Source: Limisphaera sp.
GTDB taxonomy: Bacteria; Verrucomicrobiota; Verrucomicrobiia; Limisphaerales; Limisphaeraceae
Length of the DNA stretch: 64,000 bases
Direction of reading: 5' to 3'
Assembly (NCBI GenBank): GCA_025057755.1
Contig: JANWVC010000003.1
Coordinates: 1 to 64,000 of the forward strand
This document shows, piece after piece, positions 1 through 64,000 of the stretch. The position numbers and the translations under genes were made by a program. Numbering within the stretch: position 1 is the stretch's first letter; every line of letters starts with the position of its first letter. The notes below the pieces were generated by a model. It did not search any database. It was not told the DNA's origin and saw only the letters and a list, made by a program, of their open reading frames with translations.

Positions 1-767
1 CCGAAATAATTCCCCGCCCCGCCGCCAGCGATGGTCGCTCCGATCACCGTATTGGAGACGAAGTTGCCCGCGTAACCGCCAATAACATTGGGGGCGTTGT
101 TGGTGTTCGGCTCCAGTCGCAACGCCCGCTGGTTGTTCACCTGCAACACGAGGGGTTGGTTGTCGGTCGTGCCCAGGAAGTGCGTGCCCGGTGTCGTGCC
201 CGCGTTGCCGTCGGTCTTCCAAAACGTCGTGGCAAACGATCCCGCGTTCACGTCTGCCGCTGTGATCGTGGCGTCGGCAATCTTGGCGCTGGTGACCGAG
301 CTGTCCTGCAGCCCCGCCGTGCTCACCGCGTTGGCGCTCACGCCAGCAGCGGTGGTCGCCGTGGCGGCCGCCCCCGCGTTGGCCGCCCGTATGGCGTAGG
401 GCGCGGACGTGAGTGGCTGGCGGGGACTGAGCGTGACGAAGCTCAGCAGGTTCGTGCGCAAGGCGATCTGCAGCCAGCGGGCCGCGCCGGGGAACTGGTC
501 GCCAAAGTCCAGCGACACGGTGAACAGGCCGTTGGTGACCCCCACCGGCGACACCGTGAGCGTGCTGCCCAGTTGGATGCCTCCCGAGGCGGCGTTCCAG
601 AGGCTGAATTGCATCTCGGCCAGGCCGGTGTAGGGGGCGCCGCCAGCGTCCAGCCGGCCCTGGTAGGTGAACGCCGTGCCCTGGGCGTGGCAGGTTGAGG
701 GTTGAGGGTTGAGGGTTGAAAAAAGCGCCAGCGCAAGCGCGGCGCCCATCTTGCGGTTCGCTTTCAT
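1..767 (-). CDS. Secreted FTYQGRL-type protein, C-terminus beyond window edge
   Basis: The frame is open from an ATG at 767 to the left edge, so only about 255 N-terminal residues are seen. It begins MKANRKMGAALALALF, a signal peptide with a likely cleavage after CHAQ, then GTAFTYQGRLDAGGAPYTG. This opening is typical of a family of large exported proteins known from Verrucomicrobiota whose function is not established. Further on come NGLFTVSLDFG, LSPRQPLTSAPYAI and FLGTTDNQPLVLQVN, followed by glycine-rich NVIGGYAGN and GGGAGNYFG turns like those before adhesin-like or beta-solenoid segments. The signal peptide is built on a 7-bp tandem DNA repeat (693-720) that stays in frame here. A frameshifted relative lies immediately upstream (827-1683). 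Export is well supported; the role is unknown, with surface or extracellular attachment only a guess. Confidence 0.8.
   Translation of the reverse strand, partial: MKANRKMGAALALALFSTLNPQPSTCHAQGTAFTYQGRLDAGGAPYTGLAEMQFSLWNAASGGIQLGSTLTVSPVGVTNGLFTVSLDFGDQFPGAARWLQIALRTNLLSFVTLSPRQPLTSAPYAIRAANAGAAATATTAAGVSANAVSTAGLQDSSVTSAKIADATITAADVNAGSFATTFWKTDGNAGTTPGTHFLGTTDNQPLVLQVNNQRALRLEPNTNNAPNVIGGYAGNFVSNTVIGATIAGGGAGNYF
693..720. repeat. 7-bp tandem repeat inside a signal-peptide coding region
   Basis: Four adjacent near-perfect copies of GGTTGAG on the plus strand (TCAACCC on the coding strand) encode the segment STLNPQPST of the signal peptide of the protein starting at 767. The unit is not a multiple of three, so gain or loss of one copy would shift the reading frame near the start of the gene. 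Confidence 0.85.
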
Positions 768-826
768 GGTTCAGTTCGATTTTGGGTTTTTGGGGTTTTT
801 TGTTCTCCAACTCCACCGTCCCAGCC

Positions 827-1683
827 TCAGGGCTTGAACAGGCGGTAAAACTTCGTCGGCAGCGTGACCGGCACGGTCACCGGATTGGTCCAACCACTGG
901 GCGCGTTGGCCCAGGCGCCGCTCGCGAGGTTCAGCCGCTGTTGCAAAACCGAGGTAATTGCCCGCCCGGCCCCACCAATGGTCGCGCCCACCACCGCGTT
1001 CGGCAAATAATTGCCAGCATAACCGACGATGACTTTTTAACACTGTTGCTGCCCGTTGGCTCCAACCGCAGTGCCCGCTGGTTGTTCACCCGCACCTTGA
1101 AGGGCTGGTTGTCCGTGGTGCCGAGAAAATGCAGCCGGGTGTCGTCTCTATGTTGCACGCAATCCGCCACAGCGTGGCGTCGAAACTGGCCGCATTCGCA
1201 CCCCCGCGTGATGCTCCATTCCGCAATCTTGGGCCTAGTGACCAAGCCTTCCTGCACCCCCGCCGTGGCCACAGCAACCCACAGCCACACTCGTGGCCGA
1301 AGCAGCCTTCCCGGCATCCGCCGCCCAAATCGCATACGGCGTCGCCGTGTACCGCACCCGCGGGCTGAGCGTCACAAAACTCAGCAGATTCGTCTGCACC
1401 GCAATCTCCAGCCACTGATCCGCCCCGGGAAACTGATTTCCAAAGTTCAGGGTCACGGCAAACACGCCATTGCTGACCCCCACCGGCGACACCGTGAGCG
1501 TGCTGCCCACCCGGCTGCACCCCCCGCTGGCCGCGTCCCAGAGACTGGACTGCATTTTAGCCAGTCCGGTGTAGGGGCGGCCGCCAGCGCCCAGCCGCCG
1601 CTGGTAGGTGAAGGCCGTGCCCTGGGCGTGGGCACTGGCTGTACCCAGCGAGGGCTGGATGCCAAAGGCCACATCTTCCTCAT
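827..1683 (-). pseudogene. Frameshifted FTYQGRL-type protein with a different C-terminus
   Basis: This is a degraded relative of the protein starting at 767. The likely start is ATG 1683 (MRKMWPLASS), but the signal peptide continues in another frame as LGTASAHAQ, then GTAFTYQRRLGAGGRPYTG. Homology follows that frame to about 1290 (SPRVRYTATPYAIWAADAG), moves to another frame around 1150-1260 (FLGTTDNQPFKVRVN), and after about 1030 moves again to GYAGNYLPNAVVGATIGGAG. There it joins VLQQRLNLASGAW and ends in PTKFYRLFKP at a stop at 827-829. At least three frame changes are needed. The join between the GATIGGAG part and the VLQQR part suggests an internal deletion or recombination, since this tail matches the C-terminus of the neighbour ending at 5210. 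Sequencing error could explain one frameshift but hardly all. Possible bounds are approximate. Confidence 0.7.
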
Positions 1684-1773
1684 GGATGGGCTGACCTGCG
1701 AGGTAAATTGGCAATTCTCTGAAGGCATGGTCCCCGCTCATCGAAGGTTTTCTCGTTCGAATGAGTTTTTATT

Positions 1774-4700
1774 TTACGGAGCCTGAAGACGGAAAAAGAG
1801 CGCTGGAGCAGTCTCAACCGGCACACGGAATGTGTTGATCCCATCCCGGGCGACGATGTTGGTGTACGCGCCCCACCGGCTGGTACTGAGATCGCCATTG
1901 GTCCAAACCGTGTACCTGAGGCCTTGCAGACCCCAAAAACCGACCTCGACCTGTTCGCCCAAACGGCGCACAAAGGCAAAAGCCAAGGGGGGAGCTGCCA
2001 CCACGGCTGGACCAAACTCACTGGTATTACCGGTGCGCTCCTCCGTGGCCGTGGCGGCAAACCACCAACCGATCCAATTGCCGGGCACTTGAAGCCAAAA
2101 ATCGCTCCGACCGGTCTCGTCGGTGACCACGCGTTGTCGAGCCACGAGAATTTGGCCCTCTCCATGGCCTGAGGCATCCGGCTGCCTACAACGAAAGAGC
2201 TCCACCCAGTAAGCCTGCATGGGCGAGGTTTCCAACCGACCGGTGACCAAGGTGTCAATGCTGGTAGTAATCGCAGTCAAAATTGGGAAATTTTGCAAAT
2301 CGTTCGGACCTTCATCCGCATCCAGGGGATCATTGGGTGTGACTCCGGAGGGCAGGTCGTTCAAGCCCACGAGGTCCACGCCCAAGCCGCCGTTGCCATA
2401 AATGGAGTTGGCCTGGATCCGAATGCCCTTGCCAGTTCGAACCTCCACGCCATGCGCGGCGTTGAAGGCAATTCGGTTTGCCCATTCCAGCCGTTCCGGG
2501 TCTCCCAAGCGAGCCCCGGTGGTGTGGCGCAATGAAACCCCGTGGCCGCCATTGGGCAGTGCTCCAGTGCCGGGGCGGTCTGTGCCGACGAGGTTTTCAT
2601 AAAGCACTGCGCCGTCAGCCGCAAAGAGTTCAACGCCGTGCCTGCCGTTACCCGAGATCACGTTGTGCACCAGTTGGCAACCTGGCGCGCTACTGACAAA
2701 GACGCCATTTGTACGGTTGGGCACCGCCCGGAGTCCGGCTGCGTCTGTCCCCACATAGTTGCCTACAAGATGATTGCTGCGGGTGCCCGCACCCGTGGTC
2801 GGGGGAGCCACAATGGCCACACCATGACTGCCATTCCCGGAGACAATATTTGGCCAAGAGGAATCGCCCAAGATATTACCATGGGCATCTCCGGTAATGT
2901 GAACTCCATCTCCCTGGTTGCCGAGTGCAGCATCGCCGGAGGCGGTTAACCCAATGAAGTTGCCGAGACAAACATTGCCAGAGGCAGCCGGCCCGTCCAT
3001 CAGCACGCCATGGCCGGCATTGCCGGAGATAAGGTTGCGTGCTTGCGGCCCGCGGCCGCCAATTTGGTTCCGCGCGCCCCGGATTCGCACGCCAGCCAAT
3101 TGATTGGGAATGGAGGATGTCCCAAAAAGATCGGTGCCGATAAAGTTGTTCTGAACATGATTGGTTTCGGCTTCCACGAGCACGCCGGGTCCATCGTTGC
3201 CGGCAATTAAATTGCCCGCGCCCAGGGGCCCGGCACCAATCCAATTGCCGGGCGACGCCACACGAAGTCCGCCCGCAGCATTTGCCAGCGCGGTCCTGCC
3301 GCCGGCCCGCGTGCCAATGCGGTTGCCGAAGATTTCATTCGAACCGGGTTCGACGCCGTTGCCCCCCACCAGCTCCACACCAAATCCGCCATTGCCGGAG
3401 ATCAGGTTGCCCTCGCCCGCATCACGTCCTCCAATGCGATTGGAGGAAGCGCCTTCCGAAATCCGGACACCACTCTGACCATTGCCCCGCTCGGGAAACA
3501 ACGGCTGCAGGTAAGGCAATCGTTTTGTGCCACTAATGTCCGGACCGATGATATTACCGCGGACGCGATTCTGTTTGGTGCCGGAGCCTGTGATGTGGAC
3601 GCCGTGATTGTGATTACCCGAGATCACGTTTCCTTCACCGGGAGCTGGCCCGCCGATGTCATTATCATGGGCGCCGTCACTCAGATGGACGCCGTCCCCC
3701 ACGCCGGCAAAGGTGCCGTTGGGCAAGGCCTCGCCTCCCGTGATGTCGGTGCCGATCAAGTTCCCCAGCACCCGGTTGCGCTCGGTCTCCCCGCCCCACA
3801 GGGCGATGCCGTGAATCCGGTTGTTGGCGATGAGATTCCCTTCCCCCGGATTTGCCCCGCCGATCCTATTGTCCCGCGCCCCATTCCGCAGGAGCACGCC
3901 ATAGTGATTGCCGCTAAATTGCAGGAGCCCGAAGGGAAGATGGTGAGTGCTGCCGGCTGTTCCGTCCGGATGGGTACCAATCCGGTTGCCGAGCACACGA
4001 TTGAAAGACGATTGGGGTCCCTCAATCCGGATGCCAGAACCTCCTCCCACAATCACATTGGCTTCGTCGGCCGCGGGCCCGCCGATCTGATTGTAAGCCG
4101 CGTCTTCCAACACCACGCCGGAACTGACACCTTCAACGGACAGTCCACACGGAGTCCAACCCTGCGCAACGCGACAGAAAACCTCCGGAGGCACCAGACC
4201 AAGCCAGTTGCCCAGGACCGCATTGGAATGAGCATTTCGTAACAAGACGGCACCCTCTAGATCGTGCATCCCGCCTCCCGGCTGTGGCGGGGGCACGCCC
4301 ACGCCAGCCAGGTAATTCCGGGCGCCCGCAGATGAGCCTCCCACTCGATTTCCATGGCTTCCCTCGAGAACCACACCCGGTCCTTGATTGAGGAACGCCG
4401 CCGGGGCCAGCCCGGGCAAACCAATAAAATTGCCTTCAACAACGTTTGAGACCGAGTTCAGAAATCGGATCTGCCAGGCAGTATTGTCCGAGATCAGATT
4501 CCTGTGACTCGGATCGAGTCCGCCTATCCGAACTGCCCGGCCGTTGGTCACCGTAATGCCGCCCCAGTTGGGTTCGCCCAGAGATGTGGAGGCATCCACG
4601 CCGATCACACAACTTTCGACCACTACGTTCCGGGCATCCGCCACGAAAATTGCGCTGCGCAGGTTGGTCATATTACCGCCGGGGCTAAACATCACCAGAC

Positions 4701-5151
4701 GTAGTCCACGGATCGTAACGAAGTCTGCCCGCACTTCCAAACCGTGCATACGGGGTTCAGCCCCGGGCCCCTCCGGGCCGCCCGAGCCGGGGCCTCCGCC
4801 ACCGCCAGCATGGGTCGGAATGCCATGGCCGTTCAACGTTACCAGATTGGTGGCATTGAAGCCCTGCAGCAGGGAGTTTGGCGCACTGCCGGGTTGGGTT
4901 AAGCCGTCAATTGTGAGGGCATCCGTGATCGCGGGTAAACTACTGGCCAGCATGATGACATGCACCACATTCGAGGGCGGAATGTTGAACTGAATCACAT
5001 CGTGACCCGGGTTGGCATTGGCGGTCAGAATGGCCTCGCGGAGCGAGCCGGGGCCTGAATCTTGGGCAGTCGTCACAACCAACGTCGCCGCCGAGGAGGA
5101 AGTCATCCCCACTACGATGAGCAAACCTGCCGCATAAGCCACGGTTTTCAT
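1774..5151 (-). CDS. Large secreted right-handed beta-helix repeat protein
   Basis: 1125 residues from ATG 5151. The frame stays open further upstream, but the signal peptide (MKTVAYAAGLLIVVG...SSAA) begins at this ATG, which decides the start. After the signal comes TLVVTTAQDSGPGSLREAI, the usual opening of secreted parallel beta-helix proteins. Most of the rest is repeats of the form NxIGGxxPGEGNLISGN alternating with NFIGTDxxGxxxLPN; about nine IGG-type copies can be seen at a spacing of very roughly 60-90 residues. Such repeats form coils of a right-handed beta-solenoid, as in pectate-lyase-like folds and adhesins. The C-terminal 60 residues are not repeats and end TAPALFFRLQAP, a variant of the tail shared by several exported proteins here. 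No catalytic motif was recognised, so enzyme versus adhesin stays open. Confidence 0.88.
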   Translation of the reverse strand: MKTVAYAAGLLIVVGMTSSSAATLVVTTAQDSGPGSLREAILTANANPGHDVIQFNIPPSNVVHVIMLASSLPAITDALTIDGLTQPGSAPNSLLQGFNATNLVTLNGHGIPTHAGGGGGPGSGGPEGPGAEPRMHGLEVRADFVTIRGLRLVMFSPGGNMTNLRSAIFVADARNVVVESCVIGVDASTSLGEPNWGGITVTNGRAVRIGGLDPSHRNLISDNTAWQIRFLNSVSNVVEGNFIGLPGLAPAAFLNQGPGVVLEGSHGNRVGGSSAGARNYLAGVGVPPPQPGGGMHDLEGAVLLRNAHSNAVLGNWLGLVPPEVFCRVAQGWTPCGLSVEGVSSGVVLEDAAYNQIGGPAADEANVIVGGGSGIRIEGPQSSFNRVLGNRIGTHPDGTAGSTHHLPFGLLQFSGNHYGVLLRNGARDNRIGGANPGEGNLIANNRIHGIALWGGETERNRVLGNLIGTDITGGEALPNGTFAGVGDGVHLSDGAHDNDIGGPAPGEGNVISGNHNHGVHITGSGTKQNRVRGNIIGPDISGTKRLPYLQPLFPERGNGQSGVRISEGASSNRIGGRDAGEGNLISGNGGFGVELVGGNGVEPGSNEIFGNRIGTRAGGRTALANAAGGLRVASPGNWIGAGPLGAGNLIAGNDGPGVLVEAETNHVQNNFIGTDLFGTSSIPNQLAGVRIRGARNQIGGRGPQARNLISGNAGHGVLMDGPAASGNVCLGNFIGLTASGDAALGNQGDGVHITGDAHGNILGDSSWPNIVSGNGSHGVAIVAPPTTGAGTRSNHLVGNYVGTDAAGLRAVPNRTNGVFVSSAPGCQLVHNVISGNGRHGVELFAADGAVLYENLVGTDRPGTGALPNGGHGVSLRHTTGARLGDPERLEWANRIAFNAAHGVEVRTGKGIRIQANSIYGNGGLGVDLVGLNDLPSGVTPNDPLDADEGPNDLQNFPILTAITTSIDTLVTGRLETSPMQAYWVELFRCRQPDASGHGEGQILVARQRVVTDETGRSDFWLQVPGNWIGWWFAATATEERTGNTSEFGPAVVAAPPLAFAFVRRLGEQVEVGFWGLQGLRYTVWTNGDLSTSRWGAYTNIVARDGINTFRVPVETAPALFFRLQAP

Positions 5152-5209
5152 GCCTTGATTCGAGGAGTGGTTTTGATTTGGGAAATGTTCTGAACGCGCA
5201 ACAAAACCC

Positions 5210-5641
5210 TCAGGGCTTGAAGAGGCGATAGAATCGCGCCGGAAACGTGGTCGGCACGACCACCGGATTGGTCCAGCCACTCAGTGCGTTGGTCCAAGCA
5301 CCCTCCGACAGGCTCATTCGCTCTTGAAGAACCCAGTTCGTCCCGGACGCAGGCGCCCACGAAATCTCCGCAAGACCCGGGGCAACCAAGGAGATCGTCA
5401 GTACGGGCGCCCCGGGGGTCTGCACAGCCTGCGGTAGAGCCCAAAAGCCACCCATCACAGAGAAAACCCCGCCGGTCAGCGGCCCGCCAGCGTCCGGCTG
5501 ACCGACCGTCCCGCTGACGGTGAAAACGCCTCCGGTGCTCACCCCGCCTCCTCCACCGATCGTTTGCCAGGGAATCGCAAAAGATTGCCCTCCAAATCCT
5601 AATCCTCCCGCCACCAGCCAAAGACAAACCGCCGCAATCAA
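5210..5641 (-). CDS. Small secreted protein of the GGGGxSTGG / GQPDAG family
   Basis: About 143 residues if translation begins at TTG 5641 (LIAAVCLWLVAGGLG, a signal peptide). No ATG lies close upstream in frame, and the next ones (around 6000) would leave a hydrophobic signal buried inside the protein, so the start is uncertain. The mature part reads IPWQTIGGGGGVSTGGVFTVSGTVGQPDAG and then GGVFSVMGGFWAL (split here for length), a conserved block I recognise from exported verrucomicrobial proteins of unknown function. The rest is one beta-sandwich-like segment (VLQERMSLSEGAW, TNPVVVP) ending FPARFYRLFKP. This tail is almost the same as that of the frameshifted gene ending at 827. It lies just upstream of the beta-helix gene on the same strand, 58 bp away. 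Confidence 0.7.
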   Translation of the reverse strand: MIAAVCLWLVAGGLGFGGQSFAIPWQTIGGGGGVSTGGVFTVSGTVGQPDAGGPLTGGVFSVMGGFWALPQAVQTPGAPVLTISLVAPGLAEISWAPASGTNWVLQERMSLSEGAWTNALSGWTNPVVVPTTFPARFYRLFKP

Positions 5642-7294
5642 GTTCCAACAAACGGGTTTTGTCCGCGCGCCAGATTGCTGCGAAGCCCGCCAAGCGGATC
5701 TACCGGCAAGCCACTCGAGCAACAATCGGCCCGGGTGCGCCGATCCATGAAAACCACGCGTCGGAAGCAGACCCACATGCTGCCAACCGAAGCGTCCCAA
5801 GCTGCCGAAAACACCTGAACAATGCTCACGATCCGTGCTCATAGACGTGGTCATCCTGAGTTGCCCGCCGACACACCTTGAAAACGCCCCCGGGAAGAAT
5901 TTGCTTCTGATTTTGATCCCCCACCCCCCATCACCTCCCCCATGAGCAAAAGAGTCGGAAGGCAACCTCTGAAATCTCCCCTCGGCAGGACTGGTCCCAA
6001 AGCTCCATTTTCTCGGCCACACCTTGCTGCGCCGATCGAGCTCAAATCGTTTGAACACACGCCGACCCTCTGGAACACCAAAAACCTCCCGATTTAGGTA
6101 AAGAAGCATTCTTCGCCCACACCACATTCTGGGATATAAAAGACCGTCATGCCTTCATGGCAGGCCGTCGCAGGGGCAATGCCCACCTCCTCTGTCTTAA
6201 CTGATACATCGTGAGGGGTGACTTTGCCGCAAATGCCCCAAGCCTTGATAAATGCATGCTCAGCGACTCGATGCCAAATTCCCGACCAACTAACTCCAAG
6301 CACATCCCATGCTCCCTCATCAAAAGCAGCCCGCACAGGCTCCATACGATAACCATCGGTTCTTTGAGCCAAGCATGTGCCGGCCCACGGAACATCACAC
6401 TGCTCCCGTCGCGCAGACAGAGGCAGGCAACGCTCTGTGTCCAACCGACCGAGAATCGAATGAGACCAACAGCTGTGCAGGCCAACAACCCAAGGAAGGA
6501 AAGACAGCCGCCTGAAAGCCCGGATCGCCTGAAATCGCACCGATCCTCGCGCCAGCGGCCCTGCATGTGATTGCACTTGTCTCGTCGGCCGAAACCAACC
6601 GAGCTCGGACCATCGCCCAAGGCATTCAGAACTTGTGCGCCATTCAACACAAGACTCCGAAATTCCTCCTTCTTCGTTGCAACGGCTCTGAGGGCACCAG
6701 ATGCAGAGAAATCTGCCGCGCATCCCTCGCCTTTGACCCATGGTGGCCCTGTGCCCTCCTAAGAACCGATCGCGCTGCATTTGCGGAAACGACAGATCCT
6801 GGTTTGTCGTTTTTTGCTGATCTGAACCATTCATCGTAGTCAAGGACCTCTGCTCATGGCCCAAGCTTTCTCAGGAGCCCTCGGTCCCCAAGGCCCGGTA
6901 GGAACTTGTGCGCGGCACCTGAAAAACCAAGGATAGTTGATAAATGATCTCAGGAATACTTATGTATAAACTTCAGCTTCCAGTCAACCAACCAAGTTCC
7001 TTAGCACGTCTACACAAACATGATTCTATCCGGGCCCCAAAACCGCTGACTATTTCCAAAAAATACGGAGGGAATCCGCAGTTAACCCGATAACCCGCTC
7101 CATGTTTGGACGGGTTCCGGGCTTCAGCAGGCTGCATACTTGGCCTGATCTCCGCCTCCGAGCTTGATCAACATGGACGATGCCCTTCAAAACTGGCAAG
7201 TAACTAAAGGCAGAGCGACGGGGGACAGGAGGCGCACCTGCGGTGAACAGTCGCCGAACACCATCGCATTCTGGGGTCTTTGTCTTTCGGCGCG
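5642..7294. other. 1.65 kb without a recognisable gene; unassigned open frame 6094-6864
   Basis: I could not identify a gene here. The longest open stretch is on the minus strand at 6094-6864 (256 codons), but its translation is rich in Trp, Cys and Arg, has no recognised motif or signal peptide, and overlaps competing open frames on the same strand. One of these (6395-6625) has a more ordinary composition. The picture fits a decayed gene with several frame changes, or non-coding DNA. At 6900-7050 the sequence becomes AT-richer than its surroundings. Confidence 0.4.
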
Positions 7295-9349
7295 TCAAGG
7301 CGCAAGCTGTTTCATGTGCACCTGCCCGGCCGTGTTGGTCATCACCACCCACAGAATGCCGTTGACATTGACAAACGCCCAATTTGTCCGCCCGCCGGGG
7401 CCCACGGTGCTCACGGGCATTTGACCCCAGGGAACGTCGCTTACCGGGGCAAGCGCCAACACATTGGTGGCAAACAAGGGACCAGTTTCTAAACGTGCGA
7501 ACGAGCTAGGACCAAACGTGTCCCCGCTGGCGAAGGCCAGGCGACGCCGCTCCACATTGGTGGATGTGAAATAACCATAAAACCAGACTTCGTCCGAGCC
7601 GAGCCCCACCTCCTGCTGCGGATTCAATTTGACGCTCAGCCGGCCGCGCGCGTGCAAACTGGGTGCGGGCAGCTCTGCCGCAGCATGACTCAGACCCATC
7701 GTAGCACTCCGATACACCCAGCCGGCTGAGGATCGCGACCGCCAAAACCCGTGACCGGCGTTGGAGAAAAGCCGGGCGTTGGGGCTCTCTGCCTCCAACC
7801 AGAGCGTTCCCATTGACCCATCAGGCGCCACGTGGTTCCGCCAGTCCAAGGGAAAGGGCGCCAGGATCGTTAGGTGAAGCTCCGTCCAGGGACCTTTGCA
7901 CAAAACCATCGCGTTGCTGTTTCCGCCCACGACAATCCGACCTCCGATGAGATTTAGAGTTCCGCTGACGTCGGTTACAAACAGATTGGTCGTGGCGAGA
8001 TGTCGCTCCACGTTGTTGTTGATGAAGGTAACCGTACCACCCCCTCCGCCGAGGATCACCGGCCCCACATCTCCGATCTCACAATTCTCGACAAGCAAAC
8101 TTTTCAAGCCAGCGCCAAGGATCCGAATGGCCGGGATATGACGCGGTCGATTCTCCGCGTCGCGATTATATCCCAGATTACAATTGGCCAAGGTCAACGA
8201 ATCAATCAAACCTTCAAGCAGGACGTTCGCGTGATTCTGGTTGTAAATGTAACAATTCTCGAGTCGGATCGAGCTGGGGCCCCACTGCGAATACCCGTAT
8301 CCAAATCCGCGGATACTCACGTTCCACGCCCGGAACTGCTCGCCATTCGCCGTGAACTGTCCATTGCTGATGGACAGGCCCACATTTTGGGCCGTTCCCG
8401 TGGGCCCCCATAAGGCCAGGTTCCAGACCCATTGATTATGAATGTAAGGAAAACAAAGGCCATTGTATATCTCAGAGAGCTGCACGATTCGGCTTGCCCG
8501 CGGATTCATCTCGTTGTGATTGTCCGCACCATCCCCCAAAAGGTGGACTCCCCACGGCACAATTAGATTGGTTGATACGTAATACGTTCCCGCTGGTATG
8601 TAAACCACCGTGCCTGCTCCACCCCGCCTGGCTGCGTCAAGGGCCCGTTGCAATGCCGCTGAGTCATCTGCCGTGTCTGTGCCCGAAGCACCGTGCCACC
8701 GAACATCCACCCACCAAAATTGATTCGTCCGGGCCACGCTGGTTGGCAAGCGGCTTTCTGGCACCGTTCCCCAGGCGAGGGCACCAGCATTCAAATGGAC
8801 CAGACCCGAGCCATCGCCGGAGAATGTCCCGCTCAACTGGACCCCTTGCGCCTGATTCGTCAGCACCGCAGGAGGCAGGTGCGTCAGCGCGAGTGCGCCC
8901 ATGACGCCGTGAGCCGGCACCTGGTCGGCACGCGCCGCACGCCACGCCTGTACGGCCCACGGCACGGCTGTCAATGGCTGACGAGGACTCAGGGTCACAA
9001 AGGAGCCAAAGGCATTCGTTCGAACGCCAAGCTCCAGCCAGGCACCTTGTGCGCCTATGAAGGCATGGCCGAAGTCCACACGCACTGTAAACAGCCCGTT
9101 TGTCACACCAATCGCATCATTCGTCACAGGTCCGGCCAACAATTGACCCCCTGCTTCAGCGTCATAGAGGCGAAAACACAAATCGAACAAGCCGGATGCT
9201 GGTTGCCCGGCAACCTCCAGGCGCCCTTGATAGGTGAACTCCGTCGGCTGGCTGAAGGCAGGATGCAAGGCCAACAGAGAAGTCCATATTGCAGACAGCG
9301 TCGGTCGTAACACCCCTGCCATCAACTTACGACCTTGCGTGCGTTTCAT
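7295..9349 (-). CDS. Secreted FTYQGRL protein with pectate-lyase-like beta-helix domain
   Basis: 684 residues. Residues 1-33 form a signal peptide (basic MKRTQGRK, hydrophobic core, cleavage near AFSQ). Residues about 36-130 are the FTYQGRLEVAG...LSPRQPLTAVPWAV module shared with the protein starting at 767. A linker with SGDGSGL follows. From about residue 212 the sequence has DVRWHGASGTDTADDSAALQRA (shown shortened: GASGTDTADDSAAL), then GTVVYIPAGTYYVS and VHLLGDG. This is the hallmark opening of the pectate-lyase-3 / GH28-like superfamily seen in polysaccharide lyases and phage tailspikes. The middle is a parallel beta-helix (LENCYIYNQN, LANCNLGYN, VENCEIGDV). Unlike its neighbours it ends VHMKQLAP, without the FYRL tail. 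Probable extracellular polysaccharide-active or binding protein; substrate unknown. Confidence 0.85.
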   Translation of the reverse strand: MKRTQGRKLMAGVLRPTLSAIWTSLLALHPAFSQPTEFTYQGRLEVAGQPASGLFDLCFRLYDAEAGGQLLAGPVTNDAIGVTNGLFTVRVDFGHAFIGAQGAWLELGVRTNAFGSFVTLSPRQPLTAVPWAVQAWRAARADQVPAHGVMGALALTHLPPAVLTNQAQGVQLSGTFSGDGSGLVHLNAGALAWGTVPESRLPTSVARTNQFWWVDVRWHGASGTDTADDSAALQRALDAARRGGAGTVVYIPAGTYYVSTNLIVPWGVHLLGDGADNHNEMNPRASRIVQLSEIYNGLCFPYIHNQWVWNLALWGPTGTAQNVGLSISNGQFTANGEQFRAWNVSIRGFGYGYSQWGPSSIRLENCYIYNQNHANVLLEGLIDSLTLANCNLGYNRDAENRPRHIPAIRILGAGLKSLLVENCEIGDVGPVILGGGGGTVTFINNNVERHLATTNLFVTDVSGTLNLIGGRIVVGGNSNAMVLCKGPWTELHLTILAPFPLDWRNHVAPDGSMGTLWLEAESPNARLFSNAGHGFWRSRSSAGWVYRSATMGLSHAAAELPAPSLHARGRLSVKLNPQQEVGLGSDEVWFYGYFTSTNVERRRLAFASGDTFGPSSFARLETGPLFATNVLALAPVSDVPWGQMPVSTVGPGGRTNWAFVNVNGILWVVMTNTAGQVHMKQLAP

Positions 9350-9797
9350 CCGTCCCGCATCCTAGGCGCACTCATGGCTTTCTTCAAGTATTGCCATGCC
9401 GCACCCGATATCATCTAGCAACAAGGACGTATCTTTTATCAGTCGTACTTATGATGGATCAAGTTGTTGATCTGCAGTACGCGCCGGATCGTCTTGCCTC
9501 ATGTGTCTCGGAAGTAGGTTTAAAACTCGTGTCTTGTCTTTCTTGCCGGTGAGCCGCCGCTCCAGATAGGGAGATTTTGTGAATGACTCGACTCTTCTCT
9601 GCTGCCTGCACTCCTCTGGCCTCGAAGCTTGCCATCCTGGCGGACAAGGCGAAGCTTGACAGGGATGCACCGGTGGCTGGAACGCCGCACCCCAGCGCCA
9701 CTGGCCCTCCTGCAACAAATGCGGGGCGTGGTTGGAAGAAGGAGCTTGCTTGTCAGGACGTCCCAGACATTCCAGATTCGATTTGTTGAGTTGGCCC
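9350..9797. other. Intergenic region between divergent secreted-protein genes
   Basis: It separates the start of the gene at 9349 (minus) from the start at 9798 (plus), so it must hold both promoters, but no convincing -35/-10 pair was seen. Short open frames on both strands have no recognisable product. Confidence 0.5.
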
Positions 9798-12700
9798 ATG
9801 CATGTGAAAATGTACGTCCGACTCCTTCCCGGTTTGGCACGCCTGCTCCTGACAGGGCTCTGTGGCATGGGGGTCACCGGCAGCGCCCAGAATCTCGCTC
9901 CCAACCCCAGTTTTGATGCGGGTGAAAACCAACCGCTCTCGTGGGAACTGCCTGTTGGCCGAGGGGAATGGATTCGTAGCCCAGGTCAACCACGTGCCCT
10001 CGCGATCACCGGCACGGGCTACGACAGTGGATACTGGCAATCAAGCTCCGTCCCTTTGCAGCCAGGGGCGCTCTATGAATTCAGCTTCCGCGCACGCCGG
10101 CGCCCCGAAGCGCTTGGGGGTGTCGCAACCGCGGGCACGAGTCGTGTTCACCGGGACTTCCAACTCACCGAAGCATGGCAGGAATACAGTTACGTCTTTC
10201 GACAACCGGACGACGCACCCGTGGACGTGTTGCGACTTGGACAATGGCATGTGCGCGGCACACTCGAGTTTAGCCATGTTGCCGTGCGTCCGGTGCAATG
10301 CGTGCACCACACGGACCCCGATATTAGGCTCGCGAACCAGCCCGTTCCTCTGGGCGGAGACGAAATGTTTCGTGGGAACTACTATCGTTTCCAGCCACGT
10401 TATAGCGGTCGGTCTTCCAACTTCCATCGGCCTTTAGTTCGGTCAACTGCCAGGTTCAACACGGATCGTTGGGTCTTCGGCCCCGGCGCGGAGGTAACCT
10501 ATCACCATTGCCTTCCCGGGCAGACACAGCGGGGCCTTTTGGAGGTGCAACTCAATTATCATCGCGCCGGCCGGCTCTTGGTGGAAGCCTCAACAAATGC
10601 CGGCGCCTGGCATGTTCTCGCTGTCCTGGATGCCCACACGCGCACGTGTCGCACGAATTTACCCACTGCCCTTCTGCCGTGCCGGGAATTGTGGGTTCGA
10701 CTGCGAACACCAGATCCGATCACAGACCTGCAGGTCCACCACGTTCAATACGAAACCTGGCTGACCGACTCAATCGGGACGAACCTCCATGGCCAAAGCT
10801 ATCTCTTCACCCACCTTGAAGCTGTTCCGGGAATTGAGCTACAACCCGTAACGGTCCGGCCTCATCCCGGCACAGGCCGAATCGACCTCGGTTTCCTCCT
10901 TCGCAACAGTTCCGGCAATTCTCTGCGGTCCCGAGTTCAGGCAACTCCGCCTTCATGTGAAATTGATTCCCGCATTTTGAATGTAACACCCGGCGGCGTT
11001 CGCTCTCTCGCCTGCACCATGCTCTTAAGTGAACCCGGTTGGTATCCCGTTGAGATTCGGCTCGTCGCTGAGTCCGGACGGGTTATGGCAGCATTACGCA
11101 CGGACTTGCATCTATCCCTGTTGGACGACCCGCGGCCAGGTTATTCGCTCGTCTCCGCCTCAAGCATGGACGTATGGTGGTGCGAAAGCGGTTGGAAAAT
11201 CTCCCGTCACCGCGCGCCCCCGGCTCGGACGACAACCAGGCCGATGTATTTGCAAGTGGCCCGGCGTGAATTTGAGGCCGTTCAAATCGTGCTGCGTCCT
11301 CATTCGGACGTGACCTTGCTGCATGCCACGGCGGTATGGGACCTTGTACCGGATCGGTCTGCTCCCATCCCGGAAGTGAACTGGTTCGAAGTCGCTTACG
11401 TGGAAGTGATCTCGCCCACAGACGAAACAGCCAAACCGGGCTGGTATCCGGATCCGTTGTTACCCCTCCGGTGTCCCCTGCATGTACCCGCCGGCATGAA
11501 TCAACCTCTGTGGCTCCAAATCTATGCGCCACCTGGCTGTCGGCCCGGTCGTTATTTGGGAACGGTAACCTTGGAATTTTTCGCTGGTCGGCGTCGTGAT
11601 CGGGTTTCCTTTCCCATTCAGGTGGAGATTTTCAATTTTGATCTCCCTCCTGCCAGCCACCTGCGCAGCGCACTCGGTTTTGATACGCACCTCATTAATC
11701 AGTATCATAAGCTAACTCGGCGCGAAGACCAGATTACAGTGTATGCGGAGTATCTTCGGACATTCGCCGAGCACCGGATCAGTCCCTACAGTTTTTTTGA
11801 TTACGCTCCCATCCATGTCACCTTTGAGGGGCCACCCGGGGCAAGACGTGCCCGGGTCGATTTTGGGGAGTTTGATGCATGGGCCGAACGTTGGCTTGTT
11901 GGCGCCCACACCGCCACATTCCAACACTCTACCAATACTAAAGCTTTGATCGATTCGCGCCCATGGGAGCTTCTGCCGGCGCTCGGTCCTCGCGGTGTGC
12001 CTTTCAACAGCTTCCGGCTGCCCTTGCCGGGCATGGGCGGAGGCACATTCTACAGCCGGTACAAGGGGCAGCTAGACGGGCATGAGGAGGGAACACCCGA
12101 GCATGCAAGGTTATTTGCTGACTGTCTTGGCCAGATAGAAGCTCATTTACGCGAAAACGGATGGCTTCCATTTGCCTACACCTACTGGTTCGATGAACCG
12201 GACCCCAAGGACTATGCCTTCGTCGTCGAAGGCCAGCAACGGATTCGATCCGCTGCACCCGGCCTGAGACGTATGTTGACCGAACCGCCCGACCCCGACT
12301 TGGTCGGACATGTGGACATCTGGTGTGCGCTGCCTTTGGAATGGACGTCTCAGCGAGTGGCCTCGCGCCGCGCAGCCGGGGAGGAGGTTTGGTGGTACAT
12401 TTGCACGGTGCCCAAGGCACCCTACATCACCCTGTTCATCGATCACCCCGCTCTCGAATTACGCCTCTGGCCTTGGCAGGCATGGCAATTCGACATCCAA
12501 GGCATCTTGATCTGGTCGACCACCTACTGGACCAGCCCGGTTGCTTACCCAGACTCACTTCAGAACCCCTGGCAAGACACGATGAGCTGGGCAAGCGGTT
12601 ACGGCCAACCTGCCGGCACACGAGTGCCATGGGGCAATGGAGATGGCCGCCTGCTTTATCCTCCCCGACGTGATCCCAACAGCGCCACGGAGCCTGTAGT

Positions 12701-12971
12701 AGAAGGTCCCGTGGTTTCCTGTCGGCTGGCGAATCTCCGCGACGGAATGGAAGATTATGAATATTTCTGGCTATTGCGGGAAGAAATCCGTAGGGTGGAG
12801 TCACTGGATCGGACCGGCGTCTTTGATGCCTTGGCCTCGGCGCGTGCGGCGCTGCAGGTGCCGCCTGTCGTCTCCCGAGACTTGACAACATTCACCACGG
12901 ATCCGCGAGTGCTGTTGGCGCATCGTCTTCGTTTGGCTCGGGCAATCGAGTACTTGCGTAACATTCGATAA
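9798..12971 (+). CDS. Large secreted protein with C-terminal DUF4091 domain
   Basis: 1057 residues from ATG 9798 (MHVKMYVRLLPGL); ATG 9810 is an alternative. In-frame codons upstream precede the signal peptide and were left out. The signal is followed by AQNLAPNPSFDAG, the start of a carbohydrate-binding, galactose-binding-like beta-sandwich (residues about 30-165, ending LEFSHVAVRP). The middle holds further beta-sandwich regions. The C-terminal half is a DUF4091 domain with the usual sequence: FAYTYWFDEPDPKDY, WWYICT, GILIWSTTYW, GNGDGRLLYPP and LRDGMEDYEYFWLL. DUF4091 proteins resemble glycoside hydrolases with a TIM-barrel fold and occur with polysaccharide degradation genes; the reaction is not established. 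The Glu in WFDEPDP is a reasonable active-site candidate by inference. It is divergent from the pectate-lyase-like gene. Confidence 0.85.
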   Translation: MHVKMYVRLLPGLARLLLTGLCGMGVTGSAQNLAPNPSFDAGENQPLSWELPVGRGEWIRSPGQPRALAITGTGYDSGYWQSSSVPLQPGALYEFSFRARRRPEALGGVATAGTSRVHRDFQLTEAWQEYSYVFRQPDDAPVDVLRLGQWHVRGTLEFSHVAVRPVQCVHHTDPDIRLANQPVPLGGDEMFRGNYYRFQPRYSGRSSNFHRPLVRSTARFNTDRWVFGPGAEVTYHHCLPGQTQRGLLEVQLNYHRAGRLLVEASTNAGAWHVLAVLDAHTRTCRTNLPTALLPCRELWVRLRTPDPITDLQVHHVQYETWLTDSIGTNLHGQSYLFTHLEAVPGIELQPVTVRPHPGTGRIDLGFLLRNSSGNSLRSRVQATPPSCEIDSRILNVTPGGVRSLACTMLLSEPGWYPVEIRLVAESGRVMAALRTDLHLSLLDDPRPGYSLVSASSMDVWWCESGWKISRHRAPPARTTTRPMYLQVARREFEAVQIVLRPHSDVTLLHATAVWDLVPDRSAPIPEVNWFEVAYVEVISPTDETAKPGWYPDPLLPLRCPLHVPAGMNQPLWLQIYAPPGCRPGRYLGTVTLEFFAGRRRDRVSFPIQVEIFNFDLPPASHLRSALGFDTHLINQYHKLTRREDQITVYAEYLRTFAEHRISPYSFFDYAPIHVTFEGPPGARRARVDFGEFDAWAERWLVGAHTATFQHSTNTKALIDSRPWELLPALGPRGVPFNSFRLPLPGMGGGTFYSRYKGQLDGHEEGTPEHARLFADCLGQIEAHLRENGWLPFAYTYWFDEPDPKDYAFVVEGQQRIRSAAPGLRRMLTEPPDPDLVGHVDIWCALPLEWTSQRVASRRAAGEEVWWYICTVPKAPYITLFIDHPALELRLWPWQAWQFDIQGILIWSTTYWTSPVAYPDSLQNPWQDTMSWASGYGQPAGTRVPWGNGDGRLLYPPRRDPNSATEPVVEGPVVSCRLANLRDGMEDYEYFWLLREEIRRVESLDRTGVFDALASARAALQVPPVVSRDLTTFTTDPRVLLAHRLRLARAIEYLRNIR

Positions 12972-13270
12972 ATGATCTGGCGACACTATTTTGCCAAACT
13001 TCGCCGCGCCACAGACGTCGTCTTGAGAAACACGGTCTTTATGATCTCTCTAAAGCACGATGCAGCAATGACCGAACGGCAACTCTGCCCTTGTTACGGA
13101 GCTTCCGCGAGCACGAAACCATCGCCATGCCGACACCTGCGGTGAGTGGAGGGCCCAGGGAATATCTGCCTAATAACCTTATGGCCGACCTCAAGCCAAA
13201 GCTCTGCTGGGTTCCTGTCCGCCCGACCGAGGTTGCTCGAGGCCAGCCCGACCTGGCATAAAAAGCTCAT

Positions 13271-13690
13271 ATGAAAGCATTGACCGACTACCTGTGGTTC
13301 GAACTGCCGCGCCGGCGAGGCTTCGTTAACATCACAGATACAGTCGAGCAACTTGTCCGCAAGAGCGGAGTCCAGGAGGGGCTCTGTCTCGTCAATGCGA
13401 TGCACATTACGGCCAGTGTCTTTATCAACGATGCCGAAGAGGGACTGCTCCAAGATTTCGACGAGTGGCTGGAGAAACTGGCGCCGCATCAGCCCGTTGA
13501 TCAGTATCGACATAATCGAACAGGCGAAGACAACGCGGACGCCCATCTGAAGCGGCAGGTGATGGGCCGGGAAGTTGTGGTTGCCATCACCAAGGGACGG
13601 TTGGATCTTGGCCCCTGGGAGCAAATTTTCTACGGCGAGTTTGACGGCCGGCGGCGGAAGCGGGTGCTCGTAAAGATTATCGGGGAGTAA
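13271..13690 (+). CDS. yjbQ: YjbQ / UPF0047 family protein
   Basis: 139 residues, the normal family length. It shows the family features in order: [26 protein letters not shown], the [12 protein letters not shown] block with conserved His, [15 protein letters not shown], and the final [15 protein letters not shown]. coli YjbQ can replace thiamine-phosphate synthase weakly, hence the name 'secondary thiamine-phosphate synthase enzyme', but the true role of the family is unsettled. It is a cytoplasmic protein. An OPT transporter gene begins 87 bp downstream on the same strand and may be co-transcribed; no functional link is evident. Confidence 0.92.
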
Positions 13691-13777
13691 GAAGAGACCA
13701 AGGTGTGGTACGCCCTTGGATGCGGTCCGAACATTTGCCGAAACCTTGGGGCACAACTAGCACATCTTGAGATTCCT

Positions 13778-15685
13778 ATGGCTATTCCGCAGTTGACTCC
13801 GGAGCAGATCCGCACATGGACCCTGGAACAGAAGGATCGTTGGTGGCTTGAGCATGTTTGGCGCGGCAACATGCCTCAGCTAACGTGGCGAGCCGCCATA
13901 ACCGGGATGATGCTGGGCGGACTGCTGTCGCTGACCAATTTGTATGTGGGTGCCAAGACGGGGTGGACCCTCGGCGTGGGAATCACTTCCGTGATCCTCG
14001 CATTTGCGATGTTCAAGGTGCTGGCCCGTCTGGGCTTGTCTCGAGAATTCACCATTCTGGAGAACAACTGCATGCAGTCCATTGCGACCGCAGCGGGCTA
14101 TATGACCGCTCCGCTTATTTCCAGTTTGGCAGCCTACATGATGGTGACGCAGACACTCCTGCCGATGGGCATGACCCTGGCTTGGATGGTGGCAGTGTCA
14201 GTCTTGGGTGTGTTGTTTGCTTTTCCCCTAAAACGGCGGTTCATCAATGACGAACAGCATCCGTTTCCGGAGGGCCGTGCAGCCGGTATCGTGATGGATG
14301 CCCTCCACAGCAGCGGTGCTCAAGAGGGGCTTTTCAAGGCGCGCATTCTGGTGACGTCTGGAGCTCTGTCGGCACTAGCCAAGTTGATGCAGAGTCATGC
14401 GGTGATGGAAAAGCTCCGTCTGGGCTGGATGACTCTCCCGGAATATCTCGATGAGTGGATCTACCGAGTGGTCCCGCTGAAAATCCGGGGTCTCGATTTG
14501 CGCGAGCTGACCGTTCGGCTGGATACAGATTTTGTCATGATGGCCGCGGGTGGTTTGATGGGCATTCGCGTGGGCGTCTCACTTCTGGTGGGCGCTGTGG
14601 TGAATTATCTCATCCTCGTCCCCTGGGCTATTGAGACCGGGGCCATTCAGGGGCGGATAGGCGAAGACGGTCTGTTACACTATGGTTTTCGAACGATTAC
14701 AGCCTGGGCCTTATGGGGGGGCGTAGCCATGATGACGACTGCGTCCTTGTTGGCGTTCTTTTCCAAACCTGCCATGGTGATTGGGGCGTTTCGCGGCTTG
14801 TTTCGTAACCGAACGACCGGCGCGGATGTGTTGGCTCACATAGAGCTGCCGATGTGGGTCTTTGTGCTGGGCATCCCCTTGGTGGGGGGTGTGGTGGTCT
14901 GGATGGGTCACGCCTGGTTCGGAGTCCAATGGTGGCTGGGGGCTTTGGCTGTGCCGTTGGTGTTTCTCTTTACGTTGATAGCTGTGCACTCGACCGCTCT
15001 AACTTCCATCACGCCAACCGGCGCGATGGGGAAACTGACCCAGCTGACCTACGGTGTTTTGGACCCTGGAAACATAAAAAGCAACTTGATGACGGCGGGG
15101 ATCACGGCAGAAGTTGCCAGCAATGCTTCGAACCTCCTGATGGATATCAAGCCCGGCTACATGCTGGGTGCCAAGCCGCGACAGCAGGCAATCGGACACG
15201 TGCTGGGAATTCTGGCCGGAGCGTTGGTTTCGGTTCCCGTCTTTTACATGGTTTTCCTCAGGGATGGCCCTTCAGAACTTGTGCAAGAACAGTACCCAAT
15301 GCCGGCTGCCACAATCTGGAGGTCTGTGGCCGAGGCGCTGACACAAGGATTGCACCAACTTCCGGTCACAGCCCGTTGGGCCGCGTTGCTCGGCGCTGTG
15401 CTTGGGATCATCTTCGAGGGAACGCGGATTGCCACGCGCGGACGGTTCTGGTTATCGCCCGTTGGACTCGGCCTGGCCACCGTGATCCCGTTCAACACCT
15501 GTCTGGCGATGTTCCTCGGTTCACTCGTGTTCTGGCTTGCTGAGCGAGGGACTCGACCACAGGGGATTGGGCATCGCCTATTGGTGCAGAATCAGGAGCC
15601 CATTTGCGGCGGCGTCATTGCTGGGGGCGCCTTAATGGGCATCGCGGTGATCCTGCTGGAGCAATTTGTCTTTTCGCCGCGGTAG
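13778..15685 (+). CDS. OPT family oligopeptide transporter
   Basis: 635 residues from ATG 13778 (MAIPQLTPEQ); in-frame codons upstream are unlikely to be used because the family begins near this Met. About 14-16 hydrophobic segments are visible. Diagnostic blocks are GMMLGGLLSLTNLYVGAKTG near the N-terminus, NNCMQSIATAAGYM in the first half, FPEGRAAGIV, and TAEVASNASNLLMDIKPGYM with LGAKPRQQ in the second half. OPT proteins are proton-coupled inner-membrane importers of oligopeptides or, in the YSL branch, metal chelates. The substrate here cannot be read from sequence. It is convergent with glnA, with a strong hairpin between them. Confidence 0.92.
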   Translation: MAIPQLTPEQIRTWTLEQKDRWWLEHVWRGNMPQLTWRAAITGMMLGGLLSLTNLYVGAKTGWTLGVGITSVILAFAMFKVLARLGLSREFTILENNCMQSIATAAGYMTAPLISSLAAYMMVTQTLLPMGMTLAWMVAVSVLGVLFAFPLKRRFINDEQHPFPEGRAAGIVMDALHSSGAQEGLFKARILVTSGALSALAKLMQSHAVMEKLRLGWMTLPEYLDEWIYRVVPLKIRGLDLRELTVRLDTDFVMMAAGGLMGIRVGVSLLVGAVVNYLILVPWAIETGAIQGRIGEDGLLHYGFRTITAWALWGGVAMMTTASLLAFFSKPAMVIGAFRGLFRNRTTGADVLAHIELPMWVFVLGIPLVGGVVVWMGHAWFGVQWWLGALAVPLVFLFTLIAVHSTALTSITPTGAMGKLTQLTYGVLDPGNIKSNLMTAGITAEVASNASNLLMDIKPGYMLGAKPRQQAIGHVLGILAGALVSVPVFYMVFLRDGPSELVQEQYPMPAATIWRSVAEALTQGLHQLPVTARWAALLGAVLGIIFEGTRIATRGRFWLSPVGLGLATVIPFNTCLAMFLGSLVFWLAERGTRPQGIGHRLLVQNQEPICGGVIAGGALMGIAVILLEQFVFSPR

Positions 15686-15733
15686 ACCGATGTTCAATCC
15701 GTTTGCGGCCGAATTGGCCTTTACGGGTGCAAA

Positions 15734-15768
15734 CGAACGGCGCGAACCGTGCGGTTCGCGCCGTCGTT
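15734..15768. terminator. Bidirectional hairpin terminator between OPT gene and glnA
   Basis: A perfect 12-bp stem ACGGCGCGAACC / GGTTCGCGCCGT (15737-15748 and 15753-15764) encloses the loop GTGC and is extended by AACG/CGTT with one bulged base. It sits between two converging genes. The T-tracts are short on both sides (TCGTT on plus, TTCGTTT on minus), so termination is likely but not proven. Confidence 0.75.
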
Positions 15769-15800
15769 CCTCCTCCACCTCGTAACGGAGCACACCCGTC

Positions 15801-17213
15801 TCAAACGTCGTAGTAGAGGAAGAACTCGTATGGGTGGGGCCGCAACCGGATGGCGTCGTGTTCCTTGCGTTTGGTCGCCACCCACATTTCAAGAAACTCC
15901 CGTGTGAAGACGTCACCCTTCAAGAGGAACTCATGGTCCTGCTCCAGGCATTCGACGGCTTCCAACAGGCTGCCGGCCACCTGCGGCACTCGCTTAAGCT
16001 CCTCCGGGGGGAGTTCGTAGATGTTCTTATCAAGAGGTTCACCCGGGTGAACTTTGTTTTGCACCCCGTCGAGTCCTGCCATCAGGAGCGCAGCAAAGGC
16101 CAGGTAAGGATTGGCCGCCGGATCGGGTGGACGATATTCGAGACGACGGGCTTTGGGGTTCTGGCTGTACGTCGGAATCCGGATTGCCGCCGATCGGTTC
16201 CGGGCGCTGTAAGCCAGGTTAACAGGGGCTTCATAACCCGGCACCAATCGCTTGTAACTGTTCGTGGTCGGGTTGCAAATGGCGCACAATGCGCGGGCAT
16301 GCTTCAGCAAACCGCCGATGAAGTACAACGCCGTTTCGCTGAGGCCCGCGTATTCGTTGCCGGCGAACAACGGCTTGCCCTTTTTCCACACACTCAAATG
16401 GGTATGCATCCCGCTACCATTGTCGCCAAACAATGGCTTGGGCATGAACGTGGCTGTCTTACCGTGCTTGCGGGCTACATTTTTGACGACATATTTGTAC
16501 ACCATCATGGCATCGGCGGCCCGAACCAAGGTGTCAAACCGGTAGTCAATTTCCGCTTGGCCGGCCGTAGCCACCTCGTGATGTTGACGCTCGATTTTGA
16601 CGCCCAGCTGCATCATGGTCAGGATCATCTCGTTGCGGATGTCCTGCAATGTATCCGCCGGAGGCACGGGGAAATAACCTTCCTTGTGCCGGATTTTGTA
16701 CCCCAGGTTCGGATGCTCCTCCCGACCCGTGTTCCAAATGCCCTCGATGGAATCGACACTATAGAAGCAGCCGTTGGCCCGGCTGTCATACTGCACATTG
16801 TCGAAAATGAAGAACTCTGCTTCAGGACCAAAGTAGGCGGTGTCGCCGATTCCTGTGGACGCCAGGTACCGTTCCGCCCGCTGCGCGATGCCCCGCGGGT
16901 CCCGGATGTAAGGCTCACGGGTGCCCGTCTCATGAATGGTGCAGGTCAGAGACAAGGTTGGCACCGCGGAGAACGGATCAATGAAGGCTGTGTCCGGATC
17001 GGGGATAGCCAGCATATCACTGGCCTCAATACTTTTCCAGCCGCGAATGCTGGAGCCGTCGAAGCCGAGGCCTTCGGTAAAGACCTCCTCGGCCAACTCT
17101 TCAATCGGGCAAGTGAAGTGCTGCCAGGTACCGAAGGTGTCCACAAACTTGATGTCAACCACCTTCGCTCCGGCCTTCCGCGCCATTTCAATAACTTGTT
17201 TGGGTGTGCTCAT
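15801..17213 (-). CDS. glnA: Glutamine synthetase type I
   Basis: 470 residues from ATG 17213 ([15 protein letters not shown]); E. coli GlnA has 469. It makes glutamine from glutamate, ammonium and ATP and forms a cytoplasmic dodecamer. Visible family blocks: [13 protein letters not shown] (50-59), [11 protein letters not shown] (128-138) with metal-binding Glu, [10 protein letters not shown] (265-274), NRSAAIRIP (339-347), and [17 protein letters not shown]. The sequence [12 protein letters not shown] carries Tyr399 at the place of the adenylylated Tyr397 of E. coli, so regulation by GlnE-type adenylylation is possible; no glnE is in the window. It follows amtB and glnB/K on the same strand with a 147-bp gap holding a GC-rich hairpin. 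Confidence 0.97.
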
Positions 17214-17285
17214 GGATACGGTTGCTCTATGGGTTTCTGTACAGTTTCCACTGTTTTGGTTTTTCGTTTGTTGTTTCTCCGGCAA

Positions 17286-17314
17286 GGCTGCCCCGGTATC
17301 AAGCAGGGGCAGCC
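17286..17314 (-). promoter_or_regulatory. GC-rich hairpin between amtB and glnA
   Basis: A perfect 9-bp stem GGCTGCCCC / GGGGCAGCC with an 11-nt loop lies in the 147-bp gap. On the transcribed strand it is not followed by a T-run, so it may be a processing or attenuation element, or a weak terminator that lowers read-through into glnA, rather than a full terminator. Confidence 0.5.
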
Positions 17315-17360
17315 ACCGCACGGAGAAAATCTGTCCGCTTCCCATCGTGCCCTGGGCCGT

Positions 17361-18710
17361 TTAGGCCCGCACCGACGGGTATCCTTCCTCGCCGTGTTCG
17401 GCCAAGTCCAGTCCGGAATGCTCCACCTCAGGCGCCACCCGCAGACCGACGATGGCCTTGGCGAGAAAGAGTCCCAGCAATGCCACGACACCGCTCCAGA
17501 GGATGGTGATCACAACGCTCTTGAACTGAGTAAAGACCTGGGCCGGAATACTGACTCCTTCAGCCAACCCGGCGCCACCCAACGCGCTGCTGGCGCAGAC
17601 GCCCGTCAAAAGAGCTCCGATGATTCCGCCAACGCCATGAACGCCAAACACGTCCAGGCTGTCGTCGTAGCCGAGTGACCGCTTCAAACTGGTGGCTGCA
17701 AAATAGCAACCTGCCCCGGCAGCCACGCCGATCATTAAAGCCCCTAACGGTCCAGCCGTGCCACTGGCAGGGGTAATGGCCACCAGACCTGCCACGGCCC
17801 CCGTTGCTATACCTACGGCAGTCGGTTTCCCACTACGGATCCATTCCAAGAACATCCACGTCGAAGCCGCTGTGCCAGTGGCAACTTGTGTCACCAACAT
17901 GGCCATACCCGCAGTGGCGTTGGCCGCCAACGCACTGCCGGCATTAAACCCGAACCAGCCCACCCAGAGCATCGCTGCTCCCATGACGGTCATCGGAACG
18001 TTGTGCGGTGTCAGAGGTTCCTTGCCATAGCCCATGCGCTTGCCAACTACCAGGCACGCAACCAGGCCCGCAATGCCCGCGTTGATGTGAACAACCGTGC
18101 CCCCGGCAAAATCGAGCACGCCCCAATCGAAGAACAGAGCGCCAGCGCCCGACCATGCCATATGGCAAATCGGCAGGTAACACAGCGTAAACCAAGTCAG
18201 GATGAAGATCAGCATCGCGCTGAACTTCATGCGCTCCGCAAAAGCACCCACGATCAGAGCCGGAGTGATGATGGCAAAAGTCAATTGGAAGGTCGCAAAC
18301 ACAGATTCAGGAATGGTCCCCGTAAGCGCGTCGAGCGTCACACCTCGGAAAAACGCCTTTTGAAGCGATCCGATGAATGAATGCAGATTCCGTTCCCCTG
18401 CGGTCATGCCGGCCGTGTCGAACGCCAAACTGTAGCCATAGATTACCCACAAGACGGTGATGAAACTCGCGATAGCGAAGCATTGCACCAGTATGGTCAG
18501 CACGTTTTTGGCCCGGACCAATCCACCGTAGAACAAAGCCAGACCCGGCAGTGTCATGAACAGAACCAGGGCCGTGGCAGTCAGCATCCACGCGGTATCT
18601 CCGGAAGAAAGCTGAGGTTTGGCTGCCTCCTCAGCCAAGGCGGCCCCCGGAAGGGCCAAAGCTAGCCCGAGCAATCCCAAGCTCCTCAATCGAATCAGCG
18701 TCGTCTTCAT
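17361..18710 (-). CDS. amtB: Ammonium transporter AmtB
   Basis: 449 residues. A signal peptide (MKTTLIRLRSLGLLGLALAL...ALA) is followed by about 11 membrane helices, as expected for Amt proteins. Typical blocks are GDTAWMLTATALVLFMTLPGLALFYGG near the start (shown as DTAWMLTATALVLFMT), GGLVRAKN, FAGGTVVHINAGIAGLVA with the pore His, and DVFGVHGVGGIIGALLTG with the second pore His. It conducts ammonium across the inner membrane as a trimer and is closed by PII proteins, whose gene lies 65 bp upstream on the same strand; this glnB/K-amtB order is widespread. The C-terminal tail LRVAPEVEHSGLDLAEHGE is the cytoplasmic element that contacts PII in the family. Confidence 0.97.
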   Translation of the reverse strand: MKTTLIRLRSLGLLGLALALPGAALAEEAAKPQLSSGDTAWMLTATALVLFMTLPGLALFYGGLVRAKNVLTILVQCFAIASFITVLWVIYGYSLAFDTAGMTAGERNLHSFIGSLQKAFFRGVTLDALTGTIPESVFATFQLTFAIITPALIVGAFAERMKFSAMLIFILTWFTLCYLPICHMAWSGAGALFFDWGVLDFAGGTVVHINAGIAGLVACLVVGKRMGYGKEPLTPHNVPMTVMGAAMLWVGWFGFNAGSALAANATAGMAMLVTQVATGTAASTWMFLEWIRSGKPTAVGIATGAVAGLVAITPASGTAGPLGALMIGVAAGAGCYFAATSLKRSLGYDDSLDVFGVHGVGGIIGALLTGVCASSALGGAGLAEGVSIPAQVFTQFKSVVITILWSGVVALLGLFLAKAIVGLRVAPEVEHSGLDLAEHGEEGYPSVRA

Positions 18711-18775
18711 ATCCGCTCAAAGAATGATTGCAAATGGTTCATGATTGTTAGGGTGAATTTTTCCCGGTTGGAGAC

Positions 18776-19441
<666 letters not shown>

Positions 19442-20356
19442 ATGTCGGTCGAACAACAGTTGACGTTTGGATGGGTTACTGCGGCGCGCCCTTTGCGGGT
19501 CGTAATTACTCTCGAGAAGCTGCGCGCGGCTCCTGTTGCGCCGGGTGTCTACTGGTTCGCGGGAGCGCATCCTTCCGGCGTCGGCGGCCGCGTGTTGTAC
19601 GTGGGCCAATCATCGAATCTTCGTCAGCGCCTGGCCGCGTATCGAAATCTCCGGCCAGAGCAAGCACCCGAATTCCTAAGGCGGGTCCTCCGGCTTGTGC
19701 GGGAGGTCAGGTGGCAACGGTGCGAGGACCTCCACGCAGCTCGATCATTGGAAGCAGAGTTGCTGGTGCGATATCGTCCCCCAGGCAATCGCCTAGGCAC
19801 AAGCCCTGAAAGTCGTGGGTATGTGGGTTTTCAGACGGTCAAAGGTTGGTTGATTGCAGCCCGACGCGCCAGACCTGAAGCAGGCGGCGAGTGGTTTGGC
19901 CCTTTTGCCGGGATAGATAGTTTCCATGCACTGCTTCGGTGCATCTGGCGTGTTCACCATTTGACCCGAGGCAGGCCTTTACCAGCCGGGTGGTGCCAGG
20001 ACACAGGGCCGGAGCAAGCATGCTATCCCTTGACCGGCGGAGGGGGCGCACCAGAAGAGATCGAGCCTTGGCCCTCCCTACTTCGGGAGTACTGGGGCGG
20101 AGAAACAGACCGGTTAATCCGTTGGTTACGCGCATCAGCCAATCCCACCTCATGGCCGGAACCATGGGCCATGCGGCTCTACGAGCGAGACGTCGAGCAA
20201 GTGGAGCTGTTCTATCACCGGATTGCCCGGCCTTGGCGGCAGCTTCGAGCGCGGTTCGGTGTGCGGCATCCTTGCTTGACCGCCTCGCAGGTGGAACAGC
20301 TCTTGGCATTGAAACGCGCCACGCAAGCAAGCCGCAAAGCTTTGTCGCATCCGTAA
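19442..20356 (+). CDS. GIY-YIG domain nuclease-like protein
   Basis: 304 residues. The N-terminal 120 residues form a GIY-YIG nuclease domain: PGVYWFAG (Tyr37), VLYVGQSSNLRQRLAAYR (Tyr53 and Arg61/63) and SLEAELLVRYRPPGNR with the metal-binding Glu (104 or 106) and Asn116. These match the UvrC/Cho branch of the superfamily, in which the domain cuts damaged DNA. The rest (GEWFGPFAG, HALLRCIWRVHHL, CYPLTGGG) recalls the part of UvrC that follows the nuclease domain, but the UVR and RNase-H-like domains are absent. So this is a stand-alone UvrC-N-like protein, perhaps a Cho-like auxiliary repair nuclease; that role is an inference. It is divergent from glnK and convergent with the next gene. Confidence 0.85.
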   Translation: MSVEQQLTFGWVTAARPLRVVITLEKLRAAPVAPGVYWFAGAHPSGVGGRVLYVGQSSNLRQRLAAYRNLRPEQAPEFLRRVLRLVREVRWQRCEDLHAARSLEAELLVRYRPPGNRLGTSPESRGYVGFQTVKGWLIAARRARPEAGGEWFGPFAGIDSFHALLRCIWRVHHLTRGRPLPAGWCQDTGPEQACYPLTGGGGAPEEIEPWPSLLREYWGGETDRLIRWLRASANPTSWPEPWAMRLYERDVEQVELFYHRIARPWRQLRARFGVRHPCLTASQVEQLLALKRATQASRKALSHP

Positions 20357-20370
20357 TTCGATACAAATTG

Positions 20371-20420
20371 TCCAACGTGTAAGCCATCCGGACGTGTTTG
20401 GACGTTGGAGACGATCGTCT
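20371..20420. repeat. Inverted repeat and 12-bp perfect palindrome after the GIY-YIG gene
   Basis: TCCAACGT (20371-20378) and its reverse complement ACGTTGGA (20402-20409) flank 23 bp, and AGACGATCGTCT (20409-20420) is a perfect palindrome joined to the right arm. They lie between converging genes and may form a terminator, although no T-tract follows on the plus strand. Confidence 0.55.
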
Positions 20421-20525
20421 ACTTAAAAAGCCACGACGCTCAAGTTACCCTCTCGGCCCGCAGGGTTAGAGAACCAAGCCGCGCGAAGTGGCCAAGCCCC
20501 CGCCTCTATGTTCGACCATTGCTCC

Positions 20526-22811
20526 TTAAGGTTTCTGTCGAAGCTGAGCCTGGACTTGGGCGAGGTAATTGCTAATCAGCGGATGCCCGGGAGCCAACTT
20601 TTCCGCCTCGCGGAGTTGTTCTGCCGCAGCTTGCCATTGACCCAAGCGCACCAGCGAGACGCCCAAATTGATCCGCGCCAACAAGTGGCGAGGCTCCTTT
20701 TGCAAGACCTGGATGAACAAATCCCGCGCTTCGGTGGTCCTGCCTATGAAAGCCAACGTTTCAGCTAAATGGTAACGCGGTTCGACAGCTTCCGGATTTA
20801 ACACCAAAGCAGCTTGAAAGGCTTCTGCTGCTTCGGACAAACGCTCCAGCCGGACCAGGGCCCGGCCTTTCTGGTAAGTCGCTCGCCAATCCTGCGGCAG
20901 CAAACGGCTTGCTTGGGCAAAGCAATTCAATGCCTCCCGTGGACGATTCAACTGCAATTGTACCAGCCCCAGCTCCAGCCAAGCTTCACTCAGCTCCGGT
21001 CGCCGCAGCAAGGCCGATCGGAGCGCCTCTTCTGCCTGGGCCCATCGACCCAACCGCCCCAGCAAACGGCCGCGGTGAAACCAACCAAGGTGATGATGCG
21101 GAATGAAACGGATTACCTCCGCCCATGCCTGGAGGGCTCCCTCAGGATCCCCAGTGGCTTCAAGGAACTCGGCCTGGTTTTCCCACAACCGAAAGTCGCG
21201 CGGCCGCTCCTGCAGCGCCGTGGCCAACAACTGGCGCACTTCGGGTATTCGGGTGACGGAAAATCGGCTGCGCAATGCCTTGAGTTCGGATTCCACACAA
21301 GTTAGTTCCAAGTGCGGCAAAGCTCGGACCGTGAAAGGAGGTTGGCGCAAACGCCGCTGTACGTTCTCCAGAATCGCGATCAAACTCCACTCCGACAGTC
21401 CCAAACGTTGCGCGCACTCCACCTCAGAAAGCCAAGGACGAGAGGAATGAAATCCTTTGAGTCGCAGCCAAGGTTCAATCTTCTCGGCCATGGCCCGCGC
21501 CAACGCATAGTTCCCGGATGGATTCAAATGCACGTGTTCGTAAAAGCTTTCCGAGCCGGGAATGCCATCTGGACTGCGACTGGCCAGCACAGCCGTCGCA
21601 TCAAAAAAGCAAACACGATCAGCCGGCGCTTCGGCTGCCACGCGTGCGGCAATGGTTCGAACTCGCGAGTCCGCGCGAAACGGCAGCGCATCCAGGTCGC
21701 ATGCCCGTTGCAGAGCTTTACGAGCTTCGTCGATCCGCCCCATTTGAAGTAAGAGGCGTCCGAACCGAAATTGAAGCTCCGCATGCTCCGGTGCCAATGC
21801 AGCCGCCGCTCGGTACGCCTCGAACGCGGCGGACCTGTCCCCGGCGGCCTCGGCCGCCACTCCCCGTTGGAACCAAACCTGCAACGCTTCCGGCGTGCCG
21901 CCGGAATCGAAGCGTTGGAGGCAAGAGGCAAAGGGAGCACAATCTCGCAAATTCACCGCGGCCGGACTGACCACGATGGAAACTCCAGACCGCAATCCAA
22001 TCCGCACAATGTCGCGCAGGTTTCGCTCGAAATTGACGTAAGCGCGCAGCCGAGCGGGCGCGTCCTGGGCAAGCCTCTGATCTGCAAACATTTCCATCCC
22101 GCCCCAACCGCCGGGCGGCCCTTGGCGGCTCAAGCATCGGTCAAGCAGCTCTTGAGCTCCTTGGCCCAGGGCGGTTTGCTGTAGGGCCAATCGAAGCCGC
22201 ACGAGGGAGCGGGGAGGTGCCGACGGGCCCAAAACACCTAGCGCGCCCAATGGACCGACCATTTCATTGTTGCCACAATATACAATCCAGATGTCTCCAC
22301 CCCGGCGGGCACATTCCCGAGCCATCGACAATAACGCGTGCGAATTGATGGCGGTCATCGCGACCGTAATGACCTCAACGCGGCGCTCTGCATACCGCGC
22401 TTGCAAAAGCACTTCCAGAAAACGCCCGATGCTATAAGCCGGACAGGGATCGCCCATGGCAGCCGATTCGCCCAGCACGAAGATGCGGCACCCGTCGGAT
22501 GGAGGGTCGAGCGCCATGACCGTCGGAGGCGGGTGGCGCGCCAGCCGTTTCGGGAAAAAGAGCCACCCGAACCGGTCATTCTCCACCCAACAAGGCTCAT
22601 CCCCCGAACGGCCATGCACAAAGTAGCTGGTCGGCCAATGCAAACCTAGTATTCGCAAACTCACCTCTCCAATTGCGAGGATCAAGGCAGGTAATCCCAG
22701 CCCCAACAAGATGCGCCCCGCCCACAACCGCCGACATCCGCAGAGGCCGCGCTCGTTCGGTTGGAGCGGCAGGCCGCCCTTTGGAATGCACCTTGATGAC
22801 CGGGGTCGCAT
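20526..22811 (-). CDS. Membrane-anchored SGNH-hydrolase-like protein with TPR repeats
   Basis: 761 residues from ATG 22811; the frame is open to 22982, so a longer form is possible. Near residues 30-55 is one membrane segment (ILLGLGLPALILAIGEVSL). An SGNH/GDSL-like domain follows: IFVLGESAAMGDP supplies the Ser block, YCGNNEMVG the Asn block, and EHVHLNPSGNYALA the His block. Between the Asn and His blocks sits an inserted TPR pair (VWFQRGVAAEAAGDRSAAFEAY and AELQFRFGRLLLQMGR, each split for length). About six more TPRs make up the C-terminal 270 residues (e.g. AWLELGLVQLQLNRPREALN). The family is known in Planctomycetes and Verrucomicrobia without a defined substrate; acyl transfer or removal on a surface polymer is a guess. 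Confidence 0.78.
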   Translation of the reverse strand: MRPRSSRCIPKGGLPLQPNERGLCGCRRLWAGRILLGLGLPALILAIGEVSLRILGLHWPTSYFVHGRSGDEPCWVENDRFGWLFFPKRLARHPPPTVMALDPPSDGCRIFVLGESAAMGDPCPAYSIGRFLEVLLQARYAERRVEVITVAMTAINSHALLSMARECARRGGDIWIVYCGNNEMVGPLGALGVLGPSAPPRSLVRLRLALQQTALGQGAQELLDRCLSRQGPPGGWGGMEMFADQRLAQDAPARLRAYVNFERNLRDIVRIGLRSGVSIVVSPAAVNLRDCAPFASCLQRFDSGGTPEALQVWFQRGVAAEAAGDRSAAFEAYRAAAALAPEHAELQFRFGRLLLQMGRIDEARKALQRACDLDALPFRADSRVRTIAARVAAEAPADRVCFFDATAVLASRSPDGIPGSESFYEHVHLNPSGNYALARAMAEKIEPWLRLKGFHSSRPWLSEVECAQRLGLSEWSLIAILENVQRRLRQPPFTVRALPHLELTCVESELKALRSRFSVTRIPEVRQLLATALQERPRDFRLWENQAEFLEATGDPEGALQAWAEVIRFIPHHHLGWFHRGRLLGRLGRWAQAEEALRSALLRRPELSEAWLELGLVQLQLNRPREALNCFAQASRLLPQDWRATYQKGRALVRLERLSEAAEAFQAALVLNPEAVEPRYHLAETLAFIGRTTEARDLFIQVLQKEPRHLLARINLGVSLVRLGQWQAAAEQLREAEKLAPGHPLISNYLAQVQAQLRQKP

Positions 22812-23090
22812 GCCCTCATCCTGCAACCAAGGCCGCAGCCCGGGCAAGCCCTCAGCAACCTGCAACCACGCTGCCCACACATCGGTTCCACGACTTTCGA
22901 AGAAGCCCTCCACCTGGTAGCGATTGCACGGCCAACAACATAAGCCACAGGCGGTTCCCTGCACCGGTCGGCTGCTATGCATTGGATCTTTGCGTCCGCA
23001 GTCATATCATCCGGAAAAAGAGGTGCGGTCTTCGCCAGGCCCCACAGCACTTCATTGCTGGTAGGAGGCCTTCGAAGCACATTGATTGAC

Positions 23091-24131
23091 ATGAACGGCC
23101 AATTACGCGTCGGAGTTGTGGGCACCGGCGCCCTGGGACGGCACCACGTCCGCATCTACGCCGAGCTGGCCAAGGCGGGTGAGGTGGACCTGGTGGGTGT
23201 GTACGATCTCGACACGAACGTCGCCGCGACTGTGGCACAACAACACGCCACCCGGAGTTTTCCCAGCTTGCAGAAGCTCATTGAGGGTTGTGATGCCCTG
23301 AGCATTGTGACACCCACAATGACGCACTTCGATATCGCCCGCACCTGCTTGGAGCAAGGCCGCCATGTCTTGGTGGAAAAGCCCATGACCGAGCGCTCCG
23401 ATCAGGCCGCCGCTTTGGTGGCCCTCGCTCAAGAGCATGGTTGCGTCTTACAGGTGGGGCATGTGGAACGTTTCAATCCCGTGTTTGCCTACCTGCAGAA
23501 CGTCGCGCGCCAACCCCGATTCATTGAAGTGCATCGCTTGTCTCCGTACCCAGCCCGTTCCATGGACATTGGTGTGGTCCTTGATTTAATGATTCACGAT
23601 TTGGATGTGGTCCTGGCATTTGTAGCAGCGCCGGTGGTCAGTGTCGAAGCTGTCGGCGTGGCAGTCCTAAGTCGCTCAGAAGACATAGCCAACGCCCGAT
23701 TGCGCTTTTCCAACGGTTGCGTGGCCAATTTGACCGCAAGTCGGGTCAGCCCAGAACGACTCCGCAAGATCCGGGTCTTCAGTGCGGCACCCGACCCGTG
23801 CTACATTTCGCTCGATTACCAGGCTCAAACCGGGTTCATCTATCGATTGGCCCCGGATGACCAGCCCCCGAGTTCGACTTGGACACGGTTGCTGGCGCTC
23901 GCCGGCCGCGACGCTGCTGTCGTAACCGCCTTCGGCGGCCGCAAAATCGTGCGCGAACCGGTCCCACTCAATCGGGAGGAACCCTTGAAATTGGAACTCA
24001 AACATTTCATTGACTGTGCCAAGGCTCGTCAAAGGCCCTTGGTCGACGGCGAAACGGCCCGTGCGGCTCTCGACTTGGCCCTAGAGATTACAAGGCAAAT
24101 TCAGGCCATGAATCCCTCGACACTCGGTTAA
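23091..24131 (+). CDS. Gfo/Idh/MocA family oxidoreductase, possibly GnnA-like
   Basis: 346 residues from ATG 23091 (MNGQLRVGVVGTGALGRHHV). The N-terminal Rossmann fold shows GTGALGRHH, VDLVGVYDLD, SIVTPTMTHFDIA and VLVEKPMTERSDQA with the conserved EKP lysine. The C-terminal alpha/beta domain holds the GHVERFNP block and the IGVVLDLMIHDLDVVLA block typical of the family. Family members oxidise or reduce sugars or sugar nucleotides with NAD(P). lpxB starts 18 bp downstream, so the pair is likely co-transcribed. In Acidithiobacillus and Leptospira, GnnA of this superfamily oxidises UDP-GlcNAc in a route to amide-linked lipid A; its partner GnnB is not in this window, so that role is an inference. 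Confidence 0.85.
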   Translation: MNGQLRVGVVGTGALGRHHVRIYAELAKAGEVDLVGVYDLDTNVAATVAQQHATRSFPSLQKLIEGCDALSIVTPTMTHFDIARTCLEQGRHVLVEKPMTERSDQAAALVALAQEHGCVLQVGHVERFNPVFAYLQNVARQPRFIEVHRLSPYPARSMDIGVVLDLMIHDLDVVLAFVAAPVVSVEAVGVAVLSRSEDIANARLRFSNGCVANLTASRVSPERLRKIRVFSAAPDPCYISLDYQAQTGFIYRLAPDDQPPSSTWTRLLALAGRDAAVVTAFGGRKIVREPVPLNREEPLKLELKHFIDCAKARQRPLVDGETARAALDLALEITRQIQAMNPSTLG

Positions 24132-24149
24132 CCAAAAAATGAGTGCGTC

Positions 24150-25433
24150 ATGCGACCCATCACGATCATGCTGATAGCGGGTGAGCCCAGTGGCGACCAA
24201 CTCGGGGGGCAACTGGCCTCCGCCTTGGAAAAGGCGATCCTGGAATTCGAGGTTTTACCCTCCCCCGATGTGCAACCTCTACGCACGGCCCTGCCGCCGG
24301 CCTTCTTCGGTGCGGGAGGCCCGGCCATGCGCAAGGCAGGTGTCGAAGTGATTTGCGATCTGAATCGTTGGGCCACCGTAGGTTTGTTTGACGTGCTGGG
24401 TCGTTTACACCATTACTACGCAGCCTTTCGGTTGCTTTATCAGACGGCCCGGACTCGGCAACCCGATGTAATCATCGGCATCGACTACGGCGCCTTCAAC
24501 CTCCGGCTTGCGTCGGCTCTGCGTCGATCCATTTCCCGACGACAGGACTGGTTTCATCCGTGGCGGCCGTTGTTTGTTCAGTACGTCTCACCGCAAGTAT
24601 GGGCATCGCGCCCCGGGCGCGCCCGACAAATGGAACAAGTCCTGGATCTGTTACTCAGCATTCTACCGTTCGAACCAGAGTGGTTTGCCCAACGCGCTCC
24701 ACGTCTGCCGGTCGAATTTGTTGGGCATCCTTTACTCGACCGCTGGCCCCAAGCACCGCTCCAAGCACCGCGCAGACTCGGCGCGGAAGCACCCCGGCTG
24801 GTGCTTTTGCCTGGCAGCCGACCCGATGAAATCCGCCGACATGGTCCGCTGGTGGCGGGAGCCTGGCGGCTCTTGAAGCGTCATTGGCCGGATCTCCAAA
24901 CACGCTGCGTTGTACCTCAACAGGAACTCGTCGCTCGGCTGCAAGCCCTTAAGGACTGGCCGGCGGAGGTTGCGATCGAAACCGGATCGGCTGTCCCGGC
25001 GTTGCTCTGGGCCGATCTGGCTCTTACCAAATCGGGCACGGTGACCTTGGAATGCGCCTTGGCTGGTTTGCCTGCCGTGGTTTTTTACAAGACTGCTGTG
25101 CCCACCTACTGGGTGGGGCGTCACTTGGTGTCGGTCCGCTACCTGGCCATGCCAAACCTTTTGGCCCAACAGGAGCTGTATCCAGAGCTGATACAAAACC
25201 AGGCGACCCCCGAGCGATTGGCAACCGCAGCGCGTGAGCTTTGGGAAGACACAACTCGTCGGGAGCGAATTTGCAAGGCTTTGGAAAAGGTCCGAGCAGC
25301 ATTGGGACCGCCGGGCGCCAGCGGGCGCGCGGCTGCTTGCATCCTGCAACGCCTGCGGACGAAACCCTCGGCTTTGCCTGCAGGTGCGTCCGCCGATGCA
25401 CTTTTGTTCAGGCCATCGGTCGCCGCCCGCTGA
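24150..25433 (+). CDS. lpxB: Lipid-A-disaccharide synthase
   Basis: 427 residues, slightly longer than E. coli LpxB (382). It joins UDP-2,3-diacylglucosamine and lipid X to give the lipid A disaccharide at the inner face of the inner membrane. Family blocks: MLIAGEPSGDQLGGQLA at the start, FFGAGGPAMRKAGVE, WATVGLFDVLGRL, VIIGIDYGAFNLRLA, YVSPQVWASRPGRARQM, VEFVGHPLLDRW, LLPGSRPDEIRRH and ALTKSGTVTLECAL. The extra length comes partly from residues 35-50 and the region around RRSISRRQDWFHPW. It shows that the host makes lipopolysaccharide. No other lpx gene is next to it in the window. Confidence 0.95.
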   Translation: MRPITIMLIAGEPSGDQLGGQLASALEKAILEFEVLPSPDVQPLRTALPPAFFGAGGPAMRKAGVEVICDLNRWATVGLFDVLGRLHHYYAAFRLLYQTARTRQPDVIIGIDYGAFNLRLASALRRSISRRQDWFHPWRPLFVQYVSPQVWASRPGRARQMEQVLDLLLSILPFEPEWFAQRAPRLPVEFVGHPLLDRWPQAPLQAPRRLGAEAPRLVLLPGSRPDEIRRHGPLVAGAWRLLKRHWPDLQTRCVVPQQELVARLQALKDWPAEVAIETGSAVPALLWADLALTKSGTVTLECALAGLPAVVFYKTAVPTYWVGRHLVSVRYLAMPNLLAQQELYPELIQNQATPERLATAARELWEDTTRRERICKALEKVRAALGPPGASGRAAACILQRLRTKPSALPAGASADALLFRPSVAAR

Positions 25434-25488
25434 CCCCTGCAAGCCGGATTCGGAAGGATGGCCCCACTTGCGAGCCCCGAGGATTGCA

Positions 25489-26361
25489 TCAAGCTTGATT
25501 CAAAAGCCGGGCTAACAGCGGCTGCAGTTTCCGAACGATACGAGCCGGCCACACTTTCCGATCGGTCAGGATGGCATGGTCAAGCGCCGTGTGGCAGGAA
25601 CAACCGGGCTCTGATGGAATCTTAGGCACGACCCTTCGAATGAGGTCTCGGGCTGTCTCGGCGTTGCGTTGCAAATTGGCCAAGACCATGGCCAGCGTCA
25701 CATGCCCTTGCGTTTCACTCCATGCATCATAATCGGTCACAAACGCCAGTGTCACATAGGCAATTTCCGCCTCGCGCGCACAACGGGCTTCACCCAAATT
25801 TGTCATGCCCACGACGTCGTAACCGAGTTTGTGATGGGTAATAGATTCCGCCTGGGTGCTAAAGGAGGGCCCTTCAATACACACATACGTCCCTCCGTTG
25901 TGCACCCGGAGGCCGGCGGCCTTAGCTTCCTGAAATACCAAGTGGCGAAGCTCTTCACAGACCGGATGGGCAAATGCCACGTGCGCGACTAAACCTCCGC
26001 CAAAGAATGTATGTTCCAAACCCTTTTTCGTGCGATCCACAAATTGATTCACCAACACCAAATCACATGGCCGATATCGCTTCTGCAACGACCCGACCGC
26101 ACTGACGCTCAGAATCCAGCTCACCCCGAGTTTCTTCAAAGCCCATATGTTGGCGCGGTGATTCAATTCACCCGGTAACCAACGATGGCCACGGCCATGT
26201 CGCGGCAAAAAAATCACCTGACGGTTCCCAAGGCGCCCGGTCAACAAAGCATCCGACGGCATGCCAAATGGCGTACGCACCCGAACCCATCTTCGATGCG
26301 TCAATTCTGGCATTTCATACAGGCCCGTCCCACCGATGATGCCGATCCGCGTCTCGCTCAT
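25489..26361 (-). CDS. mtnP: S-methyl-5'-thioadenosine phosphorylase
   Basis: 290 residues. It splits methylthioadenosine with phosphate into adenine and 5-methylthioribose-1-phosphate, in methionine salvage after polyamine synthesis. The sequence shows IGIIGGTGLYEMPEL (phosphate loop), FLPRHGRGHRWLPGELNHRAN, SVSAVGSLQ, GGTYVCIEGPSFSTQAES and VVGMTNLGEARCAREAEI followed by FVTDYDAW. The NxGEA and Asp-Tyr-Asp pattern is typical for adenine-type (MTAP) rather than guanine-type nucleoside phosphorylases. No other methionine-salvage gene is adjacent. It converges with lpxB and is divergent from the glutathione peroxidase gene. Confidence 0.93.
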   Translation of the reverse strand: MSETRIGIIGGTGLYEMPELTHRRWVRVRTPFGMPSDALLTGRLGNRQVIFLPRHGRGHRWLPGELNHRANIWALKKLGVSWILSVSAVGSLQKRYRPCDLVLVNQFVDRTKKGLEHTFFGGGLVAHVAFAHPVCEELRHLVFQEAKAAGLRVHNGGTYVCIEGPSFSTQAESITHHKLGYDVVGMTNLGEARCAREAEIAYVTLAFVTDYDAWSETQGHVTLAMVLANLQRNAETARDLIRRVVPKIPSEPGCSCHTALDHAILTDRKVWPARIVRKLQPLLARLLNQA

Positions 26362-26646
26362 AGGTCTCCATATGCCCAGCGATTGCCGAAAAGGCCAATC
26401 ATTTCCATTTCCTCACGCAAGCTTCCCCTCAATTCCGCAATTTCAATCAATCCTGTTCATGGCCGCCGATGCCTAAAGTCGGTGCGTGTGTTCTCCAAAC
26501 AGTCCGAGCTGTTGCCACACGCTGAAACGCCCCACCTCCACGCCTGTCCCAGAATTCGCTTTCTCGGCAGACCGCATCCGAGAGCGTCGCGTTTCAGTCT
26601 CCCCTTCCCGTTGACAACTTCAGACACCCGGCCATTATTAGGAAAG

Positions 26647-27201
26647 ATGCGATCCATTTTGCTTTCGGGATTTGTGGTGACAGCCCTCTGTGCTATGGGT
26701 GCAGAAACCGAGCCTGTCGTCCCTTGGAGCGTCAAGCTCGTAGGCATCGACGGCAGAGAAATCACATTGGAAACGTTCAAAGGCAAAGTCTTGCTCATCG
26801 TCAACGTGGCTTCCCGGTGCGGTTTCACCCCGCAATACGAGGCACTGGAACAGATTTACCGCAAATACCGTGACCGGGGATTCGTCGTGCTCGGTTTTCC
26901 GTGCAACCAATTCGGCAATCAAGAGCCCGGAACTAATGAGGAAATCAAAGACTTCTGCACCTCTAAGTACGGCGTCAGCTTCCCACTCTTCAGTAAGATC
27001 GAGGTTAATGGTCCCAACCGGCATCCGCTTTACCAATGGCTTGCAGGCCCGCAATCGCCCGTGGCCGGCGATATTAAGTGGAATTTCACCAAGTTCCTTG
27101 TCGGCCGGAACGGACGCATCTTGCGCCGATTCGAATCACGCGTGCGTCCTGACTCAGAGGAGGTCCTAAAAGCCGTGGAGGATGCCCTCGCGGTCAAGTA
27201 G
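26647..27201 (+). CDS. Glutathione peroxidase-like thiol peroxidase, exported
   Basis: 184 residues from ATG 26647, preceded closely by AGGAAAG. The frame is open upstream but there overlaps the mtnP gene on the other strand, and the signal peptide (MRSILLSGFVVTALCAMGA) decides the start. The peroxidase domain has the catalytic Cys58 in NVASRCGFTPQY, Gln88 in FPCNQFGNQEPG, and Trp145-Asn146 in KWNFTKFLV, completing the Cys/Gln/Trp/Asn set. It uses Cys, not selenocysteine. Bacterial members usually reduce hydrogen or lipid peroxides with thioredoxin rather than glutathione. The signal suggests the periplasm. Confidence 0.92.
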   Translation: MRSILLSGFVVTALCAMGAETEPVVPWSVKLVGIDGREITLETFKGKVLLIVNVASRCGFTPQYEALEQIYRKYRDRGFVVLGFPCNQFGNQEPGTNEEIKDFCTSKYGVSFPLFSKIEVNGPNRHPLYQWLAGPQSPVAGDIKWNFTKFLVGRNGRILRRFESRVRPDSEEVLKAVEDALAVK

Positions 27202-27418
27202 AACGCACCTTCCCTCGGCTGGCTGTTTTGTCCACCGCACGTCCCTGCTCTGCACCCAGCCCCTGCCGTTGTTGCGCTTAACCGACCAACAGCGCCCACT
27301 TTGGGAGAACATTCCCTGGGATACACCGCTAAGGGGCATGGTCCGGGAGATTTCCCGAGCCTGACGCCTGCGCACAGGCCTTACCATCAGCGTCGGTCTC
27401 AGGACAAGCCCGGTTCAC

Positions 27419-28249
27419 TTAAACCTTGCCCATCTTCTGCAAAGCCACATAAGCCCGACGGACAGCGTCCAGCGAGTCCCGGCTGGTTTCATGTTCTACC
27501 ACATACCATTGCGTGCCTCCACGGGTTTCACACCATTCGAAGACCGCAGACCAGTCAATTTTGTCCTCGCCAATGACCGCTTCAGGACCTCCCCCGTGAG
27601 CTTTCAAATGAATTGTGATCGCGCGTCCGGGATACCGACGCAAGACAGAGACCGGGTCGGCCCCACCGGCCAGACAGTTGCTGGTATCTAATTGCATTAC
27701 CACGTCCGGCTGCGTGTTGCCGAAAAAGATGTCCCAAGCTGTTTCATTGTTGAACTTCTGAAAATCATGGGCGTGCGCATGGTAACCCACATACATTCCA
27801 TGCGGCCGAAGTTTCTCAGCCAGTTCGTTGAAAAGGTGTGCTTTCTCGAGCCAGTCCCCCTTTGATTTACCCTCCATCCATGGCACGATAAGGAAGTGAT
27901 TGCCCAATGTTTGATTGAATTCAATTGTGGCAGGCAGTTGTTGGGGCAGCAGACTCTCAAAAGGCGTGTGGGTGCCACAGGTCACCAAACCTAGGTCATC
28001 CAACATCCGACGCAACTCCTTGGCGCTCCGGTTGTAATAACCTGCCCACTCTACCCCTTTATATCCAATCCGGGCAATCGCAGCCAATGTGCCGGCTAGA
28101 TCCTTAGCACAAAGCTCGCGCACGGAATAAAGCTGAACGCCCACGGGAATTCTCCGGCGCTCGGCGCCGGCACCAAAGGACTGTTCCCAACCCAACAGTG
28201 CCCCGCCACAAGCGGCAACGGTGTTTCGCAGGAAGGCACGCCGGTTCAT
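27419..28249 (-). CDS. Exported sugar phosphate isomerase/epimerase-like protein
   Basis: 276 residues from ATG 28249, which starts a Tat-like signal: MNRRAFLRNTVAACGGALLG (the twin Arg and hydrophobic core are visible). The rest is a xylose-isomerase-like TIM barrel: VGVQLYSVRELC, ARIGYKGVEWAGYY, VGYHAHAHDFQKF, MQLDTSNCLAGG, TIHLKAHGG and YVVEHETS. The acidic and His residues at the ends of these strands are the usual metal ligands. Family members isomerise or epimerise sugars, inositols or keto acids; substrate unknown. Such Tat-exported homologues are common in Verrucomicrobia and Planctomycetes. It stands alone, with no clear operon partner. Confidence 0.87.
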   Translation of the reverse strand: MNRRAFLRNTVAACGGALLGWEQSFGAGAERRRIPVGVQLYSVRELCAKDLAGTLAAIARIGYKGVEWAGYYNRSAKELRRMLDDLGLVTCGTHTPFESLLPQQLPATIEFNQTLGNHFLIVPWMEGKSKGDWLEKAHLFNELAEKLRPHGMYVGYHAHAHDFQKFNNETAWDIFFGNTQPDVVMQLDTSNCLAGGADPVSVLRRYPGRAITIHLKAHGGGPEAVIGEDKIDWSAVFEWCETRGGTQWYVVEHETSRDSLDAVRRAYVALQKMGKV

Positions 28250-29098
28250 GAAAGCAAGGTTAGGCGAATGCATATGCTGGCTTCGTGAGCTGGTTTTCGG
28301 GTTCCGCGCTGGTCGTCGCTCTGACGCCCGCACACCGACATGCTGTGAAACCGAAGGTTCGGCGTCAACCCAGTAACGTTTAACGGCCAAAACAAGAAAC
28401 GCAGTCAACATTGCTGAAGGGAGGCCGCCACAACGTGTCACGTAACACAGCGTAGGGATCGAATCCGTCCCCTCAACAGGCAACGTGGATCGGTGTCACG
28501 ATCGAACCGCCCCATGCTTCTTAAAATCCAAGACCCCCCCTCGGAAGGAAGACCGCCAATTCCCCACTTCCGAGCAACAAACCGCGTTAACAACACTTGA
28601 CCAACCGATGCGAACTCCCGGCACTACACAGACGAACCCCGTTGCCTCTCCACTGCAGAATCGCACATCCAACGTCCACATGACATGTCACGTTCTTCCA
28701 CGTAAGAACCCGCAAGGGACGAACCTCCTGTCCATTCAAAGCGGCACGCGTTTTGGACCACACCCGTTAGCCCAAGATGGCCGAGCACTTTTCCTCATGG
28801 AACTTAAATGAGTCAGGCACAAATGCCTTCCACGGACAAGCCTTTGACACCCGACCCTGGCTTCGCCCTTTTGGCGAAGCTGGGCTACGCATGGACGAGA
28901 AAGGCGCGTCGGTGACCCTCCGGGCCGAAGCTGATCAGGTAAGGTTGAGGGGCACACAACCCCGGCGGAGCCAATTCATTCACATGGGAGAGCTGGACTC
29001 CCTCGCCAAAGGCGCCCTTAAAGAAACGGGCATGAGGCCCTGAGCCAGGTACAACCCAGACCTTTGATCCTACACGGTCTCCAACATCAGTCTGCCTT
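28250..29098. other. 849-bp intergenic region with one extragenic hairpin
   Basis: No gene is recognisable. A perfect 8-bp stem GCTTCGCC / GGCGAAGC with loop CTTTT lies at 28860-28880; neither strand has a clear T-run after it. The segment also holds the promoter of the gene starting at 28249, which I could not locate. Confidence 0.5.
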
Positions 29099-31330
29099 TC
29101 AAAACTCGCCCAAACGGTAAAAACGAGGAGCGCTGCTGACCCCTTGCGGGTCAAGCAACGTCACGCGCCCAGCGGAGTTGGTGAAGACTTGCCACAACTC
29201 CCAATGTTGAAGATTGGGAGAGACTTCGATTCGTGCCACCTTTCCGGGCGCACTTAAAACACCCATGCGAAAGCCAGCCGAGTCCCGGACGAGTGCCCCC
29301 GGTTCAAAACGCAGAGGTTGCGACGTGAAACGCGCCCGCACCGTTTTACTCGTATTCAAAGTCACCGAAATCTGTTCTGCCGTCCCAGAAACATCTCCCG
29401 TCCACTCGATTAAGTTCGCACCCGCACCTGGCACCGCCCGCAAGGTCACAATGCTGTCGCGCGGATATACTGTCCCCGCAGGCGAAGCGTACACCTCTCC
29501 GTCGCCCTCGACCAACACCGTCAGAGCCACCTCATTGGTGAGCAAAGGTTCAAACCGCGCTGCCACCAGCGGTTGCGCCGTTAGCGGAACGAAAGCCACG
29601 GAACTCGTCGAGCCAGCCACATTGCCTCCCCACAGCGCGAAGCCGTATCCGGGCGCAGGCACAGCCGTCAGCCGTATGGGTGCTCCATAGGCGTATGGCC
29701 CCACCGGCGGATCCACTAAGATCCTTCCCTCACCTGCAATGCTCAACCGCAACGAGGTCCCGAAAACGGGTTGCAATGTGCGCGACCGATCCATCACCAA
29801 TAAGATCTCAGGAGACGTGCCGGCAGCGTCCCCGTTCCAATACAGAAATTGCCAGCCTGGATCGGGGATGGCTCGAGCCACAACTTCGGTGCCAGCCGGA
29901 TAGCCCCCAAAAGGAGGGTCCAGCACAACCTGCCCGCCTCCAGAACTCGTGATGAAAACCGAGAACCACGGCAAGATCTGAAACCAAATGGGCGGCATTT
30001 CCCAGCGCCGCGTTAGATCCGCACTGTATGTAACCGCCCGCAGCACACACGAACGGTTGATCTCCAGTACACCATTTAGGAATCTACCCAGGCCACGCGG
30101 AGGCGTATAAGGAGTCGCACGGTGGTCGGGCGTTCGGCCATCCAATGTGTAAAACACTTGGCCGCCAGGAAATCCAGAGTACAAGACCAGCTCCACCCTC
30201 TTGGAAGCACTGATGTTCGTCCGATCCAATAAATCGCCCCGATGGTAAACGGTTTCATAAGGATCCCACACTGCATAATACGCGACCAACCAGCGGACCT
30301 CTAACCGAACGGGGGCACTCGTGATCACGCCATACTGATTTGAGGCTGTCACAGAATAGAAACCATCATGTCCATCCTGCAAAGGACCGAGATTAAGAGC
30401 GGAGGTTGTTCCTCCTGCGAGAGGCACATTGTTAAAATACCATTGATAACTGAGAGGCGCCGTCCCCACCGCCCGAGCCGTCCATGCGAGGGTGCTGTTG
30501 CCCAATCCAAGGGTCGGGGGAGGCAGCAAAATCCAGCCCGGGTTTCGCGAACATTTACCTTGGGACCCGGCTGCGTAGATGGCCTCAATTTCCTGATCCG
30601 TTAAGCTGCGTCCATAAATACTGAGTTCATCAAGTAACCCTCGATACGACGCTCCCAAGATGGAAAACCCTCGATCCGCAACCAACCAGTCACCCCGACC
30701 AGCTTGAAACTCCACTTCCAGTTGACCATCCACATAAAGTCGCGCGTAACCACTAGCCCGATCATAAGTCATGGCGAAGTGGGTCCACCGGCTGGGCTGA
30801 ATCCTGCCCGGCCCGGTTTCAAACTCGCGAGCAACCAAGGAGATCGAAGATCCTGCGCGGAAAAGCTGTGCGACATTGGCTCGCAGGCCACCCCCTTGCG
30901 TCAACTGGACATAGACTCCGGGGCCCATGGTTAAAGAACCCACATAATGTGAATACAAAACGTATTGGTCTGCATTGGTGTGATCGGGATTGATCCATCC
31001 TTCCACAGTTAAGCCCGGCCCGGTGCCCAAATTCCCTCCAGGCCATTGGAAAGGATTGTAAACCACAGAGGCTGTATTGGTTCGTAAAACCCAAGCCAAC
31101 CCCACTTTGCCCGGGGCATAGTCAATGTCCCGAGCCGAAGCGGGTAGGTGGTAGCCCGTGGCATCTAACACATCGCCCTCACCACGCCACCAGCATACCA
31201 TGTCCAGAGGCGGCGCCACACAACTCGCTTCAGCGTATTGGGGCCACAAACTTGGGAGGGCCATCCATAAAGCCAGAGAAGACAGGTTAGGAAACCATCC
31301 TGGCTTGCCCCAGAAGACGCGTGCTTTCAT
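29099..31330 (-). CDS. Secreted LamG / Ig / chitobiase-like / InlB-repeat protein
   Basis: 743 residues from ATG 31330, chosen because the signal peptide (MKARVFWGKPGWFPNLSSLA...) starts there; the frame is open further upstream. Order of domains: LamG / concanavalin-like fold about residues 45-265 (CWWRGEGDVLDATG, LTVEGWINPDHTN, RWTHFAMTYDRASG, LLDELSIYGRSLTDQE); an Ig-like domain (SYQWYFNNVPLAGG, GFYSVTASNQYG); a chitobiase C-terminal-like segment (VFYTLDGRTPD); three divergent InlB B-repeats (e.g. GTEVVARAIPDPGWQFLYW, LTAVPAPGYGFALW, VTLRAVPGAGANLIEW); and a final 60-residue module ending SAPRFYRLGEF. It is an exported, probably glycan-binding or surface protein with no evident catalytic domain. 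Confidence 0.88.
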   Translation of the reverse strand: MKARVFWGKPGWFPNLSSLALWMALPSLWPQYAEASCVAPPLDMVCWWRGEGDVLDATGYHLPASARDIDYAPGKVGLAWVLRTNTASVVYNPFQWPGGNLGTGPGLTVEGWINPDHTNADQYVLYSHYVGSLTMGPGVYVQLTQGGGLRANVAQLFRAGSSISLVAREFETGPGRIQPSRWTHFAMTYDRASGYARLYVDGQLEVEFQAGRGDWLVADRGFSILGASYRGLLDELSIYGRSLTDQEIEAIYAAGSQGKCSRNPGWILLPPPTLGLGNSTLAWTARAVGTAPLSYQWYFNNVPLAGGTTSALNLGPLQDGHDGFYSVTASNQYGVITSAPVRLEVRWLVAYYAVWDPYETVYHRGDLLDRTNISASKRVELVLYSGFPGGQVFYTLDGRTPDHRATPYTPPRGLGRFLNGVLEINRSCVLRAVTYSADLTRRWEMPPIWFQILPWFSVFITSSGGGQVVLDPPFGGYPAGTEVVARAIPDPGWQFLYWNGDAAGTSPEILLVMDRSRTLQPVFGTSLRLSIAGEGRILVDPPVGPYAYGAPIRLTAVPAPGYGFALWGGNVAGSTSSVAFVPLTAQPLVAARFEPLLTNEVALTVLVEGDGEVYASPAGTVYPRDSIVTLRAVPGAGANLIEWTGDVSGTAEQISVTLNTSKTVRARFTSQPLRFEPGALVRDSAGFRMGVLSAPGKVARIEVSPNLQHWELWQVFTNSAGRVTLLDPQGVSSAPRFYRLGEF

Positions 31331-32108
31331 GGTGCGGGAGCCGTTATGGTGCAAAGTTTCTATGTTTGGGCGGACCAACTTTTGCCCACCGTCTACTGCT
31401 AGTTTACAATAACCCGAACTGGCCTTATTAAACAAGCAAATTTCAGAATGATCTGCGGCAGATTTTGCCCCTATTTGGAAGCAACTGCGCACCAAAGCAA
31501 CGCTAACGCATGCGGGATCCAGCGGACGCAACAAACATCCTCCTCGGCTCCGTGGAACAGGCTGTGGAATCAATCCGACCGATTTTTCTGAATCGTTTTG
31601 GACTGTTGACAGCAAAAATGAGGGCCACGACGCGGGCAATTGAAATCCTTTCTACTCTGCGTCAAGAGAGTGTGGGGCTCAGCCCGGCTAGCCGGGCATA
31701 TTACCCAAAGGCCAGCAACCTTCCCCGCGGCTGCTGACGGCTCCCAATACCACCAGGGATTTCGCGAATGGCATCTGCGGATACTTCGTGGACGCACACC
31801 CTGCTGCATTACCTCGGCAGAGGCAAACACCGGATCGGGACATGAAACACCACGCCCCACCAACGTCCGCATTGGTTGAATCGCTCACTTAGCCTCTGTT
31901 TCAGTACCAGCAGGACGAGAGAATATTTCCTGAAGCTTCAAGGTGCTGGCTGCCACCGCCTGCGCTCGCGAGTCAAAGCCCGTGATGAACTTCAGCCTAA
32001 GCACCGTCACCAGCCGGACAACGCCCATCCTGCTAGGAACTTCTGGATTCCGGAAGCGTCACGAACTAGCCGCCTGAACAGCTTGAGTTACGGAGAAAAG
32101 ACGAAGAT

Positions 32109-32140
32109 GCGTCCCTGTCGCCAACTGCCGACAGGGACGC
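32109..32140 (-). terminator. Second hairpin downstream of eno
   Basis: A perfect 12-bp stem GCGTCCCTGTCG / CGACAGGGACGC with an 8-nt loop. On the minus strand it is followed by ATCTTCGTCTTTTCT, moderately T-rich. It probably backs up the hairpin nearer to eno. Confidence 0.65.
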
Positions 32141-32145
32141 CCTTG

Positions 32146-32172
32146 CAAAAAGACGCTGTTTCCTAAAACAGC
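32146..32172 (-). terminator. First hairpin downstream of eno
   Basis: On the minus strand the stem GCTGTTT / AAACAGC with a 4-nt loop is followed at once by GTCTTTTT, the layout of an intrinsic terminator, 32 bp after the eno stop codon. Confidence 0.75.
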
Positions 32173-32203
32173 AGATGAGAAAAGCAGTTCGATGGGAAAC
32201 GCT

Positions 32204-33566
<1,363 letters not shown>

Positions 33567-33742
33567 GGACTTGGACCGCATTCGGATGTTTATGTAACCC
33601 TGGACCCCGGCAACGCCGCTTGCCTGGCACCGAGCCGCAGCCCGCCCGCCTTATCCTACAATGCAAACCCAGTCATCTGCCTGTCATTCGGCTGCATGCA
33701 AGGATGATCTGCACATTTACGCAACCGACTTGGCCATGGGTG

Positions 33743-34876
33743 TCAATCGGTCGTTTCAGGGACGACCGGGCTTGGTTTGGGTCCGCCCATCCATGGCTCG
33801 CCGCACTGGGCCCGATGCCGCAATGCGTGATCCGCCAAAACCAGGGCCGTCATGGCCTCCACGATGGGCACCGCCCGAGGCAGGACACACGGATCATGTC
33901 GGCCACGGCCTTTGAGCGTGGTTTCTTGCCAATCGACATCCACGGTCTCCTGTTCATGCATTACTGTGGCCACAGGCTTGAAGGCCACGCGGAACCGGAT
34001 GGGCATACCATTGGAAATGCCTCCCTGAATTCCACCGGAATGGTTGGTCAAGGTAATGACACGACCCTCTCGAATCCGGAACGGGTCGTTGTGCTGGCGA
34101 CCTGTCATCTGAACGCAGGCAAAACCCGAGCCAATTTCGAAACCTTTCGAAGCCGGCAGGCTCAGCATCGCCTTGGCAAGATCCGCCTCCAAGCGATCGA
34201 AGACCGGCTCGCCCCACCCGGGCGGGGCGTTGCGAACGTAACATTCCACAATGCCACCTACGGTATCCCCCGCCCGCCGTGCCTCTTCAATGACTTGCAT
34301 CATTCGCTCTGCGGCCTGCAGATCCGGGCAACGAACCGGAGTTGCGTCCACCTGCTGGGCCGTCACTTGATCGGGTTCCACATGGCTGCTTACGTGCCGG
34401 ACCTGGGCCACCCACGCCACAATCTCGACTCCGTAAGTCAAGCGGAGCCACTTACGAGCTATGGCGCCGGCTGCCACCCGACCGACGGTCTCGCGCGCAC
34501 TGCTGCGACCCCCCCCCTGCCAGTTCCGAATGCCAAACTTCGTCTGGTAGGTAAAGTCGGCATGGGACGGCCGAAATTTGCGTGCCATCTCTTCATAAGC
34601 CTCCGGCCGTGCATCCTCGTTTCGCACCCACAAGCAAATCGGAGTGCCAAGGGTCAATCCCTCGAAAGTGCCACTGAGGATTTGGACCCGGTCGGTCTCC
34701 TTGCGCGGCGACACCAACGTGGACTGGCCCGGCCGACGACGGTCCAACTCAGGTTGAATGTCAGCCTCCGTCAATGGCAAACGAGGTGGACAACCGTCTA
34801 CAACAGCGCCGACCCCGCCGCCATGCGATTCGCCCCACGTCGTGACCCGAAACAAAACACCAAACGTGTTGCCCAT
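33743..34876 (-). CDS. aroC: Chorismate synthase
   Basis: 377 residues. It converts 5-enolpyruvylshikimate-3-phosphate to chorismate using reduced FMN, the last step of the shikimate pathway. Signature blocks: [20 protein letters not shown] at the start, [78 protein letters not shown], and [17 protein letters not shown] near the end. Length and motifs are normal. It stands alone between eno and the ATP synthase operon. Confidence 0.97.
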
Positions 34877-35349
34877 TCAGCTCTCAAGCATGAGGCAAGG
34901 TTTGAACCGGGTCAAATCCCCCGCGGTGCCGAGCCGAACTCTGCTTTGCGTCCAGTGCTCCATGCTCCAGCAAGGTTGCCCTGCCGAACAGCAATTGATG
35001 GAACCTCTGAACCCGACGACCACCGATCGAGCATTTTGCTGCGATACGGCGAAGTCTCTCGCCAACAAATTGGACTCCCAGGTAGCCCTTGCCATTGTCG
35101 GGCTCCCAACGCACGCATAAATTACCGGTCTTTGGCCCGTCATGCCGACAAAGCGCGCGGCCCCATGAAAGCCCTTGCGTGAACCCACCAGAAAAAATTC
35201 CCAAAACCCTTGGAAAAAGACTTGAGAAATGCAGCCGATTTGTTCAGGCTGCCACCCGCTTTTTGCCGCCCGGGCAAGCGCGATCAACAAGGCGCGGTGC
35301 GGCTCAGATTCATCTTCTCGGTGGCACACCGGGGACATAGATAAACTCG
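34877..35349. promoter_or_regulatory. Region upstream of the ATP synthase operon
   Basis: This 473-bp gap lies between the divergent starts of aroC and atpB. It must carry both promoters, but no clear box pair was seen. No atpI-like two-helix membrane protein is encoded, although that gene often precedes atpB. Confidence 0.45.
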
Positions 35350-36273
35350 ATGACGCAAGCGTCGGTAAAATTCGGGTTTTGGATCTTAACGCTGGCCTTT
35401 CCGGCCGCGGCTCTTGCGGCTGGTTCGGGCAGTGGTGGCCATGGACCAGCCTCTGGGCCGCCAGTAAGCCCGGACGCACCTGTTCTGTTTCACGTAGGCC
35501 CTCTACCTGTGACCAATGCAATGGTTTATACGTGGATCATTGCCCTGGTGATCTTTCTCGTGGTCCGTCTCGGAACACGCCGAATGGAGGAAGTGCCCTC
35601 GGGCATTCAGAACCTGATTGAAACCGCTGTGGAAAGTTTGGAGGAACTGACCAAAGGTCTGCTCGAACCGAAGGTGGCCCGATGGGCGTTCCCCTTGGTA
35701 GCAACCTTCTTCCTTTTCATCCTCATGTCCAATCTCATGGGCCTGTTGCCAGGAGTGGGCAGCATCGGCTGGGGACATCCCGGCCCCGGTCCGTTTGGCG
35801 TTGATCATGTTGAGAAGCCTTTGCTTCGCCCTCCCACGGCTGATGCAAACATGACAGCTGCGATGGCGGCCGTTTTCTTCATTATGAGTACATGGTGGGC
35901 CCTTCGCTATAACGGGCCGGGTGGATTGATTAAACACATCTTCGGGGTCAAAGGGGGCATGAAGGGGTGGATCGTGGTGCCCCTTTCTTTAATCTTCCTT
36001 TTTATCGGTCTGATTGAAGTGATTTCGATCTGCATCCGGCCCGTGGCGCTGGCCATGCGTCTTTATGGTAATATTTACGGAGGCGAAAGTGTGCTGACCA
36101 TCATGCTCACGAATTCCCCGCTCGGGTTGGGAGCCTTGCCATTTTATTTCTTGGAACTGCTGGTTGCAGTGGTGCAGGCTCTGGTTTTCACTCTGCTCTC
36201 GATTGCGTTTATCGGCACATTGTGCTCGCACGTGGAAGAGGGGAGCCATAGCACCTCCGCAGAGCATGAGTAG
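35350..36273 (+). CDS. atpB: ATP synthase F0 subunit a
   Basis: 307 residues. The stator membrane subunit that forms the ion half-channels against the c-ring. It has a cleavable-looking N-terminus (LTLAFPAAALAAGSGSGG) and then about five or six membrane helices. The conserved Arg lies in LAMRLYGNIYGGE, and the last helices (YFLELLVAVVQALVFTLLS) carry the usual Glu and Gln. It begins the eight-gene atp operon; atpE follows after 96 bp. The extended glycine- and proline-rich N-terminus before VLFHVGPLPVTN is longer than in E. coli. Confidence 0.96.
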   Translation: MTQASVKFGFWILTLAFPAAALAAGSGSGGHGPASGPPVSPDAPVLFHVGPLPVTNAMVYTWIIALVIFLVVRLGTRRMEEVPSGIQNLIETAVESLEELTKGLLEPKVARWAFPLVATFFLFILMSNLMGLLPGVGSIGWGHPGPGPFGVDHVEKPLLRPPTADANMTAAMAAVFFIMSTWWALRYNGPGGLIKHIFGVKGGMKGWIVVPLSLIFLFIGLIEVISICIRPVALAMRLYGNIYGGESVLTIMLTNSPLGLGALPFYFLELLVAVVQALVFTLLSIAFIGTLCSHVEEGSHSTSAEHE

Positions 36274-36369
36274 ACTGATTACGAATTTGGCAGCCGAGAC
36301 CGTGCCTGCGCGCGGGCGGCTGAGGTTAAGCAACAACACAACCCAACCAACAACATCGGAACAAACACT

Positions 36370-36576
36370 ATGATGCTGGCAGAACTGTCTGGTAATCTAC
36401 CCATCGGCTTGGTGGGCATGGGTGCAGCGCTGGGAGTCGGTATCGCAGCCGCAAAAGCTTCTGAGGCAATTGGGCGTAACCCAGGGGCTTTTGGAAAAGT
36501 GTTCACCACGGCGCTGATCGGTATGGCCTTGGCCGAAGGTCTTGCCATCCTGATATACTTCGTCGTACCACGCTAA
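36370..36576 (+). CDS. atpE: ATP synthase F0 subunit c
   Basis: 68 residues, two membrane helices joined by the polar loop GRNPGAFGK. The ion-carrying carboxylate is Glu56 in ALAEGLAIL. The sodium-binding pattern of known Na+ enzymes (Gln in helix 1, Ser or Thr after the Glu) is missing: Val23 stands at the Gln position and Gly57 follows the Glu. The ring should therefore carry protons; this is inferred from the known ligand pattern. Glycines in helix 1 (GMGAALGVGIAAA) allow the tight ring packing. It is followed after 7 bp by atpF. Confidence 0.95.
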   Translation: MMLAELSGNLPIGLVGMGAALGVGIAAAKASEAIGRNPGAFGKVFTTALIGMALAEGLAILIYFVVPR

Positions 36577-36583
36577 TCAGGTT

Positions 36584-37084
36584 ATGGGCGAAACCCTACA
36601 GACCTTGGGCATCCATTGGCCGAAGTTGATCGCACAAACGGTCAACTTTGCCATTGTGCTATTCGTGCTTTGGAAATGGGCTTATCAACCGGTGCTGCGC
36701 ATGTTGGAGCTGCGCCGGGAGAAAATTGCAGAAAGCGTGGCCCAAGCCGAGCGGATTCGGGCAGAGTTGGAAGCCACGGAGCGCCAGCGGCGGGAGATCT
36801 TGGCACAAGCCCAATCGCAGGCCCAAAAGCTCATTGAGGAGGCTCGTCAGGCCGCCGCCCGGCTCCACGCCCAGGAGACACAACGGGCCATAGCCGCTGC
36901 TGAGCAGATTCTGGCCAAGGCACGCGAAGCAGCCGAGTTAGATCGCGCTCGCATGGTGACCGAGCTCAAACGGGAAGTTGGGCGGCTGGTCGTCCAAACC
37001 ACAATGGCCGTCACCGGCAAGGTCCTAACGCCAGAGGACCAGCGCCGGATTCTGGAAGAGTCGACCCGTCAGATTGCCGCCTGA
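36584..37084 (+). CDS. atpF: ATP synthase F0 subunit b
   Basis: 166 residues. One N-terminal membrane helix (LIAQTVNFAIVLFVLWKWAY) is followed by a long charged helix of about 120 residues rich in Ala, Glu, Gln and Arg (AQAERIRAELEATERQRREI), the coiled-coil stator stalk that holds the alpha/beta head. The length is usual. Only one b-type gene is present, so the stalk is a homodimer. Confidence 0.95.
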   Translation: MGETLQTLGIHWPKLIAQTVNFAIVLFVLWKWAYQPVLRMLELRREKIAESVAQAERIRAELEATERQRREILAQAQSQAQKLIEEARQAAARLHAQETQRAIAAAEQILAKAREAAELDRARMVTELKREVGRLVVQTTMAVTGKVLTPEDQRRILEESTRQIAA

Positions 37085-37113
37085 CCATGCACAGTGATTG
37101 TTAACGTCGTGCC

Positions 37114-37515
37114 ATGATCAGCCATCGAGTTCTCCGGCGAGAAGCAAAACGGCTATACCGACTCTGCTTGGAAGGTGGCCGCGTGAACGAATCGCGCGTC
37201 CGGCTCGTGATAGATCACATTTTGGCGCAGCGGCCGCGCGGCCACATCCGCTTGCTGATTCAGTTTCAACGCTTGATCAAATTGGACATCCAGCGGCGAA
37301 CTGCCCGTGTTGAAACGGCCGTGCCCATGCCGGAGGACCTGCAAGCCCTACTCAGGGAACAAGTCACCCGACGGTACGGGACCGGACTCCATTGGGAATA
37401 TCAGGTAAAGCCTGATTTGATTGGAGGCTTACGGCTCCGCGTCGGCAGTGATGTCTATGACGCGACGATTCAAGGCCGATTGATGGCGTTGGCAGAAAGC
37501 TTTGATCAGCCGTGA
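37114..37515 (+). CDS. atpH: ATP synthase F1 subunit delta, short form
   Basis: 133 residues, against about 177 in E. coli. An in-frame TAA nine bases before ATG 37114 excludes a longer start. The C-terminal half matches the family: RPRGHIRLLIQFQRLI, VTRRYGTGLHWEYQ, and PDLIGGLRLRVGSDVYDATIQGRL (split for length), which contains the usual P-x-LIGG and VYD motifs. The N-terminal six-helix domain that caps the alpha subunits is shortened by roughly 40 residues. Its position between atpF and atpA secures the assignment. The short form may be a lineage trait. Confidence 0.88.
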   Translation: MISHRVLRREAKRLYRLCLEGGRVNESRVRLVIDHILAQRPRGHIRLLIQFQRLIKLDIQRRTARVETAVPMPEDLQALLREQVTRRYGTGLHWEYQVKPDLIGGLRLRVGSDVYDATIQGRLMALAESFDQP

Positions 37516-37600
37516 ATCACGACCGCTGTCCAACAGGCTGCAACTTTTTTAGAACAAGAGAATCGGCCGTGTCTGGAGTTTATAACAGATCGCATTGCTT

Positions 37601-39136
37601 ATGAGCCAGTTGCTTCAAGAAATCGAAGCCCGCATTGCTGGAGCCAAAACCGCTGCGCGCAGGCAAAATGTGGGAATTGTGCGCGAAATCGGGGATGGGG
37701 TTGTACGCATCGAGGGTCTCGATGACGCCATGCTCAATGAAATGCTGGACTTCGGGAACGGCGTCATGGGACTCGCACTAAACTTGGAAGAAACTGAAGT
37801 CGGCGCCATTCTCTTGGGCGACTTCACCAGCGTGCGCGAAGGACATGAAGTGCGGACCACCGGTAAGGTGCTTCAGGTTCCAGTGGGTAAGGCACTGCTC
37901 GGGAGAGTCGTCGACGTGCTGGGGCGTCCGCTTGACGGGAAGGGTCCAATCCAAGCCGAGGCGTTTTATCCGGTGGAAAAGATTGCGCCCGGCATTATCA
38001 AGCGCCGGTCGGTCAACCAGCCCGTACAAACGGGCATCATGGCAATTGATGCCATGATCCCCATCGGACGCGGCCAGCGCGAGCTGATCATTGGCGACCG
38101 ATCCACGGGGAAGACCACGCTGGCCATCGACACCATCATCAACAACGCCCGCTTGAACCGCGAGGCGGAGCAGTCCGGAGACACTTCCTATCGACCGCTC
38201 TATTCCATTTACGTAGCGATTGGCCAAAAACAGTCCAACATCGCGCGCATTGTTAGCGTACTGGAAGAGCACGGCGCAATGCCTTACACAATCGTGGTGG
38301 TTGCATCCGCTTCCGATGCAGCCACGAATCAGTATTTGGCTCCCTTCGCGGGCTGTGCCATGGGCGAGTGGTTCATGGACAATGGCATGGACGCACTCAT
38401 CGTGTACGATGATCTTTCGAAACATGCCGTCGCCTACCGGCAAGTCTCCCTGGTATTGAAACGACCCTCGGGGCGCGAGGCTTATCCCGGAGACATCTTC
38501 TACTTGCACAGCCGATTATTGGAGCGGGCTGCCCGGCTCAACGAAAACTACGGCAACGGTTCACTCACAGCTCTACCCATCATTGAGACCCAATTGGGTG
38601 ACGTATCCGCCTACATCCCAACCAACGTCATCTCGATCACAGACGGCCAGATTTACCTGGAGACCGACCTGTTTTATCAAGGGGTCCGGCCTGCAATCTC
38701 CGTGGGGTTGTCTGTCTCGCGCGTCGGTTCTGCCGCCCAAATCAAGGCCATGAAACAGGTGGCCGCTCGGATCAAGGGCGAACTCGCCCAATTCCGCGAG
38801 CTGGCTGCTTTTGCCCAATTCGGCTCCGACTTGGACGCCGTTACCCAGGCCAAGCTGGAACGCGGTAAGCGGATCGTAGAAGTGTTTAAACAGGAGCAAT
38901 ATAAACCGGTCCCCGTCGAAATTCAGGTAGCCGTTTTGTGGGCGGTGCAAAACGCCTTCATGGACGACATCCCTGTCGAACGCATTAAGGAATTCCAAAC
39001 CGCCATGGTGGACTATCTAACCACGCGCAAACCGGATTTGCTGAGCCGAATCCGCAAGGAAAAAGCGTTGGGTGACGACACCATCGCTGCGCTGAAACAG
39101 GCGATTGGTGAGTTCAAACAAAGCTGGCGCCCATAG
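37601..39136 (+). CDS. atpA: ATP synthase F1 subunit alpha
   Basis: 511 residues from ATG 37601 ([14 protein letters not shown]); TTG 37595 is the only nearby alternative. The non-catalytic nucleotide-binding subunit of the F1 head. The P-loop reads GDRSTGKT, whereas nearly all alpha subunits have GDRQTGKT, a change at the position of E. coli Gln172. Other blocks are normal: [48 protein letters not shown], and [17 protein letters not shown] with the conserved Arg. atpG follows after 15 bp. Confidence 0.97.
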
Positions 39137-39151
39137 GTCAACTGAATTCCC

Positions 39152-41451
<2,300 letters not shown>

Positions 41452-41462
41452 TTCAATACGTC

Positions 41463-41873
41463 ATGGCTTCCCCGCTGCGTTTGACAATCGTAACACCAGA
41501 AGCGCAAATCTTCGCCGGCGAGGTCGACATGGTCACACTACCCGGCGTCGAGGGCGAACTGGGCGTTTATCCTCTTCATACGCCATTGATGACTCAGATC
41601 GAGCCGGGCGAGCTCGTCATCCGCCGCGGGACCGAAGAAACGCACATGGCTGTAGGCGAGGGATTCGCTGAAATCACCGGGGACCACGTAACCATCATCA
41701 CCGACATGGCAATCGAAGCTGACAACATTGACGAAGCCATGGTCGAGGAAGCGCGCCGTCGAGCCGAAGCACGCCTGAAGGAAAAGCTCAGCGATGAGGA
41801 CGCTGCGCTGGTTCAAGCCACGCTCGCGCGCACCGCCGCCCAATTGAAGGTCAAACGCGCGAGGAAACGTTGA
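41463..41873 (+). CDS. atpC: ATP synthase F1 subunit epsilon
   Basis: 136 residues. The N-terminal beta-sandwich (LRLTIVTPEAQIFAGEVDMV, LPGVEGELGVYPLHTPLMTQ, GFAEITGDHVTIITDMA) is followed by the two C-terminal helices (EARRRAEARLKEKLSDEDA, AQLKVKRARKR), which in many bacteria rise to inhibit ATP hydrolysis. It ends the operon; no obvious terminator hairpin follows. Confidence 0.95.
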   Translation: MASPLRLTIVTPEAQIFAGEVDMVTLPGVEGELGVYPLHTPLMTQIEPGELVIRRGTEETHMAVGEGFAEITGDHVTIITDMAIEADNIDEAMVEEARRRAEARLKEKLSDEDAALVQATLARTAAQLKVKRARKR

Positions 41874-41988
41874 CAATCGGGTTAGCTTCCAACGAGTCTG
41901 CATCAAGAGCAGTCTTGCAGCCGCGGGTGGTAATCCTTCGCCCACGGTCCCCAACTTGGCCGAAGCAGGTCATCTCAACACAACGAAC

Positions 41989-44034
41989 TCACCGCAACCG
42001 AGGTTCGATGTAAGCCTTGCCTTCCTGGTAGAGTGCAGCTAATCGGCGATTCAGCTTTGCGAAAGGCAAGTGTCCATCCCTCTCAGCCATAATCGCAGCT
42101 TCCTCAGCCACCTTGGCTGCCTCCTGAAACTGCCCCGCCGACGCCAAGGCTGCGGCCAAAGTCCCGCGAAACACAGGCACTTCCGGCCGCAACGCGCAAG
42201 CGCGTTGAGCCAGAGCAACCGCACGAGTTGGATCCCGCAGTTCCGGCTCCGGGCTGGTAGCCAGCACCCATGCCAGATTGTTCATGACTTCGGGATCGTC
42301 TGGATGCCGGGTCAGGGCCAGGTCTAATTCCCGTACCGTCCCGTGCCAATCTCCCATCCGCCGCAAAAAGGAAGCCAACGCCAGGCGCGTGCCCACGTCT
42401 TCCTCAAGAGCCAGCGCCGATTGCAAGGCAGTAATCGCTTCCCGAAACTGTCCCTGGGCTTCGAACGCCTGGCCCAGTAACCGATGGGCTTCCGCTGCAT
42501 CCGGCCTGATCTCGAGGGCTTGCCGCAATTCAAGCACAGCTTCCTGCCAGCGGCCCTGATTCATCCAAATACGAGCCAGATTGACTCGCGCCGCGGGGTT
42601 GCGCGGGAACAGCCTCAAAGCCTCTTGAAAATGCTGCTCGGCCCGTACCAGATCTCCACGTTCAGCCCACCATACGCCCAAATTGTTATGCGCCACCCAG
42701 GCCTGGGGATGACATCGCAAGGCTGTTTCCCACAGGGTCTTTTCCTGGACAAAGACTCTAGCCCTGTCGGCCGTGAACACGCCCAGCGCACAAATTCCAC
42801 ATAGTAAAATCGGACCGCCGATCATCAAACGCCGATTCATCGGCAATCGTAACGACCACGCCTGCCATCGGTGGGCTGCGAACCCCACACCTGCCGCCAT
42901 GATCGCCAATGCCACGTACGCGAAATGATCCGACACCGGTGAGATTGCGAAGAAATACATGTCCACGAATCCAAGAAACGGAAAGACCGCTGCCCCGTAG
43001 CCAATCACCCAAACTACCAGTCCTCGACGCCCTGCAGCCGCCAAGCGGGCTGCTACCCCGACTGCCACCAAAAGGCCGATGAGCGGCAGCCACGACAGCC
43101 ATAATTGCGGATGCAGGTTTGGAGCGGGATAAATCACACACAAATGCATCGGGGCCACCGCCTTGACCAAGTAAAACCACCAGATCCAGGCCGCACGGAG
43201 CAGGCGCTGGATCCCATCCAACTCCGGCACAACCTGCGGGTCCACCAACACCTGATGATGATGCAGCCAGATCGTTCGAATACCCATCACCAGTCCAAGA
43301 AGAAAGAAAGGCACCAACGAACGCCAGAGGCGCTCGTCATGGAATCCGGCCCGCCAGTATCCCCAGGCAGCCAACAGGACTGGCAACGCAACCGCGGACG
43401 TCTTGGCCAACAAGGCCAGAGCAAAAACCAACCATGCAGCCAGGCCCCATCTCCAGGCTTTTCTCGATTCTCCCCTGCCGAGCAGACCGACGTTTGGCTG
43501 CAGTTCCGTATGCCCATAAACAAGCCACAGCCGCGCGCTCAGCAGAAACAAGCCAAGCGAAAGAGTATTCTTAATCTCGGAAACCCATGCTGCGGACATC
43601 ACGCACATCGGATGCCACGCAAACCACAAAGCACCCCAACTTGCCCCAGGCACTCCGGCCGCTCGCAGCACACGTCCGAGCAACACCGAAGCGAAAGCAT
43701 GCAGGCCCACATTGATCCAATGAAATGCCCGCGCACTCCTGCCACACAGCTCATGCAACAGGGCAAATGCAGCAACGCTCAGGGGGAAATCCTCCCGCCA
43801 CCAAAGCGTAAACCAGTTAGACTCACCTCGAAGAAGAGAATTCTGGTCCAGCAGAACAAGATCGTCCCAAACGAACTCACCCGAGCGCAGCACCACTCCA
43901 TAGAGCACAAACGTCCCAACAATCAACAGGATTTCTAGGCCCCGATCCGCACGCAATCGTGAAGAACAAAAGCCAAACCACCGGCGGTCACCGCTTCCTG
44001 CACCCCCACCGGAAATATCGGGCCTTACATCCAT
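41989..44034 (-). CDS. Multi-pass membrane protein with C-terminal TPR repeats
   Basis: 681 residues from ATG 44034; a GTG seven codons upstream (44055) is an alternative. The first 430 residues form about ten membrane helices with short loops, including GEFVWDDLVLLDQNSLL after the first helix. An acidic pair at this place resembles the catalytic loop of GT-C glycosyltransferases such as the O-mannosyltransferase/TMTC type. The C-terminal 240 residues are TPR units (AWVAHNNLGVWWAERGDLVR, RVNLARIWMNQGRWQEAVLE, MNNLAWVLATSPEPEL). Many bacteria have such proteins without known substrates; a protein or polymer glycosyltransferase is a reasonable inference. It ends 115 bp from atpC in convergent orientation. 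Confidence 0.75.
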   Translation of the reverse strand: MDVRPDISGGGAGSGDRRWFGFCSSRLRADRGLEILLIVGTFVLYGVVLRSGEFVWDDLVLLDQNSLLRGESNWFTLWWREDFPLSVAAFALLHELCGRSARAFHWINVGLHAFASVLLGRVLRAAGVPGASWGALWFAWHPMCVMSAAWVSEIKNTLSLGLFLLSARLWLVYGHTELQPNVGLLGRGESRKAWRWGLAAWLVFALALLAKTSAVALPVLLAAWGYWRAGFHDERLWRSLVPFFLLGLVMGIRTIWLHHHQVLVDPQVVPELDGIQRLLRAAWIWWFYLVKAVAPMHLCVIYPAPNLHPQLWLSWLPLIGLLVAVGVAARLAAAGRRGLVVWVIGYGAAVFPFLGFVDMYFFAISPVSDHFAYVALAIMAAGVGFAAHRWQAWSLRLPMNRRLMIGGPILLCGICALGVFTADRARVFVQEKTLWETALRCHPQAWVAHNNLGVWWAERGDLVRAEQHFQEALRLFPRNPAARVNLARIWMNQGRWQEAVLELRQALEIRPDAAEAHRLLGQAFEAQGQFREAITALQSALALEEDVGTRLALASFLRRMGDWHGTVRELDLALTRHPDDPEVMNNLAWVLATSPEPELRDPTRAVALAQRACALRPEVPVFRGTLAAALASAGQFQEAAKVAEEAAIMAERDGHLPFAKLNRRLAALYQEGKAYIEPRLR

Positions 44035-44136
44035 ACGCCGGCAGTTTGAAGCCACGGCGCGTTTCAGACAACGCAGGAAGACCTCCAGAAGGACTAAGCG
44101 TCAACGCTGTGAAGGAGAGGAGTCCCATTCACAGGG

Positions 44137-44161
44137 GGGCCGGTCTGTCCGCCGGCCCTTT
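44137..44161 (+). promoter_or_regulatory. GC-rich hairpin upstream of the sensor kinase gene
   Basis: The perfect stem GGGCCGG / CCGGCCC with an 8-nt loop, followed by TTT, lies about 150 bp before the kinase start. It could be a leader attenuator or only a stable hairpin; the T-tract is too short to be sure. Confidence 0.4.
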
Positions 44162-44308
44162 GGGACGCTCGCCCCGAACGCGGTCCGGCCCGAGCCCCGC
44201 ATTTCGATCCAACTGCTGCGTTGCCTTGCACATTTCCACTTGCCTTTGGTCGCAATTCCCGTAAAGGGAAACCAATTACTCGAAAAAGACGTTTTTAAGT
44301 TTCCGGGC

Positions 44309-45772
44309 ATGGGATCACGTCGCCTGCTGATTGTGGAGGATGAGGCGCCTGTGGCTCAGTTGCTGGCATCGGCCATCCGCCGATTAGGCTACATCGTGGT
44401 CGGCGTGACTGATTCAGCGCAGGAGGGTCTCCGGCTGGCTGCAGCCACCCGACCTGACCTGGCTGTGCTGGACATCGAACTACATGGAAGGACCGAAGGT
44501 TTTGATCTTGCGCGCCGGCTTCGCAACGAATTCGACATTCCCAGTATCTTCTTAACCGGCCGCAGCGACGAATCCACCCTCCAACAGGTTCGCCAAAGCG
44601 GCTCCTTTGGATACTTGCTCAAGCCTTTTCACCCCCAGGAACTGAAAGCTTGCATGGAATTGGCGTTACAACGCCATGCCCGTGAAAGCCATCTCATCCG
44701 ACTGGAGCAAGCCCTTTCAGCTGCCGTTCGTTGTGCTGCAGATGCGGTGATACTGACCAACGCCTCGGAGGAAGTTCTTTATCTCAACCCCGCTGCCGAG
44801 CGCCTGACCGGCTGGAAACGGGAGGAAGCCACCGGCCGCCATTTGCAAACTGTCTTCCAAGTGCAAGTTTCGGTGCCCCAGCACGACACTGCCTTCCTGC
44901 TAGTGAAGGATTCGCCCGCCCCCACCCCGACGGGCACGTCCATCCGTGAAGCCCTACTGCTGGCCCGAAATCAAGAGCGCCTCCCCATTGAACTGACCGA
45001 AGCCCCTTTGCAAGACGAGGTTCATGGCCGGCTTGGATCCGTATTCGTGTTCCGGGACATCACGGAACGCAAACGTTACGAACAAGCCCTGCAAGAGTCT
45101 CGCGAACGCCTTCGCGCACTGGCGCGTAACCTGGAAGCTACTCGAGAAGAAGAACGCACCCGCATTGCCCGCGAAATCCACGATGAGTTGGGGCAAATGC
45201 TCACCAAATTAAAAATGGATCTTGCCTGGGTGCAAAGAAAGGCCACTGTCGTGGCGGATCCCGTCTGCGAGGCCAAGATCCAGTCCATGCTAGCGCTGGT
45301 CGACCAGACCGTTCAAACCGTGCGGCGCATCTCCAGCGAGCTGCGTCCGGGATTGCTTGACACGTTAGGCCTGCCTGCTGCGGTAGAGGCTGAAGTGAAC
45401 GATTTTCAGACTCGCACTGGGATTGCCTGCGAATTGCGTATTGACTTCCCTCCGATTGCCGTGGAACGGCACATCGCCACGGCGCTCTACCGCATTCTCC
45501 AAGAATCCCTGACCAACATCACCCGTCACGCAAGGGCTTCCAAGGTCAGCGTCCGCTTGGAATTCCAGAGAACCGACCTGGTTCTCGAAATCTCGGATAA
45601 CGGACGGGGCGCCTCGCCAAAAGAACTGCAGCGCCCGGGCTGTTTCGGCCTGTTAGGTATGAGGGAACGGGCTCATGCTCTGGGCGGTGACTTCTGCCTG
45701 GAAAGTCAACCCGGCCACGGCACGCGGGTGCAGGTTCGTATCCCGCACGATTCCACGTCCACCGCCCCATGA
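44309..45772 (+). CDS. Hybrid sensor: receiver, PAS and NarL-type histidine kinase
   Basis: 487 residues from ATG 44309 (MGSRRLLIVEDEAP), where the receiver domain begins. Receiver 4-120 has the acidic pair in VEDE, phospho-acceptor Asp55 in LAVLDIEL and Lys105 in YLLKPF. A PAS domain spans about 135-255 (DAVILTNASEEVLYLNPAAE to FRDITERKRYE). The HisKA_3 dimerisation helix carries His291 in RIAREIHDELGQML. The ATPase domain has the N-box QESLTNITRHARAS, the G1 box DNGRGA and a GLLGMRERAHALGG block. No membrane helix is present, so it senses a cytoplasmic signal or is driven through its receiver by another kinase. Its stop overlaps the next gene by 4 bp. Confidence 0.92.
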   Translation: MGSRRLLIVEDEAPVAQLLASAIRRLGYIVVGVTDSAQEGLRLAAATRPDLAVLDIELHGRTEGFDLARRLRNEFDIPSIFLTGRSDESTLQQVRQSGSFGYLLKPFHPQELKACMELALQRHARESHLIRLEQALSAAVRCAADAVILTNASEEVLYLNPAAERLTGWKREEATGRHLQTVFQVQVSVPQHDTAFLLVKDSPAPTPTGTSIREALLLARNQERLPIELTEAPLQDEVHGRLGSVFVFRDITERKRYEQALQESRERLRALARNLEATREEERTRIAREIHDELGQMLTKLKMDLAWVQRKATVVADPVCEAKIQSMLALVDQTVQTVRRISSELRPGLLDTLGLPAAVEAEVNDFQTRTGIACELRIDFPPIAVERHIATALYRILQESLTNITRHARASKVSVRLEFQRTDLVLEISDNGRGASPKELQRPGCFGLLGMRERAHALGGDFCLESQPGHGTRVQVRIPHDSTSTAP

Positions 45773-46395
45773 TTCGCGTCTTTATCACTGATGACCACGC
45801 ATTGGTTCGGCACGGCTTGCGCGAAATCCTGGCCGAGACTCCCGATATTCAGGTCGTCGGAGAAGCTGCTACCAGTGATGAAACGATTCAGCAATTGGAA
45901 CACGCAGATTGGGACGTACTCGTGCTGGATCTAAGCTTGCCAGGTCGCAGTGGGTTGGACGTCTTGCGCGCAGTTCGAAAGCTCCGCCCCCATTTGCCCG
46001 TGCTCATTCTGAGCATGCATGCCGAAGACCAGTTTGCGCTCCACCTTCTCCGCGCCGGGGCAAACGGCTTCCTCAACAAGGAAAGTGCCTCAGCCGAACT
46101 GGTGCAGGCCATCCAAGCCGTTGCGCGCGGCGAGACCTATCTAAGTCCAGCCTTCCGTGGCCAGCTCCAAAACCAGCCTGCTCCTTCCACGGCCCTGCAT
46201 GAGCGGCTCAACGATCGTGAGTTTGAGCTCCTGTGTCGGCTGGCTGCTGGAGAAAATTTGCACGACATGGCCGGTCGCATGCGGCTGCGACCAACCACAA
46301 TCGCCCGCTACAAAACACGGCTGTTGCGCAAGACAGGCATGCGATCCATCGCGGAACTGATAGCCTACGCCCGTCAGGCCCGGCTTCAGCCGTGA
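45769..46395 (+). CDS. NarL/FixJ-type response regulator
   Basis: 208 residues. The ATG overlaps the kinase stop (ATGA), implying translational coupling and that the kinase is its partner. Receiver domain 1-120: FITDDHALVRHGLREIL, phospho-acceptor Asp54 in VLVLDLSLPGRSGLDV, and Lys104 in GFLNKESASAEL. The C-terminal LuxR-type helix-turn-helix (about 143-200) reads LNDREFELLCRLAAGENLHDMAGRMRL (split: LNDREFELLCRLAAG) and then TTIARYKTRLLRKTGMRS. It departs from the common GLSNKEIA pattern but keeps the helix spacing. Target genes are not evident. Confidence 0.93.
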   Translation: MIRVFITDDHALVRHGLREILAETPDIQVVGEAATSDETIQQLEHADWDVLVLDLSLPGRSGLDVLRAVRKLRPHLPVLILSMHAEDQFALHLLRAGANGFLNKESASAELVQAIQAVARGETYLSPAFRGQLQNQPAPSTALHERLNDREFELLCRLAAGENLHDMAGRMRLRPTTIARYKTRLLRKTGMRSIAELIAYARQARLQP

Positions 46396-46434
46396 CTCGT
46401 CGCAGACACGGGCCGTGCCGACCTCCCCCTGCGT

Positions 46435-49400
46435 TCAGCGGCCGTGGCAATGTTTGTATTTTCGCCCACTCCCACAAGGACAGGGCTCATTACGCCCCAC
46501 TTTGGGGCCCACACGCACAGGCTGGCTTTTTTCCACCGCCGCAGCAGCTTCACTCACAATCTCACTGGCTTTGGAAGACCCCGCCGGGGGAGCCGTCTGG
46601 TTTTCCCCAAATGCACTCGTGCTCTGATGCAACAGCTTCTTGGGTATGCTATGGAGGAAGTTTTCAAATGCCAACAAACTCGTCGCACTGCGAAAGATAT
46701 TATGACAGATCTCTGACTTCATGCGGCTCATCAAATCCTCGAACAATTTGTACGCCTCAGCCTTGTACTCGATGAGAGGATCCCGCTGGCCGTACCCACG
46801 TAAGCCGATGCTATAACGCAGACTGTCCATTTCATAGAGGTGTTCCTGCCATAACCGATCCACCGCGCTGAGAATCGTATAACGCTCCAATACCCTTAAT
46901 TGCTCCGGATCTTCGAAGCTGATCTTCAGCTCATAAGCACGCCGAACCGCATCGACCACCCATCGGGCCACGGCATACTGGGCTGCATTCAGCCCATCAT
47001 AAAGAGACTCTCTCGGTGGCAACTCCGATGCTTGCTGCGCCACCTCCAAGAGCCGGCTTTCCGGAATGCCAAGCGGAAACGTAAGATTCACCCAATCCGC
47101 CAACCCCCGTACATTCCACCGACTGTAGTCATCGTCGTCCGTGGTGTATTGCTGAACTTTCTGGACAACCACCTCCTCCATAATCTCGAGCAGCCGGTCT
47201 CGTACGCTGTCGGCATGCAGAATTTCGTTCCTAAATCCGTAAATGACTTCCCGCTGCCGATTCATCACGTCATCATACTCAAGCGTGCGCTTACGGATCT
47301 GGAAGTTATGTTGTTCAACCCGTTTCTGCGCCTGTTCAATGGAACGATTCAACAGGGGATGCTGGAGTTCTTGTCCCTCTTCCAACCCCATTCTCTCCAT
47401 ATACTTGACAATGCGGTCGGAACCAAATAGCCGCATCAGGTCATCCTCAAGAGAAATAAAGAAGTGGGAACTGCCCGGATCCCCTTGCCGCGCGCATCGA
47501 CCCCTTAACTGCCGATCGATCCGCCGAGCCTCGTGCCGCTCCGTGCCAATCACATGCAGGCCGCCCAAATCCGCCACACCTGGACCCAATTTGATGTCGG
47601 TACCACGGCCGGCCATGTTCGTGGCAATGGTGATGGCCCCCCGTTGTCCAGCCCGCGCGATGATTTCCGCTTCCTGTTGATGATACTTGGCGTTGAGCAC
47701 GGAATGAACGAGGCCCTCTTTGCGCAGCATCCGGCTCAACATTTCGCTCACCTCCACCGAGATGGTGCCCACAAGGATGGGCCGGCCCTGCGCATGAATT
47801 TCTTTGATCTCCCGCAATACTGCCGCAAACTTCTCCCGCTTGGTTTTGTAAACCGAGTCGTTGTAATCAATGCGGCGCACCGGCTTATTGGTCGGCACCA
47901 CCAGCACCCCCAACTTGTAGATGTCCCAAAACTCCTGCGCTTCGGTTTCAGCCGTGCCGGTCATGCCCGCCAACTTTTGATACATCCGGAAGTAGTTCTG
48001 AATGGTGATCGTGGCCAAGGTTTGCGTCTCACGCTCAATGGTCACGCCCTCCTTTGCTTCCACAGCCTGGTGAAGCCCGTCACTCCAACGCCGGCCCGGC
48101 ATTAGGCGCCCTGTATGCTCATCCACGATGATGACCTTGTTGTCCTGGACGACGTACTCCACATCCCGCTCGTACAGACAGTAGGCCTTCAACAACTGCG
48201 AAATGGCATGGATTTTCTGTGCTTTGCTCTCAAACTCTTGCTGCAGGCGGCTTTTGGCCTCTAGGCGGCCCCGAGCATCGAGGTTTGGATCGGATTCGAT
48301 CTCATGCAACGCAGTGCTGAGGTCCGGAAGCATGAAGGCATCGGGATCATTCGGGCTCAAAAACATTCGACCCTTTTCCGTCAGATCCGCATCGTGGCTT
48401 TTTTCATCAATGGCAAAATACAACTCCTCCTTCTGACGGTACAGTTCCGCCTTCTTCTGATCTTTATGGAGCTCCAGCTCGGCCCGGTTCATCAGGCGGA
48501 GGTTTTCAGGATCCTCTAGCAGCCGGAGCAACCCTTCGGACTTCGGTTGCCCCATCTTGACACGATAAAGCAGCAGTCCAATCTCCATCTCCAGCTCCTC
48601 CGCGTTTTCCGGTTGCCGGCCCTCGGCGGGTCGTAGTCGCTGGATCAACTCTTTCGCCCGCTCCAAGAACTGGTCGCATAACCGCTGCTGAGCCCGAACC
48701 AACGACTCCACGGCCGGTTTCCAACGGGGATACTGATCATCGAAGGTCCGAACAGCCGGACCGCTGATGATCAAAGGCGTACGAGCCTCGTCGATCAAAA
48801 TCGAGTCCACCTCGTCAATAATGGCAAAATAATGACCACGCTGAACTTGATCCTCCTTGCGGAGTGCCATGCCATTATCCCGTAGATAATCAAACCCAAA
48901 TTCGGCATTGGTCCCGTATGTCACGTCGCACGCATACTGCTCCCGCCGCACGGGCGGCGGCTGATCATGGATGATGCATCCAACCGTCAGCCCCAAAAAC
49001 CGGTAAATCGCTCCCATCCATTCGCTGTCGCGCTGTGCCAGGTAATCATTGACGGTCACCACGTGAACCCCACGGCCGCTCAGTGCATTGAGGTACACCG
49101 GCATGGTCGCCACCAAGGTCTTGCCTTCACCGGTGGCCATCTCTGCGATTTTGCCCTGATGCAAGGCGATTGCACCGAGGATCTGCACGTCAAAAGGAAT
49201 CATGTCCCAGACGACGGTATGGCCCCGTACCACCACCTCCGCACGTCGCTCCGTCAGCCTTCGACACACATTCTTCACCATCGCGTAGGCTTCCGGTAAC
49301 AGCTTGTCCAGTTCCGCTGCCAGCTCCGTGTTGTCGCGAATGGCGGACAACCGCGTCTTCCATTCAAAGGTCTTTCGACGCAAATCTTCATCCGAAAGCC

Positions 49401-49509
49401 GGCTCAGCCCCGCCTCGATCTCATTAATCTTTGCCACCAACGGGCGAAGACGTCGGATCTCGCGGTCGTTCTTGGATCCAATCAGTTTCTTGACCAAAAA
49501 GCCGATCAT
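46435..49509 (-). CDS. secA: Protein translocase ATPase SecA
   Basis: 1024 residues, longer than the 901 of E. coli. It drives preproteins through SecYEG with ATP. Blocks: [19 protein letters not shown] (Walker A), [48 protein letters not shown] (Walker B), [33 protein letters not shown] and [17 protein letters not shown]. The C-terminus [18 protein letters not shown] is the zinc-binding SecB- and ribosome-contact motif (CxCx8CH). The extra length sits mainly in residues about 265-420, an insert rich in charged residues around the PPXD region ([20 protein letters not shown]). AGGGAACC precedes the start. Confidence 0.97.
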
Positions 49510-49970
49510 GGTTCCCTATTTACCTCATCCGGTAATGCAAACGCTACGAGATGGCCAGCATACCGTCAAATGCGAAGCCCGCTCCCCTTTCTCCTTGCCT
49601 CGATCACGGCCTGCGATCCAGAGCTCCCAACTTCATCCTTTGCATCGGTACATGCGAAGAACCGCCTTCCCACTCCCGCCTTTTTCAAACAAAAATTCAT
49701 CCAATCCTTGGAGGCTCATCCAGTCGTGCCGCTCAAGGCCCGCATTCCAACCTTTCTAACCGGTGCCGCCAATCCGTCGCTGCGACTCGTGTCCACCTTT
49801 GGTCCAGGCCACAGACCCCGCTGTTCCCAGCAACGCGAGCCCCTTCTTGGCTCAGCCCTAGGCAGGAACCCCAACTGCTCAACTGGAACATGCTGCGGCA
49901 AGGCCCCGCACCGAGGAGCGGAATCTGTCAACCGGCAGCCGGAGTTCTACCGATGCGCAGGGTCAGCCCG
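49510..49970. other. 461-bp intergenic region between secA and the permease gene
   Basis: It lies upstream of secA and downstream of the permease gene. Overlapping open frames on both strands have no recognisable product. No clear promoter boxes or terminator hairpin were found. Confidence 0.45.
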
Positions 49971-51320
49971 TCAGACGGAACCCGGGCTTTGAGCGGACTC
50001 CGGCCGGCGACGATTCCACCACCAAATGGGCAGACCTGTTAAAATGATCCCCATCGAAGCAGCACTTAACAGTGGCTGGTAAGTAACCGCACTGTACATC
50101 AGAATTGCACAAACGAGCGCAAAAAGCCACGGCGTAACGGGATAACCCCAAACACGATAAGGTCGCTCCCGCGAAGGCTCTTTGCGTCGTAAGACCCAAA
50201 CCGCAAGGGTGGTTGCCAAATAAAACGCATAAACCACAGCTGCCGTGTAAATAACCGTCTTCACAAAGTCCCCTAGGATCAAAATCAAACCCACCGCCAA
50301 TGCGCCTTGAACCAGCAGTGCAGTTACCGGCGCATCTCGTCTGCTGTCCCACCGACCCAGCTTACGAAACCATGCGTAATCACTGCCCACTGCATAGGAA
50401 ATCCTCGCCCCGGTAAGGATTAAACCATTCACCGCGCCAAGGGCTGAAATGCAGATTAATGCGGCCACAAACCACGCAGCCTGCTCGGGCCAGACCTTTC
50501 GGACCACATCGACCGCCACCGCTTCAGATGCAGCCAATCCGCTGTAACCCAATGCATAGAGAAAAGCACCGTTGACTAACAAATATAACGCGGTGACCGC
50601 CCCCATGCCCCAGATCATGGCGCGCAAGATGTTCCGCTTGGGATCCCGCACCTCTGCGGCCACATAAGCCATCTCGTTCCAACCTCCGTATGTAAACAGC
50701 ACAAAGATCAATGCAAGCGTCCAGCTTAACCCTTCGGTTCGCACCGCCGCCGTTTCGCTCATCGCGGCCTGACCAGCGGCCACCGCCGCTCCCACAACGG
50801 TCAATAAACCGATCGCCTTCAATATAGTGAGCAAATTTTGCGCCCATGCGCCAGCCCGAACGCCCGCAACATTGATCCACGTTAATCCTGCCACAGCTCC
50901 GGCAGCATAAAGCTTATGCCCATTTGCCAGCGATATCCCCCATTTGACAAGCAGACCATCAAGCACTGGCGCAGCATAAGTGGCAAACGCAAAGGCCATC
51001 ACCGCAATGTCACCCGGTCGCACCACGGTCAACTGTGCCCACCCAAACAGAAATCCAGCCCACGATCCATAAGCACGATTCAAATACACATAATCCCCTC
51101 CCTCCTTCGGATAAGCGGTCGCAAGTTCTGCATAACACAGCGCACCACACAAGGACAACACACCTCCGAGAAACCATAGGCCAAGCACGGCCCAAGGCCC
51201 GCCTGCACCGTTGGCAATGGCGGGTGCCATTTGATAAATCCCTGCTCCGATTATGATCCCCACGATCAAACACGTGGAATCAAACAAACTCAAAACCCGT
51301 CTGGGTTGATTCAGCGTCAT
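49971..51320 (-). CDS. APC superfamily amino acid permease
   Basis: 449 residues with about 12 membrane helices. The first helix region FDSTCLIVGIIIGAGIYQMA contains the GxGIF-like substrate-binding break of APC transporters. Next come FLGGVLSLCGALCYAELATA with PKEGGDYVYLNRAYG, which resembles LAT-type exchangers and the YhdG/SteT subfamily. KRNILRAMIWGMG and APVTALLVQGALAVGLILI follow. It would move an amino acid across the inner membrane, by proton symport or exchange; the substrate cannot be read. Agmatine deiminase lies 1.2 kb away on the other strand, but a link is only speculative. Confidence 0.9.
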   Translation of the reverse strand: MTLNQPRRVLSLFDSTCLIVGIIIGAGIYQMAPAIANGAGGPWAVLGLWFLGGVLSLCGALCYAELATAYPKEGGDYVYLNRAYGSWAGFLFGWAQLTVVRPGDIAVMAFAFATYAAPVLDGLLVKWGISLANGHKLYAAGAVAGLTWINVAGVRAGAWAQNLLTILKAIGLLTVVGAAVAAGQAAMSETAAVRTEGLSWTLALIFVLFTYGGWNEMAYVAAEVRDPKRNILRAMIWGMGAVTALYLLVNGAFLYALGYSGLAASEAVAVDVVRKVWPEQAAWFVAALICISALGAVNGLILTGARISYAVGSDYAWFRKLGRWDSRRDAPVTALLVQGALAVGLILILGDFVKTVIYTAAVVYAFYLATTLAVWVLRRKEPSRERPYRVWGYPVTPWLFALVCAILMYSAVTYQPLLSAASMGIILTGLPIWWWNRRRPESAQSPGSV

Positions 51321-51531
51321 GGCCGATCCTGAGCAAAGTCAGGCGGCAAAACTTACCGCCCCCCGGCAATACGACAGGACGGGAGAGGCCTCCACAGGGG
51401 CCGTATTGCGTTCTTGTTCCCTCGCCTGGAGCACTCGCTGATGCCTGCCCACGGCACACCGCTCTGCCTAGGTTGCCCTTCCTGTTTTTCCTCGCATGCC
51501 TTTAAGAAATCGCTCTCCCTTGCCCCTCCGC

Positions 51532-52233
51532 TCATCGTTTTTTCATACTTACGCTGATGCCCGAGGCATGGAGGTTTAAAAAGATTGTTTCCAAGTTAGG
51601 ATCCGTTGTGATGGCTTGGATGTATTTGGGGTCAGCCATTCCGGGTGTTATATTGTGCGCCACGATCAGGCCCCCGGGTCGCACAAAAGGCAACAATTTC
51701 CTCAAATAATCTAAATAGCCCTCCTTATCGGCATCCAAAAACACAAGGTCAATGGGATCTTTCACCTGCCGCACCGTCTCATGCGCGTCACCCAAGACAA
51801 TCGTCACGCGTTCGGCAACACCGGCCCGTTTAAAGTTTTCCCGAGCGCGTGTAGCACGCCCCTCATCAATCTCAAAAGTGGTTAGGCGGCCATCGGTCCG
51901 TTCCAATGCCAGACAAAACCAAAGGCCGGAATACCCGACAGAGGTGCCCAGCTCAACCACATGTTTCGCTCCGATCGACTCGGCAAGCAATCGCAGGATC
52001 CGACCGTCTTGTTCCGGCACGATCATCGTACCCCGCCGCTGAGTTTTTCCAACTTCCTCAATGACGCTCAGGATCCGTTTCTCTGTGTCGTCTTTGGGAA
52101 TTGTCCGAGCCTCGAAAGGCTCCCGCCAACCTTCGCCAGGTCCGCCTCCCGGCTGTGCCATTAACGCACTCCCGATACACAAAGCACCGACCAGCCACAA
52201 CCGCCAACACTGCAACAACCGTCGATTGCTCAT
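51532..52233 (-). CDS. Exported class I O-methyltransferase-like protein
   Basis: 233 residues from ATG 52233; the open frame continues upstream without a recognisable start. The domain is a SAM-dependent O-methyltransferase of the CCoAMT/catechol type: AKHVVELGTSVGYSGLWFC (SAM loop), TTFEIDEGRATRAREN, VTIVLGDAHETV, DLVFLDADKEGYLDYL (metal-binding Asp) and GGLIVAHNI. The odd part is the N-terminus MSNRRLLQCWRLWLVGALCIGSALMAQ (shown in two parts: MSNRRLLQCWRLWLVG, ALCIGSALMAQ), which looks like a cleavable signal peptide. Methyltransferases of this type normally work in the cytoplasm where SAM is available. If the signal is real the protein would be periplasmic. Confidence 0.85.
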   Translation of the reverse strand: MSNRRLLQCWRLWLVGALCIGSALMAQPGGGPGEGWREPFEARTIPKDDTEKRILSVIEEVGKTQRRGTMIVPEQDGRILRLLAESIGAKHVVELGTSVGYSGLWFCLALERTDGRLTTFEIDEGRATRARENFKRAGVAERVTIVLGDAHETVRQVKDPIDLVFLDADKEGYLDYLRKLLPFVRPGGLIVAHNITPGMADPKYIQAITTDPNLETIFLNLHASGISVSMKKR

Positions 52234-52502
52234 ACAAGCATCATCGTTATCGCTGCCGGATTCGTCAAATCCAGAAAAGCTGCAGCTCTCCAAACCGGTG
52301 CGCCGAGATGGTTCTGTCCGCGCAGCCCGAAAATTTCCCCTCGGATCGCTTGAGAAAATTCCTAGAAGGATCTCACTGGCCCGAACACAGGCATGGAATC
52401 GAACGACAAGCTGATCACTCCTAATCCCGGGCAAAAGCCTCGTGGACTGCCTCTCCAGCAATGCTTTCCCTTTCGAAGACCCGTTACTATGCTGGCGCAT
52501 CG

Positions 52503-53603
52503 ATGGGTAGGGCATGCTATCGTTCACCAGGTGGAGAACAATCCGTACCGGCTGAGCAGGGTTACTCCATGCCAGCGGAGTGGGAACCGCACCAAGCCAC
52601 GTGGCTGGCCTGGCCTCACCTCAGTTCCGACTGGCCCGGCAAGCTAGACGCAATTCGATGGGTGTACACCGAAATCGTTCGGAAGCTTACGGAGGGAGAA
52701 GACGTCTATATGCTTGTCCGCGATGCAAAAGAACGCGCGCAAGCACGCCGTTACCTGGCCCGGGCGGGCTGTAACCTTGCTCGCATCCGGTTCGTGACAC
52801 ACGCCACAAACCGAAGCTGGACTCGAGATTATGGACCCATCTTTGTCCGCTGTTCGAGCCCTCCAGCCCGTCTGGCCATCATCCAGTTCCATTTTAATGG
52901 TTGGGCCAAATACAAAAATTACCGGAAGGACCAAGCTGTGCCCGAAACCGCTGCTGCAATACTCAAGCTACCCCTTTTCCGCGCCTGCCGTAACCACCGA
53001 CCATTCGTTCTAGAGGGAGGCGCCATTGACGTGAACGGGCGTGGGACCGTGCTCACCACGGAAGAATGCCTGCTGCATCCCCGGATCCAGGTCCGCAACC
53101 CGGGCTGGCGAAAAGCCGATTACCAGCAGGCCTTTCGAAGCTATCTCGGTGCCCACAACATCCTGTGGCTCAAGAACGGAATCATTGGCGACGACACGCA
53201 CGGACATGTGGATGACCTCGCCCGCTTCATCAACCCTCGCACGCTCGTGATGGTCCGGGAGCCAAATCCACGCGATCCAAACCACCGACGACTGGAGGAA
53301 AACTGGGATCGCGTGCCTGACCTGCGTCTGGAGGATGGGACCAAACCCGAGGTTATTCCGCTGCCCATGCCCGCTCCACTTCTTTTTGACGGCTACCGTC
53401 TCCCGGCCAGCTATGCCAATTTTTACATTACAAATACAGCAGTCCTCGTCCCGACCTTCAACGATCCCAAGGATCGAATGGCTCTCGGCATCCTCAGCGA
53501 CCTTTTCCCTGATCGACCCGTTGTGGGAATCCACGCCGTAGACCTCGTGCTCGGCCTCGGCACTCTCCACTGTCTGACTCAACAGCAACCCGTCGGATCA
53601 TAA
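52503..53603 (+). CDS. aguA: Agmatine deiminase
   Basis: 366 residues from ATG 52503; ATG 52569 (MPAEWEPHQATWLAWPHLSS) is a shorter option, but family members usually begin some 10-20 residues before MPAEW. It hydrolyses agmatine to N-carbamoylputrescine and ammonia. Guanidine-modifying family motifs: WTRDYGPIFV, LEGGAIDVNGRGTVLTTEEC, GIIGDDTHGHVDDLARF with the catalytic His, and the catalytic Cys in GLGTLHCLTQQQP near the end. The next enzyme of the route, N-carbamoylputrescine amidase (AguB), is not in the window. With mtnP it suggests polyamine metabolism. It stands divergent from the methyltransferase gene. Confidence 0.93.
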   Translation: MGRACYRSPGGEQSVPAEQGYSMPAEWEPHQATWLAWPHLSSDWPGKLDAIRWVYTEIVRKLTEGEDVYMLVRDAKERAQARRYLARAGCNLARIRFVTHATNRSWTRDYGPIFVRCSSPPARLAIIQFHFNGWAKYKNYRKDQAVPETAAAILKLPLFRACRNHRPFVLEGGAIDVNGRGTVLTTEECLLHPRIQVRNPGWRKADYQQAFRSYLGAHNILWLKNGIIGDDTHGHVDDLARFINPRTLVMVREPNPRDPNHRRLEENWDRVPDLRLEDGTKPEVIPLPMPAPLLFDGYRLPASYANFYITNTAVLVPTFNDPKDRMALGILSDLFPDRPVVGIHAVDLVLGLGTLHCLTQQQPVGS

Positions 53604-54005
53604 TTATGCAGCGAGCGACTTCTGCCCTCCTGTTCTCATGACCCTAACCAAAGCCTCGCCAATTTTCCTCACAATCCATGCGCATTCGCTCGTTCCTCAG
53701 CAAGCAGCCACCCCACCGGCAAGCTTCATCCGGCCAAGGCAGAAGCGTAACTTGGCCTGGATCAGGCTCCCCTGTAACCAATGGCAAGCGTCTTATCGGA
53801 AGTATCTTACGCCTCCACAAATATTGGTCGCCAACAAATGCATGATAGAAACCCCCAGTTGAAATCCATACTCACACCAACGCCCCCGAGATGCAGCAAA
53901 GCATCGATCCGCGCGAATGAGGTTTTCCCCTTTTTGAACGAAAAAGCAGAAAACCGGTAACTTATAGAAATAGACCTGCCTAGCAATCACCGACCCATAG
54001 ATACT
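53604..54005. other. 402-bp region between converging genes, with an imperfect hairpin
   Basis: No gene is recognisable. GGTTTT...TTTTT...AAAAA...AAAACC at 53921-53955 can fold into an imperfect hairpin with A/T tracts on both arms, a possible bidirectional terminator. Confidence 0.45.
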
Positions 54006-57000
54006 TCAGGGTTGGACCCGAACCCGGTAAAACCGCTGAGGAGGCAACGGCCCCGGATCTTCTAAAACCATTAAACCTGACTCGCCGCGCACTTGCGCCG
54101 CGACTTGCCATTCTAAGGCGCCCAGATTCTCTTGATACTCCCAAAGATATTCCTGACGCGGCCAGCCTTGCATCCATACACAAAAGCCGGCTCCACGCCG
54201 CCCCCAACGCACCAGCCGCGGTTGCACATCCAGGTCCAGCAGAAATGCACTGTGATAACCTCCCGCAGCGATATAACTCAACGGAGAATCGGGCAAAACG
54301 GTCTGGCCTCGCAAGTTACTGCCCAAACGAATCACGGAACCATCCTTGCGCAGGATCAGCGTGTGTTCCACGCCGGCCGAAACACTCACAGCATCCGCAA
54401 TCCCGGGTGGAACGGTCACCTGCCCATGCGAGTTGTCTCCCCAAGCGACAACTCTTCCGTCTGCCAGAACTGCCACACTGTGGTATGCTCCTGCCGCGAT
54501 GCTTCTAACATTGCTCAGTCCCGGCGGCACAACGGCCTGTCCAACCCATTGGCCATGGGCATTGCGGTTGTCGCCCCATGCAAGGACACGCCCCTGCCGG
54601 GTTAATGCAAGGCCATGTCGGGCACCGGCCGCTATGGCCCGTACCTCAACGCCACCAATACGCATGTCCAACTGACCAAAACTGCTGTCCCCCCACCCGA
54701 TCACCCGGCCCTCCTCCGTCAAGGCCAAGCTGTGCCAATGACCCGCTGCAACAGAAACGACGCGCTCCGATGGCCGGGGCGGCCGGGCCTGACCAACATT
54801 ATTGGCCCCCCATCCGACCACGGTTCCGTCCGCTCGAATGGCAAGGCTGTGGTAACCACCTGCAGCAATCGCCACTGCATTGGTCAGAGAATCAGGAACA
54901 TCGCACTGACCAGAAACATTGTGTCCCCAAGCCACCACGCGTCCATCAGACCGAAGCGCCAGCGTGTGCCACAACCCCGCAGCTACAGATACTATGTGGA
55001 CAGCCCCGACAGGCACCTGCAATTGTCCCCATGTGTTGTCGCCGCACACACCAAGGTAGGAACATGCAAGAGTCGCCGGTTCAGATACTGCGAGCCCGTA
55101 GCGATTGCTAATGACCACCCGGTAAGCACCCGCCAGGTGTTCTTCCATGCTTGAGTATTCGAGGGCCGCGTCGGTCCCCGCGCTAATTGCTCGGCCGGCA
55201 TGAAACCATTGGTAGTGAAGCGGTGGCGTTCCCTCGGCTTCCACCTTCAGCTGAACCGGCATGCCTTTTAGTAATGCCTGACTGATCGGCTGACTGACGA
55301 TCACAGGCGCCATGGGCCGCATGGCAAATTCAACTCCATCGAGCCAAGCACAATCTTGTCCCACAGACACGGCTTCATTTTTTTCGTAGATCCATTCAAC
55401 GGTTTGATAACCCGGCTTCAACTCGACCACCTTCTCCGTCCAATCCACCTCACCTGAAATGACGGCTTCATCTTTCGCATTTACACGGAAACGCAGCAGA
55501 TCGGCCCCCGGTTCGGACGACACTTTCCATCGAAAGCGGAGCCTCCCCGGGCCCGGCAAAACGGTCCAAATTCGGGAGCTCTGGCCGTGCCGTAAGTAAC
55601 CACTCGAAGCTGCGTCGGCTCCGTCGCTCGTGATCGAAGTCTGACCAAACCAGCCCATATGACCATCTGTCTGCCACTCCCAATCGGGCGCATCCACAGC
55701 ATCGGCCAGTGACAAAGCGGGAATCACGATCAACATTGCCTCCGGAGAAACCGTCGAGCCAAATCGATTCGAGACCCTAACGCGGTAACGTCCGGCATCT
55801 GTTATCCGCACGGGATCCAGGATTAATTCCGAACCTGACGCATGCCCAAGCACGTTCCCATCCTTGGACCACTGATACGTAATCGGCCCCATGCCAATCG
55901 CCTGGACCGACAATACGGCTCGCGTGCCCTCGCGCAGGATCTGGTCCTCCGGTGGACGAGTCACTCGCGGTGCCAGATCGGGATCGCCGATTACACATTC
56001 CATCACCGGCCCAGGCGCGCTAAACCAATGCAGTTTCAGGCCGCTGGGCCTGCCATCCCACCAACGTGCAGCAGGACTGGATGTATCAGAAAAGATGTTT
56101 TGATAACCGGTTGCCGGGTTCCCCGCATAATACAAATCTTCGCGGTCGCCTGGATTGACGTTCCTATGAAGATCCCACCGGTTGTCAGCCTGAACCAGGG
56201 TGACCTCAAAATTCTGGTGACGCGTGTTGGGATTGCGCCGCTGATCGTCCCGATTTCCCAGTTCGTCGATATGCCAAATGGCCACGCCCGAACCGGGCAA
56301 CAAGGAGTCACGTCCCGATTGATGACGCGCCTCAAACAGATAATACTCTGTAGATACACCAGGTTTTCGGTATCGGTAAAACCGGTTGAAACCCGGTCCA
56401 TTCGTCGCCGTCAAGGTGAGCAGCAATTGTGAGGAGCTTGTTAGGTCCGTGACAGTCGCCCAACCCGCCGCCTGTTTTAAATAGGCACATACCTGCACCG
56501 GATTCCGAGCGAAGGAACCATATCCCATCAGGCAGAACACTCCTGCGCCACCCTTGGAGTCGTAATCGTAGTCGTAAAGATCTGGAAAGCCACAAAGCAA
56601 GTGTCCGTTTTCATGAACGAACGTACCCAACTCAAGTCGCTGCCCAATGTTGCTGATCTGATAAAACCAAATACGCGGGCCCCCGGGCCAAAGCTCCTGA
56701 GGGCCCACTCGCACCAACGCCCACGCGTGCGGCCATAAACCTTTTGACCAGACCCCGCTGTTCTCGCCGGCATAGAGAACGTTGCAAGCCACAACGCGAT
56801 TTTGACCATCTACAGTTAGACTCCGCAACTTGGGCACAATTTCACTTTGGTAATTGGGCAATGTTTTGAGCAGCTTGATGGCATCACGAATCAACTCATT
56901 CGCTTGTTCACCAGAATCGCGACTTCTGTCATTGTAGTAGCTCTTGGGACGAATGCTGTTTGGAATGCGGATATAGGACAACACGATGTTGGAGTACGTA

Positions 57001-57683
57001 AGCAAACCATGGGAAACGTCCAGAAAATATTGCTTGACCGACCCGTTATTTCCAAAACCTTGATAAGTGTCGGCATTGCAAAAGGCCTCAACTTCCGATT
57101 CCGGCACCATTGCGGGATCATCCTCAAAGTCGATGAGGAGACACAGGCCGACTTTCACTCCCACCGTGGGAGCGGCCCCGGCGGCAGCACTCATGTCAAA
57201 CGTTTCAAGACTTCGCCGCCATGCTTTCAGAGCTTCCCAACGCTCGGTGATTTCCATAACCTCCTCCCATTGCCGTCGCCTTGCAACGGTCTCCCTTTGT
57301 TCGACGTGCCAAGGGGACCTGAGACTCCGAGGCAATCCTAACCGTTCAGGCGTTTCGACGTGGACAGGCACGCCTGTTGAAACCAAGCGCCCGTCCACTG
57401 CCAGCCTGGCATAGCAATATGCCTGCAGCTTTTGATCATAAATGACCGTATAACCCTCTGAGGTTTCAAAACGAGCCTGAAACTCGTCCCCGGAGCCTCG
57501 CAAGCGAATAACAGTCCCATCCGGCTGGCGGAAATGAAATTCCGTTTCAAAAGGAGCCGCAACCAGGCACAGGCAACCACCCAGCAGCCACCCGCCCCAC
57601 ATCGCCGCGCCACGAATGCGCGGGAGTCGCCAGGACCTGCGATCAAAACCGCGATTGAGATCCCATCGAGTGGGCTTCATCAT
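54006..57683 (-). CDS. Secreted M6-family metalloprotease with Ig and RCC1-like repeats
   Basis: 1225 residues from ATG 57683 (ATG 57680 follows directly). A signal sequence ends near residue 43 (GGWLLGGCLCLVAAPF). The M6 peptidase domain, about 165-460, has the zinc motif HENGH (His357, Glu358, His361) followed by CGFPDLYDYD, and later CLMGYGSF with the Met turn and IWHIDELGNRDDQ; InhA and similar enzymes belong here. Two Ig-like domains follow (ITYQWSKDGNVLG, LHYQWFHAGRAIS), separated by a beta-sandwich (IWTVLPGPGRLRFRWKVSS). Then come about seven RCC1-type blades (e.g. SVAAGLWHTLALRSDGRVVAW, split: GLWHTLALRSDGRVVAWG). The C-terminus is PPQRFYRVRVQP, a variant of the FYRL tail. It is a predicted extracellular protease. 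Confidence 0.88.
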   Translation of the reverse strand: MMKPTRWDLNRGFDRRSWRLPRIRGAAMWGGWLLGGCLCLVAAPFETEFHFRQPDGTVIRLRGSGDEFQARFETSEGYTVIYDQKLQAYCYARLAVDGRLVSTGVPVHVETPERLGLPRSLRSPWHVEQRETVARRRQWEEVMEITERWEALKAWRRSLETFDMSAAAGAAPTVGVKVGLCLLIDFEDDPAMVPESEVEAFCNADTYQGFGNNGSVKQYFLDVSHGLLTYSNIVLSYIRIPNSIRPKSYYNDRSRDSGEQANELIRDAIKLLKTLPNYQSEIVPKLRSLTVDGQNRVVACNVLYAGENSGVWSKGLWPHAWALVRVGPQELWPGGPRIWFYQISNIGQRLELGTFVHENGHLLCGFPDLYDYDYDSKGGAGVFCLMGYGSFARNPVQVCAYLKQAAGWATVTDLTSSSQLLLTLTATNGPGFNRFYRYRKPGVSTEYYLFEARHQSGRDSLLPGSGVAIWHIDELGNRDDQRRNPNTRHQNFEVTLVQADNRWDLHRNVNPGDREDLYYAGNPATGYQNIFSDTSSPAARWWDGRPSGLKLHWFSAPGPVMECVIGDPDLAPRVTRPPEDQILREGTRAVLSVQAIGMGPITYQWSKDGNVLGHASGSELILDPVRITDAGRYRVRVSNRFGSTVSPEAMLIVIPALSLADAVDAPDWEWQTDGHMGWFGQTSITSDGADAASSGYLRHGQSSRIWTVLPGPGRLRFRWKVSSEPGADLLRFRVNAKDEAVISGEVDWTEKVVELKPGYQTVEWIYEKNEAVSVGQDCAWLDGVEFAMRPMAPVIVSQPISQALLKGMPVQLKVEAEGTPPLHYQWFHAGRAISAGTDAALEYSSMEEHLAGAYRVVISNRYGLAVSEPATLACSYLGVCGDNTWGQLQVPVGAVHIVSVAAGLWHTLALRSDGRVVAWGHNVSGQCDVPDSLTNAVAIAAGGYHSLAIRADGTVVGWGANNVGQARPPRPSERVVSVAAGHWHSLALTEEGRVIGWGDSSFGQLDMRIGGVEVRAIAAGARHGLALTRQGRVLAWGDNRNAHGQWVGQAVVPPGLSNVRSIAAGAYHSVAVLADGRVVAWGDNSHGQVTVPPGIADAVSVSAGVEHTLILRKDGSVIRLGSNLRGQTVLPDSPLSYIAAGGYHSAFLLDLDVQPRLVRWGRRGAGFCVWMQGWPRQEYLWEYQENLGALEWQVAAQVRGESGLMVLEDPGPLPPQRFYRVRVQP

Positions 57684-58334
57684 TAGGGCAACTGACAAAC
57701 ATCGAAACTACTTCCGGTCTCCCTGGCAAGCCGATTTCCACGACAACGGCCCAACATGACGCCTGATACCTCCCCTTTAACGTGACCGTCCCGACATCGA
57801 AAAACCATAGCAAGATGCCGAGTCTCATGAACCTTCCCAGCGAGAGGTCAGAAACAAAGACTGACTCGAGGATAGGCAATCCGTTTCACCTGATTGCCTC
57901 GAATCCCTGGGGAGACCGGCTCTTGGTCGCGTACCCAGCGTGTACAAGGATTCTCCCTGAATCCTCGCAGCCGCCATCCTTCGTTGGATGTGTATTTTGT
58001 GGGAGGGCCAATGCAATGTCTCTCTATAACATGCTTCCTTCAGGGGTTGATCGGAGCAAGGATTGTAAGGAGCGCGCGACTTGAAACGGTCTGAGCTTCG
58101 GCAGATGTTTGGTTAAGAATCGTCGGCCACGACGGTTGCGTCCCATCAGTTTTAAAGCCACTGATCGCGCCACCAGCAGAGCTTGATCGTCATATTTCTC
58201 GGATTGACCTAACGTGCTCTAGCAAAGCCCTTCCATTCTACAATCGACCAGTGCATGCTTGACGCCTGTGAGTGCCCGGCCCCGCCGTCTCCCTATCCTT
58301 ACCAGAAGAGCACCGGGGACACTGCCAAAGCCAA
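57684..58334. other. Intergenic region between the M6 protease gene and pilQ
   Basis: It should hold the promoter of the protease gene; no clear boxes were seen. Short open frames on both strands lack recognisable products. Confidence 0.45.
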
Positions 58335-58358
58335 GCCGCGCAGCTCGGGCTGCGCGGC
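58335..58358. terminator. Hairpin downstream of pilQ
   Basis: A perfect 10-bp stem GCCGCGCAGC / GCTGCGCGGC with loop TCGG lies 31 bp after the pilQ stop. On the pilQ strand it is followed by TTGGCTTTGG; on the plus strand by CTTTCTCT. A likely end of the pil operon transcript. Confidence 0.7.
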
Positions 58359-58389
58359 CTTTCTCTACGCCCTACCATTCCAGGTGTTT

Positions 58390-60045
58390 TTAGAAGGTCA
58401 AGCCGCCCGGTTTCATGGCTGGCTGCTGGTACTGCGGTTCCCCGCCGCGACGCGCATTCAGGCGGCTCCAATCTGCAGGTTTTGCACCCTCCCAGGCGCT
58501 GTCGGCGTCAATCCCGCCGCTCAGGACGGTCGGTGTGGACTTTAAGAAATCCGTTTGTGCCGGCACAAAATCTCCGTCCTTGAGAATGGTGGGCGTGATG
58601 AAGATCAAGAGATTCTTCTTGTCCATCGCTTTGTTCTCATGTCGGAAGGCCAGCCCGAGCAGAGGCAGGTCCCCCAAGAGAGGAACCTTGCTGTAAATGT
58701 TCTTTGTGGAATCGCTCATCAGACCGCCCATGACCAAGGTATGCGAATTCGGGATGAGGACCTGGGTTTCCACTTTTCGGATATCATACTCATCGGCTTC
58801 GTTAACAGTATCCAACACACGTTTTTGCACCGTCCGGAAGATACTGGAAACCTCAGGCACCACTTTCAGGAAAATGTGGTCGTTGGCGGTAATTCGCGGC
58901 GTCACCTCAAGAACCGTTCCTAAGTTCGTATAGTTCACCTCCGAACCCCCGGTCGTGTTAGGTGTGCTGGCCTGGACTTTGAAAATCGGGACGGCCCGGG
59001 TGACGGACAGTCGGGCAGTTTCATTGTCGAGCGTCACGGCTCGCGGGGTGGAAATGACCTGAGTATCTGCATCCTTGTTGAGGAATGAGAGTACTGCTCG
59101 CACACCGTCCGCGTTCAGAAAGGCGATATTCGGATTGAATCCATTGAATGTGTTTAACGACAGGCCCCCGGCGCCAGAGAGGGTGGTCATGCTGGTCGTT
59201 CGGTCATACCGTCGCTGCTGACCCGGCACCGTCGTGGTTGTTTCTGCAGTAGTGATTCCGTTACCAAAACTGACCGACTGACCTTCCAAGGTGTTGCCCC
59301 AATCAATGCCCTTGATGGTGCTGGGGCTTCGAGAGATTTCCATCAGCCGGGCCTCAATCAGCACCTGCCTTGGGGGTACATCCAACCGCTCGATTAATTG
59401 CTCCACGGCCAACATTTCCCTCTCCGTGGCCACCACAATGATTTGGCTTGTTCGCACATCTGGGAGTGCTTTGCTTCGCTTGTCGGTCAAGGTGCTTTGA
59501 ACAGCCCCTACCACATTCGAGGGATTGGCATACTTAAGCTGCAGGATCCGTGTAACCAATGGATCAGGCGCTGCTGGATCCTTCACTGTAATGCGCGCAA
59601 TGCCAGTTTTGGGATCCTGAACCAATTGTAAGTCATAATTATTAAGCAAAGCCTCCAAGGCTTGCTGCGCCGTCACATTTTCCCAGCGCAGGGACACATT
59701 GGGAACGGGAACAACTCGACCGTCCGGACCCGGAGCGCCAAAGCCGACTTTGGGGTCCATCAAATAATTGATTCCCGCCTGCCGCGCCAGGTTCCGAATG
59801 GCATCGGTCAAGGGCAAATCATCCATGAGGATCAGCGGAATGATGAGATTGCCAGATGGTTTTGCGGGTGCCGCAGCATCAGCGCCTGCTGGTGTAGGTA
59901 TCTCAGTCGTATTTGTTTCGTTTTGAGAGCCGTCGGGCAGGTTGGAGCCCGCGGCTGTTTCCTGCGTGTGTGTCAACTCCGCAGTTCCTTGCCATATGAC
60001 AAGGATGACGCAGAGGGCCACCAGTGTTATGAGTCTATTTTTCAT
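58390..60045 (-). CDS. pilQ: Secretin PilQ/GspD-like outer-membrane channel
   Basis: 551 residues from ATG 60045 (MKNRLITLVALCVILVIWQG), a signal peptide. An acidic linker follows, then an N1/STN-like domain (LPLTDAIRNLARQAGINYLM, NVTAQQALEALLNNYDLQL) and an N-type ring domain (LQLKYANPSNVVGAVQSTL, ERLDVPPRQVLIEARLMEIS). The secretin core ends with VPLLGDLPLLGLAFRHENKAMDKKNLLIFITPTI (given in pieces: PLLGDLPLLGLAFRH, KKNLLIFITPTIL), the most conserved block. It forms the outer-membrane gate for a type IV pilus or type II secretion system. The pilM-N-O-P order upstream favours the pilus. It is short for PilQ, with no AMIN domain. Confidence 0.93.
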   Translation of the reverse strand: MKNRLITLVALCVILVIWQGTAELTHTQETAAGSNLPDGSQNETNTTEIPTPAGADAAAPAKPSGNLIIPLILMDDLPLTDAIRNLARQAGINYLMDPKVGFGAPGPDGRVVPVPNVSLRWENVTAQQALEALLNNYDLQLVQDPKTGIARITVKDPAAPDPLVTRILQLKYANPSNVVGAVQSTLTDKRSKALPDVRTSQIIVVATEREMLAVEQLIERLDVPPRQVLIEARLMEISRSPSTIKGIDWGNTLEGQSVSFGNGITTAETTTTVPGQQRRYDRTTSMTTLSGAGGLSLNTFNGFNPNIAFLNADGVRAVLSFLNKDADTQVISTPRAVTLDNETARLSVTRAVPIFKVQASTPNTTGGSEVNYTNLGTVLEVTPRITANDHIFLKVVPEVSSIFRTVQKRVLDTVNEADEYDIRKVETQVLIPNSHTLVMGGLMSDSTKNIYSKVPLLGDLPLLGLAFRHENKAMDKKNLLIFITPTILKDGDFVPAQTDFLKSTPTVLSGGIDADSAWEGAKPADWSRLNARRGGEPQYQQPAMKPGGLTF

Positions 60046-60342
60046 AGGCTGTTGTCTTTTTCCAGTAGTCCGTCCAACCGCTTCCGGGTTGGGGCCGGGC
60101 CATGTCCTATGACCGTTCTTGCTTCTATCTTTCACCATTTGCTTTAACACGCCATCCTTAGGGTTTTTGACATCCCTCTCCTGCCGAGCTCTGGCTCGAT
60201 GCGACCCCTTGACGCAGCATATATCGGGCCAGGTTGTATCCTGCTCTGCGAGATTCCAGCTAAGATGGGTTATATTTTATTTCGGCAGTGCTGCTTGAGC
60301 AGGGCGCGCGATTAACCCGAGCCATTTGACCGGTCCGGCACT
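60046..60342. other. 297-bp gap between pilP-like gene and pilQ
   Basis: Longer than other gaps in the operon. It holds an AT-rich stretch (on the minus strand AAATAAAATATAACCC) that could act as a separate pilQ promoter, but no good -35 box was seen. Confidence 0.4.
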
Positions 60343-60840
60343 CTATGAACCATGGCGAAGGTGCAACTCTTGTTGTACGCCATTTACTTCCAACAAGACA
60401 TGACCGTCTGTGATCTGGACACATCGAATCCGGAGCTCTCTACCCTGTGCTCGAATCAACCGCTCTTCGCCTTGCCCCAGGATAACATGCCGAGGGGGCT
60501 GTTCAGACACCTGGATGGTCGCCAGTCGCTGACCCGGTGCCCCAGCCAGTCCTCGGAGAGAAAGCGCCACCCGAGCAGCGGGCAAAGAATTGGTGGACGA
60601 ACGCTTTCCCGCGAACAGGCGGGTGGATTGAGGGAAAAAAGGATCACGTCCTTGCTCGGGAATCGTTGGGACCTCAAAAACCGATCGCGGAATGGGAGGT
60701 AGTGCAGGAGCCGCGAAGGCTGACATCGCCTTCGCTTGTTTATCCACAGCAACCGTCGCAGCGCAGGCACCGCCACCCCCAAGCGGCAAGGCCGCGCAAC
60801 ACCAAGATAGACCGGTACTTAATAAGAATTTTGGACGCAT
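60343..60840 (-). CDS. PilP-like pilus assembly protein
   Basis: 165 residues. An N-terminal signal (MRPKFLLSTGLSWCCAALPLGG) is followed by a disordered Ala/Pro-rich stretch and then GRDPFFPQSTRLFAG, the short RDPF motif that recurs in PilP and GspC-like proteins. The C-terminal part (SLRGLAGAPGQRLATIQV, VILGQGEERLIR, VLLEVNGVQQELHL) fits a small beta-barrel HR/PilP domain. PilP links the PilN-PilO inner-membrane pair to PilQ. Similarity is weak in sequence; the call rests on position right after pilO and before pilQ plus these motifs. Confidence 0.72.
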   Translation of the reverse strand: MRPKFLLSTGLSWCCAALPLGGGGACAATVAVDKQAKAMSAFAAPALPPIPRSVFEVPTIPEQGRDPFFPQSTRLFAGKRSSTNSLPAARVALSLRGLAGAPGQRLATIQVSEQPPRHVILGQGEERLIRAQGRELRIRCVQITDGHVLLEVNGVQQELHLRHGS

Positions 60841-60845
60841 TTTCC

Positions 60846-61424
60846 TTAACCTCCGGATCGAACCAGGGATACCACCGTAACTCGAAAAGAAAGGCGCTCT
60901 GCAGATCCGTCTCGCTCGGTACCGGACTGAGGCTCAATTTCAAGATTTTGCAGGCGCCAATAAGGATGGCGATTTTCAAAGTCTGCCACAAATGTGCCGA
61001 TATCGTGGTAATATCCCTTGCCGGAAATGGTCATGCTGACCTCTTGGTAGGGAAAGGAAGGAAGCAGCTCCACCGATGAAGGCCCGGAGATGGTGCTAAA
61101 TTGGGGAATTTCAACGGCATGCTCCGCTCTGAGTTGTCGGATTCGGCTAATGATTTGTGCGTAGTAATCGCCGGAGACCATTTGTTCCTCGCACTGTTCC
61201 AACAAAGAGCGCGCGGCTTGCAACTTTTCCAACACCTCATCCGAACGTCTCAGGACCTCTTCAGCTTGGGCAATCTGGGATCGAATTTGTGCAATTTCCC
61301 GCCGGACCTGTTCCAGCGTGCTTCTCAAAGGCCTCAACAAGGCCAACCAGACCCCTAGCAGAACGATTAGCGTAACCAGGGCGATTACCCACAGTTGCTT
61401 CTGCTTCTCTTTGGACAGCTTCAT
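60846..61424 (-). CDS. PilO-like pilus assembly protein
   Basis: 192 residues from ATG 61424, which overlaps the pilN stop (ATGA). One membrane helix (LWVIALVTLIVLLGVWLALL) follows a short basic N-terminus; then comes a coiled coil (LEQVRREIAQIRSQIAQAEE) and a C-terminal ferredoxin-like fold (YQEVSMTISGKGYYHDIGTF, VADFENRHPYWRLQNLEIE). These are typical of PilO. It pairs with PilN in the inner membrane and holds PilP. Confidence 0.82.
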   Translation of the reverse strand: MKLSKEKQKQLWVIALVTLIVLLGVWLALLRPLRSTLEQVRREIAQIRSQIAQAEEVLRRSDEVLEKLQAARSLLEQCEEQMVSGDYYAQIISRIRQLRAEHAVEIPQFSTISGPSSVELLPSFPYQEVSMTISGKGYYHDIGTFVADFENRHPYWRLQNLEIEPQSGTERDGSAERLSFRVTVVSLVRSGG

Positions 61425-62101
61425 CGGGTCTTCTCCTGCAGGCGGCACTCCAGACTAAAACCCACGTATGAGCGCCCGGTTCGAGGATCCTGAACGGGCG
61501 GTGCAAGATTGCGGAGTACAACTTCTCCCTGACTGCCCAATAAGTCGCGGAACCAGGGGGAAGCGGCAATTCGCTCCTTGAAAACGGTCACCATATCGCC
61601 CGGGTTTTCGCTTTCATCTCGTGCATCGAGTGTGATTAAAATGCGCTCCGTGACGGTAGCAGGACGCGCAGGCTGCAGGACGCGGCCAGCAGCATTTGTC
61701 TTCGCCGGTGCGGCCTCGGTCAATTGGTAAAACTGTTCCACTCTGACCCGGCTTAAAGGCACGTCCGGCAGCGCAGCTTTCTGAAGGGCTTGCAACAGAT
61801 TGCCCATGAGGAACCGGTTCGCGCCCAACTGATGCAATGCAATCAGCTTGTGATGGATCTCGGCCAACTGTTTCTCATTCGCCCGTGCCTGGTCATAATC
61901 TCGTTTCAGCAAGTGATATTGCGTCTGAAGTGCTGCCAATTCGCTGTTTTGTACCAAAATGTGGGAGTAAAACACGAGGGTGCCCAACAAAACGCAAGCA
62001 ACCAAAACCGCCGACAGTAAAAGGGCGCGCTTGACCGGATCTCGCCTCCGTTCCTCCTCCAAAGCCTGGATTTCCGCCAAAAGGTTAATTCGGATGGGCA
62101 T
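61421..62101 (-). CDS. PilN-like pilus assembly protein
   Basis: 226 residues from ATG 62101 (MPIRINLLAEIQALEEERRR). The INLL motif right at the N-terminus is the peptide that binds PilM in known systems. One membrane helix (ALLLSAVLVACVLLGTLVF) and a coiled coil (ELAALQTQYHLLKRDYDQA) follow, then a C-terminal ferredoxin-like part. The open frame extends upstream into pilM but the INLL position fixes the start. It begins 5 bp after pilM. Confidence 0.85.
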   Translation of the reverse strand: MPIRINLLAEIQALEEERRRDPVKRALLLSAVLVACVLLGTLVFYSHILVQNSELAALQTQYHLLKRDYDQARANEKQLAEIHHKLIALHQLGANRFLMGNLLQALQKAALPDVPLSRVRVEQFYQLTEAAPAKTNAAGRVLQPARPATVTERILITLDARDESENPGDMVTVFKERIAASPWFRDLLGSQGEVVLRNLAPPVQDPRTGRSYVGFSLECRLQEKTR

Positions 62102-62106
62102 AGACT

Positions 62107-63186
62107 TCAAATGGTTGACAGGGCCGTACCCACGGCCACGGACAACTGTGGAGCGACCTGCTCCAACTCGGCCAGCTGTCGCGGGGCCAGGGCCCGTTCC
62201 AGACCGGCCGTGGGGTCCCAGGGCCGACACTCGGCAACCACTTCTGCTTGCAGCGCCCGGACGATCCAATCGGCAACCGCCCCGGCTCCAGACACAAGGA
62301 CCTGCGTAACCGGCCGGTCGTGCTGGTGCTCGTAGAAATCAATCGAGGCCTTGAGCTCGCGTCCGAGTGGTGAAAGAAGGGACACCAAATGATCGTGAAC
62401 TTCCCCGGGGACCCCTAGCTTGATTCCCTCGGCTTCCGCATAACAGATTCCCATGACATCGGCAAGGCCTTGTGTCACCTGGTCTCCGCCAAGAGCCAAG
62501 ACCCGGCTCAGAACCAGCTCGCCTTCTTGCAACACGCAGACGCTGGAATGACGGAATCCCAAATTGACCAGAGCAACCACCTCACGCTGGAACAGCTCAG
62601 GCTCAGCCTTTTCCAGGGCATTGATCGGAGCAACCAATCCCGGCATCACGACGCCTGCGATGCCTCCGGCTTGTTTAATTGCGGTGTGAACAGTCTCAAT
62701 GCAGGCCTTTCGAGCTCCGGCGACCAACACCTTTTGCTTTGGCACCACCGGAGGTCTGGCCTTTTCCGCTCTCTGATCCGGTTCTTGCGCCAGTTTCCCG
62801 TTTACGGGCCAGCAATCGAACACGTAATCGGTCAGGTCCTGTTGTAAGTATAACCGGGTGTTCGTTTTGAGAACCTGTCTCATGTCCGGCAGTGGCATTT
62901 GAGGAAGTTCTGCATACCGGACGATCGTTTCACCCACGCCGAGTGCCAGAGAAATCGTTGGCGATTGAATCTCCATGCTATGCAGGATAGACCGAAAGTG
63001 CTCTCCCAATGGCGGGGTGTTAGGTTCTTTGCCTTGGGCAGGAGCGTCGAAGATCCCATACTTCAGCAGAGCATAGCCATCATCCCGCTTTTGAAGCCAT
63101 ACGGCCTTAGTGGTTCGCGAGCCAAGGTCCAAAGCCAGCACATACTCCCGCTTTCGGCCGCCACTTCTTAATAACCCGAACGTCAT
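62107..63186 (-). CDS. pilM: PilM, actin-like ATPase of the pilus assembly platform
   Basis: 359 residues. The N-terminus EYVLALDLGSRTTKAVWLQ is the phosphate-1 loop of an actin/FtsA-like fold; VVALVNLGFRHSSVCVL is the phosphate-2 region, and QVLVSGAGAVADWIVRALQ the adenosine loop. PilM binds ATP and the cytoplasmic N-terminus of PilN under the inner membrane. Family members run to about 350 residues. It is the first recognised gene of the pilM-N-O-P-Q set. Confidence 0.92.
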   Translation of the reverse strand: MTFGLLRSGGRKREYVLALDLGSRTTKAVWLQKRDDGYALLKYGIFDAPAQGKEPNTPPLGEHFRSILHSMEIQSPTISLALGVGETIVRYAELPQMPLPDMRQVLKTNTRLYLQQDLTDYVFDCWPVNGKLAQEPDQRAEKARPPVVPKQKVLVAGARKACIETVHTAIKQAGGIAGVVMPGLVAPINALEKAEPELFQREVVALVNLGFRHSSVCVLQEGELVLSRVLALGGDQVTQGLADVMGICYAEAEGIKLGVPGEVHDHLVSLLSPLGRELKASIDFYEHQHDRPVTQVLVSGAGAVADWIVRALQAEVVAECRPWDPTAGLERALAPRQLAELEQVAPQLSVAVGTALSTI

Positions 63187-63370
63187 GAGAGGTTATCTCC
63201 GTGTCAGCGTGTTCCTCGCCAAGCATCGCAGTTCTACCCAAGAGCAAAACACCAGAAGCAGCAAAGCAGTTTGCGGGCCAACCTGTACCGGCCAAAGTTT
63301 TGATAGGCTCACCTTGTGGTTAAAACCACGGCCTCCGGGGAAATTAGAAAAACAGAAAGCGGAGCCTGTG

Positions 63371-63805
63371 CTATGCGGCTCGCTTAACCCACCGCAGGAA
63401 AAAGGCCGCGACCCAGGCCAACAGCCCCGCTCCAAGCGCGTATATCCAAGTGGGCCTGCTTGGACGGGGCGTGCCTGAAACGTTTGGGTCGGCTGACGGT
63501 GCTGTAATGCCTAATCCCGAGACGCCCGCGCCGTTGCGGATCTGGAGGACGCGCTGATGCATGTCAGCTTGCAGGGCCTGCTTGAACGCCAGTCTCTTCT
63601 CATACCGCTCACGGCCAACCTTGCTTTTCTCCGCCAGAGAGGCTGTCCCTTCTTGTTCTAGGCGTGCGGCAATTTCTGCCTGCTGGTCGTCGGCCAGGTC
63701 TGGAAAAGCGGCAAAAGCTGCCCGGGCGGGTGAAGAAAGCAAACAAAGGGCGAAGACTACGAGGCAAAGGGACAACGCATAGGGGATGGAACCGTTGTGG
63801 ATCAC
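63371..63805 (-). CDS. Small exported protein with C-terminal membrane helix
   Basis: About 144 residues if translation starts at GTG 63805, where a signal peptide begins (IHNGSIPYALSLCLVVFALC, cleavage near ARA). The frame is open upstream to 63973, but that form would bury the signal. GGGGA lies shortly before the GTG. The middle is charged and helical (DQQAEIAARLEQEGTASLAE, VGRERYEKRLAFKQALQADM), and the end has one membrane helix (WIYALGAGLLAWVAAFFL) followed by RWVKRAA. I do not recognise the family. It lies 184 bp before pilM on the same strand and may belong to the pilus cluster. Confidence 0.6.
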   Translation of the reverse strand: MIHNGSIPYALSLCLVVFALCLLSSPARAAFAAFPDLADDQQAEIAARLEQEGTASLAEKSKVGRERYEKRLAFKQALQADMHQRVLQIRNGAGVSGLGITAPSADPNVSGTPRPSRPTWIYALGAGLLAWVAAFFLRWVKRAA

Positions 63806-64000
63806 GAATCCCCGCCGACGGGGCAGTTGGTTGGAGGTCAGGCGCGGCTTGTTAAAACCCGGACATGCCTTTCTATCCACGAGTGTGTGGCAAAAGACCT
63901 CTGTGTTAATCGGGCATAAGCGATATTGAAGGAGATGGTGACTCATACTTGACACTGCGGTAGGGCACGTCATGGGGTCACAAATTAGTTCGGTCGGGTG

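Follow-up and report, generated by a model that had tools for sequence, protein, structure and literature searches.

The window considered here is the whole stretch of DNA analysed, 64,000 nucleotides starting at the first base of a contig of Limisphaera sp. It opens with a truncated minus-strand gene for a secreted protein, whose signal peptide contains a short tandem array of a heptanucleotide. The features at this end of the window are as follows.

3-767, minus strand: secreted-protein gene, truncated at the contig end (the first base of the window is the first of the contig)
684-767, minus strand: signal peptide MKANRKMGAALALALFSTLNPQPSTCHA, from alignment with 12 homologous signal peptides
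693-719, minus strand: heptanucleotide array, on the coding strand three TCAACCC units followed by TCAACC, encoding STLNPQPST
1042-1741, minus strand: adjacent paralogue, frame-broken and without the array, whose two matching segments, 1283-1639 and 1042-1275, differ in frame

Tandem Repeats Finder reports the array at 693-719 with a period of 7, 3.9 copies and 100% matches over 27 perfect bases, and STLNPQPST occupies codons 17-25 of the minus-strand open reading frame 767..3, which reads through the array. An earlier sequence-only reading had placed a four-unit, 7-bp repeat in the signal peptide of the gene starting at 767, and both the repeat and its location are confirmed; its limits need correction, as the array ends at 719, leaving base 720 outside, and begins at codon 17 rather than at about codon 20. 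The array has a run of 20 period-7 matches, and in 60 trinucleotide-Markov shuffles of the window no run at any period from 4 to 15 exceeds 11. Across 464 kb of this genome no other perfect tract of period 4-18 reaches 13 matches, and about three consecutive TCAACCC units occur a single time in the 3.63-Mb assembly, at 693-719. An assembly artefact as the origin of the array is ruled out, as TCAACCC arrays are also found in isolate records and in one complete genome.

In the signal peptide a hydrophobic core (ALALALF) is followed by the array, which forms the c-region, and then by CHA/QGTAFTYQGRL, where the cleavage site before QGTAFTYQGRL was set by eye from the A-x-A pattern and not by a predictor. 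The nearest homologue of the host protein (L047), from another family of the same order, is 67% identical, at least 795 amino acids long and ends in a C-terminal Peptidase_S74 chaperone domain. The cut protein in the window has no Pfam match, and no clear orthologue of its gene was found in the one same-genus genome compared. Residues 210-255 of the host protein recur at 100% identity on contig C18; the two contig ends share a stretch (window 3-140, C18 58735-58872) that codes for 46 identical residues, and thus the array-bearing gene probably continues on C18. The frame-broken paralogue at 1042-1741 lies directly beside the array-bearing gene and is a tandem duplicate in decay, and beyond it positions 1774-5148 (minus strand) encode a large right-handed beta-helix protein (Pfam NosD, Beta_helix).

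Homologous signal peptides were sought in 320 genomes of the order with a frame-agnostic pattern that required two heptamer-like units and, no more than 25 nt after them, codons for AQGTA. The pattern matched 10 of the 320 genomes, that of the window among them, in seven genera, and its reversed control matched none, yielding 13 distinct signal peptides with the window's own included, a count that misses decayed or more distant arrays because the search needs two near-intact units by AQGTA. STLNPQPS-like segments do therefore recur in verrucomicrobial signal peptides, as the sequence-only reading had stated. The spacing from the first unit to AQGT is identical in 11 of the 13; the signal peptide at L287 is 3 nt shorter, and that at L275 retains its last two units alone, with the register unchanged. 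In the closest homologue the array reads TCCACCC TCCACCC TCAACTC TCAACC, differing from that of the window by substitutions and by no insertion or deletion.

In a tree of the mature domain, array-bearing members of this family are scattered, requiring nine changes against a mean of 9.4 when labels are shuffled, and the grouping of array-bearing signal peptides as a single clade is rejected (p-AU 0.0014). Simple descent thus does not hold as the source of the identical spacing. More than one number of gains is compatible with the tree, in which the well supported branches by themselves require just two changes. Possible histories are repeated gain, repeated loss and 5'-end exchange between paralogues. 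The identical spacing itself would favour 5'-end exchange between paralogues or a strict constraint on length.

The array is far from peculiar to this gene family. About three consecutive TCAACCC units are present in 41 of 249 Limisphaerales genomes, mostly in frame within genes, and relatives such as G146, G162 and G208 carry many such loci per genome, compared with one in the genome of the window. A special tie of the repeat to signal peptides or secretion is ruled out, as most copies lie elsewhere. Array-bearing proteins identified through NCBIfam include LeuS, LeuA, MetG, PrmC, SelB, Der, MutL, MiaA, GlyS, GluQRS, GlnS, HisC, QueE, an RluA-family synthase, LarC (where the array falls between the two named domains), Mfd, CinA, AroB and GatA, and array sites in GlyS, SelB, PrmC and AroB recur across different families of the order. 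Among the matches listed, TCAACCC arrays are also found in Planctomycetota, Bacteroidota, Acidobacteriota, Chloroflexota and Pseudomonadota, frequently within long open reading frames on the sense strand, a statement about open frames and not about coding signal. These occurrences support the earlier suggestion that the signal-peptide array might be one copy of a spread repeat.

Reading frame was assessed for 95 arrays of the order, with frame calls drawn from codon usage over 150-nt flanks. Both flanks of 58 arrays were called as sense coding, and 51 of these arrays keep the frame. Of the seven rows that differ, L088 and L264 lie at the C-terminal end of AroB and L236 at a gene start; L032 is a possible contig chimera, L218 contributes two rows of one composite array, and the call for L265 is weak. 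At L032 (G046:C34) and L036 (G026:C6) a kinase-like sequence after the array is common to both and the preceding gene differs in L032, a difference that could reflect recombination or misassembly at the repeat. None of the 95 arrays lies inside an antisense gene, as expected for a repeat whose reverse strand contains TGA in each frame within three units.

The choice of unit can be followed at a single site in glycyl-tRNA synthetase (GlyRS), in a loop between FFIKPDE and WGWEAWHKY (L291-L320), by comparing species of one genus. Depending on the species, this loop holds (TCAACCC)n, (AACATCG)n, (GGAAATC)n, (ACTCGAC)n, (CCGCAAT)n, palindromes or nothing, and all of the variants are in open frames. 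A preference for period 7 is also evident in a spectrum taken over stretches of seven genomes totalling 1.26 Mb, of which 464 kb come from this genome and 0.8 Mb from relatives. Perfect tracts with at least 13 matches number 13 at period 7, a count slightly inflated because three of the stretches came from contigs in which an array had been located beforehand. At other periods the counts are zero to two (periods 4-6, 8-11 and 13), four (period 14), six (period 12) and 24 (period 18, in one genome), and shuffled sequence has none. The period-18 tracts lie in 200 kb of G146:C17 (L341-L350), against none in most other genomes, and are possibly one repetitive gene. Among 58 relatives, TCAACCC arrays occur in eight and AACATCG arrays in nine, and the permuted control CTCCAAC is absent from all. 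Some (AACATCG)n arrays are long, reaching about 20 or more units in G050 (C4, C9, C16, C25) and G037 (C323, C496), and some of these are at contig ends.

Taken together, the array in the window is probably one copy of a dispersed heptanucleotide repeat that resides inside genes as in-frame filler, and not an on/off switch. TCAACCC and its near variants would arise at, or spread to, many sites in Limisphaerales and other bacteria, and an intragenic array would survive when the net change in length keeps the frame. The composition of the unit would ease such survival: on the sense strand TCAACCC has no stop in any frame, so that an array may be tolerated as filler, and since 7 and 3 are coprime all frames yield the same cyclic peptide, STLNPQP, predicted to act as a short, polar, proline-rich linker. 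In the AQGT family this segment would simply serve as an ordinary signal-peptide c-region before the cleavage site, with its length fixed. Frame and length are probably under purifying selection, with the peptide itself presumably neutral, and individual arrays may have formed by slippage, by copying of an array between loci or by 5'-end exchange between paralogues.

Arrays could alternatively be transferred from locus to locus by a sequence-biased process such as templated repair, gene conversion or some unknown enzyme, and would then be mobile in effect. The presence of TCAACCC at unrelated loci in distant families and other phyla, the replacement of one heptamer by another at the GlyRS loop, the missing permuted unit and the failure of array-bearing signal peptides to form one clade all agree with such transfer, but independent slippage biased to some units could give the same picture, and as an account of the array in the window transfer is unlikely. 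Independent slippage biased toward 7 nt could account for the period but would not alone account for the recurrence of particular units. A broader and doubtful extension is that a sequence-biased process seeds new sites from a small vocabulary of heptamers (TCAACCC, AACATCG, GGAAATC, CGCAATC and others), through which core proteins of Limisphaerales and other phyla would gain and swap in-frame linkers, with the GlyRS loop as a record of the process.

A phase-variable locus would be one in which gain or loss of a 7-bp unit by slippage shifts the frame of the signal peptide and toggles a secreted or surface protein, as the sequence-only reading had proposed for a secreted one. As in such loci, the array lies close to the 5' end of its gene, here one for a secreted protein, and the length of its unit is no multiple of three, but the ON and OFF frames expected among related genomes are not seen: none of the 13 homologous signal peptides, from 10 species and retrieved without regard to frame, is frame-shifted. 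The array has just four units, and those of most homologues are diverged, features that would lower slippage, and core genes, for which an OFF state should be detrimental, carry TCAACCC arrays in frame. Invariant copy number, or change in threes, was named at the outset as the outcome that would refute switching, and between species this is what the shared spacing and the single 3-nt difference amount to. Such constancy is compatible with short-lived variants inside a population, and a contingency locus is nonetheless a very improbable reading of the array; more generally, a frame-shifting repeat near a gene start need not be a phase switch.

Least probable is an effect on expression through putative folding of the G-rich template strand, (GGGTTGA)n, into a G-quadruplex: the array offers one GG and three GGG runs separated by 4-nt loops, and quadruplex formation is reported for G-rich heptamers from Xanthomonas and Nostoc (PMC4692102), but the full GGG runs number three, short of four runs of at least three G, and the heptamers CCGCAAT and ACTCGAC of the GlyRS loop are without such runs.

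Rickettsia palindromic elements are short repeats found as in-frame inserts in many protein genes. Unlike the TCAACCC arrays, they are palindromic, much longer and not tandem heptamers. No relevant paper was found on the TCAACCC unit or its peptide, or on heptamer repeats in Verrucomicrobia, and the closest parallels come from other lineages. As a 7-bp tandem that is longer than chance, the array has the make-up of the STRR-like heptanucleotide long simple sequence repeats. In cyanobacteria that form heterocysts, STRR (short tandemly repeated repetitive) heptanucleotides have been reported within the gene for RNase P RNA (Vioque 1997, as listed in PMC4748335). The two systems have in common tandem heptanucleotides of several sequences that are sometimes intragenic; dispersal over many loci of one genome applies to relatives such as G146, G162 and G208, the genome of the window having a single copy. 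The TCAACCC arrays differ in their units and lineage, and in lying mostly in frame in protein genes, core genes included. The heptamers GGGAATC and GGGGA(T/C)T of Xanthomonas and Nostoc likewise form G-rich tracts, typically of about four units; they have been studied mainly as intergenic, quadruplex-forming elements, and phase variation was judged unlikely for them by the authors (PMC4692102).

That heptamer repeats are in excess in bacterial genomes has been recognised since 2007, and no mechanism for it is accepted (PMC4692102, PMC4679880). With a stop-free strand, in-frame copies in core genes, a distribution across phyla and replacement by other units at the GlyRS loop, TCAACCC offers a workable system for studying how such repeats originate and spread. 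Another close parallel is the TAACTGA direct repeat found in Beggiatoaceae, Cyanobacteria and Bacteroidetes (PMC4679880). There, too, one heptamer extends across distant phyla, related heptamers are rare and the mechanism of spread is not known (PMC4679880). Most TAACTGA repeats lie between genes, a short way upstream of a start codon, and they include stop codons in the forward orientation (PMC4679880); the array in the window, by its unit and its intragenic position, falls outside that class, and TCAACCC arrays in general, unlike TAACTGA repeats, are mostly intragenic, on the stop-free strand.
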